60,263 bases of DNA from Alphaproteobacteria bacterium (lineage in GTDB: Bacteria > Pseudomonadota > Alphaproteobacteria > UBA2966), in the NCBI GenBank assembly GCA_021296255.1, contig JAGWAU010000028.1, positions 2,423-62,685 of the forward strand, given 5' to 3'. Shown here piece by piece: positions 1 to 60,263 of this stretch. Positions within the stretch are counted from its first letter, which is position 1; each line of letters opens with the position of its first letter. A program made the position numbers and the translations under genes. Below the pieces are notes generated by a model. The model was not told where the DNA came from. It worked only from the letters and a program-made list of their open reading frames with translations, and did not search any database.

Positions 1-209
1 CAATACCAGATTTGCTCTCAGGCGAGCCCGCTTCAGAACACACGGCGCAAGAGATCGCGCAGCATGTCATGGCGGGGCATGAGCTCAGCACCGCCGACAG
101 ATGTACGGTCAAGCTCATTGGTAAGCGCTTACACCCTGCCCTTGGTTATCTCGGCCCCGACCGCTTCGAGGAGGAACAGCTCTGCCGGCTGGTCAAAGCT
201 GTCGCCTGA
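1..209 (+). pseudogene. Possible IS3-family transposase remnant, C-terminal end (partial)
   Basis: An open frame runs in from the window edge (codons in phase with position 3) and stops at 207-209. Its last 30 residues contain KRLHPALGYLGPDRFEEEQ, which resembles the C-terminal end of IS3-family OrfB transposases (usually RLHSALGYLSPxxFE). The residues before this do not look like the rest of the OrfB catalytic domain, so this would be a decayed or frameshifted copy rather than an intact element. Just after the stop, around 213-235, the sequence resembles the terminal region of some IS3 elements, which is weak extra support. It could instead be the tail of an unrelated hypothetical gene. Resemblance is by eye only. 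Confidence 0.35.
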
Positions 210-510
210 AACCGTCCAGCTCCAGGGGCCACTCCGTCGTCTAAAGTTGCGTCTGTCCGATCAGTAGTCGTGTGCACCGCAGTGGAGCGCGGACATCCAT
301 GCGGAACGGATGCGGAGCCTCCCGGCGGTCCGGCCCGGTCTCTCCGCCGGCAAGCGGCCGATTCCCCTCGCCGGGACGGTTCGAGAGATTCATCGTTGCG
401 TGTTCCGGCCGGCCGTCGCAAACTGCCGGCGAACCGACTGAGCGACGTTTCACGCCAATGCCGACCCGGGGACTCCATCCCGGCGGCGGGCCGAGATCCG
501 GGAACGAGAG
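210..510. other. Intergenic stretch, no gene recognised
   Basis: About 300 bases between the possible IS3 remnant and the DUF3576 gene. Several overlapping open frames exist on both strands, but they look like the random frames expected in GC-rich DNA. I see no convincing gene, RNA or repeat. The promoter of the DUF3576 gene presumably lies here but I cannot point to it. Confidence 0.5.
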
Positions 511-1068
511 ATGCCCACGACGATGTTCGGGCCGCGGTACGGGCGGCTTCTGCTAACCAGCGCCTTCGGCGGCGTCATGTTGCTGGCCGCCGGATGTCAG
601 GATCTGAAGATCGAAGACGCCCGCGACTCCGAATACGACCCAAAAAAGGAACGATTCGGGAATGTCGAAGGCGGGCTGTTCGACGGTCTCGGGATTCCTT
701 TCGTCGGAGACCCGAGCGCCCGGGGGTCGGGAGGCAGCGCGGGCATCGGCGTGAACTCGTTCCTGTGGCGGGCCTCGCTCGACACCATGTCGTTCATGCC
801 CCTGTCGTCCGCGGACCCCTTCGGCGGCGTGATCATCACCGACTGGTATTCGCCTCCCGAGGTGCCTTCCGAGCGCTTCAAGATGACGGTCTACATTCTC
901 GACCGCCAGTTGCGCGCGGACGGCGTGAAGGTATCCGTGTTCCGGCAACGGCTCGCGGCGGGCGACCGGTGGGTCGACGGCGAAGTGGGGCAGGGAACCG
1001 CGACGGAATTGGAGAACGCGATTCTCACGCGGGCGCGCGAGCTGCGCTCGAAGACCGTCCCGGAGTGA
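511..1068 (+). CDS. DUF3576 family lipoprotein
   Basis: A 185-residue protein with a lipoprotein signal peptide: a hydrophobic stretch at about 13-27 ends in LAAGC, making Cys29 the predicted lipidated residue. The mature part (SFLWRASLDTMSFMPLSSADPFGGVIITDWY, about residues 90-120) is typical of the alphaproteobacterial DUF3576 family, whose molecular role is unknown. It is expected to be anchored to a membrane facing the periplasm. The gene sits directly upstream of leuS, lptE and holA, the usual alphaproteobacterial order, so a link to the envelope (lptE codes for an LPS-export lipoprotein) is plausible but inferred. The ATG at 511 fits the position of the signal peptide. Confidence 0.85.
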   Translation: MPTTMFGPRYGRLLLTSAFGGVMLLAAGCQDLKIEDARDSEYDPKKERFGNVEGGLFDGLGIPFVGDPSARGSGGSAGIGVNSFLWRASLDTMSFMPLSSADPFGGVIITDWYSPPEVPSERFKMTVYILDRQLRADGVKVSVFRQRLAAGDRWVDGEVGQGTATELENAILTRARELRSKTVPE

Positions 1069-1143
1069 TCGGGGCCGGGCCTCGGGTCCGACCCCGGGTG
1101 TCCCGCCGGACGGCCGTTTCCCGCCGTTTCCCGCTGTGATAGT

Positions 1144-1177
1144 TTGCGCCGCCCCTCGCGAACGGGAGGCGGCGCAA
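1144..1177 (+). promoter_or_regulatory. Strong hairpin between the DUF3576 gene and leuS
   Basis: A perfect 10-bp inverted repeat, TTGCGCCGCC at 1144-1153 and GGCGGCGCAA at 1168-1177, encloses a 14-base loop whose outer bases can pair further. It ends 29 bases before the leuS ATG. No T-run follows, so it is not a standard intrinsic terminator. It could be an mRNA processing or attenuation structure in the leuS leader or a DNA operator. The structure is seen directly; the function is not known. Confidence 0.5.
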
Positions 1178-1206
1178 CGCGCTCCGGAGCCGCAACTGCC
1201 ACCATC

Positions 1207-3804
1207 ATGAACACATCCGCCCGATACGACGCCCAGGAAACCGAGGCGAAATGGCAAAGGGTCTGGGCCGAGCGCCGCACCTTCGAGGCCAGCGAGGATC
1301 CCGGCAGGCGGAAATACTACGTTCTCGAGATGTTCCCGTACCCCTCCGGGCGCATTCACATGGGACACGTCAGGAACTACACGCTGGGGGACGTGGTCGC
1401 GCGGTACAAACGGGCGAAGGGGTTCAGCGTCCTGCACCCCATGGGCTGGGACGCCTTCGGCCTGCCCGCCGAAAATGCCGCCCGGGACCAAGGGGTTCAT
1501 CCGGCGGCGTGGACGTACGACAACATCGCCAACATGCGCGACGAACTCAAGGCGATGGGGCTGTCGCTCGATTGGTCGCGTGAGCTGGCCACTTGCCACC
1601 CCGGCTACTACGAGCAGCAGCAGAAGCTGTTCCTCGACATGTACGAGGCCGATCTCGTGTACCAGAGGGAATCGTGGGTGAACTGGGATCCGGTGGACCA
1701 TACGGTCCTGGCGAACGAGCAGGTGATCGAAGGCCGGGGCTGGAGATCCGGCGCCCTCGTCGAGAAACGCGAGCTGAGCCAGTGGTTCTTCAGAATCACC
1801 GCGTTCGCCGACGATCTTCTGGAGGCGCTGGAGGCGCTGGACCGCTGGCCGCCCCAGGTGCGGACCATGCAGCGGAACTGGATCGGCCGTTCCGAAGGCC
1901 TCACCATGTCTTTCGAAATCGTCGGACGGGACGACGGCCTCGACGTCTACACGACGCGGCACGACACGATCTTCGGCGCGAGTTTCATGGCCCTGTCGGC
2001 CGATCATCCGCTGGCGTCGGAAGCGGCGGACCGCGATCCCGGGGCGGCGGAGTTCGTCGCGGAATGCCGCCGCATGGGAACCAGCGAGGAAGCCATCGAA
2101 ACCGCCGAGAAGAAGGGCTACGACACCGGCCTTCGCGTTCGGCACCCCTTCGTCGAAGGCAGGGAACTGCCGGTCTATATCGCCAATTTCGTGCTGATGG
2201 AGTACGGGACGGGGGCCATCTTCGGTTGTCCCGCCCACGATCAACGGGATTTGGATTTCGCGCGGCAGTACGGGCTCCCCGTGCTGCCGGTCGTCGTTCC
2301 CGAGGATGCGGACGCCGCCCGGTTCCGGGTCGGCGACGAGGCCTACCTGGACGTCCGCAACGTCGTTCTCGCCAATTCGCGGTTCCTCGACGGCCTCTCG
2401 GTGGACGCGGCGAAGGAGGCCGTCGCCGAAAGGCTCGAGAGCGCAGGCCGGGGCAAGCGCACCGTCAACTACCGCCTGCGCGACTGGGGGGCGTCCCGGC
2501 AGCGGTATTGGGGTTGCCCGATTCCGATGATCCACTGCGGCGACTGCGGAATCGTTCCGGTGCCCGAGGAGGACCTGCCCGTGCTGCTGCCGGAGGACGT
2601 CACCTTCGACAAACCCGGGAATCCTCTCGACGACCACATGGCCTGGCGGCGGGTGGATTGCCCGGCTTGCGGGAAGCCGTCTCTGCGCGAAACGGATACG
2701 CTCGATACCTTCGTGGACTCGTCGTGGTATTTCGCGCGCTTCTGCAGCCCTCGCGCGGACGCCCCCGTCGACGAGACGGCGATCCGGTACTGGATGCCCG
2801 TGGACCAGTACATCGGCGGAATCGAGCACGCCATTCTCCACCTGCTGTATTCGCGGTTTTTCATGCGGGCGATGGGCCGCTGCGGTCATCTCGAATTCGA
2901 CGAGCCCTTCTCGGGGTTGTTCACCCAGGGCATGGTTTGCCACGAGACCTATCGGGACGGCGACGGAAACTGGCGCTATCCCGAAGAGGTGACACGGGAC
3001 CCGAGCGGCCGGCCGGTGCTCGCGGAGTCGGGACTGCCGGTCGAGATCGGCCGCTCGGAGTCGATGAGCAAGTCCAAGAAGAACGTCGTGGACCCGAGCT
3101 CCATCATCGGCCGCTACGGCGCCGATACGGCCCGCTGGTTCATGCTTTCCGACAGCCCGCCGGAGCGCGATCTGGAATGGACGGATGCCGGCGTGTCGGG
3201 GGCGTGGCGCTTCGTGCAGCGGCTGTGGCGACTCGTGCAGGAATTGAGCGTTCACGCCGGCGAGGCGGGGGCCGGCCGACCGCCGGCCGTTCCCGAGGGG
3301 CCCGACGGCGAGCTGCGGCGAGCGGCCCACCGCACGGTCGCGGCGGTCGGCGACGATATCGAGGCGTTCCGCTTCAACAAGGCGGTGGCGCGGATTCACG
3401 AGTTCGTCAACGTCCTGGGATCGTGGACACCGCCGGGCCGGGCGGAACGGTCCGACGAGGCCGCCGCCGTGCTTCGAGAGGCCCTCGAGGCCGTGGTTCA
3501 GCTCATCGGGCCCATGACGCCCCATGTCGCCGAGGAACTGTGGCGGCGCCTCGGCCACGAAACGCTGCTGGCCGACACGCCGTGGCCGACGGCGGATCCC
3601 GAGCTGATCGAGGAGGAGAGCGTGACGATCGGCATTCAGGTGAGCGGGAAACTGCGCGGCACCATCGAGGTGGCCCGCGATTCCGACGAGGCGCTGGTTC
3701 GGGAAGCGGCGCTCGCGCATGCCAACGTGCGGCGAAACATCGGCGACCGCACCGTGCGGAAGGTGATCGTGGTTCCCAATCGAATCGTCAATGTCGTTCT
3801 TTAG
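1207..3804 (+). CDS. leuS: Leucyl-tRNA synthetase
   Basis: Charges tRNA-Leu with leucine in the cytoplasm. The 865-residue length is normal for bacterial LeuRS. The class I signature HMGH is at residues 51-54 and the second signature MSKSK at about 620-624. Between them lie the large CP1 editing insertion and a Cys-rich segment (HCGDCG ... CPACG) typical of the zinc region. The C-terminal part has the usual anticodon-binding helical domain. The ATG at 1207 was chosen because [20 protein letters not shown] starts where LeuRS proteins normally start; the frame stays open back to 1144 but that part overlaps a hairpin and is not conserved. The 3' end overlaps lptE by 14 bases, suggesting coupled translation. 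Confidence 0.97.
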
Positions 3805-4291
3805 GCCGGCCGTCGCGGCGGCGCTGATATCGCTCGCCGCGTGCGGGTTTCGCCCGCTGCACGCGCCGGGCGCCGGCGCCGAGCCCGAGGTTCTCGCGGG
3901 AATCGAAATCGCCCACATCCCGGACCGTCTCGGGCAAGTCGTTCGCAACCACCTGTTGGATCGCCTGACGCCCCGGGGCGCGCCGGCCGCGGCGACGTAC
4001 AGGCTCGCCGTCTCCCTGCGCACGTCCAAGGAGCCCCTGGCGATCGCGCGGGACGATACGGCGACGCGCTTCAACGTGTCCGTGGAAGCGGACTACGACC
4101 TCTCGTTGATTTCGACCGGGGAGACGGTGTTGCAGGGCGGGGCGAGATCGGTTGCCGCCTACGACGTCGTTTCCTCGGGCTACGCGAACACGGTCGCCGA
4201 GCGCGACGCGGAACTTCGGGCGGCCAGGGAGATCAGCGACGAACTGAAAACGCGCGTGGCGGTCTTTCTCGCGCGCGGCGGTCGCTCTTAG
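3791..4291 (+). CDS. lptE: LPS assembly lipoprotein LptE
   Basis: Outer-membrane lipoprotein that plugs the LptD barrel and helps deliver lipopolysaccharide to the cell surface. The 166-residue protein has a short signal peptide ending in LAACGFRPL, with Cys18 the lipidated residue; CGFRPL(Y/H) is the classic start of mature LptE. The remainder has the alternating strands of the LptE fold. It begins inside the last codons of leuS (14-base overlap) and is followed after 15 bases by holA, the same order as in many proteobacteria. Low sequence conservation is normal for LptE, so context carries part of the call. Confidence 0.9.
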
Positions 4292-4306
4292 TCCGGAAGG
4301 CACGTC

Positions 4307-5338
4307 ATGAAGATCAGCGCTCGAAACGCGGAGTCGTTCGCACGGAATCCCGATCCGGACATCTTCGCCTTCCTCGTCTACGGGCCGGCTTCCGGACTGG
4401 TCGGCGAACGCGCGTTGTCGCTCGCGCGGACCAGCGGCGTCGATCTCGAAGATCCGTTCAGCGCGACGACGTTGAGGGAGGAGGATCTCGCCGGATCGCC
4501 CGGACGTTTGTTCGACGAGGCGTCCGCCATTCCGTTGGGCGGCGGCATCCGGGTCGTCCGGGTCCAGGGCGTGTCGGACAACGTCGCGGAGGCGATGTCC
4601 TCGGTTTTCGAGCGTTCGCTCGAAAAGGCGTTCATCGTGGTCGAGGCGGGGGACCTCGGGCCTCGCTCCCGAGTGCGCCGCCTTTTCGAGGGCGCGGACC
4701 GGGCCGCCGCGGTTCCGTGCTACCTGGACGACGACGTCGCGCGGGAGAACCTGATTCGGGAAACGTTGGGCGGGTACGGAAAAGAGGTCGAACAATCGGC
4801 GCTGGCGTATCTGTCGCCGCGCTTGAGCGGCGACCGCGCCCTCTCCCGCCGGGAGCTGGACAAGCTCGCTCTCTACGCGTTGGACCGCGACGGCGCCGTG
4901 ACGCGGGAAATGGCGGCGGACTGCATCGGCGACGAAGCGGAGCACGTCCTGGAGGACGTGGCTGTGGCCGCCGCGGCGGGCGCCCCCGCGGAGTTGGCGC
5001 GAGCCTACGACCGCTGTGTCGCGTCGGGACAGCAGGAAATCGCGGTCTTGCGGGCGCTGGCCCGTCATCTCCAGAGACTGCACGCGGTGTCGGTGGCCGG
5101 CGACGCGGGCGAAAGCGTCGAGAAAGCGATGTCATCGCTGCGGCCGCCGGTGTTCTTCAAGAGCAAGGCGGCCTTCAAGGCGCAGGTCGCCAAGTGGACG
5201 ACCGCCCGCATCGAGGAGGCGCTGCAGGTTGTGCTTCGCGCCGAACGGTCGTGCAAAACCACCGGAATGCCCGGCCGTACGATTTGCGAACGAACGCTCT
5301 TTGGGATCGCCGTCGCGGCGCGGCGCGGCTGGACGTGA
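4307..5338 (+). CDS. holA: DNA polymerase III delta subunit
   Basis: The delta subunit opens the sliding clamp within the clamp-loader complex at the replication fork. The 343-residue length fits HolA. The N-terminal segment FLVYGPASGLVGERA (about residues 24-38) matches the degenerate ATP-loop start of delta, and the middle and C-terminal helical regions (ELDKLALYA, the HLQRLH motif) match the lid and collar domains. It follows lptE by 15 bases in the same direction. This is the standard lptE-holA neighbour pair. The gene ends convergently with argG, 64 bases away. Confidence 0.93.
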   Translation: MKISARNAESFARNPDPDIFAFLVYGPASGLVGERALSLARTSGVDLEDPFSATTLREEDLAGSPGRLFDEASAIPLGGGIRVVRVQGVSDNVAEAMSSVFERSLEKAFIVVEAGDLGPRSRVRRLFEGADRAAAVPCYLDDDVARENLIRETLGGYGKEVEQSALAYLSPRLSGDRALSRRELDKLALYALDRDGAVTREMAADCIGDEAEHVLEDVAVAAAAGAPAELARAYDRCVASGQQEIAVLRALARHLQRLHAVSVAGDAGESVEKAMSSLRPPVFFKSKAAFKAQVAKWTTARIEEALQVVLRAERSCKTTGMPGRTICERTLFGIAVAARRGWT

Positions 5339-5402
5339 TCTCTTTCCGCCCCGGCAGGAGGAAGGAGCAAGGGGGTGGACCCGGTGATGCCGCCGGGCCT
5401 CT

Positions 5403-6608
5403 CTAACCCCGCTTGTTTAGAAGCCGCAGGCGCAGCGCGTTGAGCTTGATGAAGCCCTCGGCGTCCCGCATGTCATAGACCTCGTCGTCCTCGAAGGTGA
5501 CGTGATCCAGCGAATAGAGGGATTCGAACGACTCCCGGGCGATCACGCCGACGTTGCCCTTGTAGAGCTTGACGCGCACCTTGCCCGAGACGTGCTCCTG
5601 GCTCTTGTCGATGGCGGCCTGGAGCATTTCGCGTTCCGGCGAGAACCAGAAGCCGTTGTAGATGAGCTCTGCGTACCGCGGCATGAGCTCGTCCTTGAGG
5701 TGGGCCGCGCCCCTGTCGAGCGTAATGCTTTCCATGCCGCGACGGGCCGCAAGCAGGATCGTCCCGCCCGGCGTCTCGTAGATGCCGCGGTTCTTCATAC
5801 CGACGAAGCGGTTCTCCACCAAATCGAGACGGCCGATGCCGTTCGCGCCGCCCAGCGCGTTGAGTTCGGCCAGCAGTGCGGCGGGGGAGCGTCTCCGGCC
5901 CTCGATGGCGACGGGGTCCCCGCCTTCGAATTCGATCTCGACGATGGTCGGCCGGTCGGGCGCGTCCTCCGGCGACACCGTGCGCGCGTAGACGTGCTCC
6001 TCGGCCTCGACCGCCGGATCTTCCAGCGCCTTGCCCTCCGAACTGACGTGCAGCAGGTTCGCGTCCCGGGAGAACGGCGCCTCGCCCCGCCGGTCCCGCG
6101 GGATGGGGATCTGGTGCTTCTCGGCGAACGCGATCAAGGCGGTCCGGGAGGTCAGGTCCCATTCGCGCCACGGCGAGATCACCTGGATGTCCGGCTCGAG
6201 CGCATAGTAGGAGAGCTCGAAACGCACCTGGTCGTTGCCTTTGCCCGTGGCTCCGTGGGCGACGGCGTCCGCGCCCGTCCGGCGGGCGATCTCGATCTGT
6301 CGCTCGGCGATCAGGGGACGGGCGATCGACGTACCCAACAGATAAAGGCCTTCGTAGAGCGCGTTGGCGCGGAACATGGGGAAGACGAAATCGCGGACGA
6401 ATTCCTCGCGCAGGTCCTCGATGTGGATCTCCTTGACCCCGAGCATTTCGGCCTTGGCCCGAGCTTCTTCGAGTTCATCCCCCTGGCCGATGTCGGCCGT
6501 GAAGGTCACGACCTCGCAGTCGTAGGTCTGCTGAAGCCATTTGAGGATCACCGAGGTATCGAGCCCGCCCGAGTAGGCGAGCACAACCTTCTTCACGTCA
6601 GTCGTCAT
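5403..6608 (-). CDS. argG: Argininosuccinate synthase
   Basis: Joins citrulline and aspartate using ATP in the next-to-last step of arginine synthesis, in the cytosol. The protein is 401 residues, normal for ArgG. The ATP pyrophosphatase loop AYSGGLDTS is at residues 11-19. Other family landmarks include [13 protein letters not shown] and [18 protein letters not shown]. The start ATG (6606-6608) overlaps the stop of rlmN by four bases, so rlmN and argG are probably translated together. The frame remains open upstream within rlmN, but [15 protein letters not shown] is the normal ArgG start. Confidence 0.97.
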
Positions 6609-7741
6609 GGATTTCTCCCGCGCCGGCCTCCCGGTCGTCTTTCGCTCGCAGATTTGAGTTGGCCGCATGCCGCCATGATGTCGCGGCCACGGGGCGCGCG
6701 AACCGGCGACGCGTAGCCGGCCCGGTTCACGAAATCGCCGAACCGGTCGATGGTCTCGGGGGCGGAGCACTCGTAGGGCGCGCCGGGCCACGGATTGAAC
6801 GGGATGAGATTGATCTTTGCCGGAATGCCGGAGATCAGGTCGACCAGGGATTTGGCGTCCTCGAGGGAGTCGTTGATCCCCTTCAGCATGACGTACTCGA
6901 ACGTGATCCGCCGGGAGTTGGTGGCACCGGGATAGGTCCGGCACGCCTCCATCAACTCGGCGATCGGATATCTGCGGTTGAGGGGCACGAGCACGTCACG
7001 CACTGCATCACTGACCGCATGGAGCGAGACCGCCAGGTTGACCCCGAGTTCCACGCCGACCCGGGACATCAGCGGCACCACACCCGCGGTCGACAGAGTG
7101 ATCCGTCGACGCGATATCGAAATGCCTTCGGCATCCATCACGATGTTCAACGCCCGCGCGACGTTGTCGTAGTTATAGAGCGGCTCGCCCATGCCCATGA
7201 GCACGATGTTGGAGATCAGCCGGTCCTGACTGGGGCTCGGCCATTCTTCCAACGAATCGCGGGCGATCATGACCTGAGAGACGATTTCGGCCGCCGTCAG
7301 ATTCCGCACCAGCCTTTGCGTTCCCGTATGGCAAAAACGGCAGTTGAGCGTACAGCCGACCTGGGACGACACGCAGAGCGTGCCCCGATCCTCCTCCGGG
7401 ATATAGACGGTCTCGACCTCGTTTCCGTCCGCGAATCGAACTAGCCATTTCCTGGTGCCGTCGGAGGAAATCCGTTCCGAGGCGACATCTCCCCGCGACA
7501 GCCCGCAACGATCCGAAAGCGCCGCACGGAAACGCTTGGAGACGTTGGTCATCGCCCCGAAGTCGGTGGCGCCGCGATGGTAGATCCAATGCCAGAGTTG
7601 GGATGTCCGCATCCGAAGCTCGCGTTCGGGTACGTCGACGGCGACGAGCGCCTCCCGCAATTCTTCCCGATCGAGCCCGACGAGATTCGTGGTATTCGTC
7701 GTCGAGGGCCGGCTGGGTGCAGCTTCCAAAGCCACGCTCAT
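6605..7741 (-). CDS. rlmN: Dual-specificity 23S rRNA/tRNA adenine C2-methyltransferase
   Basis: A radical-SAM enzyme that methylates A2503 of 23S rRNA and A37 of some tRNAs. The 378-residue protein has the CxxxCxxC iron-sulfur motif at C130, C134 and C137, the GMGEPL motif after it, and the C-terminal AACGQL motif carrying the cysteine that forms the intermediate. Length and motif order are normal. It overlaps argG by four bases and lies downstream of the broken IalB-like gene, all on the minus strand. The arrangement suggests a three-gene unit, although the 67-base gap before rlmN leaves room for its own promoter. Confidence 0.96.
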
Positions 7742-7808
7742 ATGGTGTTCCCGATCCGATTCTGCCGCTGCCGCCTTCCGCGGGTCCGGCCGTCAATTCG
7801 CTCAACGG

Positions 7809-8310
7809 CTACCTAACGCCGCAGGCCGTGGAAATCGCCCTGTGGGCCGCGGTAAACCCCCTCAGGGAATACCGGTCCCGTGTCCGGGTCCCCCGCTTGG
7901 ACCGGCCTTCGACGATCATGACGTTGCCCTTGATCATGGCCTTGACCATGTTCCGGTCGCCGCGCGCATCGTAGTTCCAGGCGGAATCCGCATCCGTGAA
8001 CAGCGTGAATCCCTTGCCGGCGATCGTGACCTTGACGGTGCTGCCCCACGAATATACTGACCTCGTCGCGCACCTTGTCGCCGGGACGATGGGTCACCAG
8101 CGTGTAGATCTGGCCCCGCCGGACGTTCTTCGGTTCGGTATCCACGGGCTCGGAATCCATGAAGCAGACCTTGCTGCCCTTGGCCTCGTCATAGACATAG
8201 GCCCGCCAGGCCCGATAGGTGCCGATTTCCCTGGGCGTTTGGGCGAGAACCCACTCCGGCACCACCACCAGCAGGGCAGCGAGCGCCCCCATCGCAACCT
8301 TTCCAATCAT
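7809..8310 (-). pseudogene. IalB-like (invasion-associated locus B) protein with a single-base frameshift
   Basis: The first 85-90 codons encode a signal peptide (residues 1-23, ending VLAQ) and a typical IalB start (WRAYVYDEAKGSKVCFM, EPKNVRRGQIYTLVTHRP). The conserved second half (VTIAGKGFTLFTDADSAWNY ... SLRGFTAAHRAIS) continues in another frame to a TAG at 7809-7811. Removing one base in the CCCC run at 8044-8047 would join the halves as VSIFVG-STVKVTIAG and give an intact protein of about 166 residues. The downstream half shows no other damage, so either a recent mutation or an assembly error is likely. IalB proteins are periplasmic and of unclear biochemical role. Confidence 0.8.
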
Positions 8311-8376
8311 GTTCCCTTAAATACTCATGGCCCGCATATCTGTCCATTCAAGAGATGCGACGGCGGATCATGACGG

Positions 8377-8910
8377 TCAGCCGGCCTGCGGCCTGCGGAT
8401 AACGGGGACTCCCTGCACGTGGTCCGGCAGGGGAGTCGGTTCGCCGCTCGGTGTCACCGGCCGCTCCGCGAACCGGCCGGCGGTCAGCAGGCGGTCGTAC
8501 ATCGCGATGGCGCCGGCCGTGGCCACGTTGATGCAGAATTGCGTCGGAATGCGGATCACATGATCGCATCGCGCAAGCAGCTCTTCGGAAAGCGAACCGC
8601 GCTCGGGGCCCAGGACATAGGCGGCCCTCGCCGGATGCCTGAAGCTGGGTAGTTCGACCGCGTCGTCCAGAAACTCGATGCCGACCACCGTGCAGCCCTT
8701 GGGCAGCGTCATCGTCTCGGCCGTCTCGAATCGATAGAACGGGAGCTGCTTCCAGGCCTCGGACGTGTCGGACCGCGTGTCGGCGAGCGAGAGCCGGGAC
8801 TCCACGGTGAAGATGAAACTCGCGCCGAAGGCATGCGCCGAACGGAACAGATTGCCGGCGTTCATGGGCTTGCTCAACCGCTCCACACCCACGCCAAAAT
8901 ATCCGCGCAT
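8377..8910 (-). CDS. SpoU/TrmH-family RNA methyltransferase
   Basis: A SAM-dependent 2'-O-ribose methyltransferase of the SPOUT knot class. Family motifs are visible: NAGNLFRSAHAFGA near the start, YVLGPERGSLSEEL in the middle and the knot motif INVATAGAIAMYDRL near the end. The ATG at 8908-8910 (MRGYFGVGVER) was chosen because family members start just before GVxxPxNxGNLxR; the frame is open further upstream to 8976. At 177 residues it is a minimal catalytic domain without an RNA-binding extension. The exact RNA target cannot be told from sequence. It stands 66 bases upstream of the IalB-like gene on the same strand. Confidence 0.85.
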   Translation of the reverse strand: MRGYFGVGVERLSKPMNAGNLFRSAHAFGASFIFTVESRLSLADTRSDTSEAWKQLPFYRFETAETMTLPKGCTVVGIEFLDDAVELPSFRHPARAAYVLGPERGSLSEELLARCDHVIRIPTQFCINVATAGAIAMYDRLLTAGRFAERPVTPSGEPTPLPDHVQGVPVIRRPQAG

Positions 8911-9066
8911 GAGCGGCCTCGATTCCACTTGTCGATACAACGAGCCAAGAGTAAACATCGACGGTCCGATGACCAACCCCGTCGCCGTCGAAGTCCGGCG
9001 TGATGGACGCCTCGAATGCTTTCACCGAGGCGCAGGCGCCGTCCGCGCCGCGCCCGGACCTCCGGC

Positions 9067-9561
9067 GTGAGCGTCCTTCCCGACATTCTCCGGCCGGGGC
9101 TCGGCGTCGTCTTCTGCGGCACCGCGGCGGGAACCGCCTCCGCCCGGGCAGGGGCGTACTACGCGGGCCCCGGAAACCGGTTCTGGGAGATCCTGTTCGA
9201 GACCGGTCTGACGCCGCGGCGTCTCGAGCCCGGCGAGTTCCCCGAAGTGATCGACTACGGCATCGGTTTGACGGATGTGGTCAAGACGGTGTCCGGTTCG
9301 GACGCGTCGCTGCCCGCGCGGGCCTTCGACCCTGACCGGCTGCGGCGGCGCATGCTCGAGCTCGAACCGTCGGCGCTGGCTTTCAACGGCAAGCGTTCGG
9401 CCAAATCGTTCTTCGATACGGCGAACGTGGATTACGGGCGGCAGTCCGAGCGGCTTGGCAGCAGTACGGTTTTCGTGCTTCCTTCGACCTCCGGGGCGGC
9501 ACGGGGGTTCTGGGAGCCGGGGTATTGGCACGAACTCGCGGCCTTCGTGCGGGGTGCGTGA
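9067..9561 (+). CDS. mug: Mug-like mismatch-specific DNA glycosylase
   Basis: Likely removes deaminated or mismatched bases (U, or perhaps hypoxanthine) from DNA. About 164 residues from the GTG at 9067. The N-terminal motif region reads CGTAAGTASARAG followed by YYAGPGNRFWEIL, and the C-terminal motif LPSTSGAARGFW matches the second active-site loop of the Mug/TDG group. In E. coli Mug the first motif is GINPG with a catalytic Asn; here that position is Ala. This fits a divergent subgroup also common in Alphaproteobacteria, so substrate range may differ from Mug. The frame is open upstream to 9016, but that part is Arg-rich and not conserved. Confidence 0.8.
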   Translation: MSVLPDILRPGLGVVFCGTAAGTASARAGAYYAGPGNRFWEILFETGLTPRRLEPGEFPEVIDYGIGLTDVVKTVSGSDASLPARAFDPDRLRRRMLELEPSALAFNGKRSAKSFFDTANVDYGRQSERLGSSTVFVLPSTSGAARGFWEPGYWHELAAFVRGA

Positions 9562-9598
9562 GGCTGACGACGATCGACAAGGCGACGGGTGGACGCGA

Positions 9599-10579
9599 AT
9601 GAAGGCGGTTCTCTGTACCGAATGGGGTGGACCGGGGAAACTGAGCGTGGGCGATACCGATCCGCCCTCGCCGGCGGCCGGTGAAGTGGTGATCGACGTC
9701 AAGGCGGCGGGGGTGAACTTCGCCGATACCTTGATCATCCAGGGGACCTACCAGCTCAGGCCCGACTTCCCGTTCATCCCCGGTCTCGAGGTCGCCGGGA
9801 CCGTGGCCGAGCTGGGAGCAGGCGTCGACACCGTCTCGATCGGGGACCGCGTCGTCGGCATACCGAACATCGGCGCATTCGCTGAGCGGGTTGCGGTCAA
9901 GGCTGCAGCCGTCGTCCCGATCCCGGAGGCGATGGATTTCGAAACGGCGGCATCGTTCGCGGTCGCCTATTCGACGTCGCACATGGCGCTCGGCTACCGG
10001 GCCGGTCTCAAGGCGGGCGAGACCCTCATGGTGTTCGGGGCCGCCGGCGGCGTCGGCCTCACCGCCGTGGAGATCGGCAAAATCATGGGTGCCCAAGTCA
10101 TCGCCTGCGCCGGGACACGGGAGAAGCTTGACCTCTGCGCGGCGCGGGGCGCGGACCACGTCGTCAACTACAGCGGCGAGGACATCCGCGAGCGGGTCAA
10201 GGAGATCACGGGCGGCAAGGGGGCCGACGTGATCTACGACCCCGTCGGCGGCGAGGCCTTCGAGGCGGCGATGCGGTCCGTCAACTGGGAAGGCCGCATC
10301 ATCGTGATCGGCTTCGCCAGCGGCGATTTCAACCGGGCGCGGACCAACATCCTGCTGGTCAAGAACATCGCGGTCATGGGCTTTTATTGGGGTTCGTACT
10401 CCATGCACCGGCCCTCGGCCATCGGCGAGTCCATGACCGAGCTCGTCCACATGTGGGAGGCGGGCCGGCTCAAGCCCCATATCAGCCACACCATGCCGCT
10501 GGAGCGGGCGGGCGACGCGCTCGCCTTGATGATGGACCGGAAGTCGACCGGGAAGATGGTGCTCACGGTCGGCGCCTGA
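9599..10579 (+). CDS. NADPH:quinone oxidoreductase, zinc-free MDR family
   Basis: Medium-chain reductase of the QOR type, transferring hydride from NADPH to quinones or enones in the cytosol. The 326-residue protein starts at MKAVLCTEWGGPG, has the substrate-domain motif GVNFADTLIIQGTYQ and the cofactor-binding motif FGAAGGVGLTAVEIGK. There are no zinc ligands, as expected for QOR. The frame is open far upstream into the mug gene but the family start is at 9599. It lies 37 bases after mug in the same direction and ends four bases before the convergent molybdopterin gene. Confidence 0.9.
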   Translation: MKAVLCTEWGGPGKLSVGDTDPPSPAAGEVVIDVKAAGVNFADTLIIQGTYQLRPDFPFIPGLEVAGTVAELGAGVDTVSIGDRVVGIPNIGAFAERVAVKAAAVVPIPEAMDFETAASFAVAYSTSHMALGYRAGLKAGETLMVFGAAGGVGLTAVEIGKIMGAQVIACAGTREKLDLCAARGADHVVNYSGEDIRERVKEITGGKGADVIYDPVGGEAFEAAMRSVNWEGRIIVIGFASGDFNRARTNILLVKNIAVMGFYWGSYSMHRPSAIGESMTELVHMWEAGRLKPHISHTMPLERAGDALALMMDRKSTGKMVLTVGA

Positions 10580-10583
10580 GAGG

Positions 10584-12710
10584 TCAGACGGCCGCCCCGA
10601 GAGCCGCGACCTCGACGCGCGTGTCGGTGAGCGCGGGCCCCTGTCCGATATCGGTGAGAGCGGCGGGATTAAGGGCGTTGACGCCGACTCCGACACCGTC
10701 CGACTTGCGCCAGTGTCCCATCGGCACGACCACGACGCCCTCTGCCGTTTCATCCGATACCCGCGCGCTCACCTCGATCGTGGCGAGATCGTTGAAGACG
10801 CCGACCCGGTCGCCGTCCTCGATGCCCCGCGCCCTGGCATCGGTGGGGTGAACGAGAACCAGCGGATCGCCGGCGGCCTTTTTCTGAACGTCGAGATTTC
10901 CATAGCTGGAATTGAGGAACGCGTGGCTCTTCGGCGAAATGAGCACGAGCGGATGGCGGGGGTCGGCGGCTTCCGCCGGAACGTAGTCCGGGAGGGGGTC
11001 GACGGCGCCCGCCGGCTGGTCCTCCTCGTAACCCTGACGCAACCGGGGCAGCACCAGGTTTCCCTTCAGCGCACGTGACGACAGGAACTCGCACTTCCCG
11101 GACGGGGTCGGGAAGTCGCCCTCCGCGTGCGGCAATCGGGTGTCGGGATCGCCTACATTGAGACGCGCATAGCCTTTCCGCCGCAGGAACTCCATGTCGA
11201 TGCCCTCCAGCACCGGATGGTCCCAGTCGATGGCGTCGTGGGCGATCTCTTCGTCGGAGCGGCGGAAATACGGCTCGTTGAAACCGAAGGTCGCGGCGAG
11301 GCGCCGAAACAGCTCGGCGTTGGGCACGGACTCGCCGAGCGGCGCGATCGCGGGCTCGCTGATGCCGAGGAAGAACTGCCCCCATGAATAGACGAGCTCG
11401 AACTGCTCGAGCTGTGTCGAGGCCGGCAGGAGGATATCCGCGTAGTCCGCCGTGTCGGTTTGAAACTGCTCGCTGACCACCACGAACAGGTCGTCGCGTT
11501 CGAGCCCCCGGGCGACCGCCTGCTGGTCCGGCACCGTGACCATGGGATTGCAGTTGTAGACGAACAGGGCCTTGACCGGCGGATCGAGGTCGCCGGTCAG
11601 CGCCCGGCCCATCTCGATCTGGTTGACGACGCGGGTTCCCGGGCGGATGAAGTCGGGGCGGGAAATCCGGTCACCCCGCGAGGGCAGGGACCTTGCCGCG
11701 CTCTGCAGGACGCCGCCGCCGACGTAGCGCCAGGCGCCGACCAGGGCGGGCAGGGAGGCGAGCGCGCGAACGGCCTGGCCGCCGCTCCGATGGCGCTCCA
11801 CGGCCACGCCGACCCGAATGACCGACGGCCGGGTCGTCGCGTACTCGCGTGCGAGCAGAAGCACGTCGTCGGCGGGAAGCCCCGTGATCGCGGCGACACG
11901 GGCGGGCGGATACCGGGCCGCGCGCTCCTTGAGCTCATCGAAGCCCGTCGTGTAGTTGGCGACGTAGTCGGCATCGATCAGGTTCTCGGCGATGATCACG
12001 TTCATCATGCCGAGAGCCAGGGCGGCGTCGGTCCCGGGACGGATTCGCACGTGCCAATCCGCCTCGACCGCGGTGCGCGAGCGAATGGGATCGACGACCA
12101 CCACCTTGGCGCCGCCGCGCCGGGCTTCGGCGATCATCGGCCACTGGTGCATGTGCGTGGAGATCGTGTTGCAGCCCCAAATGACGATGTAACGCGAATG
12201 GACGAAGCTCAACGGATCGACGCCGCCCGAGACGCCGGTCGTCATGACGGAAGCGGAGTTTGCGGCGGAGGCGCAGAGCGTGCGCTCCATGATCGTCGCG
12301 CCGAGTCTGTTGAAGAAGGCGTCTCCCGAATTCAAACCGTGTACGAACCCCTGCTGTCCGATGTAGCTACAGGGCAGGATCGCTTCCGCTCCGAATTCCT
12401 CGATGACGGCGCCAAAGCGGTCGTGTATGGCGGCGAGCGCCTCGTCCCAGCTGATGCGCTCGAACCGGCCCTCGCCCTTGGCGCCGACTCGCCGTTGCGG
12501 ATAGAGCACGCGATCGGGGCTGTGGACCCGGTCCTGATAGTTCTTGACCTTCACGCACAACGTGCCGCGCGTGAACGGATGGTCGCGCCGGCCCCGGACG
12601 CCTACCACCCGGCCGTCCTCGACCGTCGCCACCATGGCGCACGAGTCGGGGCAATCGTGGGGGCACGTCGCGTAAATCTCTCTGGGCTCGGAAGTTTCCT
12701 GGACCGCCAC
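10584..12710 (-). CDS. Molybdopterin-dependent oxidoreductase with N-terminal 4Fe-4S site
   Basis: A large DMSO-reductase-superfamily subunit using bis-molybdopterin guanine dinucleotide. From the GTG at 12708-12710, preceded by a good ribosome site (GGGGAG), it has 708 residues. The Fe-S ligands are C16, C20, C24 and C52 (CPHDCPDSC then TLC). The molybdopterin domains follow, with DYADILLPASTQLE and the C-terminal dinucleotide-binding domain (PLVLISPKSHAFLNSSYGN). No Tat signal is visible, so it is probably cytoplasmic. No partner Fe-S or membrane subunit is next to it. Physiological substrate cannot be assigned. The frame is open upstream to 12791. Confidence 0.87.
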   Translation of the reverse strand: MAVQETSEPREIYATCPHDCPDSCAMVATVEDGRVVGVRGRRDHPFTRGTLCVKVKNYQDRVHSPDRVLYPQRRVGAKGEGRFERISWDEALAAIHDRFGAVIEEFGAEAILPCSYIGQQGFVHGLNSGDAFFNRLGATIMERTLCASAANSASVMTTGVSGGVDPLSFVHSRYIVIWGCNTISTHMHQWPMIAEARRGGAKVVVVDPIRSRTAVEADWHVRIRPGTDAALALGMMNVIIAENLIDADYVANYTTGFDELKERAARYPPARVAAITGLPADDVLLLAREYATTRPSVIRVGVAVERHRSGGQAVRALASLPALVGAWRYVGGGVLQSAARSLPSRGDRISRPDFIRPGTRVVNQIEMGRALTGDLDPPVKALFVYNCNPMVTVPDQQAVARGLERDDLFVVVSEQFQTDTADYADILLPASTQLEQFELVYSWGQFFLGISEPAIAPLGESVPNAELFRRLAATFGFNEPYFRRSDEEIAHDAIDWDHPVLEGIDMEFLRRKGYARLNVGDPDTRLPHAEGDFPTPSGKCEFLSSRALKGNLVLPRLRQGYEEDQPAGAVDPLPDYVPAEAADPRHPLVLISPKSHAFLNSSYGNLDVQKKAAGDPLVLVHPTDARARGIEDGDRVGVFNDLATIEVSARVSDETAEGVVVVPMGHWRKSDGVGVGVNALNPAALTDIGQGPALTDTRVEVAALGAAV

Positions 12711-12859
12711 GGACTTTCTCCCCGTCGGTGTGAGTATGATGTCGGGCCGGCATCGTATCAGAAACGTGCGCGGCGCTGCAGCCAACTCCATTTGACGGTG
12801 CGATTGCCCAAGGTGTAAGTCGGCTGCCGTCGCAAACCACGAACCGTCGGGACCGCTTC

Positions 12860-13981
12860 ATGGATAGCCAGCTATTCAAACCCATCAAGCTCCGCAACCT
12901 CGAGCTGGCCAACCGCATCGTCGTCGCGCCGATGTGCCAGTACAGCGCCGTGGACGGCACCGCAAGCGACTGGCATCTCATGCATCTCGGCCAATTCTCG
13001 GTCACGGGCGTCGGGTTGCTGTTGACGGAGGCGACGGGCGTGGTTCCCGAGGGACGCATCTCGCCGAACTGCCTGGGTCTCTATTCCGATGAGAACGAGA
13101 ACGCCCTGAAGCGCGTCGCGGCGTTCGTCCGGGAGTACGGCAATTCCCCCATCGGCATCCAGCTCGCCCACGCCGGCCGCAAGGCATCGACCGAACCGCC
13201 ATGGCGGGGACAAGGTCCGGTCATGCCAGAGGACGGCGGCTGGGAACCCGCGGCGCCGTCGGCGATTCCGTTTTCCAACCGTTCGGTCATGCCCAAGGCA
13301 TTGGACAAGGCGGGAATCGAGCACGCCCAGGGAGCGTTCGTCGCGGCGGCCAAGCGGGCCGAACGGCTCGACCTCGACTGCATCGAAATCCACGCGGCGC
13401 ATGGCTATCTGATGCAGTCGTTCCTCTCACCGCTTTCCAACAAGCGCGAAGACGAGTACGGCGGCAGCCTGGAGAACCGCATGCGGTTCCTCTTGGAGAC
13501 CTTCGGGAAGGTCCGTGCCGCGTGGCCGAAGGAGAAACCGCTCGGAGTCCGCATCACTTCAAGCGACTGGATCGACGGCGGCTGGGAGATCGGCGATTCC
13601 GTCGTCCTGGCCAGGGAGCTGGAGAAGCGGGGCTGCGACTTCATCGTGGCATCGAGCGGCGGCGCGACGCCCGATGCCGCCGTCGTCGCCGGGCCGGGCT
13701 ATCAGGTCGGCTTCGCCGCGGAGATCAAACGCAACCTGACGGACATGGCGGTGATGGCGGTGGGCCTGATCACCGATCCCCACCAAGCGGACAGCATCAT
13801 CCGCTCCGGCCAAGCCGACATGGTCGCGCTGGCGCGCGGCATGCTCTACAGGCCGCACTGGACGTGGGAGGCGGCCGTGGCGCTCGGACAGGAGGCGGCC
13901 TATCCCCACCAATACGCGCGCTGCCATCCCGATCTGTTGGGGTTGCCCGTGCCCGGCAAGCTGCCGGCGGCGAAGAATTAG
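12860..13981 (+). CDS. NADH:flavin oxidoreductase, YqjM-type Old Yellow Enzyme
   Basis: An FMN enzyme that reduces activated C=C bonds. The 373-residue protein starts LFKPIKLRNLELANRIVVAPMCQYS; the Cys in this segment is typical of the thermophilic-like YqjM group. HAAHGYLMQSFLSP (about 175-190) and the DEYGGSLENRMRF motif follow as in the family. The C-terminal barrel has the phosphate-binding GLITDP region. It is transcribed divergently from the molybdopterin gene with a 149-base gap that probably holds both promoters. Substrate is unknown. Confidence 0.92.
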   Translation: MDSQLFKPIKLRNLELANRIVVAPMCQYSAVDGTASDWHLMHLGQFSVTGVGLLLTEATGVVPEGRISPNCLGLYSDENENALKRVAAFVREYGNSPIGIQLAHAGRKASTEPPWRGQGPVMPEDGGWEPAAPSAIPFSNRSVMPKALDKAGIEHAQGAFVAAAKRAERLDLDCIEIHAAHGYLMQSFLSPLSNKREDEYGGSLENRMRFLLETFGKVRAAWPKEKPLGVRITSSDWIDGGWEIGDSVVLARELEKRGCDFIVASSGGATPDAAVVAGPGYQVGFAAEIKRNLTDMAVMAVGLITDPHQADSIIRSGQADMVALARGMLYRPHWTWEAAVALGQEAAYPHQYARCHPDLLGLPVPGKLPAAKN

Positions 13982-14008
13982 GGTGGTGCCGGTCGGGCGT
14001 TTGGATTT

Positions 14009-14156
14009 CGCCCCTCCCCTTACCCTTCGCCGATCTCGGGGAGGGAGGTTCAGAAGACGACGTTCCGGTCTCCTCCCCCGGGAGAGCGGCAGATCCGCTC
14101 GGGAACTTTCGTGCGGGAGCGAAGAACCTGCTCCTCGGGGGAAGTAGGGGTGGGGG
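14009..14156. repeat. Possible small palindromic (MITE-like) repeat overlapping the start of the MATE gene
   Basis: A G/C-rich stretch whose left end (CGCCCCTCCCCTTACCC, 14009-14025) is an imperfect inverted copy of its right end (GGGGTGGGGGCG near 14145-14156). Internal dyads occur between, for example CTCCCCCGGGAG near 14081-14092. Short C-run/G-run palindromes of this kind are common intergenic repeats in Alphaproteobacteria. The right end reaches into the first codons of the MATE frame. Other copies elsewhere in the genome cannot be checked here. Confidence 0.4.
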
Positions 14157-15475
14157 CGGCCCCGACGTCGCCGCCAGCGGACGGCGAACACCGGCGGGTT
14201 TGGCGGATCGCCGGACCCATCATCCTGTCCAACGTCTCCGTGCCGTTGCTGGGTGCGGTCGATACGGCCGTCGTCGGTCATCTCGACAGCCCCGTCTATC
14301 TGGGCGGCGTGGCCATCGGAACGCTCATCTTCAACTACGTGTATTGGGGGTTCGGCTTTCTGCGCATGGGCACGACCGGACTGGCCGCCCAGGCGCTCGG
14401 CGTACGCGACGGTCAGGAAGTCTGGGCCACTCTGCACCGGGGATTCGTCATCGCCGCCGTGTTGTCGGCGCTCGTCATCGCGCTGCAGGTTCCGGTCGTC
14501 GGGATGGCCCTGTGGCTGGTCGACGCCAGCGTACCGGTGGAAGCCCTGGCGGGCGAGTATTTCCGCATCCGTATCTGGGCGGCGCCGGCCGCGCTCGCAA
14601 ACTACGTGGTGCTGGGCTGGCTCATCGGCTTGCAGCGGGCCGGCTCGGCCCTCACGATACAGGTGTTCATGAACGGCCTGAACGTGGTCCTGGATCTCGT
14701 GTTCGTGATCGGCTTCGGCTGGGACGTCAAGGGCGTCGCACTCGCCAGCGCGCTTTCCGAATACACCGCCATCGTCCTTGGCCTGTTCCTATGCGTGCGA
14801 GTTCTTCGCGCGGAGCGGGCGCAGCGGAACGCGAAGGTGCTATGGGACGTCATGCGGTTCCGCCGTCTCGCCGCGATCAACGGCGACATCTTCATTCGCA
14901 CGCTGTTCCTGATCTCCGCGTTCGCGGTGTTCACCGCGCAGGCAGCCGAGATGGGCGATGCGATCCTCGCCGTCAACGCGCTGCTGCTCAATTTCCAGAT
15001 GTTCCTCTCCCATGCCCTCGCGGCGAGCGCGCTCGTGGGGGGCGCGGCCGGTGCGCGCGACCGTACCGCCTTCCGCCGTTCCGTCGTCGTGTCGACGCTC
15101 TGGGCGGCTGGAACCGCGTTGGTGTTCATCGTGGTGTACGCCTCGGCGGGACGCCTCATTGTCGACGTGCTCACCGGCCTGCAGGACGTGCGGCATGAGT
15201 CGTACGCATACCTGCCCTGGCTGATCGCTTCCCCGCTGATCTCGGTCTGGAGCTTCCAACTCGACGGCGTCTACATCGGCGCGACCGAAACTCGCCTGAT
15301 GCGGAACACGATGGTGCTCTCGTTCCTCGGATACGTCGGGGCGCTGGCACTCCTGGTACCGGCGTACGGCAACCACGGACTGTGGGCCGCGCTGATGTTT
15401 TTCATGGCCTTGCGCGGGATCACGCTCGCCGTGCCCTATCCAGCCATCGAGCGGCGAATCGAGGGAGGGATTTAA
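14111..15475 (+). CDS. MATE family efflux transporter (DinF-like)
   Basis: Inner-membrane antiporter exporting drugs or metabolites with Na+ or H+ influx. The 454-residue frame has about 12 hydrophobic segments. The start of the conserved region, RRVWRIAGPIILSNVSVPLLGAVDTAVVGHL (about 28-58, given in part), is diagnostic for the DinF branch of MATE proteins. The true start is uncertain: the GTG at 14111 lies inside a repeat-like region, and GTG at 14150 is an alternative. The extra N-terminal residues are probably encoded by the repeat. It stands alone between OYE and the MFS gene, so its substrate has no context. Confidence 0.85.
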   Translation: MRERRTCSSGEVGVGAAPTSPPADGEHRRVWRIAGPIILSNVSVPLLGAVDTAVVGHLDSPVYLGGVAIGTLIFNYVYWGFGFLRMGTTGLAAQALGVRDGQEVWATLHRGFVIAAVLSALVIALQVPVVGMALWLVDASVPVEALAGEYFRIRIWAAPAALANYVVLGWLIGLQRAGSALTIQVFMNGLNVVLDLVFVIGFGWDVKGVALASALSEYTAIVLGLFLCVRVLRAERAQRNAKVLWDVMRFRRLAAINGDIFIRTLFLISAFAVFTAQAAEMGDAILAVNALLLNFQMFLSHALAASALVGGAAGARDRTAFRRSVVVSTLWAAGTALVFIVVYASAGRLIVDVLTGLQDVRHESYAYLPWLIASPLISVWSFQLDGVYIGATETRLMRNTMVLSFLGYVGALALLVPAYGNHGLWAALMFFMALRGITLAVPYPAIERRIEGGI

Positions 15476-15665
15476 CCGTCCGGCGCGGTCCGCCTCTACG
15501 CGCGCCCGTTCGAGAACCCGGCCACTTCGATCGCCTCGAAGGCCAGATCGCAAGCGCCCGAACATCAAAGGGTTTCATGTCCGTTCGAGCTCTTCCGGCG
15601 CATTGCGCCGGGCGGATTGCCACGTATAGTGCCTGACCGGCCCACGCCAGCGGTGATCGAGAATT

Positions 15666-16895
15666 TTGTCCCTCTCCGAACGACTTACCGGGATGTCCTG
15701 GCGGGACCAGCCTCCGGTCATGACCCTGGCGCTGGGTCATGGCGGCACGCACTGGGCCTTCGGCACCTTCTACGTCCTGCTGCCGTTCATCGCGCGGCAA
15801 CTGGGACTGAGCTATGCCGAGGCCGGCTTGCTCGTGGCCATCTATCACGCCAGCGGGTTCACTGCCTCGATCGGCAGCGGTGCCCTCATCGACGTGGTCG
15901 GGCGGCAGGTCATGTTCCAGATCGTCGCCCTTCTGATGGGTGCCGGGGGGCTGCTGGCCCTCGGCATGACCGGCGAGTTCCTGATAATCGGCGTGATGAT
16001 CGTCTTCATCGGCGCCGGCGCAAACCTGTGGCATCCGGCCGCGATCTCCTACCTGTCCGGCCGCTTCCCCAACAATCGGGGCTACACGCTCTCCATCCAC
16101 GCCCTCGGCGCCAATATCGGCGACAGCATGGCGCCCCTCGTGGCGGGCGCGGCCCTGATCTGGTTCACCTGGCAGGGCGCGGCGATGGTCAATGCGGTAC
16201 CGATCTTCGCCGCTTCCCTGGTCGTAGCCGTGGTCCTGCTGCGGGAGAGAAGCACCGGAGGCGCACCGCACGACCGCGGCATGTCGATCGGCGAGTACGT
16301 TACCCGAGTGAAAGGCGTGATCCGCGACAGGGCGGTGCTCGGCCTCTGCGTCATGGCCGCCTTCCGTAACATGACCCAGAACGGCCTGTTCGTGTTCCTG
16401 CCGCTCTATCTCGCCGACGTGGTCAAGGTGAGCCCGCTGACCCTCGGGCTCGCCCTGTCGGCACTGCAGATCGGCGGCCTGATCGCCGCCCCCATCGCCG
16501 GAACCGCTTCCGACCGGGTTGGTCGCCGACCGGTCGTCGTCGTCGCGTTGAGCGCCTCCACGGCGCTTATCGTGATCCTCACGTTCATCGACGACGAGAC
16601 CATCTTCGTCGCCGGCGTCTCGCTGCTGGGCTTCGCCATGTTTGCCACACGGCCGGTGATCCACAGCTGGCTGATGGACCTGACTCCGCCTCAGCTCGGC
16701 GGCTCGGCGACGAGTCTGTTGTTCGGCACCCAGGCCGGTCTCTCGACTCTGACGCCCGCCGTCGGCGGACTCATCGCCGACACCTGGGGCCTCGCCTCGG
16801 TATTCTACTTCCTGGCAGGCACGATGCTGGTCGCCAACGTCCTGGTCTTCCTGCTGCCCCGCCGCGACCCGCACTTGGCCGCCGCCGGCGATTGA
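15666..16895 (+). CDS. MFS transporter
   Basis: A 12-segment major facilitator transporter of about 409 residues. The loop between segments 2 and 3 has GALIDVVGRQ and its counterpart in the second half reads GTASDRVGRRPVV, the standard MFS A-motif. The TTG at 15666 is one possible start; the ATG at 15693 (MSWRDQPPVM) is an alternative and would lose nine residues. It lies 54 bases upstream of a class III aminotransferase in the same direction, so it may import or export that enzyme's substrate or product. Substrate specificity cannot be read from sequence. Confidence 0.87.
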   Translation: MSLSERLTGMSWRDQPPVMTLALGHGGTHWAFGTFYVLLPFIARQLGLSYAEAGLLVAIYHASGFTASIGSGALIDVVGRQVMFQIVALLMGAGGLLALGMTGEFLIIGVMIVFIGAGANLWHPAAISYLSGRFPNNRGYTLSIHALGANIGDSMAPLVAGAALIWFTWQGAAMVNAVPIFAASLVVAVVLLRERSTGGAPHDRGMSIGEYVTRVKGVIRDRAVLGLCVMAAFRNMTQNGLFVFLPLYLADVVKVSPLTLGLALSALQIGGLIAAPIAGTASDRVGRRPVVVVALSASTALIVILTFIDDETIFVAGVSLLGFAMFATRPVIHSWLMDLTPPQLGGSATSLLFGTQAGLSTLTPAVGGLIADTWGLASVFYFLAGTMLVANVLVFLLPRRDPHLAAAGD

Positions 16896-16949
16896 CTCGC
16901 CTGGGAGCGGCGCGCAGCCTATCGTCAGCCAGATACGGGAGGGTATCCG

Positions 16950-18260
16950 ATGGCCATGCAACCCAATGTCGACCTCGACGCCGCGCTCAAGGAGGCGGCG
17001 GACAAATACGCCACCGCCAATCCCGGCAGCCGCGCCTATCACGAGGCTGCCTCCAAGCCGATCGCCGGCGGCGTCGGCCGCAGTTCGCTCTACTTCCGGC
17101 CCTTTCCCCTCGCCTTCTCGCGCGGAGAGGGCGCCTACATCTGGGACATGGACGATCATCGCTATGCCGATTTCATGGGCGACTACACGGCGGGCATTTT
17201 CGGGCACAATCACCCGATCACCCGCCGCACGATCACCGAGACCCTGGACAACGGCATCGCCCTCAACGGACCCCACAAGCACGAAGCTCCCTTCGCCGAG
17301 GCCTTGTGCCGGCGCTTCCCGGCCTTCGAGCAGATCCGCTTCGCCAATTCCGGCACCGAGGCCAACATCTGGGCCCTGAGCCTCGCCCGCGCCGTTACGG
17401 GCAGGACGCACGTGATGGCGTTCGAGGGCTGCTACCACGGCGGGGTGCTCAACTTCGAGCACGGCCCTGCGCCGGTGAACTATCCCGTCCCGTGGGTGCT
17501 GGCGCCTTACAACGACCTCGACGGCACCCTCGCCCTGATCGACAAGCACGAGAACGATCTGGCGGCCGTGTTCGTCGAACCGATGGTGGGCGCTGGCGGG
17601 TGCATCCCGGCGGAACGGGAATTCCTGCGGGGCCTGCGCGACGCGACCCAGGAGAAGGGGATCGTCTTCGTTTTCGACGAGGTGATGACTTCCCGCCTCG
17701 GGCCGAACGGCTATCAAGGCGAGGTCGGAATCACGCCGGACCTGACGACGGTCAGCAAATACCTCGGCGGTGGCCTGACGTTCGGCGCCTTCGGCGGCCG
17801 CACCGACTTGATGAGACACTACGACCAGACGGGCGAGAAGCCGTTGCCGCAGGCCGGCACCTTCAACAACAACGTGCTCACGATGACCGCCGGCCTGGCG
17901 GCCCTCGAGGAGATCTACACCGAGGACGCCGCGCGCGACCTCAACGCCCGGGGAGACGATCTGCGCAGGCGGCTCAATGCGCTCGCCAGCAAGCATGGCC
18001 TGCCGGTGCAGTTCACCGGAGTGGGCTCGATGCTCAACATCCATTTCACGGCCGAACCCATCCGGGCGCCGGAAGACGTCCTCAAAACGGACTTGCGAAA
18101 GCGCGATCTTTTCCACTTCGACATGATGGACCAGGACCATTTTCTCGCGCGCACCGGCATGATCACCCTGTCGCTGCCGATGACCGAGACGGAGATCGCG
18201 GGCATCGCCGCCGCCGTCGACGAGTTTTTGGCCAGCCGGAAGTCGCTGCTGACCGGGTGA
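16950..18260 (+). CDS. Class III PLP aminotransferase, glutamate-1-semialdehyde aminomutase-like
   Basis: A 436-residue fold-type I PLP enzyme. The PLP lysine is K270 in TTVSKYLGGG and the preceding FDEVMTSR motif holds the Asp that contacts the cofactor ring. The sequence NSGTEANIWALSLARA resembles glutamate-1-semialdehyde 2,1-aminomutase. Alphaproteobacteria make 5-aminolevulinate by another route (ALA synthase), so a catabolic transaminase role is more likely than haem synthesis. It follows the MFS gene closely and ends 12 bases from the convergent acetoacetate-CoA ligase. Substrate unknown. Confidence 0.85.
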   Translation: MAMQPNVDLDAALKEAADKYATANPGSRAYHEAASKPIAGGVGRSSLYFRPFPLAFSRGEGAYIWDMDDHRYADFMGDYTAGIFGHNHPITRRTITETLDNGIALNGPHKHEAPFAEALCRRFPAFEQIRFANSGTEANIWALSLARAVTGRTHVMAFEGCYHGGVLNFEHGPAPVNYPVPWVLAPYNDLDGTLALIDKHENDLAAVFVEPMVGAGGCIPAEREFLRGLRDATQEKGIVFVFDEVMTSRLGPNGYQGEVGITPDLTTVSKYLGGGLTFGAFGGRTDLMRHYDQTGEKPLPQAGTFNNNVLTMTAGLAALEEIYTEDAARDLNARGDDLRRRLNALASKHGLPVQFTGVGSMLNIHFTAEPIRAPEDVLKTDLRKRDLFHFDMMDQDHFLARTGMITLSLPMTETEIAGIAAAVDEFLASRKSLLTG

Positions 18261-18272
18261 CGCGTCCGCGGG

Positions 18273-20234
<1,962 letters not shown>

Positions 20235-20494
20235 CAAGCCCTCCCCGTTCGTGAGCCTCGGTCGATCTGAACCACGGTCCGCTATCGGATATTGCCGAGC
20301 CGGACGGCGGGTGGGAAGCGCCATGGGACGATTGACCCGGGCGTGGGACGGGCGGTTCTCCGGCACCGGGTCGCGTCATGCTGTAAGAATGGAGGCGTGA
20401 GTGAACGGCAACCCGACCCGGAACTCGCGGACAGCCCTCTCTTCGGAAGAAGACACGGCACCGCATCGGCAAGCGGCGGCGGAGAGGTCGCGGC

Positions 20495-21442
20495 GTGACC
20501 CGCGGGATACCGGGAAACGGCCCGCGAAGGCTGACCAACGCGGCGCGGGGCGCCCTGCTGATGATCGTGGCCTCGGCGTTCTTTTCGGCCATGGTCGGCG
20601 GCATCCGCGAGGTCTCCGCATCCATCCCCTCGATCGAGACCGTGTTCTTCCGAAACTTGTTCGGACTTCTCGCGTTGTCGCCGCTGTTCATCCGCCAGGG
20701 GCTCGGTGTCCTCCGGGCGAACCGTTACGGATTGCTGTTCGTGCGCGGTTGTATGGCGCTCGTATTCCAAGTGACTTGGTTTTACGCCGTGTCCGTGGTT
20801 CCGGTAGCGGACGCCGTGGCGCTGAGCTTCACGGCTCCGCTGTTCACCACCGTGCTGGCCATCATCGTTCTCAAGGAGGTCGTACGCATACGGCGATGGA
20901 CGGCCACTCTTCTCGGCTTTGCCGGCGCCCTGCTGATCCTGCGCCCCGGCTTCGCGGAGATCGACCCGAACCTGCTGATCGTCATTTTCTCGGCCGCCGG
21001 CATGGCCGCCGCCTTCATCGTCATCAAGATCCTCTCGCGTACGGAGTCCTCGACTACGATCGTCGCCTACCTCAACTTGTTCATGGTCCCCGCCGCCCTC
21101 ATTCCGGCACTGTTCGTGTGGCAATGGCCCACCGCCCAGGAATTCACGTGGCTGGTCGTCGTCGGCGTCTCCGGCACGTGCGCCCACCTGGCGATGACCA
21201 AGGCCTTTGCCATCGCCGAGACCACCGTCATCATGCCCTTCGATTTCACGCGTCTGCCGTTTACCGCGCTGATCGGTTACCTCGCCTTCGGCGAGGTGCC
21301 CGACATCTGGACCTGGGTCGGTGCCGCGGTGATCTTTTCCAGCACTTTCTACATTACCCACCGCGAGGCGCAGATCGAGCGCGCTGCGGCGGCGAGGCGC
21401 CCACGGGCCCGGCATGACGAGCCGTCAGGGGAACGGTCCTAG
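20495..21442 (+). CDS. DMT-family (EamA) transporter
   Basis: A 10-segment inner-membrane carrier of about 315 residues made of two EamA halves. The first repeat includes ETVFFRNLFGLLALSPLF, and the second ends with TALIGYLAFGEVPDIWTWVGAAVIFSS, both typical. The GTG start at 20495 is preceded by GGAGAGG and is the first possible start after an in-frame TGA at 20402. Related proteins carry metabolites such as S-adenosylmethionine, riboflavin or amino acids; no specific substrate is evident. Its stop overlaps the convergent DUF1232 gene by four bases. Confidence 0.87.
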   Translation: MTRGIPGNGPRRLTNAARGALLMIVASAFFSAMVGGIREVSASIPSIETVFFRNLFGLLALSPLFIRQGLGVLRANRYGLLFVRGCMALVFQVTWFYAVSVVPVADAVALSFTAPLFTTVLAIIVLKEVVRIRRWTATLLGFAGALLILRPGFAEIDPNLLIVIFSAAGMAAAFIVIKILSRTESSTTIVAYLNLFMVPAALIPALFVWQWPTAQEFTWLVVVGVSGTCAHLAMTKAFAIAETTVIMPFDFTRLPFTALIGYLAFGEVPDIWTWVGAAVIFSSTFYITHREAQIERAAAARRPRARHDEPSGERS

Positions 21443-21840
21443 CCGTCGTCCGTGGTCTCGGAGCCGCCGGTATTGGCGAAGCGGTCGAGGACCGCGCGGG
21501 CGCCCGCCCGATGATCGTCCGTGATGTGGCGGCGCACGGTACCGATGACCGCAGCCAGGACCGTCGCATCGTCGGTGAAACCGAGACCGGCGATGAAGTC
21601 GGGAATCATGTCGGCGGGAACCACGAAGTACGCGAGCGCCCCCAGCAATATCGCCTGAACGCGGCGCGGGGTCTTGGGATCTGTGGCGCAGTAATAGGCG
21701 GCGACGGCTTCGTCCAGGAAGGGCACGCGCCCCAGCGTACGCCGGACCTTGTTCCAGAACCCCTTGAGGACGACGTCCGCGTCGTCCTTCGGCCCGGTGC
21801 TCGAACCAGCCCCATGATCGGAATCCGACATCCCTCGCAT
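21439..21840 (-). CDS. DUF1232 (YkvA-like) protein
   Basis: A 133-residue protein with the DUF1232 core RRVQAILLGALAYFVVPADMIPDFIAGLGFTDDATVLAA (given as landmarks: VPADMIPDFI and FTDDATVL). The core has one or two hydrophobic helices, suggesting membrane association. The family is widespread but its function is unknown. Two ATGs are possible (21838-21840 and 21829-21831). It converges with the DMT transporter, with overlapping stop codons. Confidence 0.85.
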   Translation of the reverse strand: MRGMSDSDHGAGSSTGPKDDADVVLKGFWNKVRRTLGRVPFLDEAVAAYYCATDPKTPRRVQAILLGALAYFVVPADMIPDFIAGLGFTDDATVLAAVIGTVRRHITDDHRAGARAVLDRFANTGGSETTDDG

Positions 21841-21951
21841 ATAGGAAGGGGCGGCGCGGCTCGCAACGGACTCCCGGTCGCGCATCCAAATCCGATCTGC
21901 TAAACCAGAACCCAGGTAAGCAACGCCGGTCGGGGACAAAGGGGAGGATCC

Positions 21952-22716
21952 GTGGAACTCAAGGGAACTGCCGCCATCGTGACCGGCGGCGCATCGGGCC
22001 TCGGCGCCGCGACGGCCCGCGCGCTCGCCGCGGCCGGCGCCAAGGTCGCGGTCCTCGACGTCAACGCCGAGGCCGCCCGGTCGGTGGCCTCCGAGATCGG
22101 CGGGCTGGGCCTCGAATGCGACGTCACCGGCGACGAGGCGGCGCGAGCGGCCATCGCGTCCGCGCGGGAAGCGCACGGTGCCGCCCGGGTCCTCGTCAAT
22201 TGTGCCGGCATCGGCCCGCCCGGCCGCGCCGTCAGCCGCCGTGGGCCTCTGCCGCTCGACGATTTCCGCAAGATCATCGAGATCAACCTGATCGGGACGT
22301 TCAACTGCGCTCGACTCGCTGCGGCCGACATGCTCGAGCAGGACTCCGTCAACGACGACGGCGAGCGCGGGGTCATCGTCAACACCTCTTCGGTGGCGGC
22401 CTACGACGGCCAGATCGGGCAACCGGCCTATGCGGCGTCCAAAGGCGGCATCGCCTCGCTCACCCTTCCGCTCGCGCGAGAGTTCGCGTCGCGGGGCGTC
22501 CGGGTCATGACCATCGCCCCGGGGCTGTTCGCGACGCCGCTGATGTTCTCGTTGCCGGAAGAAGCGCAGAAGGCGCTTGGTGAGAGCGTCCCCTTCCCGT
22601 CCCGGCTCGGCGACGCGGACGAGTACGCATCGATGGTCCTCTACATCTGCGAGAACCGGATGCTCAACGGCGAAGTCGTTCGGCTCGACGGGGCACTGCG
22701 CATGGCGCCGAGGTAG
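21952..22716 (+). CDS. Short-chain dehydrogenase, 3-hydroxyacyl-CoA dehydrogenase type 2-like
   Basis: A 254-residue NAD-dependent SDR. The cofactor motif TGGASGLGAATA is at the N-terminus and the catalytic Ser and YxxxK are intact (NTSSVAAYDG and YAASKGG). The segment GPPGRAVSRRGPLPLDDFRKIIEINLIGTFN matches the HSD17B10 / 3-hydroxy-2-methylbutyryl-CoA dehydrogenase group, which oxidises short-chain 3-hydroxyacyl-CoAs in isoleucine and fatty acid breakdown. It starts with GTG at 21952 after a GGGGAGGA ribosome site. It is followed by the small metallopeptidase gene after 37 bases. Confidence 0.9.
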   Translation: MELKGTAAIVTGGASGLGAATARALAAAGAKVAVLDVNAEAARSVASEIGGLGLECDVTGDEAARAAIASAREAHGAARVLVNCAGIGPPGRAVSRRGPLPLDDFRKIIEINLIGTFNCARLAAADMLEQDSVNDDGERGVIVNTSSVAAYDGQIGQPAYAASKGGIASLTLPLAREFASRGVRVMTIAPGLFATPLMFSLPEEAQKALGESVPFPSRLGDADEYASMVLYICENRMLNGEVVRLDGALRMAPR

Positions 22717-22753
22717 CGCGTTCCGCGCCGCCTCGTGCGTGACGTATCGGCGA

Positions 22754-23164
22754 ATGAAGCAGGGTGGCGTCCCCCCCGTCGACGCGGCGCCCAGCGCGGC
22801 GGACATTGAATCGCTGGCCACCGCGGGTTACGAGTCGCTTCCCGAACGTTTTCGCGCACATACGAGCGATGTCGTCATCCAGGTCGTGGAGTTTCCCGAT
22901 TCGGAAACGATGAGAGAGCTGGGTGTCGACAACGAGTTCGACCTGCTCGGTCTCTACCGTGGCGTAAGTCTCGATCAGCGAAGCGTTCTCGACACTGCCA
23001 CCGACCTCGACATCATATTTCTCTACCGCCGCCCCATCCTCGATTATTGGTGCGAGACAGGCGACTCCCTCGCGGCGATCGTGCGCAACGTACTGGTTCA
23101 CGAAATCGGTCACCATTTCGGGTTGTCGGATGCGGACATGGAGGCGATCGAACGCGAGGGCTGA
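22754..23164 (+). CDS. Small HExxH metallopeptidase-family protein (DUF1025 type)
   Basis: A 136-residue acidic protein with a zincin motif near the C-terminus: VLVHEIGHHFGLSDADM, where the two His and the Glu of HExxH would bind zinc and activate water. Sequence and length match a small bacterial family often described as metallopeptidase-like or zincin-like. Proteolytic activity has not generally been shown, so the biochemical role is open. The ATG at 22754 fits the usual family length. Likely cytosolic because no signal peptide is visible. Confidence 0.88.
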   Translation: MKQGGVPPVDAAPSAADIESLATAGYESLPERFRAHTSDVVIQVVEFPDSETMRELGVDNEFDLLGLYRGVSLDQRSVLDTATDLDIIFLYRRPILDYWCETGDSLAAIVRNVLVHEIGHHFGLSDADMEAIEREG

Positions 23165-23316
23165 ATCGGGGTCGGATTTCAAGCCCGACCTCAACCTTCT
23201 CATCGCTCACACAGATTCCCGCCTTGGCCGTCTCTTGACGTTCCGTGCCCGCGACCCCATGAATCGATGCTCCGGCTGCCCCGGCGGCCTTGAACACCAC
23301 CAGACCGGTCGACGTC

Positions 23317-25764
23317 ATGGCCCTCCGGCCGTTGAGCAAGAGTGCGCTTTATACACGGTGCCGCCTGTCCGGATTTCCGTTCCGGACGACGTCGGACCTA
23401 AAGCCGCACGTCGGCGTGCTGGGGCAGGAGCGGGCCGTCGAAGCACTGCGCTTCGGTACCCGCATCAAGCGGGACGGCTACAATCTGTTCGTCCACGGTC
23501 CCGAGGGGACGGGGCGTCACACGACGGTTCGCGAATACCTCAAGCGCGCCGCCCAGGACGAGGACGTTCCGCCCGACTGGGTGGTCCTGAACAATTTCGA
23601 GGACGCGCAGAAGCCGCTCGCCGTCGAGCTTCTCCCCGGCCGGGGGGGCGAGCTCCGGGAGGACATGTCGAACCTCATCGAGGAGCTCAAGACGGCCATT
23701 CCCGCGGCCTTCGACAGCGAGGACTACCGCGCTCGCCGTCAGGCGCTCGACGAGGAGTTCAAGGAAAAGCAAGAGCACGCCTTCGAGGAGTTGGCGGAGA
23801 AGGCGAAGAAGAAAAGCGTCGCGCTGGTACGAACGCCGGTGGGTTTGGCGCTCGCCCCGATGAAGGACGGAGAAGTCATCTCGCCCGAGGCCTTTCAAGG
23901 CTTGAGGGAGGAAGACCGCGGCCGCTTCGAGTCCGATATCGAGGTCCTGCAGCACGAGCTGCAGGCGACGGTGCGGCAGATTCCGGAGTGGGACAAGGAC
24001 CGGCGCAACCGCATCCGCGAACTTAATCGGGACGTCACCGCCTTCGCGGTCGGGCACATGATCGAAGCGCTAAAGGAGCGGTACAAGGAGTTTTCCCGGA
24101 TCGTCGCGTACCTCGAAGCCGTGTCGACGGACATCACCGACAATGTCGACGTTTTCCTTGCCGACCATCAGGCTCAGATGCAGGCCCAGACGCAGTCGCC
24201 ACCCGGCCAGCCTGGCCTCCCCGGCAATCCGCTGCCGCAACTCCAGGCCTCCATGGCGTTCCGCCGTTACGAGATCAACCTGCTGGTGGACAACTCGGCC
24301 GACGGCGGTGCCCCGGTTATCTACGAGGACAACCCGACGTTCGCCAACCTGATCGGCCGCGTCGAGCATATCGCCGAGATGGGCGCGCTGGTGACCGACT
24401 TCGGACTGATCCGCGCCGGCGCGCTGCACCGGGCCAACGGCGGATATCTGATCATCGACGCGGTCAAGCTCCTCACGCAGCCCTACGCCTACGAAGGCCT
24501 CAAACGGGCCCTGGATTCCCGCATGGTTCGCATCGAGTCGCTGGGCCAAGCCCTGAGCCTGGTGAGCACAGTCTCGCTGGAGCCCGAGCCGGTCCCGCTC
24601 GACGTCAAGGTGATCCTGACCGGCGAGCCCAGAATCTACTACCTATTGAGCGTCCTGGATCCTGAGTTCAACGACTTGTTCAAGGTGTCCGTAGACTATG
24701 GCTGGGACATGGACCGGTCCGGGGAGGGCTCGATCGCCTATGCTCGGCTGATTGCCGGTCTTGCAGCCAAGGACGAACTGCGGCCGTTCGACCGTAGGGC
24801 AGTCGCGCGTCTGATCGAACATAGTGCCCGCATCGCGGACGACGCCGAGAAGTTGAGCTTGCGCATGGGACGCGTGACGGATGTCATGCGGGAGGCCGAC
24901 TTCTGGGCGTCGGAGAACGGACGCCGGGTCGTGACCGCGGCGGACGTCCAGCACGCGATCGATGCCCGCGTCCACAGGGTGGATCGCCTGCGCGAGCGAT
25001 CGCAGGAGCAGATCACGCGCGGCACCGTATTGATCGACACGGACGGTGAGCGGGTCGGCCAGATCAACGGGCTCGCGGTCATTTCGCTGGGCGACTTTTC
25101 GTTCGGGCGCCCCAATCGGATTACCGCTCGGGTGCGGATGGGCCGGGGGCAGGTCGTCGATATCGAGCGCGAAGTCGATCTGGGCGGGCCCTTGCACTCG
25201 AAGGGAGTCCTCATCCTGTCGGGATTTCTGAGCGCCCGGTATGCCCTCGACCGGCCGTTGTCCTTGTCGGCCAGCCTTGTTTTCGAGCAGTCCTATGGCG
25301 GCGTTGATGGTGATTCCGCTTCTTCCGCCGAGTTGTACGCGCTGCTGTCGGCGCTGTCGGCGCTGTCGTTGCGTCAGTCCCTTGCCGTGACCGGATCGGT
25401 CAACCAGCAGGGCGGGGTGCAGGCGATCGGCGGGGTCAACGAGAAGATCGAAGGCTTCTTCGACATTTGCCGGGAACGGGGCTTGACGGGTGACCAGGGC
25501 GTTTTGATTCCTGGCTCGAACGTCAAGCATCTGATGCTGCGGCAGGACGTGGTCGACGCCTGCGGGGCCGGCAAGTTCCGCATATTCCCGGTCACGACGA
25601 TCGATGAAGGGATCGAGCTCCTGACCGGCCGGCGTGCCGGCGTGCGGGGCAGGAACGGCGAGTTCGGTGCGAATACGGTGAATCGGCTTGTCGAAGATCG
25701 TCTGCGGAGTCTGGCCGACGATCTGAGCGCGTTCGGCCGACGTGACGGGGAGAGCAGGTCATGA
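23317..25764 (+). CDS. Lon-related ATP-dependent protease (AAA_32/LonB-like family)
   Basis: An 815-residue Lon-like protein with an unusual ATPase-like domain and a C-terminal S16 protease domain. The Walker A-like loop reads GPEGTGRHT, with Arg where Lys is usual; this is normal for the family. A long helical insertion spans about residues 120-290. The proteolytic dyad is Ser669 (DSAS at 666-669) and Lys710 (NEKIEG). It probably degrades damaged cytosolic proteins. The ATG at 23317 begins the conserved LRPLSKSALYTRC; a TTG at 23290 is an alternative. The stop overlaps the start of the universal stress gene (ATGA), so the two are co-translated. Confidence 0.9.
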   Translation: MALRPLSKSALYTRCRLSGFPFRTTSDLKPHVGVLGQERAVEALRFGTRIKRDGYNLFVHGPEGTGRHTTVREYLKRAAQDEDVPPDWVVLNNFEDAQKPLAVELLPGRGGELREDMSNLIEELKTAIPAAFDSEDYRARRQALDEEFKEKQEHAFEELAEKAKKKSVALVRTPVGLALAPMKDGEVISPEAFQGLREEDRGRFESDIEVLQHELQATVRQIPEWDKDRRNRIRELNRDVTAFAVGHMIEALKERYKEFSRIVAYLEAVSTDITDNVDVFLADHQAQMQAQTQSPPGQPGLPGNPLPQLQASMAFRRYEINLLVDNSADGGAPVIYEDNPTFANLIGRVEHIAEMGALVTDFGLIRAGALHRANGGYLIIDAVKLLTQPYAYEGLKRALDSRMVRIESLGQALSLVSTVSLEPEPVPLDVKVILTGEPRIYYLLSVLDPEFNDLFKVSVDYGWDMDRSGEGSIAYARLIAGLAAKDELRPFDRRAVARLIEHSARIADDAEKLSLRMGRVTDVMREADFWASENGRRVVTAADVQHAIDARVHRVDRLRERSQEQITRGTVLIDTDGERVGQINGLAVISLGDFSFGRPNRITARVRMGRGQVVDIEREVDLGGPLHSKGVLILSGFLSARYALDRPLSLSASLVFEQSYGGVDGDSASSAELYALLSALSALSLRQSLAVTGSVNQQGGVQAIGGVNEKIEGFFDICRERGLTGDQGVLIPGSNVKHLMLRQDVVDACGAGKFRIFPVTTIDEGIELLTGRRAGVRGRNGEFGANTVNRLVEDRLRSLADDLSAFGRRDGESRS

Positions 25765-26693
25765 CTCCGGGACAGACACTGGCCACCGGACTGCCCGAAC
25801 CGCAGGAGCCGGAGGTCTACCGGGTCTTAGTCGCCCTCGATGCGACCGAGGACAGCTTGACCTCCCTGGACCTGGCGACCCGGCTCGCCGCCAAGCTGCG
25901 CGCCGAGATCGAAGGGTTGTTCGTCGAGGACATCAACCTGTTGCGCATGGCGGAACTCCCGTGCACCCGCGTGGTGAGCGTTGCCACGACGTCGGGGCAG
26001 GGTCTGGATCTCTCGTCGATGGAACGCGAGTTGCGGCGTCAGGCGCGCGTGGCGCGGGATATGCTCGCCATGAACGCAGAGCGGTTCTCCGTCCGCTGGT
26101 CATTTCGAACCGCCCGGGGAGCCATGGCGAGCGAGATCCTTGCAGCCGCCTCCGAGGCCGACATCGTCATCGTCGGCAAGTCGGACCGGGCGTACCCGCA
26201 ACGCGTCAAGCTCGGTGAGACGGCACGGACATTGAGCGCCCGATCACCGAGTGCGGTACTTATCGCGCACCACCGTTTTGTCGCCGCGGCGTATTCGCCG
26301 CCCGGCGCCATTCTGGTGGCTTACGACGACACGCCGACCGGGGACCGCGCGCTTCGCCTCGCCGCCCGGCTCGCCTTGAGCGAGAGACACCCGATCACCG
26401 TTCTCGTCCCGGACTCGAAGCGGACCGCCCCGAGGCTGGAGGAAAAGGCTGACGCTCTGTTGGCGGCCTTCGGGCTGCAACCCCGCTTCCGCCGGCTCGG
26501 TCGGCGTGAAGCGGCCCGCCTTGCGACGGTCGTACACGCGGAACACGGCGAATTGTTCGTTCTCGGCTGCGAGAGCCCGCTGCTTCGGGGCAAGTCCACG
26601 GACAATGTCGTGGAAGGTTTGGAAATCCCGGTGCTCCTGATCCGACCCGGCGTCGGCGAGCCCGATACGGATCAGACGGCCACCAAGGGGTAA
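25761..26693 (+). CDS. Universal stress protein family (two-domain)
   Basis: A 310-residue cytosolic protein. The N-terminal half (VYRVLVALDATEDSLTSLDLATRLAAKL ... EADIVIVGKS) is a recognisable UspA fold and the second half (PGAILVAYDDTPTGDRALRLAARLA) looks like a diverged repeat. The classical ATP-binding GxxGxxxxGS motif is not clear in either half. It is translationally coupled to the Lon-like protease through an ATGA overlap, which suggests a joint role in stress or protein quality control. The 3' end overlaps the convergent thpR gene by 22 bases. Confidence 0.8.
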   Translation: MTPGQTLATGLPEPQEPEVYRVLVALDATEDSLTSLDLATRLAAKLRAEIEGLFVEDINLLRMAELPCTRVVSVATTSGQGLDLSSMERELRRQARVARDMLAMNAERFSVRWSFRTARGAMASEILAAASEADIVIVGKSDRAYPQRVKLGETARTLSARSPSAVLIAHHRFVAAAYSPPGAILVAYDDTPTGDRALRLAARLALSERHPITVLVPDSKRTAPRLEEKADALLAAFGLQPRFRRLGRREAARLATVVHAEHGELFVLGCESPLLRGKSTDNVVEGLEIPVLLIRPGVGEPDTDQTATKG

Positions 26694-27214
26694 CCGGCTT
26701 CCCGGACATAAGAGGCGGCGTTGCGCCCCAAATGGCTCGAATACAACGAGAATTCTCTGATCGAGAATTCTTCCGTGAAAAAGGCGCTGTGCGCCTCGAG
26801 ATAGCTCGCCAACCGGTTCGCCTTCATGCCCTTGAGCCGGGCAAGGGTGACGTGGGGGTGGAATTTTCGGGTTTCGGGCTCCAGCCCCGTCCGCGCAAGG
26901 GCCGATTCGGTTTTCGATTGCAGGGCGGACAATTCCTCGCAGGGCCGCACCCCGGACCAGAGGGCCCGGGCTCGACGGCGATCGCCGAAATAACCGACTC
27001 CGTCCATGGCGAGCGAGAAGGCGGGGGACCGGATTGCAGACAGCGCGGAATCGATCTCGGGAAACTGCGGTTCCTCGACCTCGCCGATGAAGCGCAACGT
27101 CAGATGTAGGTTTTGGGGTTCGACCCACCGGACCCCGGGAAGCCCGGCACACAGGCCGGCGAGCCGGTCGCGCACGCCCTCGGGCAGATCCACCGCGACG
27201 AACAACCGAATCAT
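26672..27214 (-). CDS. thpR: RNA 2',3'-cyclic phosphodiesterase
   Basis: A 2H phosphoesterase that opens 2',3'-cyclic phosphate ends of RNA. The 180-residue protein has the two HxT motifs, HLT at 37-39 and HVT at 121-123, at the spacing normal for the LigT/ThpR family. The ATG at 27212-27214 (MIRLFVAVDLP) is the usual family start; the frame is open to 27286 upstream. It overlaps the end of the universal stress gene convergently. Confidence 0.93.
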   Translation of the reverse strand: MIRLFVAVDLPEGVRDRLAGLCAGLPGVRWVEPQNLHLTLRFIGEVEEPQFPEIDSALSAIRSPAFSLAMDGVGYFGDRRRARALWSGVRPCEELSALQSKTESALARTGLEPETRKFHPHVTLARLKGMKANRLASYLEAHSAFFTEEFSIREFSLYSSHLGRNAASYVREAGYPLVAV

Positions 27215-27307
27215 GCTTTGGTCCTGGGCAACGAAACTTCGGGAGAGGGCGGTCTCGGCCGGTGCGTGCGCCGGGATGTCTATCACGATCCCATGGGCCG
27301 CGACATC

Positions 27308-27994
27308 CTATTCGGCTTCGACGACACGGACGACATAGGGGAGAATCCCCTTCACGATGCGTTCGACCCCCTCGGCGGTCGGATGAATGCCGTCCGGCTG
27401 GTTGAGCGCCGGAATCGCCGCGACACCATCGAGGAAGAACGGATACAGCGGCACGTCATAGGCCGCCGCCAACTCCGGATAGATGGCGTTGAATGCTTCG
27501 GCATACCGGTCGCCGAGATTCGGCGGCGCCAGCATGCCGGCGAGCAGCACGCGAATACCGCGCCTCTTCAGTACTTGGAGGATGGCGGCGAGATTTCGGG
27601 ACGTCTCCGCGGGATCGATCCCGCGCATCGCGTCGTTGGCGCCGAGCTCGACGATTACGGCGTCAGGCTTGTCGGCCAGGACCCAGCCGAGCCGGGCACG
27701 GCCGCCGGCCGTGGTATCGCCCGACACGCCGGCGTTGATCACCCGTACGCGTTTTCCCGCCTTCCGCAACGCGGATTCCAGCCGAACCGGAAAGGCGTCC
27801 GCGGCCGAAAGGCCATACCCGGCCGTCAGACTGTCGCCGAACGCCGCGATGATGAATTTCGGGTCCGCCAACGGCGAACGGACGCCGATGCCTAGAGCAA
27901 GACACGCGGCAAGGATGGCGAAGATCGAGATACGACCTATATGGTAGAAGCGCGCGCGCCACCCCGACGCACTATGTGCCGCCGTCGCGACCAT
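27308..27994 (-). CDS. tesA: TesA-like GDSL arylesterase/lysophospholipase
   Basis: An SGNH hydrolase cleaving esters and thioesters, probably periplasmic. A hydrophobic segment at about residues 19-38 looks like a signal sequence. The nucleophile is Ser55 in the FGDSLTAGYGL block; the GAND block carries the Asn and DGIHP the catalytic Asp and His near the C-terminus. The ATG at 27992-27994 was chosen; another in-frame ATG at 28010-28012 would overlap the first codon of the divergent ABC gene. Sitting back to back with a YbbA/YbbP-type transporter is the same arrangement as tesA-ybbA-ybbP in E. coli. Confidence 0.92.
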   Translation of the reverse strand: MVATAAHSASGWRARFYHIGRISIFAILAACLALGIGVRSPLADPKFIIAAFGDSLTAGYGLSAADAFPVRLESALRKAGKRVRVINAGVSGDTTAGGRARLGWVLADKPDAVIVELGANDAMRGIDPAETSRNLAAILQVLKRRGIRVLLAGMLAPPNLGDRYAEAFNAIYPELAAAYDVPLYPFFLDGVAAIPALNQPDGIHPTAEGVERIVKGILPYVVRVVEAE

Positions 27995-28010
27995 TCGACA
28001 CCGCCTGAAC

Positions 28011-28748
28011 ATGCCCGAACCCGTCGCCCCCAATCGTCCAGCCACACCTCCGGAGCCGATGGTTGTCCTGGAAGGTGTGCATCTCACTCTGGAAAGTCGA
28101 GCGGGTGCGGTCAACATCCTGCGCGGAATCGATCTCACCGTTGCCGCGGGAGAAACCGTCGGCGTCGCCGGACCTTCGGGTTCCGGAAAGTCGACCATGC
28201 TTGCGGTGACGGCCGGACTGGAGAGGATCAGCGCTGGCCGGGTTGTGGTTGCCGGCACCGAATTCGACGGACTGAGCGAGGATGCATTGGCCCTCTTCCG
28301 CCGCCGCCACGTGGGTATCGTGTTTCAGTCGTTTCATCTCATCCCGGCGATGACGGCTCTGGAGAACGTCGCCGTGCCGATGGAGTTGTCGGATTTCCCG
28401 GACTCGTTCGATCGGGCCCGTGCGAGTCTGTCCGCCGTCGGACTGGACGACCGGGTCGATCATTACCCGGCGCAGCTCTCCGGCGGTGAACAGCAGCGTG
28501 TGGCCCTGGCGCGCGCATTTGCCACCGGCCCGGCTCTGGTCCTGGCCGACGAACCCACGGGCAATCTCGATACGGTCACCGGAGCTCAGATCATCGATCT
28601 GATGTTCGAGATCCGGACGCGCGAGGACACGACCCTGGTGCTCATCACCCACGACTCGGCGGTGGCCGGCAGGTGCGACCGTGTCGTGTACCTGAACGAC
28701 GGGTGCATCGTGCGGCCTGCGGATGCTGCCCTCGCCGCGGCGACCTAG
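28011..28748 (+). CDS. ABC transporter ATPase, YbbA/LolD type
   Basis: A 245-residue ATP-binding subunit. Walker A is GPSGSGKST, the signature is [15 protein letters not shown] and Walker B is [12 protein letters not shown]. It belongs to the MacB/LolD/YbbA group that powers FtsX-type permeases. The permease gene starts with GTG immediately after its TAG stop, so both are co-expressed. Position next to a tesA-like gene points to the YbbA-YbbP system, whose substrate is not well defined; a role in moving lipids or hydrophobic molecules across the envelope is inferred. Confidence 0.92.
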
Positions 28749-31328
28749 GTGCCCTCGATGGGCGTCCCCGAAGCGGGTTCTCCACGTACAGGCGCTTCCG
28801 CGTCCGGTCCCTGGCTCGTCGCATGGCGGTTTGCGCGCCGCGAACTCAGGGGCGGAATAAGGGGCTTTCGTATTTTCCTGGCCTGTATCGTCCTCGGCGT
28901 CGCGGCGATTTCGGGCGTCGGTTCCCTGGCCGAAGCGTTCCGTGCCGGGCTGGCGGAGAACGCCCGGGCGCTGTTGGGCGCGGACGTGGAAGTCCGCGTC
29001 GCCGCGCATGGCGCAACGGAAGAGCAGTTGGCTTGGCTGAGGGACAACAGCGAAACCTTGATCTCCGTTCGTGAACTGCGCGCCATGGCTTACGCGACGG
29101 CGTCGGATGTGCGGACATTGGTGGAACTCAAGGGAATCGACCCCGCCTACCCGCTCTACGGCTCGATCGCGCTGTCGCCGTCCATCTCCCTTGGGGAGGC
29201 GTTGGAGACCCGCGGCGGCGTGCCGGGCGCGACGGTCGAGAAAACGCTGCTGTCCCGTATCGGTCTTGCTATCGGAGATCGCGTGCAGGTCGGCGACGCG
29301 GAAATCGAAGTCCGCGCGGTGATCGTTCGCGAGCCCGACCGCGTAGCGGGCACCTTCACGCTCGGACCTCGCCTCATGGTGACGAACGAGACGTTCGACG
29401 CCACGGGTCTCGTCCGTCTCGGCAGCATGCTGCGGCACAAGTATCGCGTGCGCCTTCCGGCCACGGAGACGGTGGGACCGTGGGTCGAGAGACTGGGCGC
29501 GGCCTTTCCCGACGCGGCGTGGCGCGTCTACGATCTCGACGATGCGCAGCCCTCGGTCAAGCGGTTCGTCAATCGTCTCGGCATATTCCTGACGCTCGTC
29601 GGCCTGACGGCCCTGGTGATCGGCGGTGTCGGGATCGCCAACGCCGTGGCGAGTCATCTCGCGGGTCGGACCGAGACCATCGCCACGCTCAAGTGCTTGG
29701 GCGCCACGTCGGACATCGTCTTCCGGACTTACTTCCTCGAAGTCGGTGTCCTGGCACTTTTAGGCATTGCGATCGGACTCGGACTCGGGGGCGGGACACC
29801 GGTTCTGATGGCTTCGCTAGCCGGCCCCTCTCTCCCCGTTCCTCCTGCGGCAGGCCTCTATCCCACGCCTCTCGTCGTCGCCACGGCGTTCGGAATGTTG
29901 ACCACGGTCATATTCACCCTGTGGCCTCTGGCGCGGGCGCGTGATGTGCCTGCCGCTGGCCTGTTCCGCCACATCGTCGCACCCGCACGGCGTGTTCCTC
30001 CGTTGCGTTATGTGCTGGCCACGACGCTCGCGCTCGCCGCCCTGGTCGGACTGGCGCTGTCGACGACGGAGTACCTCTTCTTCGCACGCTGGTTTATCGT
30101 CGGGGCGGCGGTCTCGCTCCTGGCGTTCTGGATCGTGGCGAAGCTGATCGTTGCCGGCGCCGCGAGATCGAAGCGGCCACGGTCGCCGGCTCTGCGCTTG
30201 GCGCTGTCCAACCTGACGCGGCCCGGCGCACCGACGGCTGGGATCGTCATGTCGATCGGTGCCGGTCTGTCGGTCCTGATCACCGTGGCGTTGCTCGACA
30301 CGAACCTCTCCCGTCAGATCGCGGACCGCATCCCGGAGCGGGCGCCGTCGTTCTTCTTCATCGATATCCAGCCGGATCAGGTGCAGCCGTTCGAAGAGAT
30401 CGTCGCGCGCACAGATGGCGCCGACCTGCTTCAGCAAATGCCCAACCTGCGGGGACGGCTCGCACTGATCGACGGCACACCGGTGGACGAGGCGACCTAC
30501 GACCCGCGGGCCTCCTGGTTCGTGAACGGCGAACGGGGCCTCACTTACGCCGCAACACCACCTGAGGGCGCGGACATCGTCTCGGGCACTTGGTGGCCCG
30601 ACGGTTACTCCGGCCCGCCGGCCATCTCGCTGGACGCGCATATCGCCGAGGAACTCGGCATCGCTGTCGGCGACACGCTGACCTTCAACGTTCTGGGTCG
30701 CCGCATCACGGCTGAGATCCATAACCTGCGTACCATCGACTGGAGCCGCATCCGGGTGGAGTTCGCAACGATCTTCGCTCCCGGGGCGCTCGAAGGCGCG
30801 CCGCAGACCCACGTCGCAGCGGTCAGCGTCATCCCGGAGGCGGAGGACCGGCTCCATCGCGTGGTGACCGACCGGTTCGCCAACGTCTCCGCGGTCCGCG
30901 TTCGCGACGTGCTGGAGACGGTGACCGACATGTTCTCGCGTATCGCCTGGGCGGTCAGGGCGAGCGCCAGCGTTACCATCGCCGCGGGCCTCCTTGTCCT
31001 TGCCGGCGCGGTTGCCGCCGGGTATCGCCGCCGCGTCTACGATGCCGTGGTCCTTAAGGTCCTCGGCGCCACGCGGGCCGATGTCACGCGGGCGTTCGTC
31101 ATCGAGTATGCCGTCCTCGGGTCCATAACGGCACTGCTTGCCGCGATCGTGGGCACCACAGCAAGCTATGCCGTGATGTACTTCGTCATGGAAGGCGACT
31201 GGGTGTTCGATCCGCTCGCGGTTGCCGTGACCGCCGTCGCCGGTATCGCCGTGACGGTTCTGCTGGGTTTCGCGGGCACGTGGAGGGCCCTTGGAGAAAA
31301 CGTCATGGCGGTTCTCAGGGCGGAATGA
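28749..31328 (+). CDS. ABC transporter permease, YbbP-like FtsX-domain protein
   Basis: An 859-residue inner-membrane protein with a first transmembrane segment at about 37-60, a large periplasmic domain, four helices around 275-400 and further FtsX-like helices at 420-475, 495-515 and near the C-terminus (about 735-855). The FtsX motif LTLVGLTALVIGGVGIANAV is followed by TIATLKCLGAT, and the second half repeats it with YDAVVLKVLGATRADV. This duplicated layout is typical of YbbP. It begins with GTG directly after the ATPase stop. Likely acts with that ATPase in outer-envelope lipid or metabolite handling; substrate unknown. Confidence 0.9.
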   Translation: MPSMGVPEAGSPRTGASASGPWLVAWRFARRELRGGIRGFRIFLACIVLGVAAISGVGSLAEAFRAGLAENARALLGADVEVRVAAHGATEEQLAWLRDNSETLISVRELRAMAYATASDVRTLVELKGIDPAYPLYGSIALSPSISLGEALETRGGVPGATVEKTLLSRIGLAIGDRVQVGDAEIEVRAVIVREPDRVAGTFTLGPRLMVTNETFDATGLVRLGSMLRHKYRVRLPATETVGPWVERLGAAFPDAAWRVYDLDDAQPSVKRFVNRLGIFLTLVGLTALVIGGVGIANAVASHLAGRTETIATLKCLGATSDIVFRTYFLEVGVLALLGIAIGLGLGGGTPVLMASLAGPSLPVPPAAGLYPTPLVVATAFGMLTTVIFTLWPLARARDVPAAGLFRHIVAPARRVPPLRYVLATTLALAALVGLALSTTEYLFFARWFIVGAAVSLLAFWIVAKLIVAGAARSKRPRSPALRLALSNLTRPGAPTAGIVMSIGAGLSVLITVALLDTNLSRQIADRIPERAPSFFFIDIQPDQVQPFEEIVARTDGADLLQQMPNLRGRLALIDGTPVDEATYDPRASWFVNGERGLTYAATPPEGADIVSGTWWPDGYSGPPAISLDAHIAEELGIAVGDTLTFNVLGRRITAEIHNLRTIDWSRIRVEFATIFAPGALEGAPQTHVAAVSVIPEAEDRLHRVVTDRFANVSAVRVRDVLETVTDMFSRIAWAVRASASVTIAAGLLVLAGAVAAGYRRRVYDAVVLKVLGATRADVTRAFVIEYAVLGSITALLAAIVGTTASYAVMYFVMEGDWVFDPLAVAVTAVAGIAVTVLLGFAGTWRALGENVMAVLRAE

Positions 31329-31520
31329 CGGTATGTACGGCGAGCCCGAATCCAGGACATCTTCACGGCTGCGGGATCGGATCGCCAGCGACGTCACCTG
31401 GATGCTCGACCGCGGTCTTCTCGCCACCGCACTGGCGGCCGGAACCGTCCTTGAATTGCCACGAGTTTTCGCCAATATTATTCCTGACTTTGGGAAGGTC
31501 AGACGAAGGGACTGAAGACC

Positions 31521-32240
31521 ATGGCCGAAGACATCAAGGCGCGCCTTTCGCTCGGCGCGACCGCGGCGGAGAAGACGGCGATCGACGAGGGTCTGCGCGC
31601 CTATATGCTCCGGGTATACAACTACATGGCGTCCGGCGTGGCGCTAAGCGGCATCGTCGCGGCTCTCGTGGCGTCCTCGCCCGCGTTGCTGCAGGCGATC
31701 TACGGCACGGGCCTGCATTGGGTCATCATGCTCGCCCCGCTGGGTTTCATCTTAGTGCTCAGCTTCGGCCTGAACCGGCTCAGCGCGACGGCCACGCAGG
31801 CCCTCTTCTGGGCCTTCGCGGCCGTGATGGGCGCTTCGCTCTCGTGGATTTTCCTGGCCTATACGAGCGCCAGTATCGTGCGGGTGTTCTTCATCACGAC
31901 AGCGACCTTCGGTGCCATGAGCCTCTACGGCTATACGACGAAGCGCGACCTGACCGGCGTGGGCAACTTCATGTTCATGGGTCTGATCGGCATCATCATC
32001 GCCAGCATCGTGAACATTTTCCTCGCGTCGTCGGCGCTGGATTTCGCCATCTCCGTGATCGGCGTACTCGTGTTCGTGGGGTTGACGGCCTACGACACCC
32101 AGAAGATCCGCAACATGTACTTTGAGGCGGACAGCGCTGAAGTAGCCACCAAGAAGGCGATTATGGGGGCGCTTACGCTCTATCTCGATTTCATCAAACT
32201 GATGATCATGTTGCTCAGGCTGTTCGGCGAACGGCGCTGA
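31521..32240 (+). CDS. Bax inhibitor-1/YccA family membrane protein
   Basis: A 239-residue protein with seven hydrophobic segments. The landmarks LRAYMLRVYNYMASGVALSG, FGAMSLYGYTTKRDL and FVGLTAYDTQKIRNMY are typical of the bacterial BI-1 family; the DTQKI motif is the pH-sensing aspartate region of calcium-leak homologues. Probable inner-membrane location. A gene-specific promoter probably lies in the 192-base gap upstream, where the AT-rich ATATTATT around 31475-31482 could be a -10 region. A strong terminator follows. Confidence 0.93.
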   Translation: MAEDIKARLSLGATAAEKTAIDEGLRAYMLRVYNYMASGVALSGIVAALVASSPALLQAIYGTGLHWVIMLAPLGFILVLSFGLNRLSATATQALFWAFAAVMGASLSWIFLAYTSASIVRVFFITTATFGAMSLYGYTTKRDLTGVGNFMFMGLIGIIIASIVNIFLASSALDFAISVIGVLVFVGLTAYDTQKIRNMYFEADSAEVATKKAIMGALTLYLDFIKLMIMLLRLFGERR

Positions 32241-32270
32241 GCCACCGCGGATAACACATCGACCTCGAAA

Positions 32271-32296
32271 GGCCCGGCGACAGCGCCGGGCCCTTT
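32271..32296 (+). terminator. Intrinsic terminator after the BI-1 gene
   Basis: A perfect 9-bp stem GGCCCGGCG (32271-32279) and CGCCGGGCC (32284-32292) with a four-base loop, preceded by AAA and followed by CTTT. It lies 31 bases after the BI-1 stop codon and 30 bases before the M81 peptidase gene. Confidence 0.75.
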
Positions 32297-32325
32297 GCGT
32301 CGCGCCGGTGACGGGGGGACGCGAA

Positions 32326-33822
32326 ATGCGGTTCGTCATCGCGATGATGAAACACGAGACGAACACGTTCTCGCCGATCGCCACGCCGTGGGCGCGCTTC
32401 GAGGATTGGGGCACCCACTTCAACGACGATGCGCGCCGGGCCTACGAGGGCACCGGCATGCCGATGGGGGCTTACCTGGAAATCGCACGGGAGGCGGGAG
32501 CGGAGATCGTCACGCCCATCGCCGCGGAAGCCATGCCCTCCGGGCCGGTTTCAGCCGAGGCCGAGGCCTTCATGTCCGATGCCATCTGTGATGCCGTGAG
32601 TGCCGGTTGCGACGCGGCCTTCCTCGATCTCCATGGGGCCATGGTGAGCGAGTCCACGCTGGACGGCGAAGGCGCGCTTCTCGAACGCATTCGTTCCATC
32701 GCGCCGGATCTGCCGGTCGCGGTGACGTGCGATCTACACTGCAACTTGACGCGACGCATGGTCGACAATTGCACGGTGCTGATCGGATACAAGACTTACC
32801 CGCACACAGACATGTACGACGTCGGCCGTCAGGTCGGTAGCATTCTGACGGCGTCCCTGCGGGGCGAGATCGAGCCGGTCATGGCCTGGGGGAATCGCCC
32901 CATCCTCGCCCAAACGCTACGCCAGGGGACGGATGAAGAACCGATGCGCTCGCTGATCGCTATGGCCCGCTGCGCGGAGGAGGACGGAGCGCTTGCGGCC
33001 ACCGTATTCGGGGGATTCCCCATGGCCGACATGCCGGAAGCCGGCGTTTCCGCCGTCGTGGTCACGGACGGAGACCGGGCGCGCGCCGCCGGCGTCTGTG
33101 AAGAGATGCTGGATGCCGCGTGGGCGCGGCGCGAGTCGTTCGTCTACCGGGGAGAGCCGCTCTCGGATGCGGTGGCGCGGGCGAAACGACTCGGGCTGGA
33201 GTTGCGCGCTCGCGGCCGGTCCGGTCCGGTCCTGCTGCTCGATCACGCGGACAACTGCGGGTCGGGCGGTACCCAGGACGACATGACGGTCATCGCCGAG
33301 GTCCTCCGTCAGGGTCTCGATCGCGTCGCCGTCGCGGCGGTTTGGGACCCGGATGCGGTTCGCTGCATGCGGACCGCCGGGCTGAATGCCGAGATCACAC
33401 TGGAGCTCGGCGGCAGAACCGACATGCCATCCATCGGAGGAACTGGATCCCCCCTTGCCGTGAGCGGATGCGTCAGTGCCTTGACCGATGGAACCTGGAT
33501 CGTCGAAGGACCCATGTACACCGGTGTCGAGGTCGCCATGGGGCCAACAGCGGTGCTCGACACCGGCAAGATGGAGATCGTCATCGTGTCTCGACACCAC
33601 GAACCCTGGGACGTCGGCGTTTTCACGAATGTCGGGATCGAACCTGCGGAACGGATCTACCTGCTGCTGAAGTCCCGCATCCACTATCGCGCGGGGTTCG
33701 GAGACATGGCCCAGGCCACGGTCACCTGTGACGGCCGGGGCGTCACCACCTCGGACAACTCAATCCTCGACTACAAGAACGTGCGCCGGCCGATCTATCC
33801 GCTCGATCCCCTGGCCCTTTAG
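32326..33822 (+). CDS. M81 family metallopeptidase (MlrC/microcystinase C-like)
   Basis: A 498-residue protein of the MlrC family, zinc enzymes named for a peptidase that finishes microcystin breakdown; most members act on unknown small peptides or related compounds. The motif MKHETNTFSP at the start, DLHGAMV (about residues 101-107), CDLHCN and PHTDMYDVG, and the later LLLDHADNCGSGG are family landmarks with likely zinc ligands. The ATG at 32326 has a GGGGGGA ribosome site eight bases upstream. A peptide-type ABC importer is encoded nearby on the other strand, so a peptide-uptake link is possible but inferred. Confidence 0.9.
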   Translation: MRFVIAMMKHETNTFSPIATPWARFEDWGTHFNDDARRAYEGTGMPMGAYLEIAREAGAEIVTPIAAEAMPSGPVSAEAEAFMSDAICDAVSAGCDAAFLDLHGAMVSESTLDGEGALLERIRSIAPDLPVAVTCDLHCNLTRRMVDNCTVLIGYKTYPHTDMYDVGRQVGSILTASLRGEIEPVMAWGNRPILAQTLRQGTDEEPMRSLIAMARCAEEDGALAATVFGGFPMADMPEAGVSAVVVTDGDRARAAGVCEEMLDAAWARRESFVYRGEPLSDAVARAKRLGLELRARGRSGPVLLLDHADNCGSGGTQDDMTVIAEVLRQGLDRVAVAAVWDPDAVRCMRTAGLNAEITLELGGRTDMPSIGGTGSPLAVSGCVSALTDGTWIVEGPMYTGVEVAMGPTAVLDTGKMEIVIVSRHHEPWDVGVFTNVGIEPAERIYLLLKSRIHYRAGFGDMAQATVTCDGRGVTTSDNSILDYKNVRRPIYPLDPLAL

Positions 33823-33826
33823 AATC

Positions 33827-34195
33827 TCATACGAGCCTCAGCCGCTTGGCGTTCAGCGCGGAAAGGACGGGACCGAGTTCGTGGCCGCGCCGCAGAATCC
33901 GGCCCCCGGCCGAGATCACCGAAAATGATCCCTGACGCTGGGACGCCCTGCGAGTCTTGACGATGCGGTAGAGCGCGCCTTCCGAGGTGCGACGGAAGAT
34001 CGAGAAGGTGGCGCGGTCGGGTTCGAATTCGATGGAATAGTCTCGCCACTCTCCCGCTCTCACCATGCGGCTATACATCTGCAATATGGCGTCGAGCTCG
34101 TGGCGATTGAAAATGACGAGTGGTGCTCTGCCCGCCCGGCCGCTCGTCGTCGGCCGAACGGGCCTGTATCCTTCGAAGGCAACGACCTCGCTCAT
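33827..34195 (-). CDS. DUF2794 protein
   Basis: A 122-residue soluble protein matching DUF2794, a family almost confined to Alphaproteobacteria: FNRHELDAILQMYSRMVRAGEWRDYSIEF then RIVKTRRASQRQGSFSV and LRRGHELGPVLSALN. Function unknown. It ends four bases from the M81 gene, convergently, and lies 88 bases downstream of the last gene of the peptide ABC cluster on the same strand. Confidence 0.87.
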   Translation of the reverse strand: MSEVVAFEGYRPVRPTTSGRAGRAPLVIFNRHELDAILQMYSRMVRAGEWRDYSIEFEPDRATFSIFRRTSEGALYRIVKTRRASQRQGSFSVISAGGRILRRGHELGPVLSALNAKRLRLV

Positions 34196-34283
34196 GTGAA
34201 CAGCCCCTCCGAGTTGTCATCATGCTGTCACAGAGCATGCCACGCCCGGCATTGACGGAACAAGGAGGAAGAGCAGCTTCATA

Positions 34284-35257
<974 letters not shown>

Positions 35258-35261
<4 letters not shown>

Positions 35262-36250
35262 CGGCGCGACCCGAAGGACGACGATGCCATCGCGGCGTCG
35301 AGCCGCAGGCAGGCCGCAGAGTGATTTTCACCGACCGAACGCATGTCGGGGACCTGCGAGCGGCACGTCTCATGTGCCAGGGAGCACCGGTCGGCGAACG
35401 TGCAGCCGCCGGGCAGGTCGGCGAGTTCGGGCACCGTTCCGGGAATCGTGCGCAGCCGTCGACGACCCTCGCCGACCTGCGGCACGGCAGCGAAAAGGCC
35501 CTGCGTATAGGGGTGGGCGAGCCTGGCGAAGACGTCCGGCGTCGGTCCCTGTTCGACCACCGCGCCACCGTACATCACGAAGACTCGATCGACGGTCTCG
35601 GCGATGACGCCGAGATCGTGGGAAATCAGAATGAGTGACATCTGACGTTCGCTGACGACGTCGCGGATCAAATCGAGAATCTGACCCTGGATCGTCACGT
35701 CGAGCGCGGTCGTCGGTTCGTCCGCGATCAGCACCTCAGGATGGCAGGACAAGGCCATCGCGATCATCGCGCGCTGGCGTTGGCCACCCGATAGCTGATG
35801 CGGATAGGCCCCGTAGAATCGCCGCGGGTCGACCAGGCCGACGCGTTCCAGCAATGACAGCGTCTCGGCGTTGGCTTCGTCACGACCCAGGCCAGAGTGC
35901 AGCATCAGAGGTTCGATGACCTGTTTTCCGATGGTATGCACCGGATTGAGCGACGTCATGGGCTCTTGAAACACCATGGCGATGGCGTTGCCGCGAACGC
36001 GGCACATCGCTTTCTCGTCGAGGGCTCGAAGATCGCAGCCATTCAGGGTGATGCCGCCCCGCAGATCGGCTCCCTCCGGCAGCAATCCCATCAACGCGAG
36101 AGCCATCATCGATTTGCCGCATCCTGACTCTCCGACGATGCCGAGGGTTTCGCCGCGTTCGAGCCTGAAACTCACGTCGCGGACCGCGCGCGCCAAGCCC
36201 GCCACCATGGGGAGCGCGACGGTCAGACGATCGACTTCGAGCACGCTCAT
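35258..36250 (-). CDS. dppD: Dipeptide/oligopeptide ABC transporter ATPase (DppD/OppD type)
   Basis: The partner ATPase, 330 residues. Walker [12 protein letters not shown], signature [15 protein letters not shown], Walker [14 protein letters not shown], and the C-terminal [14 protein letters not shown] motif. It overlaps dppC upstream and dppF downstream by four bases each. OppD/OppF-type pairs work as heterodimers, so both are needed for one transporter. Confidence 0.9.
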
Positions 36251-37119
36251 CGCGACGAGTATCCCGCCAACCGCGTCCGGGACAGACGCGGGTCCAGGAG
36301 GTCGCGCAGCCCGTCGCCCAACATGTTGAACCCCAACACCGAAATCACGATGACCAGACCGGGAAACAAGGCGAGGTGCGGAGAGAGATAGAGGAAGGTC
36401 TGCGCCTCGTTCAGCATGCGCCCCCAGCTAGGCTGCGGCGGCTGAGTTCCCAGTCCAAGGTAGGAGAGGGCCGCTTCGGCGAGGATCGCGATGGCGAAGA
36501 AGATCGTCGCCTGCACGATGATCGCACTGAGAATGTTGGGCAGCACATGCCCCAGGGTAATTTGGGCACGGCCTTTGCCTGCCGCGCGGGCCGCCAGAAC
36601 GAACTCCCGTGCCCAGATGGCGTTGGCGGAACCCCGCGTGATGCGCGCGAACACCGGGATGTTGAAGATACCGATGGCGAGAATCGAGTTTACGGCACCC
36701 GGCCCCAGGATCGCGGTGATCATGATCGCGGACAGAATAGCCGGGAAGGCGAACGTAAAATCGGAGAACCGCATGACCAGTTCTTCGGCCCAACCCCGCT
36801 GTGCCGACGCCCACAGACCGAGCAAGACTCCGACCGCCATCCCGATGCTCACCGCGACGACGCCTACGACCAGGGAGTTTTGCGCACCCACCATGATCAT
36901 CGAAGTGACGTCCCGGCCGAAGTGATCCGTGCCCAACCAGTGTGCCGGCGACGGCGGTTTCAGCTTGTTGGCGATATCCAGCTCGTAAGCCGAGTGCGGC
37001 GTCCACACCAGGGAGATCAACGCAAGCAGCACGACGAGGCCGCTGAGAACACTGCCCAGCAGGAAACTTCTATGACGCAGCGCAAGGGTATGGAGTCCCG
37101 GTCGTCGGGAGACGTTCAT
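36247..37119 (-). CDS. dppC: Dipeptide/oligopeptide ABC transporter permease (DppC type)
   Basis: A 290-residue inner-membrane permease with an N-terminal segment at about 20-40 and five more in the core. The EAA loop EFVLAARAAGKGRAQITLGHVLPN contacts the ATPases, and HWLGTDHFGRDVTSMIMVGAQNSL is the DppC/OppC N-terminal motif. The ATG at 37117-37119 was chosen because it overlaps the dppB stop by four bases and gives the normal family start; the frame is open much further upstream inside dppB but has no conservation there. Confidence 0.92.
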   Translation of the reverse strand: MNVSRRPGLHTLALRHRSFLLGSVLSGLVVLLALISLVWTPHSAYELDIANKLKPPSPAHWLGTDHFGRDVTSMIMVGAQNSLVVGVVAVSIGMAVGVLLGLWASAQRGWAEELVMRFSDFTFAFPAILSAIMITAILGPGAVNSILAIGIFNIPVFARITRGSANAIWAREFVLAARAAGKGRAQITLGHVLPNILSAIIVQATIFFAIAILAEAALSYLGLGTQPPQPSWGRMLNEAQTFLYLSPHLALFPGLVIVISVLGFNMLGDGLRDLLDPRLSRTRLAGYSSR

Positions 37120-38066
37120 GCGTCGCGCGCTCCGAGCCGCGGGTCGATCACCGCGTAGGCGAGATCCACGACGAAATTGACGATCACGACCATGGCCGCG
37201 AGCAACAGGACGACGTCCTTGACGACGACCAGATCCCGATTGGCGATGGCCTGGAACACCAGCCGGCCCAACCCCGGAAGGAAAAAGACGTTCTCGATGA
37301 CGATCGTGCCCGCGAGCAGGTTGGCGAATTGAAGGCCCATGATGGTCACCACGGGAATGAGCGCATTCCGAAGTACGTGGCGCCACAAAGTCGCTGTTCG
37401 CGTCAGTCCTTTGGCGCGGGCGGTCCGGACATAGTCCTCGCGAATCGTCTCCAGCACGCTCGATCGCGTGACCCGCGCCAGGATGGCCGCCTGGACCGTC
37501 GCCAGGGCGACCGCCGGCAGAAGCAGAGACTTCAGCGCCGGCCACGTCCCGGCGCTCCAACCCGGAAATCCGCCCGACGGAAACCAGCCCAGATAGACCG
37601 AGAAGAACAGGATCAGAAGAATGCCGAACCAGAAGTTCGGCAGGGCGATACCGAACTGGCTGAACACCATCACCCCCCAATCACCGATCGTGTTGTGATG
37701 GGCGGCGGCGTAGAGTCCAAGGCCGACGGCCGCGACGACGGTCAACGCCATGGCGATCACGGCGAGGGGGACGGTCAGGGCAAGGCGCTCGACCACGAGT
37801 TCGGAAACGGGCACGGAGTAGGTGTAGCTCACGCCGAAGTCACCCGTCAGCATTCCGCCGACCCAGCTGAAGTAGCGGTCGACGGCGGGCCGATCCAGAC
37901 CCAACTCCCGGCGCAACGCTTCATAGGCCGAGGGTTCCGCATCGGCGCCGAGAATAGCGTAGGCAGGGTCTCCTGGAAGGATCTCAAGCGCCAGGAAGAT
38001 GACGACCGACGCGCCGAACAACGTGGCGACGAAGATGGCGAACCGTTTGGCGAGAAAGACGCTCAT
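37116..38066 (-). CDS. dppB: Dipeptide/oligopeptide ABC transporter permease (DppB type)
   Basis: A 316-residue permease, first gene of the cluster. MSVFLAKRFAIFVATLFGASVVIFL is the usual first membrane segment (residues 9-30), LPGDPAYAILG follows, and the EAA loop is DYVRTARAKGLTRTATLWRHVLRNA. About six membrane segments. No periplasmic binding protein gene is present on either side, so the importer must borrow one from elsewhere in the genome. A 48-codon frame lies just upstream. Confidence 0.92.
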   Translation of the reverse strand: MSVFLAKRFAIFVATLFGASVVIFLALEILPGDPAYAILGADAEPSAYEALRRELGLDRPAVDRYFSWVGGMLTGDFGVSYTYSVPVSELVVERLALTVPLAVIAMALTVVAAVGLGLYAAAHHNTIGDWGVMVFSQFGIALPNFWFGILLILFFSVYLGWFPSGGFPGWSAGTWPALKSLLLPAVALATVQAAILARVTRSSVLETIREDYVRTARAKGLTRTATLWRHVLRNALIPVVTIMGLQFANLLAGTIVIENVFFLPGLGRLVFQAIANRDLVVVKDVVLLLAAMVVIVNFVVDLAYAVIDPRLGARDA

Positions 38067-38086
38067 GGCAAGAGTGTACGGATCGC

Positions 38087-38233
38087 TCAGGCGATCCTTT
38101 GCGCGCGTGCCGGGTCGAGGAGGAGTTTGATGATTTCTTCCCGTGCCTTCACCGGCACCTTAGGCCCGCCTGCGCCGCGGCGCACGACATACTTCCGGGG
38201 CCGCTGCTCGAGTCCAAGGGTTTTGCGGGACAT
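38087..38233 (-). CDS. Possible small basic protein (48 residues)
   Basis: A short frame starting MSRKTLGLEQRPRKYVVRRG and ending LLLDPARAQRIA, with ATG at 38231-38233 and TGA at 38087-38089, 20 bases upstream of dppB. A GAAGAG ribosome site precedes the ATG. It is rich in Lys and Arg in the first half and has an amphipathic helix-like segment (VKAREEIIKLLLDPAR) in the second. No family recognised. It could be a real small gene or leader, or a decayed gene end. Codon choice resembles coding DNA. Confidence 0.45.
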   Translation of the reverse strand: MSRKTLGLEQRPRKYVVRRGAGGPKVPVKAREEIIKLLLDPARAQRIA

Positions 38234-38560
38234 CGCGCTCTTCCCGTCGAGGGCGGCTAAGGGTGTAAGAAAGGCGGCACTCCGTCAAACCCGGGCCATC
38301 CCCCGGAGATCGTGGCTTGAAGATGCCGTCTCTTGCGACGCCGGGACAGTTCTATGTGCCCCAATTTCGCCCCTATTCCGTCGAGTTCCAGTCGCATTGT
38401 TTTCTTAAGTTTTCAGTCATTGGGCCTCCCTGGGGTCCGATCGCCGCTCTATATCGGGCTGTCCCTCTCCCCACGGCGATCGGACCCTTTTTTCTTGAGT
38501 CTCGTCTTTGCCGGCAGCGGAGCACTGCAGTAGGTTCCGGAGAACCTCGATCGTGCAAGC
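38234..38560. other. 327-base intergenic region between the importer and the GST genes
   Basis: No convincing protein gene lies here. The only strong feature is a plus-strand hairpin plus T-run at 38433-38493 (listed separately). The stretch from 38370 to 38430 is noticeably more AT-rich than its surroundings. Promoters for the small minus-strand gene and for the GST gene presumably lie here but are not obvious. Confidence 0.5.
38433..38493 (+). terminator. Orphan intrinsic terminator or attenuator upstream of the first GST gene
   Basis: A perfect 14-bp inverted repeat, GGGTCCGATCGCCG (38433-38446) and CGGCGATCGGACCC (38474-38487), encloses a 27-base loop and is followed directly by six T residues. 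This is a textbook terminator in the plus direction, but no plus-strand gene lies upstream; neighbours on the left read the other way. It ends 67 bases before the GST start codon. It may end a small RNA transcribed from the intergenic region or act as an attenuator in the GST leader. Confidence 0.65.
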
Positions 38561-39253
38561 ATGAAACTCTATGAAGCCGCGGGCGATCACCGTCGCCCCT
38601 TCAGCAACCGCCCTTATTCGTGGCGCATCGTGATGGCGCTCGCTCATAAGGGCTTGGCTGCAGAGCGTATCGCCCTCCCCATCAGTGACAAGGAAAGTTT
38701 GGCTTTCTCCGGTCAGACCTTGATACCGGTTCTCGTCGATGGCGGCACCATCCTCCCAGACTCATGGGCCATCGCCTGTTATCTCGACGGGACCTATCCG
38801 AACACGCCGGCGCTGTTCGATGGCCCCGTCGCACGGGCCCATGCCCGTTTCGTCCATGAATGGGGCGATCACGTGCAATCCCGTGACCTCGTCCCGATGC
38901 TGGTGTACGACGCCTGGCGGCACGCACACCCGCGGGACAGCGATTACTTCCGCCAATCCCGGGAGGCGCGGGCAGGTTGTACGTTGGAGGAGATAAACGC
39001 CCGGCGCGGCGGCGTGCTGCCCCGCTTCCGGACCCATCTCGACCCCTTGCGTGTTTCGCTTCGCACGCACTCCTTCCTGTGCGGACGCGCGCCGACGTAC
39101 GCCGACTTCATCGTCTTCAGCCATTTCCAGTGGGCGAGATGCGTCAGCCCGTATCGGTTGCTGGAGAGTGACGATCCTGTCTATCACTGGCGTGAACGCA
39201 TGCTCGATCTCTTCGATGGCCTGGCCCGTAACGAGCCCGGTTACGACGTGTGA
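38561..39253 (+). CDS. Glutathione S-transferase family protein, etherase-like (copy 1)
   Basis: A 230-residue soluble GST. The thioredoxin-like N-terminal domain reads FSNRPYSWRIVMALAHKGL and IPVLVDGGTILPDSWAIACYLD; the helical C-terminal domain has GRAPTYADFIVFSHFQWARCV. The signature resembles the bacterial GST branch that includes LigE-type beta-etherases (xxSPYxWRxxxALKHKG, DSWxIAxYL, ADY). It may conjugate or remove glutathione from aromatic ethers or other electrophiles. It forms a tandem pair with the next gene, 60 bases downstream, likely a duplication. Confidence 0.85.
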   Translation: MKLYEAAGDHRRPFSNRPYSWRIVMALAHKGLAAERIALPISDKESLAFSGQTLIPVLVDGGTILPDSWAIACYLDGTYPNTPALFDGPVARAHARFVHEWGDHVQSRDLVPMLVYDAWRHAHPRDSDYFRQSREARAGCTLEEINARRGGVLPRFRTHLDPLRVSLRTHSFLCGRAPTYADFIVFSHFQWARCVSPYRLLESDDPVYHWRERMLDLFDGLARNEPGYDV

Positions 39254-39313
39254 TAGAGAGCCCCGCTATACTGACGCCCACGACCATGACCATGGCGGGA
39301 CAGGGAGAAGCCG

Positions 39314-40009
39314 ATGACGATTACGGTGTATGAGCTGGACGGGATCGGCGACGTGCGGTTCAGCCCCTTTTGCTGGCGTACGCTGCTGGCCCTCAAACAC
39401 AAGGGGTTCGACGACTTCGAGCGGGTTCCCGTGTCTTTCCGCGATCGCTCTCCCATCGCCTTCAGCAACCAGGAACGAATTCCGGTCCTGGTCGACGGTG
39501 ACCACTGGGTGAACGACTCGTGGGACATCGCCTGTTACCTGGAAGACGCCTATCCGGATCGTCCGAGCCTGTTCGGCGGCGACATGGCGCGCGCCGAAGC
39601 CCGGTTCATCAACGCCTGGACCCAGCAGATTCAGAACCCGGGGTTGATCAACATCATTCTGTGGGATGCCTTTATGGCCGTGGGCCCGGCGGACCGCGAC
39701 TGGTGGCGGGAAGACCGCGAGAAGCGGTTCGGAAAGATCGAAGCGTACCGGCAGGGCAAGGAAGAGAAACTCGGACCGTGGCGCCAGAGCCTGGAGCCCT
39801 TGCGGACCACGCTGCGCGCGCAGCCCTACCTCGGCGGAGAGGCGCCAGCGTACGCCGACTACATCGTGTTCGGCACGTTCCTGTTCGCGCGCTTCGTCAA
39901 TCGATACGACGTGATCGAGCCGGCAGACCCCATCCGGGACTGGTGCGAACGGCTTCTCGATCTGTTCGGCGGTTACACCCGTTCGGCGCCCATTCTCGAG
40001 GCCGGCTAG
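39314..40009 (+). CDS. Glutathione S-transferase family protein, etherase-like (copy 2)
   Basis: A 231-residue GST related to the preceding gene: FSPFCWRTLLALKHKGFDDFERVPV, IPVLVDGDHWVNDSWDIACYLEDAYPDRPSLF and APAYADYIVFGTFLFAR. It is closer than copy 1 to the LigE-type pattern, including ALKHKGFD and YPDRPSLF. The two copies have clearly diverged, so they may handle different substrates or form a heterodimer. Cytosolic. A small hairpin (40022-40040) follows the stop. Confidence 0.87.
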   Translation: MTITVYELDGIGDVRFSPFCWRTLLALKHKGFDDFERVPVSFRDRSPIAFSNQERIPVLVDGDHWVNDSWDIACYLEDAYPDRPSLFGGDMARAEARFINAWTQQIQNPGLINIILWDAFMAVGPADRDWWREDREKRFGKIEAYRQGKEEKLGPWRQSLEPLRTTLRAQPYLGGEAPAYADYIVFGTFLFARFVNRYDVIEPADPIRDWCERLLDLFGGYTRSAPILEAG

Positions 40010-40021
40010 GGGGCTCGGTGC

Positions 40022-40040
40022 GGGAACAGATACCGTTCCC
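40022..40040 (+). terminator. Weak hairpin after the GST pair
   Basis: GGGAAC (40022-40027) and GTTCCC (40035-40040) form a 6-bp stem with a seven-base loop 12 bases after the GST stop. No T-run follows, so it is at best a factor-assisted terminator or mRNA-stabilising structure. Confidence 0.3.
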
Positions 40041-40071
40041 ACGTTTGTCGCTCGTCCGGATCACCATAAAA

Positions 40072-40124
40072 TTACTGAATTGGTAAATTTTTTGCACACG
40101 TCGCGTGGTTCGCGTAAGTTACTG
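40072..40124 (+). promoter_or_regulatory. AT-rich dyad and possible promoter upstream of the SlcC-like gene
   Basis: The dyad TTAC-N7-GTAA (40072-40086) sits in the most AT-rich short stretch of this region, followed by TTGCAC, a 17-base spacer and TAAGTT, a weak -35/-10 pair. The SlcC-like gene begins about 120 bases further on. It may be the promoter and operator of the dehydrogenase cluster. Sequence matches are loose. Confidence 0.3.
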
Positions 40125-40241
40125 GAATGAGGAGCGTGTGGCTGATTTGGAGAAACATGGGAGAATCGGTTCCGGTCTCCTGAATGCCCGCCGGCCGGGC
40201 GCACGGCACGAATTTCAAGGATTGCAGGTATTGGAGGCCAA

Positions 40242-41177
40242 ATGGCGGACATCGTCATCAGTGAATTTCTCGACGAAGAGGCAGTCGATCGACTGTCTGC
40301 AGACTTCGATGTCTACTACGACCCCGATCTGGTTAATCGCACCGAGGAACTCTACGCGCGGCTGGGGGATTGCCGGGGTCTCATCGTGCGGAATCGCACC
40401 CAAGTCCGGCCGCCGCTGCTCGACTCGGCGCCGAACCTGATCGTCGTCGGCCGCCTGGGCGTGGGGCTCGACAACATCGACGTGCGTGCCTGCGAAATCC
40501 GAAGCATCAAGGTCCAGCCGGCGCGCGGGACGCTCGAGGAGTCCGTCTCGGAGTACGTCATGGGCGCCATGCTGGTCATGCTTCGGCAGGCCATGTACGG
40601 CGTAACCGAGGACGTGCGCGCCGGCAACTGGCCGCGCAGGAAGGTGATAGGTCGCGAAGCCAAGAGCCAGACACTTGGGCTCGTGGGTTTCGGCGTCATC
40701 GGTCGCGAGGTTGCCAAACGGGCGAAGGCGTTCGGCATGCGGATACTTGCGTACGACCCGTTCATCGAGGACGACGACCCGCTGTGGACAGAGTACGGGG
40801 TGGCCCCGGCGACCCTCGACGGCGTGCTGACCGAGGCCGACGTGGTCAGCCTGAGCGTGCCCCGAACCGATGGCACGCATCATCTCATCGACGCCGACGC
40901 GCTGAAGAAGATGAAACCCGACTCCATGCTCATCAACACGGCCCGGGGTGGCGTGGTCGACGACGCGGCCTTGGCGGCGGCACTCAGGAACGGCGAGATC
41001 GGCAACGCATTCATCGATGTCTTCGAGGAGGAACCTTTGGCGGCAGGTAACGTGTTCGAGGGTGTCCCCAACGCGGTTCTGACCCCCCATTGCGCCGGGC
41101 TGACGCAGGAGGCGCTGCTGCGCTCGAGCCTGATGATCGCCGAGTCCGTGCGGGACGCCCTGGGTCCGGGAGGTTAG
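40242..41177 (+). CDS. slcC: D-2-hydroxyacid dehydrogenase family, (S)-sulfolactate dehydrogenase-like
   Basis: A 311-residue NAD-dependent dehydrogenase. The nucleotide motif is LGLVGFGVIGREVAKRAKAFG; catalytic residues appear in RLGVGLDNID, NTARGGVVDDAAL (Arg), the following Glu and TPHCAGLT (His). The start MADIVISEFLDEEAVDRL and the partnership with an Ldh2/ComC-type gene four bases downstream resemble SlcC-ComC, a pair that interconverts (S)- and (R)-sulfolactate through sulfopyruvate in Chromohalobacter. That assignment is by resemblance and context. It could act on another 2-hydroxyacid. No sulfo-lyase gene is present in the window. Confidence 0.7.
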   Translation: MADIVISEFLDEEAVDRLSADFDVYYDPDLVNRTEELYARLGDCRGLIVRNRTQVRPPLLDSAPNLIVVGRLGVGLDNIDVRACEIRSIKVQPARGTLEESVSEYVMGAMLVMLRQAMYGVTEDVRAGNWPRRKVIGREAKSQTLGLVGFGVIGREVAKRAKAFGMRILAYDPFIEDDDPLWTEYGVAPATLDGVLTEADVVSLSVPRTDGTHHLIDADALKKMKPDSMLINTARGGVVDDAALAAALRNGEIGNAFIDVFEEEPLAAGNVFEGVPNAVLTPHCAGLTQEALLRSSLMIAESVRDALGPGG

Positions 41178-41181
41178 ATCG

Positions 41182-42252
41182 ATGTCCGCGGTTTTCGACG
41201 ACGCAACGGCCGGTCCGCGGCGCGCTCCGCGCCAGGCGTTGACGTCTTGGCTGGCCCGCGTATTCGCGGCCTGCGGGATGCCCGATGACGACTCGCGGTT
41301 GGCCGCCGAAGTCATGGCCCGCTGCAACGCCCGTGGATACGAAACACACGGCGTGACCCGCGTCATGACGTACGTCCAGAAGTTCGCCGCCGGCGAGATC
41401 AACCCCACGCCCAACATCACCTTCGAGAGCCGCGACAACATTCTCGTCATCGACGGGAACGACGGCCTCGGCCAGGTCGTGGGCCCCAGGGCCATGGACC
41501 GCGCCATCGACTTGGCTCGTGATACCGCCTTCGTACCGTGCTTTATCCGAGACGGCGGTCACCTCGGCGCCGTCGGGGTCTTTCCGTTGCGCGCGGCAGA
41601 GGCAGGCATGGTGTCGGTCCTGATGCAGGCGACGTCACCGGTCATGTCACTGCCCGGCTCAAAAGGGAGGTCGATCGGCAACAATCCGATATCCTTCGCC
41701 ACGCCGCTTCCGGGACGGGATCCCTTGCTGTTTGATATGGCGACCTGCGTCACGTCTCGTGGCCGTGTCCTGATGGCGCACCGGGCCGGCCGGGACATTC
41801 CCGAGGGGTGGGCCATAGGCCCCGACGGCGAGCCAACCACGGACGCGGAGCAGGCCCTGCTGGGCGCCATGCTGCCGGTTGGCGGACCGAAAGGCATCGG
41901 GCTTGCCATGATGATCGAATGCTTGGCCGCCAGCCTATCGGGAACCTTCGCGCCGACCATGCGCGGTGTGGCCCCCGCGATCGGCAGTGCCACCATGCAT
42001 GTCGGGGCTTTCTTTTTCGTGGTAAATCCGGAGCGCATTGTCGGCCGTGAAACTTTCGAGCGTCACGTCGAAGGCTGGGTTTCTCAGTATCTGACGGCGA
42101 CGGGCGCGGACGGTCGTCTTCCTGGCCAGCGGGCGGCCGACACCGAGCGGGAGAGGACGGCGAACGGAATTCCCATTCCGCCCGAGATCATCGCCGAACT
42201 GCGTGAGGCGGGCGAGAAGGTCGGAGAGCCGTTCGACGTGCGACTATCCTAG
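41182..42252 (+). CDS. comC: Ldh2/MDH2-family oxidoreductase, ComC-like
   Basis: A 356-residue NAD(P)-dependent dehydrogenase of the malate/L-lactate type 2 family, which uses a fold unrelated to classical LDH. Landmarks: RGYETHGVTRVMTYVQKF (active His), GGHLGAVGVFPLRAAEAGMV, GNNPISFATP and MLPVGGPKGIGLAMMIE. Family members act on malate, lactate, ureidoglycolate, sulfolactate (ComC) or cyclic imino acids. It starts four bases after the SlcC-like stop, so the two are coupled. The pair would oxidise one enantiomer and reduce the other of a 2-hydroxyacid; sulfolactate is the best-known case. Confidence 0.75.
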   Translation: MSAVFDDATAGPRRAPRQALTSWLARVFAACGMPDDDSRLAAEVMARCNARGYETHGVTRVMTYVQKFAAGEINPTPNITFESRDNILVIDGNDGLGQVVGPRAMDRAIDLARDTAFVPCFIRDGGHLGAVGVFPLRAAEAGMVSVLMQATSPVMSLPGSKGRSIGNNPISFATPLPGRDPLLFDMATCVTSRGRVLMAHRAGRDIPEGWAIGPDGEPTTDAEQALLGAMLPVGGPKGIGLAMMIECLAASLSGTFAPTMRGVAPAIGSATMHVGAFFFVVNPERIVGRETFERHVEGWVSQYLTATGADGRLPGQRAADTERERTANGIPIPPEIIAELREAGEKVGEPFDVRLS

Positions 42253-42285
42253 ATCGCCGTCCGGTTCCCCGGGGAGAGAGAAGAT

Positions 42286-43266
42286 ATGAGCCACTGGATG
42301 CGGATTAATGAGACTGGAGGCCCGGAGGTTCTGACCTGGGAAGAGCGGGATCTGGACGCTCCCGGTCCGGGTGAAGCCCGTATCCGCCACGCCGCCGTGG
42401 GGCTCAACTTCACGGACGTGCATCGGCGGCGGGGGGACCATCATTTTCCGACACCGGTCCCGTGTAGTCTCGGTCTCGAAGCGGCGGGACTCGTGGAAGA
42501 GGTCGGCGACGGCGTCACCGAGGTGGAGGTCGGCGACCGGATCGCCTATGCCGCCATGCCCCTCGAGGCCTACTCCGACGAACGCGTCCTCGCGGCAGAG
42601 CGGCTCGTACCGCTACCCGACTCCGTCGATGAGAAGGTCGCCGCGGCGTCGCTGGTCAAGGGTCTCACCGTGCAGTTCCTGATCCGCCAGACCTTTCGCG
42701 TGGAGCCCGGTCAGGTCGTCGTATTCCACGCCGCCGCCGGTGGTGTGGGGCTCATCGCCTGTCAATGGCTCAAGCATTTGGGCGTTACGACCATCGGCAC
42801 TGTGGGCAGCGAGGCCAAGGCCGAGATCGCGCTGGCCCACGGCGCGGACCATGTCCTCATTCACGGCAAGGATGACGTCGCGGGACTGGCCCGGGACTTG
42901 ACCGACGGTCGCGGCGTCCCCGTGGTCTACGACTCCATCGGCCAGGCTACTTTCAACGAATCCATCCGCGCGCTGGCGCCACGCGGGATGCTGGTCAGTT
43001 TCGGTAACGTGTCTGGTCATGTCGAACCGGTACAGCTCGGCAAGATCTTCGCCCCCGAATCACTGTTCTTCACCTGGGCGCGCTTGCACCAGTACATCGA
43101 GACGCGCGAAGCTCTTCTCGGCGCCGCGCGGGATCTGTTCGACGTCATCGAGAGCGGCGCGGTCAAGATCGAAATCAATCAGACCTACCCGCTGCACGAA
43201 GCGTCCCGCGCCCACGCCGACTTGGAAGCGCGCAAGACCACCGGCTCCAGCGTCCTGATTCCGTGA
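42286..43266 (+). CDS. NADPH:quinone oxidoreductase, zinc-free MDR family (second copy)
   Basis: A 326-residue QOR-type reductase with GLNFTDVHRRRGDHHFPTP (substrate domain) and FHAAAGGVGLIACQWLK (cofactor motif). It is a distant paralogue of the gene at 9599. It follows the ComC-like gene by 33 bases in the same direction and is preceded by GGGGAGAGAGA, a strong ribosome site. It could recycle reducing equivalents or detoxify an enone made by the pathway; no specific substrate can be named. Confidence 0.87.
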   Translation: MSHWMRINETGGPEVLTWEERDLDAPGPGEARIRHAAVGLNFTDVHRRRGDHHFPTPVPCSLGLEAAGLVEEVGDGVTEVEVGDRIAYAAMPLEAYSDERVLAAERLVPLPDSVDEKVAAASLVKGLTVQFLIRQTFRVEPGQVVVFHAAAGGVGLIACQWLKHLGVTTIGTVGSEAKAEIALAHGADHVLIHGKDDVAGLARDLTDGRGVPVVYDSIGQATFNESIRALAPRGMLVSFGNVSGHVEPVQLGKIFAPESLFFTWARLHQYIETREALLGAARDLFDVIESGAVKIEINQTYPLHEASRAHADLEARKTTGSSVLIP

Positions 43267-43303
43267 CGAAGGCCCAGGCGCGGCGGTCCACCGAGAGCGT
43301 CGA

Positions 43304-44431
43304 CTAGAGGAACAACGAGAGGACGCCGGTATATCCGTACAGCCGCTGATGGCTGATCTCACCGTTGCAAAACATGCCGACGAGGGGCACATCGCCGAGC
43401 GCGTCCTGAATGGTTCGAAGCTCCTCCGAGTTGGGACCGAACAGGTTTGGCCCGCGTGCCAAGCAGGAGTGATAGATGCCGCCCCGTGGCCGCGACTCGC
43501 CGACCCGCTGGCCGAGATCCTCGAGCATCCGCGTGAGATCCAGATGCGCCGCCTGCCCGTCTCGGCGGCAGATCATGATGGTGTCCCCCTTGTCGACAAC
43601 GGCGCCAACGGCAAACACGTGAGCGGCCGGATCGACGGCGAGGAGATTGCGGACGAGATAGTCGGGCCGGTCCGCCCCGCTTACGGGAAAGGCCACATAG
43701 ATGTAGCCGCCGATGCGCCGGAGATCACGCGCCAGAACTTCTCCGATATCCTCCTTCAGAACTTCGAGAGCGGGCCGTTCATCCAGCGTAACGATGATGT
43801 TCTCCCGACAGTCGGTCACCTCGTGTACCGGACCGATGGGGGTACATCCCTGTGTCAGTCCCGTCGCGACGGCGACGTCCGGTTCGAACAGCACACCCGA
43901 TACGCCGCCCGCGGTCACCGTGCCCGCGAGTTGCGGATGAGCGCCGCGTGATGATGTCAGGCCCCCGACAAGGAAAGCCCCCGTGGCCTCGACGACTGCC
44001 GGGATCAATTCGCCCAGATCGGCATTGTGAGGATCGGCGTGCACGAGGCCGAATCGCCCTTCGCGCGTTCCTAACGCGCCCGCCAGCTTCGCCGATGCCT
44101 CGTCGGGTGCATCCGAACCCGTATCGAGCAAATGGATCGCGTCACCCGGGATCGAGCAAACGAGAAGCGCAAGGGCGGGCTCATCGAAGTACTCGATGCC
44201 CGTGGCACATATCCCGATTCCTGTCGTGCCGACCCAGGTTTCGATTCCCGTTCGGATCTGCAGTTCGATCTGGATGTCCTGAACGTCGTCGGCGAAATGA
44301 TCCGTGACGTAGAGAAAGCCAACATTCGCCTGATCACGCGGGATGTCCGCCATGATGAGCGCGCTCCGCAGAGCGCCGTGCCAATCGGACGATGCCGCGT
44401 GGCCCATGCGGAAGGGAGTCATGGACGGCAT
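43304..44431 (-). CDS. FIST domain protein (FIST N and C)
   Basis: A 375-residue protein with the F-box and intracellular signal transduction (FIST) domains, thought to sense small ligands such as amino acids. Landmarks: NVGFLYVTDHFADD, WVGTTGIGICATG, GAFLVGGLTSSRG in the N part and GGIYHSCLARGPNLFG and PLVGMFCNGEISH in the C part. No membrane segment or output domain, so it is a stand-alone sensor or enzyme of unknown activity. The start may be the ATG at 44429-44431 or at 44420-44422. A palindrome lies 35-62 bases upstream. Confidence 0.85.
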   Translation of the reverse strand: MPSMTPFRMGHAASSDWHGALRSALIMADIPRDQANVGFLYVTDHFADDVQDIQIELQIRTGIETWVGTTGIGICATGIEYFDEPALALLVCSIPGDAIHLLDTGSDAPDEASAKLAGALGTREGRFGLVHADPHNADLGELIPAVVEATGAFLVGGLTSSRGAHPQLAGTVTAGGVSGVLFEPDVAVATGLTQGCTPIGPVHEVTDCRENIIVTLDERPALEVLKEDIGEVLARDLRRIGGYIYVAFPVSGADRPDYLVRNLLAVDPAAHVFAVGAVVDKGDTIMICRRDGQAAHLDLTRMLEDLGQRVGESRPRGGIYHSCLARGPNLFGPNSEELRTIQDALGDVPLVGMFCNGEISHQRLYGYTGVLSLFL

Positions 44432-44465
44432 GGTGACCGAGCCCCGTTCGCCGCACAAGCGCCTA

Positions 44466-44493
44466 TTGGTCGTCCATCTGGACCAATTGGTCT
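44466..44493 (-). promoter_or_regulatory. Operator-like palindrome upstream of the FIST gene
   Basis: GACCAATTGGTC (44482-44493) is a perfect 12-bp palindrome, and a third half-site ATTGGTC lies at 44466-44472, giving the inverted pair ATTGGTC-N9-GACCAAT. It is in the 128-base gap between the TauD and FIST genes. The TTGGTC/GACCAA half-sites resemble those bound by GntR-type regulators, but no such regulator is encoded nearby. Confidence 0.5.
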
Positions 44494-44559
44494 CAAGAAG
44501 GCTGGCTGGTCGCGGTGACGCCGCGCGGACGGCGTCGGGGAGCCTCCGTCCCGCTCCGC

Positions 44560-45402
44560 TCAGGCATCGTCGTCGAAGGCCACGAACATGCGGTAGAGCG
44601 TCCGTTTGGCATCGGCAGGATAGTCGGGTGTGGCGCTGTGCATGGTCGACCGGTTATCGAAAAATACGATCTGGCGGTCCCGCCATTTGTGCCGGTATTG
44701 GAACCGGCGTCGCAGTGCGTGCCGGTACAACTCTTCGAGCAAGTCGTCGCTATCCTCTTCCGAATAGCCGACGATCCGGACTGTCCAGCCGGGACTCACG
44801 TAGAGGGACTTGCGGCCTGTCTCGGGAATGGCCTTGACGACCGGGTGCTCCACTTCGGGGTGCGCCGCGCGCTGCTCGTCCGAGAGTTTCACGATCGAGC
44901 CGCCGGGATTGCGGCCACCGTAGCGATGAATCGCGGTCAGACCCTCGATCCTGTCCTTGAGCGTGCTGGGCAACGCATCGTAAGCGCCGGCCATGTCGGC
45001 GAACCGGGTATCTCCGCCCTCCTCCGGCACCTGCACCGAATAGAGAAACGAGACGTCACACGGTTTCTCCTCATAAGTCAGGTCGGCATGCCAGAAAGAG
45101 CCGGCGGGGCGTTTCGTCGTGCGGCCGAAACCGGACTCGGGGTCGTTGGAGATGACCGCTATCTCGTCGGCCTCGGGATGGCGATATTGGGTGAGAATGT
45201 GAGGCCTGAACGTGCCAAAGCGGCGCCCGAAGCCGACCAGGACCTCGACATCCGCGGGCACCTCCGAGATCACGGCGACTTGCCTTTCGATGAGAACGCC
45301 CTTGATCTCCGAGAACGTCGCCTCGTCCAGCGACGCGGCTAAATCGACATTGCCGATTTCCACGCCGAACGACTCGCTCAAGGGCGTTACGCTTATCGTC
45401 AT
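44560..45402 (-). CDS. TauD/TfdA family Fe(II)/2-oxoglutarate dioxygenase
   Basis: A 280-residue cytosolic oxygenase. The iron ligands are H105 and D107 (FWHADLTY) and H255 (STMHSATPDYP), and the 2-oxoglutarate Arg is in KRTLYRMFVAF. The family hydroxylates carbons next to sulfonate, phenoxy or other groups; taurine dioxygenase frees sulfite from taurine. Closest substrate cannot be set from sequence. It is downstream of a SAM methyltransferase gene by 24 bases on the same strand, so they probably form an operon. Confidence 0.88.
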   Translation of the reverse strand: MTISVTPLSESFGVEIGNVDLAASLDEATFSEIKGVLIERQVAVISEVPADVEVLVGFGRRFGTFRPHILTQYRHPEADEIAVISNDPESGFGRTTKRPAGSFWHADLTYEEKPCDVSFLYSVQVPEEGGDTRFADMAGAYDALPSTLKDRIEGLTAIHRYGGRNPGGSIVKLSDEQRAAHPEVEHPVVKAIPETGRKSLYVSPGWTVRIVGYSEEDSDDLLEELYRHALRRRFQYRHKWRDRQIVFFDNRSTMHSATPDYPADAKRTLYRMFVAFDDDA

Positions 45403-45426
45403 CGAAAGGATCTCAAGACGTGGGCA

Positions 45427-46098
45427 TCAGCCGACGGAGTCGCGGTACCGCGCGACGACCGCGTACAGCGGATCCGAGTTCCCCGGATCGGGGCTGAGGT
45501 CTTTGATCTCGGGAGCATCGAAACACCCCGCGGCCTCGAAGTAGTGTGCGACAAGACGGCCCTGATCCACGTCGTCGAGCATTTGCCAGATCATAACCGC
45601 TTTGGTCGGAAACAGGCGATTCGAATAGGACACGATCATCGGCGCGCCGGATCTCAGAACGCGGCCCACGTCGCGGAACACCTCCACGGGCCGCACCAGA
45701 TACTGGATCGACAGGGCCAACAGGCAGGCATCGAACGAGTCGTCGCCAAACGGCAGCCGCGTGTCGCGATTGAGGTTGTGGACCACGTGCCGCGACAATC
45801 GGGGGTTCTCTCGAAGCTCCATGCGGTTCATCCCGAGCCCGACGATGTCTCCGTATGCCACGCCGGCAGGCAGATGGGAGACGCAGCTCGACATGAGGTC
45901 GAGCACGTCGGAGCCGGGCTCGAGGGTTTCCTCGTAAAAGGCGGCGAGGGCAGTGCACGCGCCGTCATCGATATGCGTCACCAGACGGGGAACGGCATAG
46001 AACATCTCATCGTCGGAAGCATCCTGGCGCCGATAGACATGAGGCGCGAGCATCGTCACGGTGCCGTCCGAGAGCACGAGAAAGGGGTAGTCCGCCAT
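45427..46098 (-). CDS. Class I SAM-dependent methyltransferase family protein
   Basis: A protein of about 223 residues with a diverged methyltransferase fold: the SAM motif is GSDVLDLMSSCVSHLP, followed by VGLGMNRMELRENPRL, LPFGDDSFDACLLALSIQYL (motif II/III) and RPVEVFRDVGRVLRSGA. The first motif lacks the usual GxGxG, which weakens the case for ordinary catalysis, though this subgroup is widespread. The ATG at 46096-46098 follows a G-rich ribosome site; the frame remains open to 46164. Probably co-transcribed with the TauD gene. Confidence 0.75.
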   Translation of the reverse strand: MADYPFLVLSDGTVTMLAPHVYRRQDASDDEMFYAVPRLVTHIDDGACTALAAFYEETLEPGSDVLDLMSSCVSHLPAGVAYGDIVGLGMNRMELRENPRLSRHVVHNLNRDTRLPFGDDSFDACLLALSIQYLVRPVEVFRDVGRVLRSGAPMIVSYSNRLFPTKAVMIWQMLDDVDQGRLVAHYFEAAGCFDAPEIKDLSPDPGNSDPLYAVVARYRDSVG

Positions 46099-46260
46099 CC
46101 GCCCCCCAATGCGAAAGCCGTCCAGACGGACAGGCTGGTATCTGATTGCATTAAATACGTCCATTACGGCGATATCGAGTCGTTGTCGGGAGGTGTCATG
46201 AGACCGGCGACGCCTATCGAGTTGAGCGGGGTGGAATGGGCTGTGCGGCCCGCCGCCGAT

Positions 46261-46288
46261 TTGCCCGAACGGGCGGGAGTACCATAAT
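46261..46288 (+). promoter_or_regulatory. Candidate promoter for the CMD gene
   Basis: TTGCCC (46261-46266), a 16-base spacer and CATAAT (46283-46288) resemble a sigma-70 type promoter. It would start transcription near 46295, about 55 bases before the carboxymuconolactone decarboxylase-family start codon. It lies in the gap between that gene and the divergent methyltransferase. Confidence 0.45.
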
Positions 46289-46349
46289 GGCGCCGAACCC
46301 CGCAGTCCTCGCGGGATGCCAGCCGCAAACCGGAAGGGAGGAGCCAGAG

Positions 46350-46733
46350 ATGGACAAGGAACGCTACGAACGCGGCCTCAGGATGCGCAAGGAAGTGATG
46401 GGCGAGGATTACGTCTCGCGGGTCATGGAGAATGCCGGCGAGTTCGGAAAGGAGTTCCAGGAATACGTCACCGAAATGGCGTGGGGTGGAGCCTGGGGGC
46501 GTGAAGACGGTCTTTCCAAGCGGGAACGCAGCATCCTCAACCTCGGCATGCTGGCGGCCATGGGCAAGAGCCAGGAGTTCGCCGGCCATTTCCGGGGCGC
46601 CATGCGCAACGGGTTGACGTTGAAGGACCTCAACGAAGTACTGCTGCAGATCTCCCTGTACTGCGGCTTTCCCGCAGGCGTGGAGAGCTTCCGCATCGCC
46701 AGGCAGGTTCTCGACGAGCAGTCGTCATCATAG
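46350..46733 (+). CDS. Carboxymuconolactone decarboxylase family protein
   Basis: A 127-residue all-helical protein like gamma-carboxymuconolactone decarboxylase: YERGLRMRKEVMGEDYV, WGREDGLSKRERSILNLGMLAAMGK, and LNEVLLQISLYCGFPAGVESFR. It lacks the CxxC of the AhpD branch, so a decarboxylase or isomerase-type role is more likely than peroxidase. The ATG at 46350 has a strong GGGAGGAG ribosome site. It is followed after 10 bases by a beta-hydroxyacid dehydrogenase, probably in one operon. Confidence 0.9.
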   Translation: MDKERYERGLRMRKEVMGEDYVSRVMENAGEFGKEFQEYVTEMAWGGAWGREDGLSKRERSILNLGMLAAMGKSQEFAGHFRGAMRNGLTLKDLNEVLLQISLYCGFPAGVESFRIARQVLDEQSSS

Positions 46734-46743
46734 CGGAGGTCGC

Positions 46744-47610
46744 ATGACCAAAGAGACAGTGGGGTTCATTGGCCTCGGCAACATGGGAAGGCCGATTTCG
46801 ACGAATCTCTTCAATTCGGGGTACCCCATCGTCGGCTATGACATCGCAGGTACCGCGGAGCGCCTACCGGAAGGCGCCACGTTGGGCCGCGACGTCGGCG
46901 ACGTGGCGGCCCGGTCCGACGTCATCATGATGAGTCTGCCGGATGGGAACGCGATGCAAGAGGTCACGGAAGAGATCATCGCGACCAACGACCGCAGGAC
47001 GTCGACGGTCATTGACGTCTCTACCAGCGGTGTGGCGGCCGCCCGAACCGCGAGCGTCCGCTGTCGGGATTCGGAGATCGCCTTCTACGACGCGCCCGTC
47101 TCGGGTGGCGTTCCCGGTGCCATCGCCGGCACCATCGCCATCATGTTCGCCGGTCCGGAGGAGGCGTTCGAGCGGCTCAAGCCGCTTCTGGAGAGCATCG
47201 GCAAGCCGTTCCTGGTGGGTACCGAACCGGGCCAGGGCCAGGCCATGAAAATCCTCAACAACTTCCTGTCGGCGACTTCGATGATCGCGACGAGCGAGGC
47301 CATCGCCTTCGGCGAGGCCGTTGGACTCGACCTCGAGCTCATGGTCGACGTTCTCAACTCCTCGTCGGGACGCAACGACGCCACGGTGACCAAGTTTCCC
47401 ATGAACATCATCCCGGGAACGTTCGACCGGGGTTTCACCGCCAAGCTGTTGCAGAAGGACATCGACCTGTATCGCGATGCCCAGACCGACGCCGGGACGG
47501 CAGACCGGGTCAGCAAGGAGATCGTCGAAGGTTTCCGGGAGTTCTACGACGCCGATCCGGAGGCCGACATTACGCGCATTTATCCCTTCGTCAGGGACGG
47601 GAAGATCTAG
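46744..47610 (+). CDS. 3-Hydroxyisobutyrate dehydrogenase-family oxidoreductase
   Basis: A 288-residue NAD(P)-dependent beta-hydroxyacid dehydrogenase. GFIGLGNMGRPISTNL binds the cofactor, YDAPVSGGVPGAIAGTIAIMFAG is the substrate loop, and MKILNNFLSATSMIATSEAIAFGEAVGLD holds the catalytic Lys. The intact DxPVSGG makes this a regular member (3-hydroxyisobutyrate, tartronate semialdehyde or similar), unlike the two VGR-type paralogues at 53710 and 58434. It is coupled to the CMD gene upstream and ends convergently with an SDR. Confidence 0.88.
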   Translation: MTKETVGFIGLGNMGRPISTNLFNSGYPIVGYDIAGTAERLPEGATLGRDVGDVAARSDVIMMSLPDGNAMQEVTEEIIATNDRRTSTVIDVSTSGVAAARTASVRCRDSEIAFYDAPVSGGVPGAIAGTIAIMFAGPEEAFERLKPLLESIGKPFLVGTEPGQGQAMKILNNFLSATSMIATSEAIAFGEAVGLDLELMVDVLNSSSGRNDATVTKFPMNIIPGTFDRGFTAKLLQKDIDLYRDAQTDAGTADRVSKEIVEGFREFYDADPEADITRIYPFVRDGKI

Positions 47611-47619
47611 CGAGGGCGC

Positions 47620-48405
47620 TCAGAGCGCCTTGTCGGTGCCTCCATCGACGGGGAGCATGGCGCCGTGCACGTGCCGGCCCAGGGGCGAGACGAGAAACGC
47701 CACCAAATTTGCGATGTCCTCGGGCTCGCCGAAGCGGCGCAGTCCGGTCGCGGCGATCCGCTTCTTCTCCACCTCCTCGGGCGTCGAGTTGTCCATCTTT
47801 GCCGCCTGACGGAAGTTGTCGTAGAGGAGATCGGTCTTGGTCTGGCCAGGGATGACGCAATTGACGTTCACGTCGTCGATGAGGCCGAGACCGGCGAGCG
47901 CCTTGGTGAAATTCATCAACGCGGCGTTCACCGCCGAATTGACCATGAAATCATGGGCGGGCACCTTCCCGCGGGTTCCGGCGATATTGACGACCGAGCC
48001 GTTCGCTTCCTTGAGCATGGGCCAGAATCGCTGGCACATGCGGACCGTGCCGAACAGTTTGGGTCCGAAGCCCCGCTGCCAGACCTCGTCCGTGAGGTCG
48101 AGAAAGGCGCCGCCGACGGCGACGCCGGCGGAATTCACCAGGATGTTCGTCCGTCCGTACGTGGAGGTTGCGACGTCGAGCGCCGTATCCGCGCCCTTCG
48201 GGTCGCCGAGATCCACCGCGCAGATCTCCACCCGACGATCGGTCTTCGCCGCGATTTCCTCGCCCGCGGCCTTCAGGTTCGTTTCCGTGACCGCTACCAG
48301 CAGAAGATCGCAGCCTTCTTCCGCCAATTTGCGGGCGACCCCCTTGCCGATGCCGCGGCTTCCGCCGGCGACGACCGCGACTTTTCCGTCGAGTGCGAGA
48401 TCCAT
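47620..48405 (-). CDS. SDR-family protein with degenerate catalytic residues
   Basis: A 261-residue Rossmann protein with an intact cofactor motif (VAGGSRGIGKGVARKL) and NSAGVAVGG. The usual active site is altered: where SDRs have Ser in NISS this has NIAGTRGK, and where YxxxK is expected the sequence is DFMVNSAVNAAL, with no Tyr or Lys at those places. A divergent SDR subgroup with a similar NAAL motif exists, so it may use other residues or serve a binding role. It follows the omega-aminotransferase by 61 bases on the minus strand. Confidence 0.82.
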   Translation of the reverse strand: MDLALDGKVAVVAGGSRGIGKGVARKLAEEGCDLLLVAVTETNLKAAGEEIAAKTDRRVEICAVDLGDPKGADTALDVATSTYGRTNILVNSAGVAVGGAFLDLTDEVWQRGFGPKLFGTVRMCQRFWPMLKEANGSVVNIAGTRGKVPAHDFMVNSAVNAALMNFTKALAGLGLIDDVNVNCVIPGQTKTDLLYDNFRQAAKMDNSTPEEVEKKRIAATGLRRFGEPEDIANLVAFLVSPLGRHVHGAMLPVDGGTDKAL

Positions 48406-48466
48406 TCCTGTCTCCTCGGGCCAGTATCGGTTCCGCAGCTTGAGCGGCCGGGGATGAGCGTACCGC

Positions 48467-49780
48467 CTAGTAGGCGCTCAGGACTTCCCGAAGTACGCCG
48501 GAAATCTCATCGATGTGGCTCTTTTCGGCGATCAACGCCGGTGCCACGAGGGCACAGTCACCCGTCGCTTTGAGATGGAGGCCCGCATTGAACAGCTTGA
48601 TCTGCGCATCGAACCCCCGGGCTCCCGGCTGCTCGGCCGACGCGAGATCGATGCCTGCCATCATCCCCTGTGCCCGGATGTTCTCGACGATCGGGATGTC
48701 CCGGAGATCCATGACGGCATCCATGAAGTAGGGCGACATCTCCTCGCCCCGCTCGAACAGCTTGTCCTTTTCATAGATGTCCTGTGCCGCGATGCCGGCC
48801 GCGCAGGCGGCCGGATGCGCCGAAGAGGTGTAGCCGTGAAACAGCTCGATCGCGTTTTCCGGCGCCTGATCGACGATGGTGTCGTAGATCTCCTCCCGGA
48901 TGGCGACCGCCGACATCGGTTGGGCGCCATTGGTCAGCGCCTTGGCCATGGCTATCATGTCCGGGACCACGTCGAAGGTCTGTGCGGCGAACGCCTTGCC
49001 CGTCCGGCCGAATCCGCAGATGACCTCGTCGAAGATCAGCAGGATGCCGTGCTCGTCGCAGATCTCGCGCAGGCGATCGAGGTAGCCTTTCGGCGGCACC
49101 AGCCAACCGGTCGATCCCGCGGCCGGCTCCACGACGCAGGCCGCGATCGTACCGCCGCCGTAAAGCTGGACGAAACGCAAGAGATCGTCGGCCATCTCGG
49201 CGCCGGTCTCGGGCTGTCCCTTGACGAACTCGTGATCCGGCAGATCGGTATGGCGCATGTGCACCACGCCGGGAAGGCCGGTGCCGTAAACTTCGCGGTT
49301 CTTGACCAGGCCCGACAATGCTGTGCCGCCAAAGTTCGCGCCATGGTAAGCGCGTTCGCGTGAGACGAAGCGCACACGCTGGCCCTCGCCCTTGGCACAG
49401 AAGTAAGCCAACGCGATCTTCATTGCCGTGTCGACAGCCTCGGAGCCGGAATTGGCGAAGAACACACGGTTGATGTCTCCCGGCATCATTGCCGCGATCC
49501 GGTAGGCGAGCTCGAAGGACGAGGGATGGCCGAGCTGGAAGCTCGTCGCGTAGTCCATCTCCATCAACTGCTTTTGGACGGCCTCGGCGATTTCCTTGCG
49601 GCCGTGGCCCGCGGCGCAGCAGAACAGTCCCGAACATGCGTCGATGACCCGCTCGCCCTTGTGATTCCAGTAGTACATCCCCTCCGCCTTCGACACCAAA
49701 CGCGGCTCTTCCTTGAATTGCCGGTTCGCGGTGAACGGAAGCCAGTGATGTTCGAGCGTATTGGTGAGAGCCTGGGCCAT
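48467..49780 (-). CDS. Class III omega-aminotransferase (beta-alanine:pyruvate type)
   Basis: A 437-residue PLP enzyme. NSGSEAVDTAMKIALAYFCAKGEG, YHGANFGGTALSGLVKNR, IFDEVICGFGRTGK and the PLP lysine in MAKALTNGAQPMS are characteristic of omega-amino acid:pyruvate transaminases. Likely removes amino groups from beta-alanine, taurine or related amines, giving semialdehydes that the neighbouring dehydrogenases could use. Substrate within this group is not resolved. It is the first gene of a minus-strand pair with the SDR and borders the tRNA island. Confidence 0.9.
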   Translation of the reverse strand: MAQALTNTLEHHWLPFTANRQFKEEPRLVSKAEGMYYWNHKGERVIDACSGLFCCAAGHGRKEIAEAVQKQLMEMDYATSFQLGHPSSFELAYRIAAMMPGDINRVFFANSGSEAVDTAMKIALAYFCAKGEGQRVRFVSRERAYHGANFGGTALSGLVKNREVYGTGLPGVVHMRHTDLPDHEFVKGQPETGAEMADDLLRFVQLYGGGTIAACVVEPAAGSTGWLVPPKGYLDRLREICDEHGILLIFDEVICGFGRTGKAFAAQTFDVVPDMIAMAKALTNGAQPMSAVAIREEIYDTIVDQAPENAIELFHGYTSSAHPAACAAGIAAQDIYEKDKLFERGEEMSPYFMDAVMDLRDIPIVENIRAQGMMAGIDLASAEQPGARGFDAQIKLFNAGLHLKATGDCALVAPALIAEKSHIDEISGVLREVLSAY

Positions 49781-49964
49781 CGTGTTCCCCCATTGCTTCG
49801 GGTGCTGCGGTCGGGCGCGCAGACGCCCGTTGGCCGAGACGCTATCATGGCCCGGGAATGGTGGCGAGTCGGACCGGCTTCCGGTAGTGCATCACTTTGA
49901 AATCATCCTACCACGGGGGACCGCCGTGCCCTATGCTTAGCGGGAAGCATGGACGGAGATGGGT

Positions 49965-50162
49965 ATGCCTAATTCAGAAGAGACTCGGCTATGGGAGAGG
50001 TTGCGGGACATCCGAAATCGTATTCAGGAGATTGCCGATCTGGAAGCTCGTGGAGCGATTTTTGGTTCTGGTGCGGCTGACGGGAGTCTCGATCCAGAGC
50101 GTGAACGCCTGATTAAAGAGACTGAAGACATACTGGATCGTCTTGAGGCGATGTACAACTAA
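49965..50162 (+). CDS. Small acidic coiled-coil-like hypothetical protein
   Basis: A 65-residue protein starting MPNSEETRLWERLRDIRNRIQ and ending in DILDRLEAMYN. Nearly all of it looks helical and heptad-like. The ATG at 49965 is six bases after GGAG; the ATG at 49959 touches that site and is less likely. No known family recognised. Its TAA stop overlaps the next start (TAATG), so the two small genes are co-translated. Base composition is lower in GC than the catabolic genes around it, consistent with a mobile island. Confidence 0.65.
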   Translation: MPNSEETRLWERLRDIRNRIQEIADLEARGAIFGSGAADGSLDPERERLIKETEDILDRLEAMYN

Positions 50163-50395
50163 TGCCGAAGGGTCCCCAAGGCCAGAAGCGCCCCCGCGAT
50201 GTCGTCTCGAACGCCGTCAAGGTCATGCGGGTCGCAACCGGCGAGGAAGAGGAAGAGTTCGAGGACGACGGGAAGGACCCCGCCGCCAAGGCGCTAGGCG
50301 CAAAGGGTGGCAAGGCTAGGGCATCTAGGCTCACTTCGGACCAGAGGTCGGCCATCGCCCGAAAAGCTGCCGCAGCGCGTTGGTCAAAAGACTGA
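50162..50395 (+). CDS. Small KGG-motif basic/acidic protein
   Basis: A 77-residue protein with an acidic middle (GEEEEEFEDDGKDPAA) and a basic Ala/Lys-rich tail (LGAKGGKARASRLTSDQRSAIARKAAAARW). Similar short proteins, often called RNA-binding or histone-like, occur on plasmids, phages and islands; function is not established. The tail would suit nucleic-acid binding. It overlaps the preceding gene by one base (TAATG) and ends 48 bases from the tRNA gene on the other strand. Confidence 0.75.
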   Translation: MPKGPQGQKRPRDVVSNAVKVMRVATGEEEEEFEDDGKDPAAKALGAKGGKARASRLTSDQRSAIARKAAAARWSKD

Positions 50396-50436
50396 GTCGA
50401 CAGGTTCTGCTTGCATGGTATGTTCATGTCGACCTT

Positions 50437-50532
50437 GGGGTGTGGCGGGGGCGGCGGGATTCGAACCCGCGAAACGCTGGTGACGTTTTCCGGTTTTAGA
50501 GACCGGTGCGATATGCCTCTCTGCCACACCCC
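50437..50532 (-). repeat. 10-bp inverted repeat bracketing the tRNA
   Basis: GGGGTGTGGC at 50437-50446 is the exact inverse of GCCACACCCC at 50523-50532. In the precursor RNA (minus strand) tRNA positions 2-11 could pair with the discriminator, CCA and six bases of 3' trailer, competing with the normal acceptor stem. The repeat is seen directly; a regulatory effect is inference. Confidence 0.6.
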
Positions 50533-50533
50533 C
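50443..50533 (-). tRNA. Class II tRNA with CUA anticodon (putative amber suppressor, serine-like)
   Basis: A 91-base tRNA including encoded CCA. The acceptor GGGGGTG pairs with CGCCCCC (one G-U). The D-arm has U8, A14, G15 and G18-G19; C48 can pair with G15. The anticodon stem CCGGT/ACCGG closes the loop CTCTAAA, placing CTA at positions 34-36, which would read UAG. A long variable arm (AAACG stem, seven-base loop, CGTTT) makes it class II. The T-arm GCGGG-TTCGAAT-CCCGC is canonical. Discriminator G73 plus the long variable arm fit serine charging; leucine and tyrosine tRNAs normally have A73. The D-stem has an A-C mismatch (12-23). A good promoter lies 13 bases upstream. Confidence 0.85.
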
Positions 50534-50545
50534 TCTTCCACGCAC

Positions 50546-50573
50546 AGTGTAACGAGTAACGGAAGTCAGTCAA
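50546..50573 (-). promoter_or_regulatory. Promoter of the amber tRNA gene
   Basis: On the minus strand, TTGACT (50573-50568), a 16-base spacer and TACACT (50551-50546) form a good sigma-70 type promoter. Transcription would begin about 5 bases before the tRNA's first base at 50533. Confidence 0.65.
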
Positions 50574-50586
50574 GTGAGTACTCCTC

Positions 50587-50614
50587 TTGACTCCCATACT
50601 CCACACGGTAAGAT
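50587..50614 (+). promoter_or_regulatory. Promoter of the wHTH-like island gene, back to back with the tRNA promoter
   Basis: TTGACT (50587-50592), a 16-base spacer and TAAGAT (50609-50614). Its -35 box and that of the tRNA promoter form an inverted repeat (AGTCAAG-N11-CTTGACT, 50568-50592), so the two promoters are mirror images. The predicted start point, near 50621, falls inside an operator-like dyad. Confidence 0.6.
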
Positions 50615-50633
50615 CTCCACACAACTGTGGAGA
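50599..50633 (+). promoter_or_regulatory. Operator-like dyad with three CTCCACA half-sites
   Basis: TCTCCACA-CAAC-TGTGGAGA (50614-50633) is a perfect 8-bp dyad across the predicted transcription start and contains the GGAG ribosome site of the gene at 50639. A further direct half-site CTCCACAC lies at 50599-50606 between the -35 and -10 boxes. The layout is typical of an autorepressor binding site. Confidence 0.55.
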
Positions 50634-50638
50634 CTACC

Positions 50639-51586
50639 ATGACTGAACAATTGAAGAAATACCTCCGGAGCCCCTCGTATCCGAGCATGCCGCTGGAACA
50701 TGCGGTGAACGCCGTTGCCAAAATCGAGAAGGTGTACCGGACCTCTCGCGTCGACAGACGCGAGGCGGCAAAGCTGCTCGGCTACAGTAGCTTGAGTGGC
50801 CCAGCGGCTAAAGCTCTGGCTGCTCTAGCATCGTACGGTCTTCTAGAGCGGGCAGGAAAGGGTGAAGCCCGCGTAACCGAGAGGGCGAAGACGATCCTCT
50901 ATGCTGATGACGAAGAACGTCATGATGGCTTGAGGGATGCGGCACTAGAGCCGCCGCTGTTTCGTGAGCTGAGAGAACGCTTCGAGGCGGCTATTGATGA
51001 TGGCGTGCCCCTGCCGGAGAGCGGAGTCATCAGACACCTGGAGAGAGAGAACTTCAATCCCAGCGCTGTGCGGCCGGCGGCACAAGCATTTCTCAAAACC
51101 ATAGAATTTTTAGCATCAAGTGGCGCAAGCAAAAGTCATGGCATTGAGCCACAAGATGATGTGAAATCCCTGAATGCAGGTTCCGGCTCGGAACCTGCGA
51201 CCTACGAAGGAGCGCAAGTTGGCGACTATATTCAGTGGGAATCCGAAGGCGTCCTTCGCCTCTCGGAGCCCTTGCGCGTCCGTGCCATACATGACGATGG
51301 CGAGTGGGTCTTCGTTGAAGGACACGAAGTGGGGATTCCGATGAATCAAGTGATTGTTGAAGAACGTGAAGCAGCGCCGCCGCCAGCGCCACCTACCCTT
51401 CCTCTCGATGTGGGGGCAGAGGCCCGTCAAACCGGCGAGCATGAACAGCTTGAATATAAACTGAGCGACACGACGCGCGTGCGGCTCTCCGTGACCGGCG
51501 AGATGGGTACAAAGGAACTCGGGCGTTTGATTCGCTTGCTCGAAACCCAGTGCGACATTTTGAAGGATGAGGAGGAAGAAAAATGA
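50639..51586 (+). CDS. Unknown island protein with N-terminal winged-helix-like region
   Basis: A 315-residue protein. Residues 1-90 (LRSPSYPSMPLEHAVNAVAKIEKVY, then DRREAAKLLGYSSLSGPAAKALAALASYGLLER) look like a winged helix-turn-helix and match a poorly studied family seen on plasmids and islands. Residues 185-245 may form a small beta domain (GDYIQWESEGVLRLSEPLRVRAIHDDGEWVFVEG), and the Pro-rich linker leads to a C-terminal segment with TRVRLSVTGEMGTKELGRLIRLLETQ. The ATG at 50639 has GGAG at 50629-50632; a GTG at 50627 would place the site inside the gene. It may regulate itself and the divergent tRNA; this is inferred from position. Confidence 0.7.
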   Translation: MTEQLKKYLRSPSYPSMPLEHAVNAVAKIEKVYRTSRVDRREAAKLLGYSSLSGPAAKALAALASYGLLERAGKGEARVTERAKTILYADDEERHDGLRDAALEPPLFRELRERFEAAIDDGVPLPESGVIRHLERENFNPSAVRPAAQAFLKTIEFLASSGASKSHGIEPQDDVKSLNAGSGSEPATYEGAQVGDYIQWESEGVLRLSEPLRVRAIHDDGEWVFVEGHEVGIPMNQVIVEEREAAPPPAPPTLPLDVGAEARQTGEHEQLEYKLSDTTRVRLSVTGEMGTKELGRLIRLLETQCDILKDEEEEK

Positions 51587-51621
51587 AACTCCTACTTGAC
51601 GCTAAGCATTAGAATTCACAT
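51583..51621 (+). other. Amber-interrupted 5' extension of the transposase frame
   Basis: ATG at 51583 overlaps the TGA of the preceding gene (ATGA) and is six bases after a consensus ribosome site. It encodes MKLLLDAKH, then TAG (51610-51612), then NSH, and runs in phase into the transposase ATG at 51622. Either translation stops and restarts nine bases on, or the TAG is read through, which the amber tRNA encoded 1 kb away could do. Confidence 0.6.
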
Positions 51622-52512
51622 ATGAGAGGCATGAGAAAACTGCCCCTCAAAACCCGTGCTCTGATCTTGAACATGCTCTGCGAAGGCCAGTCAATGCGGG
51701 CGACCGCACGGCTGGCCGACGTGAGTTTCAACACCGTGGCGAAGCTGCTGATCGACGCGGGCAGGGTCTGTGCCGATCTACATGACGAGCTTGTACAAGA
51801 CGTAACCGCTAGCCGTATCCAGTGCGATGAGGTCTGGAGCTTCACCTACGCAAAGCAAAAGAACGTCGCGAATGCGAAGGCGGCTCCAGCCGAAGCCGGA
51901 GACACTTGGACTTGGACCGCTCTGGATAGCGACTCCAAGCTGATCGTCTCGTGGCTAGTCGGTGGCCGCGACAGCGAGTACGCGATTGCCTTCATGGACG
52001 ATCTCCAGTCTCGGCTGGCAAACCGTGTGCAACTGACCACAGACGGGCACAGCGCATACCTGGAAGCGGTAGAAGATGCCTTCGGTGGCGATGTGGACTA
52101 TGCCCAACTGGTGAAGCTGTATGGCGAAGCGCCGGTAACAGAAGCGCGTTATAGCCCCGCTCCTTGCACCGGAACTCGCAAGCGGCGGGTCGAGGGGAAC
52201 CCTAATCCTAGGGCTGTTAGCACGTCCCACGTCGAGCGCCAGAACCTGACGATGCGGATGCAGATGCGCCGGTTCACACGGCTGACTAATGCGTTCTCCA
52301 AGAAATTCGAGAACCACATGCACATGGTCGCGCTCTACACCGTCTGGTACAACTTCATCCGCATCCACAAGTCTCTGCGGGTCACGCCCGCCATGGCCGC
52401 CGGGGTCACCGACACTCTGCATGACATGGAGTGGATCGTGAGCCTGATCGATGCACGGGCACCGAAACCGAACCGTCCAGAGGCTTATCGCAAGCGTCAG
52501 ATTTCAAACTGA
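51622..52512 (+). mobile_element. IS1-family-like DDE transposase
   Basis: A 296-residue transposase. The N-terminal helix-turn-helix (LKTRALILNMLCEGQSMRATARLADVS) is followed by the catalytic core with D69 (QCDEVWSF), D141 (LTTDGHSAY) and E205 (SHVERQNL), at IS1-family spacing. The core is uninterrupted, so the enzyme may be active. Terminal inverted repeats could not be identified with confidence. No ribosome site precedes the ATGs at 51622 or 51631; the strong GGAGGAAG site at 51571-51578 serves an ATG at 51583 that is in frame but separated by TAG at 51610-51612. Confidence 0.85.
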
Positions 52513-52582
52513 TACACTATTGACCTCATGCAGGCCGCCACCGTAAGCCCTAGCGCCGACCGAAGCCTCGACCCGAGCTTTC

Positions 52583-53659
52583 ATGAGCCAACCCGACGTC
52601 CATATCGAGCCCACGGCTCTTACCGACTTCATCCGCGGAATCTTTACGAGGATCGGATCCGGTGACACCGAGGCCGAGGCGATCGCGACGTCGCTCGTCG
52701 AGACCTCGCTGATGGGTCACGACTCCCACGGCGTCAGCATCGTGCCGCGCTATGTGGAGCGGGCGCTCGACGGACGCATCGCGCCCAACCGGAACATCGT
52801 GGTCGTCAAGAATGAAGGACCGGTCCTCATCGTCGACGGTCAGAGAGGATACGGGCAGGCGGTCGGCCGGGAGGCGATGGCCCTGGCCATCGACAAGGCG
52901 AGAACCGACCGGTTCGTTCTGATGGGCATCCGCAATACCCATCATCTCGGACGCATCGGGGAGTGGGCGGAAATGTGCGCCGAAGCCGGGTTCGTCTCCA
53001 TGCACTTCTCCAACGGAACGAATCGCCCGCCGATCGTGGCGCCCTTCGGCGGTGCCGCGCCCCGGATGGGGACCGCGCCCTACACTGCGGCCTTTCCCCG
53101 GCGGAACGCGCCGCCGATCCTCGTCGACATGGCCTCCAGCGTCGTCGCCATGAACAAGGTGCGCGTGGCGCTCAATCGGGGAGACCGCATGCCGGAGGGC
53201 GTGATCATCGACAGCGAGGGCCATCCGACGACGGACCCTGCCGTCCTCTATGAACCGCCCACCGGAGCTCTGCTCCCCGTCGGCGGTCACAAGGGTTACG
53301 CACTTGGCGTCGCGGCGGAGATGTTCGCCGGCGCACTCACCGGCGGTGGCGTGATGCTCGCGGAACGGGACGGGGACGGCGCCACCCTCAACGGACTCTT
53401 GTCGGTGATCTTCGATCCGGAACTCATGGTCGACCGCGCCTACTACGACGCCGAGATCGAGGCGCTTTACGCATACCTGACGTCGACTCCCCCGGCCCCC
53501 GGCGTAGAGGCGGTCCTGGTGCCGGGCGATCCGGAACAGATCTCGTTCAAGACCCGGACGGAGTCGGGCGTGCCCATCGACGCGGTGAGCTGGGCCGAGA
53601 TATGTCAGGTGGCGCGCGACGCCGGCCTCGACGACACCGAGATCCCGGCGGTGATGTAG
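52583..53659 (+). CDS. Ldh2/MDH2-family oxidoreductase (second copy)
   Basis: A 358-residue malate/L-lactate type 2 dehydrogenase. GHDSHGVSIVPRYVERAL carries the active His, NTHHLGRIGEWAEMCAEAGFV and LLPVGGHKGYALGVAAEMFAGAL are typical. It is clearly distinct from the copy at 41182. Because members of this family reduce cyclic imines such as pyrroline-2-carboxylate, and aconitase X proteins in some bacteria make that compound from cis-3-hydroxyproline, a link with the acnX genes 3 kb away is possible. Malate-, lactate- or sulfolactate-like substrates remain equally possible. It converges with the dehydrogenase at 53710. Confidence 0.85.
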   Translation: MSQPDVHIEPTALTDFIRGIFTRIGSGDTEAEAIATSLVETSLMGHDSHGVSIVPRYVERALDGRIAPNRNIVVVKNEGPVLIVDGQRGYGQAVGREAMALAIDKARTDRFVLMGIRNTHHLGRIGEWAEMCAEAGFVSMHFSNGTNRPPIVAPFGGAAPRMGTAPYTAAFPRRNAPPILVDMASSVVAMNKVRVALNRGDRMPEGVIIDSEGHPTTDPAVLYEPPTGALLPVGGHKGYALGVAAEMFAGALTGGGVMLAERDGDGATLNGLLSVIFDPELMVDRAYYDAEIEALYAYLTSTPPAPGVEAVLVPGDPEQISFKTRTESGVPIDAVSWAEICQVARDAGLDDTEIPAVM

Positions 53660-53709
53660 AGATCGGAAAAGGGTGCAGGCGGCACGGCTGGTGTGCGGGG
53701 GAAGGGTCG

Positions 53710-54618
53710 CTACCCCTTCTCGGCGCCGGGCGGCGGCAGGGGGACGCCGGCCTTCTCGCAGGCGGCGGCGAAAGCGGCGGAGAAGTCCTTGCCGCCATAC
53801 CCACGCTCGATCATCGACTCGAAGGATTTCCGGGTCGCCTCGCCGAGATCGAGAGGCGCGCCGATGCTCTCGGCGAGTCGCAGCGCCAGGTTCACGTCCT
53901 TGTCCTGAAGCGCGATGGAAAAGCCGGGCGTGTCGTCGCCCTTGAAGATCTTGTTGGGCCAGGTGATGGAGAGATGGCCGGTCCGGGCGGCCGTGCCGGT
54001 CAAGACCTCCATAACCTTGTCGAAGGGCAGGCCGAGCTTGAGGGCAAAGGCGATAGCGTCGGCGCTGGCCTGATTGGTGAAACCGGCGAGCAGATTGTTG
54101 ATCAGCTTCATGCGGATGCCCTGGCCGGGCGGACCGACGTGGACGATGGTATCGCCCATGATCTCGAGCAGGGGCCGGACGCGCGCCATGCTCTCGTCAG
54201 TGGCGCCGACCATGAACATCAGCTCGCCCGCCTCCGCGTGCACCTGCTGACGGCCGACTCCCGCGTCGACGAACTCCATTCCTCTGTCGGCGAGGCCCGC
54301 GGCGACCTTGTCCGTAACCTCCGGATAGATGGTGCTGGTGTCGACGACCATGACCCCTTCGCGGCCGTTCTCCGCGATACCGTCGGGACCGAGGACCACC
54401 GCCTCGACGTCGGGCGAGTTGGGCACCATCGTGAAGATGATGTCGCTGGCTTCGGTCAGTTCCGCGATCGAACCAGCGGCACGAGCGCCGAGCTCGACGA
54501 CCGGCCTGGTCGCGTCGGCCGCGACGTCGTAGACGGTCATGAGATAGTCTGCCTTGACGAGGTTGGCGGACATCGGCCGTCCCATGGTCCCGATGCCGAT
54601 GAATCCGATGCGTTCCAT
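53710..54618 (-). CDS. Beta-hydroxyacid dehydrogenase, YihU-like (sulfolactaldehyde reductase-like)
   Basis: A 302-residue NAD-dependent enzyme. GFIGIGTMGRPMSANL binds the cofactor and MKLINNLLAG holds the catalytic Lys. The substrate loop reads DAGVGRQQVHAEAG in place of the usual DxPVSGG, and the segment TGTAARTGHLSITWPNKIF matches the equivalent region of E. coli YihU (TGTAAGKGH...SWPNKVL). YihU reduces sulfolactaldehyde to dihydroxypropanesulfonate, and the Arg of its VGR loop is in the sulfonate pocket. A C3-sulfonate substrate is therefore plausible. The ATG at 54616-54618 has a GGGAGAAG ribosome site. It is last in the acnX gene cluster. Confidence 0.85.
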   Translation of the reverse strand: MERIGFIGIGTMGRPMSANLVKADYLMTVYDVAADATRPVVELGARAAGSIAELTEASDIIFTMVPNSPDVEAVVLGPDGIAENGREGVMVVDTSTIYPEVTDKVAAGLADRGMEFVDAGVGRQQVHAEAGELMFMVGATDESMARVRPLLEIMGDTIVHVGPPGQGIRMKLINNLLAGFTNQASADAIAFALKLGLPFDKVMEVLTGTAARTGHLSITWPNKIFKGDDTPGFSIALQDKDVNLALRLAESIGAPLDLGEATRKSFESMIERGYGGKDFSAAFAAACEKAGVPLPPPGAEKG

Positions 54619-54715
54619 GATCTTCTCCCAATATGGTCTCGACGGTCCCCGCAACGCCGCGCGCGACTCACGTCCCGATACGATGACGCGACGCCGGGGC
54701 CGACAGTCGCGGTGA

Positions 54716-55102
54716 CTAGATGTGGAGCGCGGACAAGGGCTCCGCGGCGAGGGCCAATTCCTTCGAGCGGGCCAGCAGTTCGCAGGCGCGGGCAGCCGCT
54801 TTCTCGCCGCCCGCCGCGTCGCCGCGCACGTACATCGGCCTCGTCTTCTCGATCTCGTCAAGCGCCTGCAGCAGTTCCTCGGCGACGATTCCGTACTTCT
54901 GCCAGTCGTTGCCGCTCAGGAAGTAGGTGTGCTGGACGTCGTCGTCCGCGTCCGTGACCCCGAACTCGTGCAGCGCATAATTCACCCAATGGGTGGCGGC
55001 GAGCATGGCGCCCTCGATGGTCATCTCGTAGTCCTCGGGTCCGAGCTTTTCCAGGGTGCCCATGATGCGCTCGGCGAATTCCCGGTGTCCCTTGCTGTCC
55101 AT
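54716..55102 (-). CDS. Unknown small protein, paralogue of its upstream neighbour
   Basis: A 128-residue helical protein not recognised as a known family. Its region MLAATHWVNYALHEFGVT matches MNAGTNAVNAALHATGIT of the next gene upstream (55104), giving a shared TxxVNxALHxxG[IV]T motif, and the tails share D-x-I-E-x2-R ... VRxG. The two genes are one base apart and so are likely co-translated as a heteromeric pair. They sit between aconitase X and a YihU-like dehydrogenase. Four-helix or HEPN-like folds are conceivable, but no catalytic residues are evident. Confidence 0.75.
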   Translation of the reverse strand: MDSKGHREFAERIMGTLEKLGPEDYEMTIEGAMLAATHWVNYALHEFGVTDADDDVQHTYFLSGNDWQKYGIVAEELLQALDEIEKTRPMYVRGDAAGGEKAAARACELLARSKELALAAEPLSALHI

Positions 55103-55103
55103 C

Positions 55104-55565
55104 TCAGCTTCCCGCCGCCTCGGCGGCTACCTCGCGGGCCAGAGCGACGGCCTCGCGGTAGGCGGCGTCCACCGTGTCGACGATCTCCTGCGTGACGGGT
55201 TCGCCATCTCGCACGCAGGGATCGCGCCACTCTTCGATGACGTCCATGAGGTCGGCGATGCGCTGGACTTTCTCCGGGATCGGCTTCTCGATTTTCGGCC
55301 GGCCCACGTGCAGCACGTCGCCCAACGGCTTGAAGGCGGGAACGAAGGTGCCGGGCTCGTGGTCCGCCACCATGTAGACGCCGGGCTGCTGGGGATACCA
55401 GGGTCCTTCCTCGGTGATCCCCGTGGCATGTAATGCCGCGTTCACCGCGTTGGTGCCCGCGTTCATGGTGGTCCAGAACCAGATCTCGAAATCTTCGAAG
55501 TGGTCGAGACGCTTTCTCAGCGCGTCGAATCGCTCGATCTTTTCGAAATGGGATTCGATCTTCAC
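55104..55565 (-). CDS. Unknown small protein, paralogue of its downstream neighbour
   Basis: About 153 residues from the GTG at 55563-55565, which has a GGGGAGGA ribosome site; an ATG at 55587-55589 is the alternative. The protein starts with FEKIERFDALRKRLDHFEDFEIWFWTT-type helical sequence, then carries the TxxVNxALHxxG[IV]T motif shared with the gene at 54716, followed by GPWYPQQPGVYMVADHE and a helical tail with DVIEEWRDPCVRDG. No family or function recognised. Position directly downstream of acnX genes suggests a role in the same pathway. Confidence 0.75.
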   Translation of the reverse strand: MKIESHFEKIERFDALRKRLDHFEDFEIWFWTTMNAGTNAVNAALHATGITEEGPWYPQQPGVYMVADHEPGTFVPAFKPLGDVLHVGRPKIEKPIPEKVQRIADLMDVIEEWRDPCVRDGEPVTQEIVDTVDAAYREAVALAREVAAEAAGS

Positions 55566-55626
55566 GGCACTATCCTCCCCGAGTCTCATTCATTGCCTGG
55601 GACTGTAAGAATCAGACCCGGCGGGG

Positions 55627-56049
55627 TCAACGCGGGCCTCCGCCGCGGACCGTCACCGTGCCCGTTTCCGGGTCGACCGTGACCCGTTCGCCGGTCTGGA
55701 TCGCGCTCGTGATGTCGACCTCGAAGCGGTCGATTAGGGCGACATCTCCGAACGCCGCGCCCTGGGCCATGATCGGATTGGCGAAGTTCAGCAGCAGGGC
55801 CAGGGGGCACATCCCGCGGGCCGCCATCTCACGCAGCATCCACGCCGTGGCCACACCGCCCTTGGCGACGTTGAGTACCAGTACCTTGCCCACATAGTTC
55901 TGCCCGACGAGCTTGTGTGTCGGCCGGGAGAAGACTCCCTTCACGCGATCGAGATCATAGCGGGCGCTGAAGTTGTCGTTGGCCACCAGCGCCTCGCCCT
56001 CCACCTTGGTGCCGATCCCCACATGGCCTCTGATGACGCGGTCCGCCAT
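55627..56049 (-). CDS. Aconitase X small subunit (DUF126 swivel domain)
   Basis: The swivelling-domain subunit of a two-part aconitase X. About 140 residues: GVFSRPTHKLVGQNYVGKVLVLNVAKGGVATAWMLREM and ALLLNFANPIMAQGAAFGDVALID match DUF126. The large subunit gene lies immediately upstream with TGATG overlap, so both are made together. In characterised cases the AcnX complex is a dehydratase: cis-3-hydroxy-L-proline dehydratase in bacteria, phosphomevalonate dehydratase in archaea. The substrate here is not fixed by sequence. A GTG at 56050-56052 is an alternative start. Confidence 0.9.
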   Translation of the reverse strand: MADRVIRGHVGIGTKVEGEALVANDNFSARYDLDRVKGVFSRPTHKLVGQNYVGKVLVLNVAKGGVATAWMLREMAARGMCPLALLLNFANPIMAQGAAFGDVALIDRFEVDITSAIQTGERVTVDPETGTVTVRGGGPR

Positions 56050-57296
56050 CACGCGATCCTCCCCGCGACAGCGGAGTCGATACAGTGTTCCATGGTGCCG
56101 AGCACCGGTTCATAGCCGTAGCCGCCGAGGATGTTGACGATCTTGGCCGAGTTGCTCATCAGGCGCCGCCAGCCGTTGGCCTTGCCGATCTCCCGGGCAT
56201 GCATCTGGTAGAAGCAGACCCCTTCGAGCACGACGGCCCCGGAGGTCTCGATCATCTCGGTGATGCCCATGCGGTCGCACGCCGCCTTGATTTCGGGCGA
56301 TGTCGCGGCCAGCACCGTGACGTCGGGGTGGACCACGCGGTCGCGGAGCAGCAACCCCAGCGTCTGCATCTCGATCAGGGACAGCTGCGGCGCGGCGAAG
56401 ACGACCACATCCAGCTTGTCGTCGCCCGGCCGATATCCGCTGTAGATCCCGTCGATATCGGCGCGGGCGATCTCCGTCGCGTCGGGCGGCGGGTCATCGA
56501 ATACCGACGCGAGGTCCGGTGCCTCGGGCGTGATGCCGACCATGTGAAAGAGGGGCGTCGACCCGAAGCTGGCCAGCGCGGCGCCGAACTGCTTGAGCTC
56601 GTCGGACGTGGGCGCACCGTCGACGCCCACGATCACGGGAACTTCCCAGTACGAACCCTGCGCACGGCCGATGATGGCCCCGGCGGCACCCCAATCCGAC
56701 AGGGACTCGGGCCGGCATCGAAGCTCCCAGAGATTGGTACCGCGCCGACGCTCGTCGAGGTGAAATCCGTACCGCGGCACCCGGCCGGTAAGCGCCGCGG
56801 CCAGAGCCGAAGGCCCGCCCTGAAAGTTCGTACGCGCGCCCATCACGCTGTTGGCGTAGATCGACGACCCCGTATCGCCGTAAGCCAGATGCTCACCCAG
56901 GACCGGCGGCAGGATGGTCTGATAGTTGATGCAGGTCTGGGTGATGAGAATGCCGAGGCTCTGGAAGGCGGCGCTGAGGCGCCGTTCCTGGGCGATGAAC
57001 TCTTCCGGATAGTTGATCCGGTCCGCCTTGGCGAAGTCGCATCCGAGCGGATCGGTCACTGTCGGCACCCGCACCCGACGTTCGCCTTCGGGATACGTAC
57101 CGAGCATCTCGAGGTATTGGAGTCCGGCTTCACCGGTGGATTCGGTGTCCGCCATGAGGTGGACCTGGCTGACTTCCACCAGATCCTCGGCATCGAAGAA
57201 CCGGCCCACCTCAAGGATGTGTTCCATGGAGAGCCTGCGCGGCTCGCCCAGCTGGCCCGCGAGCATCGCCCGTTCATCGTCGTTCAGCTTGACCAT
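56049..57296 (-). CDS. Aconitase X catalytic subunit (DUF521)
   Basis: A 415-residue catalytic subunit. Landmarks: VSQVHLMADTESTGEAGL, TVTDPLGCDFA, TQTCINYQTILPPVLGEHLAYGDTGSSIYANSVMGARTNFQGG (cluster-binding Cys and active-site loops), and the C-terminal NSAKIVNILGGYGYEPVLG. The fold holds an iron-sulfur cluster or mononuclear metal. It is the first gene of a minus-strand operon: acnX large, acnX small, two unknown paralogues and a YihU-like dehydrogenase. It is divergent from a lactonase-like gene across 123 bases containing GCCGGC-N6-GCCGGC (57317-57334). Confidence 0.9.
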   Translation of the reverse strand: MVKLNDDERAMLAGQLGEPRRLSMEHILEVGRFFDAEDLVEVSQVHLMADTESTGEAGLQYLEMLGTYPEGERRVRVPTVTDPLGCDFAKADRINYPEEFIAQERRLSAAFQSLGILITQTCINYQTILPPVLGEHLAYGDTGSSIYANSVMGARTNFQGGPSALAAALTGRVPRYGFHLDERRRGTNLWELRCRPESLSDWGAAGAIIGRAQGSYWEVPVIVGVDGAPTSDELKQFGAALASFGSTPLFHMVGITPEAPDLASVFDDPPPDATEIARADIDGIYSGYRPGDDKLDVVVFAAPQLSLIEMQTLGLLLRDRVVHPDVTVLAATSPEIKAACDRMGITEMIETSGAVVLEGVCFYQMHAREIGKANGWRRLMSNSAKIVNILGGYGYEPVLGTMEHCIDSAVAGRIA

Positions 57297-57419
57297 ATTC
57301 TCTCCTGCGACGGGGCCGGCTTGGATGCCGGCTCGCCTTTTCGCCGATCCGCTGCTCTTATAGTGGGTGGCTCTCGGCTACGCACGCCCGGGGTCAACTC
57401 AGAGGACGGAGAAGACACC

Positions 57420-58226
57420 ATGAGCAATTCGGAGACGTACGAGGTCTACGCCATCCGCTACGGGACGTTTGCCGAACGCCTGCGTCGGGACAACTTCATC
57501 ACGCCGCCCGACCCTCACGAAGGGGGCATGCCGATCGACTATTTCGTCTGGGCCATCGTGAACGACGACCGAACCGTCGTCGTCGATACGGGCTTCGACG
57601 CCGAAGAGGGAGTACAGCGCAACCGCACCATCGAGCGGCTGCCGCGCGAGGGGCTCGAGATGATCGGCGTTGATGCCGCGAAAGTGAAGGACGTGATCAT
57701 CACCCATCTGCACTACGACCACGCCGGCACCCTGGGCGACTTCCCGGCCGCAAGGTTCCATATCCAGGACAGCGAGGTGACCTACGCCACGGGACGCCAC
57801 ATGTGTCAGCCGACGTTCGGGCACTCGTATTCCTGCGATCACGTCGTCGATCTGGTGAGAAACGTGTTCGCCGGCCGCGTTGCGTTTCACGATGGCGATG
57901 GCGAAGTGGCGCCGGGGATTACGGTTCATCACGTGGGCGGCCATACCATGGGCTTGCAGTTCGTTTGCGTGACGACCAGGCGAGGCCCGTTGGTGCTCGC
58001 TTCCGATGCCGCCCACTTTTACGAGAACATGCACGCCGTCGCGCCGTTCCCCATTGTCTACAACGTCGCCGACATGCTGGACGGCCATCGGCGCATGCAC
58101 GACATGGCCGGGAGCGCCGATCACGTCATCCCGGGCCACGACCCCCTTGTCATGACCTATTACCCGGCACCGAAATCCAACCTGAACGGCGTGGTCGCTC
58201 GACTCGACGTCGACCCCCAATCCTGA
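57420..58226 (+). CDS. Metallo-beta-lactamase fold hydrolase, AHL-lactonase family
   Basis: A 268-residue hydrolase with the metal motif THLHYDHAG (H96, H98, D100, H101), a further His in VGGHTMG and Asp in ASDAAHFY. The overall pattern matches the N-acyl homoserine lactonase-like branch, many members of which cleave other lactones or esters. In this setting it may open a lactone intermediate in the acnX pathway rather than act in quorum quenching. Divergent from acnX. No signal peptide, so cytosolic. Confidence 0.88.
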   Translation: MSNSETYEVYAIRYGTFAERLRRDNFITPPDPHEGGMPIDYFVWAIVNDDRTVVVDTGFDAEEGVQRNRTIERLPREGLEMIGVDAAKVKDVIITHLHYDHAGTLGDFPAARFHIQDSEVTYATGRHMCQPTFGHSYSCDHVVDLVRNVFAGRVAFHDGDGEVAPGITVHHVGGHTMGLQFVCVTTRRGPLVLASDAAHFYENMHAVAPFPIVYNVADMLDGHRRMHDMAGSADHVIPGHDPLVMTYYPAPKSNLNGVVARLDVDPQS

Positions 58227-58433
58227 CGTTTCGCGTCTGCACCGGTTCGGCTTTGAACACAGCGCCGCTGGGGACCGGCTGCTTCCAGTGCGCCGGGAGG
58301 AATCTGGACGGCTCATGTAAGTAGGACCGGAAGCCGTGGCGCGTCGTTGAAGTGCGCACACGCGCCGTGTAGGTTCGCGCGGCCCGGTACGCCGGTCGGA
58401 TCGAGAGAAGCGCAGCCGTCAAGGGAAGGACAC

Positions 58434-59333
58434 ATGAGCAAGATCGAACAAGTTGGTTTCATTGGCCTCGGCCTCATGGGCACGTCGATGTCCAGCAACC
58501 TGCTCAAGGCGGGCTTCAAGGTGAAAGGGTACGACCCTCTTCCCGGCGCCGGCGACGGGGTCAAGGCGAACGGCGGCGAGATCGTCGACACGCCCGGCGC
58601 CACCGGCGAGGGCTCGCAGCTCGTCATCGTCATGGTGCCGGACGTGCCCGAGGTCGACGCCGTGCTGAACGGCGACGACGGGCTGCTGAAGAGCCCCGGC
58701 GACGGACGCGTCGTCATGGTGATGTGCACGATCGATCCGGGCGCCGTCCTCGAGTTCGCCGAGCAGGCGAAGTCCGCGGGCTGGGGCTATGTCGACTCGC
58801 CGGTGGGCCGGACGGCGGATGATGCCCGCCAGGGCACCTCGATGTTCATGGTCGCGGGTTCGGCGGAAGACAAGGCCACGGCGATGCCGGCGCTCGAGGC
58901 CATGGGTACGACGATCATCGACTGCGGCGACGTGGGCCACGGCATGACCTGCAAGATCGTCAACAACTTCATGTCGACGGTTGGCGCCGTGATGGTCGCC
59001 GAAGCGTTGCGGCTTGCCGAATCGGGCGGTGTCGGTCCCGACAAGGCGCTCGAAGTCATCAACGGCACCATCGCGGGTAACGGACACTCGAGACAGCATT
59101 TCCCCAACAAGGTGCTGGCGGGGAACCTCAACCCCGGATTCGCCGTCAAGCATGCCCGCAAGGACGTCAACATCGCGCGCATGGTGATGGAGCGGGAGGG
59201 CTTTCCCTGCTATACCGCGCCCGCCGCGCTGGCGGCCTACGACGCCGCCCTGGAGCGGGGCCATGGGGACAACGATTGGAGCGACCTCTACAACGTGGTC
59301 AACGACATCTGGCGAGAGAACAGGAAGGGGTAG
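58434..59333 (+). CDS. Beta-hydroxyacid dehydrogenase with VGRT loop, YihU-like
   Basis: A 299-residue NAD-dependent dehydrogenase. GFIGLGLMGTSMSSNL binds the cofactor; the substrate loop is DSPVGRTADDARQGT, sharing the VGRT of E. coli YihU; CKIVNNFMST has the catalytic Lys, and GTIAGNGHSRQHFPNKVLAGNLNPGF aligns with the YihU GTAAGKGH...WPNKVLSGDLSPAF region. This is the better of the two YihU-like candidates in the window. A sulfolactaldehyde or related substrate is suggested by resemblance, not shown. The ATG at 58434 follows AAGGGAAGGA, an ideal ribosome site. It converges with the aminotransferase. Confidence 0.87.
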   Translation: MSKIEQVGFIGLGLMGTSMSSNLLKAGFKVKGYDPLPGAGDGVKANGGEIVDTPGATGEGSQLVIVMVPDVPEVDAVLNGDDGLLKSPGDGRVVMVMCTIDPGAVLEFAEQAKSAGWGYVDSPVGRTADDARQGTSMFMVAGSAEDKATAMPALEAMGTTIIDCGDVGHGMTCKIVNNFMSTVGAVMVAEALRLAESGGVGPDKALEVINGTIAGNGHSRQHFPNKVLAGNLNPGFAVKHARKDVNIARMVMEREGFPCYTAPAALAAYDAALERGHGDNDWSDLYNVVNDIWRENRKG

Positions 59334-59346
59334 GGCATACGCGACT

Positions 59347-60263
59347 TCAGGAGATCCGGTCCAGGGCTTTCGGCAGCGCGTCGCAGAACCGGCGGACGTC
59401 GTCGTCGGGAACCGTCGTGGTCACACGCACGAAATTGGGGCCGTAGAGATCCGAGGTGTAGTTGCCCGAACGGATGACGCACCCCTCTCCGAGGACTGCG
59501 CGCACCACGGCTTCGGAGTCGCGACCGGTTCCCGTGATATCGATGGCGACGAAATTGGCCGCGGGCGGCCAGGAGATGACCTCCAGCGCGTCGACAGAAT
59601 CGACGCAAGCCTTGATCGCTTCCTGATTGCGCCGGTTCATCTCAAGCACCCGGGGTTTCCATTTCGGCTTCGTCCGAAACGCGGCGATGGCACCCTGCTG
59701 AGCCACCCAATTCCCCCCGAGTCGGTCGACTTGGTGCTCGCGGATCCGTGCCATGAGAGCGGGATGTGCGAAGGAGGCGCCGACGCGAAGGCCTGCGAAA
59801 CCGCAGATCTTCGAAAGGCTGATGTTCATGACGGCGCGCTCGGAATAGTCCGGTGCGGGAAAGTTCCTGTCGGTCGCAAAATCCCGGTAGGTGGCGTCGT
59901 GCAACAGCCAGGCGTCGTTGGCCTCGGCGATCTCGCAGAGCGCCTTGATCTCTGCCTCGTCATAGCATGAGCCCAGGGGATTGAGCGGGTCGATCACGGT
60001 GATCAGTCTGGTGCGCGGTGTTACATGGTTCCGCACCACCTCCGGGACGAGTTTCCAGCCCGCATTCGGCGAATACACCGAAATGGACACGACCTCCGAC
60101 CCCAGAGAGCGGGCGAAGTTCGGGATGTGCGGCCATCCGGGATCGGAAACGATGGTCTGATCTCCCGGACCGAGGATCGCGGCCATGGCCTGGTAGATCG
60201 CCTCCGGGGCCCCCTGGGTGAGCATCACCTCGGTGCCTGGAACATCGACGTCCGCCGCCATGA
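59347..60263 (-). CDS. Class I/II aminotransferase, N-terminus beyond the window
   Basis: A fold-type I PLP aminotransferase. Visible parts: VMLTQGAPEAIYQAMAAILGPGDQTIVSDPGWP, DPLNPLGSCY (usual NPxNPTG), HDATYRDF, and the PLP lysine in SLSKICGFAGLRVG. The Met encoded at 60259-60261 is probably internal, since about 80-90 residues that normally precede this region are missing; the gene continues past the window end. Substrate may be an aromatic or aspartate-like amino acid, not resolved. Confidence 0.88.
   Translation of the reverse strand, partial: MAADVDVPGTEVMLTQGAPEAIYQAMAAILGPGDQTIVSDPGWPHIPNFARSLGSEVVSISVYSPNAGWKLVPEVVRNHVTPRTRLITVIDPLNPLGSCYDEAEIKALCEIAEANDAWLLHDATYRDFATDRNFPAPDYSERAVMNISLSKICGFAGLRVGASFAHPALMARIREHQVDRLGGNWVAQQGAIAAFRTKPKWKPRVLEMNRRNQEAIKACVDSVDALEVISWPPAANFVAIDITGTGRDSEAVVRAVLGEGCVIRSGNYTSDLYGPNFVRVTTTVPDDDVRRFCDALPKALDRIS

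What the first reader, a model, noticed from the sequence alone, without database searches (positions are those of the whole stretch)
50443..50533. A natural tRNA with an amber (CUA) anticodon and serine-type features
Every element of a class II tRNA folds by hand: seven-base acceptor, canonical T-arm, long variable arm and conserved D-loop bases. The anticodon loop CTCTAAA puts CUA at 34-36. G73 and the long variable arm point to seryl-tRNA synthetase. The host ends many genes with TAG (leuS, lptE, argG and others), so strong suppression would be costly; the tRNA may be weak, conditional or tied to the island.
Basis: partly seen in the sequence, partly recalled or inferred. Interest (0 to 1): 0.85.

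Follow-up and report, generated by a model that had tools for sequence, protein, structure and literature searches.

The report
Transposon-borne stop-reading tRNA with partner gene
A small jumping element in this bacterium carries a serine-type tRNA that should read a stop codon as an amino acid, and such tRNAs recur next to the same family of uncharacterised partner protein, even in a distant phylum, which suggests a hitherto undescribed regulated (possibly toxic or defensive) gene pair.

Summary
The tRNA is real: window 50443-50533, minus strand, class II, CUA anticodon, G73, encoded CCA, serine identity bases. It lies inside a 2,635-bp IS1-like transposon (49885-52519; matching 20-bp ends; absent from the same site in a same-genus genome). 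It is transcribed divergently from an unnamed protein family ("P2", 50639-51586). In ~370 sampled genomes of the host's class, the only class II amber tRNA is this one, and the only two class II ochre (UUA) tRNAs lie at the same place beside P2 homologues in the same kind of transposon. An independent amber-tRNA scan of ~85,000 species genomes found a fourth pair, P2 (50% identical) plus divergent tRNA-Ser(CUA), in an acidobacterial MAG outside any such transposon. So the unit is P2 + suppressor tRNA, not a stray tRNA. Cargo of sister transposons is toxin-antitoxin/defence-like, and TAG ends about a third of host genes, so I favour a P2-repressed, TA-like suppressor tRNA; that function is inference. 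Rejected: tRNA-Pyl, tRNA-Sec/allo-tRNA, and (as main explanation) readthrough of a TAG before the transposase.

The parts
49885..49904 (+). left terminal inverted repeat TAGTGCATCACTTTGAAATC
   Evidence: matches right end; similar TAGTGTCTCAGTTTGAAATC-like ends bound most sister elements
49965..50162 (+). small ORF P1 (65 aa, MPNSEETRLWERLRDIR...), no family
   Evidence: sequence
50162..50395 (+). P4-like gene (77 aa, basic, ...GGKARASRLTSDQRSAIARKAAAARW), the left-hand marker gene of the transposon family
   Evidence: 57-71% identical to copies in three sister elements; found upstream of the transposase in most sister loci
50443..50533 (-). tRNA-Ser-like amber suppressor gene, anticodon CUA, class II, G73, encoded CCA
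   Evidence: ARAGORN and Rfam, alignment with UUA/CUA relatives and ordinary tRNA-Ser
50546..50573 (-). sigma-70-like promoter for the tRNA, TTGACT-16-TACACT, 12 nt upstream of the tRNA
   Evidence: consensus scan, 3 sites found against 0.2 expected in the region; not evidence of function by itself
50568..50592 (.). imperfect palindrome AGTCAAG-TGAGTACTCCT-CTTGACT formed by the two back-to-back -35 boxes, candidate operator
   Evidence: read directly from the sequence; inference
50587..50614 (+). sigma-70-like promoter for P2, TTGACT-16-TAAGAT
50614..50633 (.). hairpin/palindrome TCTCCACA-CAAC-TGTGGAGA just before the P2 start
50639..51586 (+). P2, 315-aa protein of an unnamed family, weakly winged-helix-like N-terminal half; divergent partner of the tRNA
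   Evidence: homologues beside tRNAs in L059, L186, L198, L187, L240; no curated family
51596..51624 (+). conserved promoter-like stretch TTGACG-17-CATATG in front of the transposase; it contains the in-frame TAG at 51610-51612
   Evidence: same -35/-10 pattern in most sister elements
51622..52512 (+). IS1-like transposase (296 aa)
   Evidence: PF03400 29 bits (cut-off 24.1), NF033558 64.5 bits (below its cut-off of 100); 59-69% identical sister transposases
52500..52519 (-). right terminal inverted repeat TAGTGTATCAGTTTGAAATC, overlapping the transposase 3' end

Best explanation
The locus is a mobile two-part module, carried here by an IS1-like transposon: a serine-type nonsense-suppressor tRNA and a divergently transcribed partner protein, P2. 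Shown: the tRNA, its UAG-reading anticodon, its serine identity bases, the transposon ends, and the recurrent P2 + suppressor-tRNA pairing. Inferred: P2 is a DNA-binding protein that sits on the shared divergent promoter region and keeps the tRNA low. When P2 is lost or inactivated, for example by loss of the element, by stress or by phage takeover, the tRNA is made, charged with serine by host SerRS, and reads UAG (UAA/UAG in the UUA relatives). That would extend many host and invader proteins, so the tRNA would act as an RNA poison in a toxin-antitoxin-like or abortive-defence role and favour retention of the element.
For: tRNA integrity and serine identity. Pairing: among ~370-385 genomes of the class the only class II CTA tRNA is this one, and the only two class II TTA tRNAs lie between P4-like and P2-like genes in the same IS1-like element, antiparallel to P2 exactly as here. 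P2 homologues occur in only 11 of 372 genomes, so chance co-location of all three is about 1e-14. The acidobacterial locus L059 was found by tRNA pattern alone and has a 50% identical P2 divergent from a CTA tRNA-Ser. Two further P2 homologues have divergent tRNAs of other decoding: Leu-type body with GCG anticodon (L240) and CGT (L187); 5 of 11 P2 loci in the class have a tRNA within 0.7 kb, chance about 1e-6. TA/defence flavour: cargo between P4 and transposase in sister elements includes Xre plus ImmA/IrrE-type genes, SocA/Panacea, nSTAND-like AAA, P63C and SDH-type protease genes. Cost: TAG ends 33% of sampled host ORFs. Divergent promoters with a palindrome between them. Absent from the site in a same-genus genome, and no match to the tRNA in either same-genus genome.
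Against: No expression, charging, readthrough or toxicity data. P2 has no confident DNA-binding assignment: only weak winged-helix hits, and models of low confidence without informative fold matches. Five of 11 P2 homologues in the class show no tRNA at all and a sixth (L238) only an aberrant tRNA-like sequence. Amber suppression by an E. coli tRNA-His(CUA)/HisRS pair did not slow growth of Caulobacter crescentus (PMC3875453), so UAG readthrough need not be toxic in Alphaproteobacteria.
Confidence: 0.4

Rival explanations
1. The suppressor tRNA serves the transposon's own gene expression: an in-frame stop just before the transposase (TAG here, TAA in the two UUA elements) is read through so that an N-terminally extended transposase, translationally coupled to P2 (ATGA overlap at 51583), is made only when the tRNA is present.
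For: In all three suppressor-carrying transposons the stop is of a kind that the tRNA reads; in the window and L186 the upstream ATG overlaps the P2 stop.
Against: The stretch is a conserved promoter (TTGAC-17-TATA-like) across the family; elements without any tRNA also have in-frame stops there (L188 and L197 TGA, L201 and L204 TAA) or broken frames; L059 has the pair without a transposase.
Confidence: 0.1
2. Beneficial or neutral regulated recoding: P2 switches on low-level UAG/UAA readthrough under stress, diversifying the proteome or rescuing nonsense alleles, without being a toxin.
For: Amber suppression is tolerated in an alphaproteobacterium; the tRNA is intact and has its own promoter-like sequence.
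Against: The transposon cargo slot otherwise holds TA/defence-like genes; a third of host genes end in TAG.
Confidence: 0.2
3. A tRNA supplied for or against phages or anticodon nucleases: a decoy or replacement tRNA that counters tRNA-targeting defences, or helps read UAG-recoded phage or plasmid genes.
For: Phages carry suppressor and spare tRNAs (viral scan; tRNA arrays are discussed as anti-defence in PMC12803027).
Against: Single tRNA, no phage genes nearby, no P2 homologue in 50,697 phage records or in viral contigs.
Confidence: 0.15
4. Decaying or accidental tRNA: a captured tRNA-Ser copy with one anticodon mutation, without function.
For: One base separates the CGA anticodon from CUA; serine bodies are ordinary; not found in same-genus genomes.
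Against: Intact in four loci, in CUA and UUA versions, always beside P2, in two phyla.
Confidence: 0.1

Closest known systems
E. coli supD (serU) amber suppressor, tRNA-Ser(CGA to CUA)
   Same: Serine-type class II tRNA with CUA derived from CGA by G35 to U (own knowledge for supD; sequence comparison).
   Different: supD is a laboratory mutant of a chromosomal tRNA; this is a separate gene in a transposon, paired with P2, recurring across phyla.
tRNA-ProX / ProRSx of Streptomyces (PMC11415595)
   Same: Naturally occurring tRNA whose body and anticodon disagree, co-encoded with a partner gene; biological role unknown.
   Different: Partner there is a synthetase; here it is an uncharacterised protein, the tRNA reads stop codons, and the unit is transposon cargo.
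CreTA, CRISPR-repressed RNA toxin modules (PMC8501985)
   Same: A small RNA acting on translation, kept silent by a linked repressor (the model proposed here).
   Different: No CRISPR-Cas here; the CreT toxins described there sequester tRNAs rather than being a tRNA.
Phage-borne suppressor tRNAs (for example crAss-like phages, PMC7886860, PMC10879173, listed)
   Same: CUA tRNA on a mobile element.
   Different: Those serve recoded phage genes; this element's four genes end in TAA or TGA and need no recoding.
IS1-family transposons
   Same: IS1-type transposase domain, terminal inverted repeats.
   Different: Carries a variable cargo slot and a P4 marker gene; no 8-9 bp target duplication visible; below the NCBIfam IS1 cut-off.

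Membership tests
bacterial tRNA-Ser | class II cloverleaf with long variable arm, 7/5 acceptor/T stems | tested here: met
bacterial tRNA-Ser | G73, G1-C72, G2-C71, G30-C40 | tested here: met
   sequence; identity set from PMC9976931
bacterial tRNA-Ser | charged with serine by SerRS | not testable with these tools
   needs aminoacylation assay
amber suppressor tRNA | CUA at 34-36 in a 7-nt loop with U33 | tested here: met
   loop CUCUAAA
amber suppressor tRNA | reads UAG in vivo | not testable with these tools
   no data
tRNA-Pyl | short variable region and compact core of tRNA-Pyl | tested here: not met
   long variable arm; ARAGORN's label follows the anticodon only
tRNA-Sec / allo-tRNA | 8/5 or 9/4 (Sec) or 8/4, 9/3 (allo-tRNA) acceptor/T stems | tested here: not met
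   7/5 stems
toxin-antitoxin module | two linked genes recurring together on mobile elements | tested here: met
toxin-antitoxin module | one product toxic, the other neutralises it | not testable with these tools
   needs expression test
CreTA | CRISPR-derived repressor RNA beside cas genes | tested here: not met
   no CRISPR RNA family match in the window and no cas gene among the four element ORFs
IS1 family transposon | IS1-type transposase | tested here: met
   PF03400 above cut-off; NF033558 64.5 bits, below its cut-off of 100
IS1 family transposon | terminal inverted repeats | tested here: met
IS1 family transposon | 8-9 bp target-site duplication | tested here: not met
   flanks GCTTCCGG and TTGACCTC differ
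winged-helix transcription regulators (P2) | significant match to a known family or fold | tested here: inconclusive
   weak sequence hits; low-confidence models

The most novel reading that the evidence does not exclude
A new class of mobile toxin-antitoxin/defence module whose toxic or effector part is a translation-ready miscoding tRNA (nonsense suppressor Ser-CUA or Ser-UUA; possibly missense Leu-GCG), silenced by the divergent protein P2 and released on infection or loss of the element.
Probability: 0.35. Interest if true: 0.93.

Novelty: new variant of a known kind. Interest (0 to 1): 0.8.

Why it matters
Natural nonsense-suppressor tRNAs outside phages, pyrrolysine and selenocysteine systems are usually treated as rare mutants. 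A mobile, cross-phylum pairing of a stop-reading tRNA with one protein family implies that bacteria keep and move such tRNAs for a reason. If the tRNA is a regulated poison it would be a mode of attack on translation termination that, as far as my limited literature search shows, is undescribed, and it supplies ready-made serine suppressors for Alphaproteobacteria.

Tried and rejected
Transposase-leader readthrough looked compelling on four elements (TAG/TAA matched the tRNA) but the stretch is a promoter and stops occur there without tRNAs. tRNA as integration scar: rejected, it lies 558 bp inside defined ends. Prophage: among the cargo genes only P4 (31 residues) and the transposase gave PHROG hits. 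Plasmid and phage homologues of P2: none; viral contigs: none. The search for related loci with the P2 alignment failed because too little is conserved. Searching the orders of G337 and G228 gave only 5 and 3 genomes and nothing new. P2 structure: whole protein pLDDT 49, N-terminal half 60; Foldseek best E about 1, VIA-align best Z 6.0 to a designed helical repeat, which I read as uninformative. Literature searches for a P2-like or suppressor-tRNA TA module found none; the library is open-access only.

Full report
What is there. ARAGORN and Rfam agree on one tRNA gene at 50443-50533, minus strand, with anticodon CUA. It is class II with 7/5 stems, a long variable arm, G73 and an encoded CCA. 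ARAGORN's name 'tRNA-Pyl' follows the anticodon only. Aligned with other tRNAs it belongs with tRNA-Ser(CGA) and tRNA-Ser(UGA), whose anticodons become CUA and UUA by G35 to U. The serine identity bases listed for bacteria (PMC9976931) are present. The host genome's other tRNAs include ordinary tRNA-Ser(GCU) and tRNA-Ser(GGA). In 400 kb of host sequence TAG ends 92 of 276 long ORFs, so unregulated efficient suppression would touch a third of genes.

The island is a transposon. The interval 49885-52519 is bounded by 20-bp inverted ends TAGTGCATCACTTTGAAATC / TAGTGTATCAGTTTGAAATC; ends of the form TAGTGTCTCAGTTTGAAATC bound most sister elements. In a same-genus genome the two flanks lie next to each other (places G290:C63:61218-63433 and 63548-65870; alignment). 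The element holds P1, P4, the tRNA, P2 and an IS1-like transposase. GC is 57% inside and 64% in the flank. A profile of the transposase finds copies in 34 of 385 genomes of the class. In most of them a P4-like gene lies about 0.8-2.3 kb upstream with variable cargo between. That cargo includes Xre with ImmA/IrrE-type peptidase, SocA/Panacea, an nSTAND-like ATPase, P63C and an SDH-type protease, that is, toxin-antitoxin- or defence-like genes.

The tRNA has a partner. P2 homologues were sought first by sequence. The 40% identical one in genome G228 proved to have, at the equivalent place and strand, a tRNA-Ser-like gene with anticodon UUA. A second, in G337, emerged from the transposase survey, again with UUA. 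As a control, the class was scanned for class I and II CTA tRNAs (385 genomes) and class II TTA tRNAs (367 genomes) without reference to P2: the only hits were the window, G228 and G337. P2 itself is rare (11 of 372 genomes). These patterns require the T-loop stretch GGTTCGAATCC, so divergent tRNAs would be missed.

An independent line. The pattern scan of one genome for each of ~85,000 species for class II CTA tRNAs returned 22 stretches, ten of them read as CTA tRNAs by ARAGORN. One, L059 from a Vicinamibacterales MAG, has a P2 homologue (profile E 1.5e-54, 50% identity) divergent from the CTA tRNA-Ser, between ordinary chromosomal genes and without P4 or transposase. The pair therefore exists apart from the transposon and in another phylum.

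Other P2 loci. L240 has a divergent class II tRNA with leucine-type features (A73, GGCGAAAUUGGUAGACGC) and a GCG anticodon (arginine codons). L187 has a CGT tRNA in the divergent position. L238 has an aberrant tRNA-like sequence without a D-arm. L189, L211, L239, L241 and L242 have none detectable. In L186, L198 and L238 a short basic peptide ORF and a perfect 11-14 bp hairpin lie between P2 and the tRNA; the window and L059 lack such a peptide. Five of 11 loci in the class with an Rfam-grade tRNA within 0.7 kb is far above chance (about 1e-6, assuming 45 tRNAs per 3.3 Mb).

How it may work. In the window the tRNA and P2 have back-to-back sigma-70-like promoters whose -35 boxes form an imperfect palindrome, AGTCAAG-N11-CTTGACT. 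P2 has a helical N-terminal half in the models and several weak winged-helix hits, none significant. I infer a repressor of the shared region. With a third of host genes ending in TAG, and with sister cargo of TA/defence type, a repressed suppressor tRNA that is released when P2 fails is the most economical reading. Steps shown: tRNA, pairing, transposon, cross-phylum recurrence. Steps inferred: repression, charging, readthrough, toxicity, trigger. Against strong toxicity: UAG suppression by a foreign pair did not slow Caulobacter (PMC3875453).

What I rejected. Readthrough of the TAG at 51610 into an extended transposase fits three elements, but the stretch is a conserved promoter and elements without tRNAs have stops there too. 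Pyl, Sec and allo-tRNA fail on structure. P2 is absent from the plasmid and phage collections searched and from viral contigs.

Novelty. The tRNA by itself is a natural counterpart of supD. The recurring P2 + suppressor-tRNA pair, as transposon cargo and free, matches no curated family or paper I could find (literature). Closest in spirit is tRNA-ProX with ProRSx (PMC11415595). The library is open-access only, so absence of prior description is not proven.

Noticed in passing
L042:997-1239 (Hyphomicrobiales MAG): A leucine-type tRNA with CUA anticodon lies between a CRISPR array with a solitary degenerate repeat (about 997-1032) and cas genes of the GSU0053/GSU0054 type: a CreTA-like layout with a suppressor tRNA in the toxin position. 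No clear spacer-promoter complementarity found.
   Followed up: partly
L054:2152-5197 (Bryobacterales MAG): Leucine-type CUA tRNA beside a long IS1-like transposase and a P4-like ORF, but with a different cargo gene: a second suppressor-tRNA transposon type.
   Followed up: partly
L048:5461-8000 (Nitrospinota MAG): Leucine-type CUA tRNA about 1 kb from an N6/N4 DNA methylase gene, possibly a restriction locus.
   Followed up: no
L238:3390-3450 and L218:3900-3960: A conserved hairpin CGGTGGCTG...CAGCCACCGGCCC(C)TTGGATCANCACTC follows tRNA or tRNA-like sequences with a UAC loop in two genomes; unknown RNA.
   Followed up: partly
L186:3340-3445, L198:2930-3030, L238:3190-3295: Short basic peptide ORFs (MRR..., NQKGR-like motif) whose last codons overlap or abut a perfect hairpin upstream of the tRNA: possible attenuator or third component.
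   Followed up: partly
L182-L218: A widespread family of IS1-like transposons with a P4 marker gene and a variable TA/defence-like cargo slot in this class, apparently not described as such in the open-access papers searched.
   Followed up: partly
window 51583-51633: P2 stop overlaps an ATG that opens a frame into the transposase with a single TAG at 51610-51612.
   Followed up: yes
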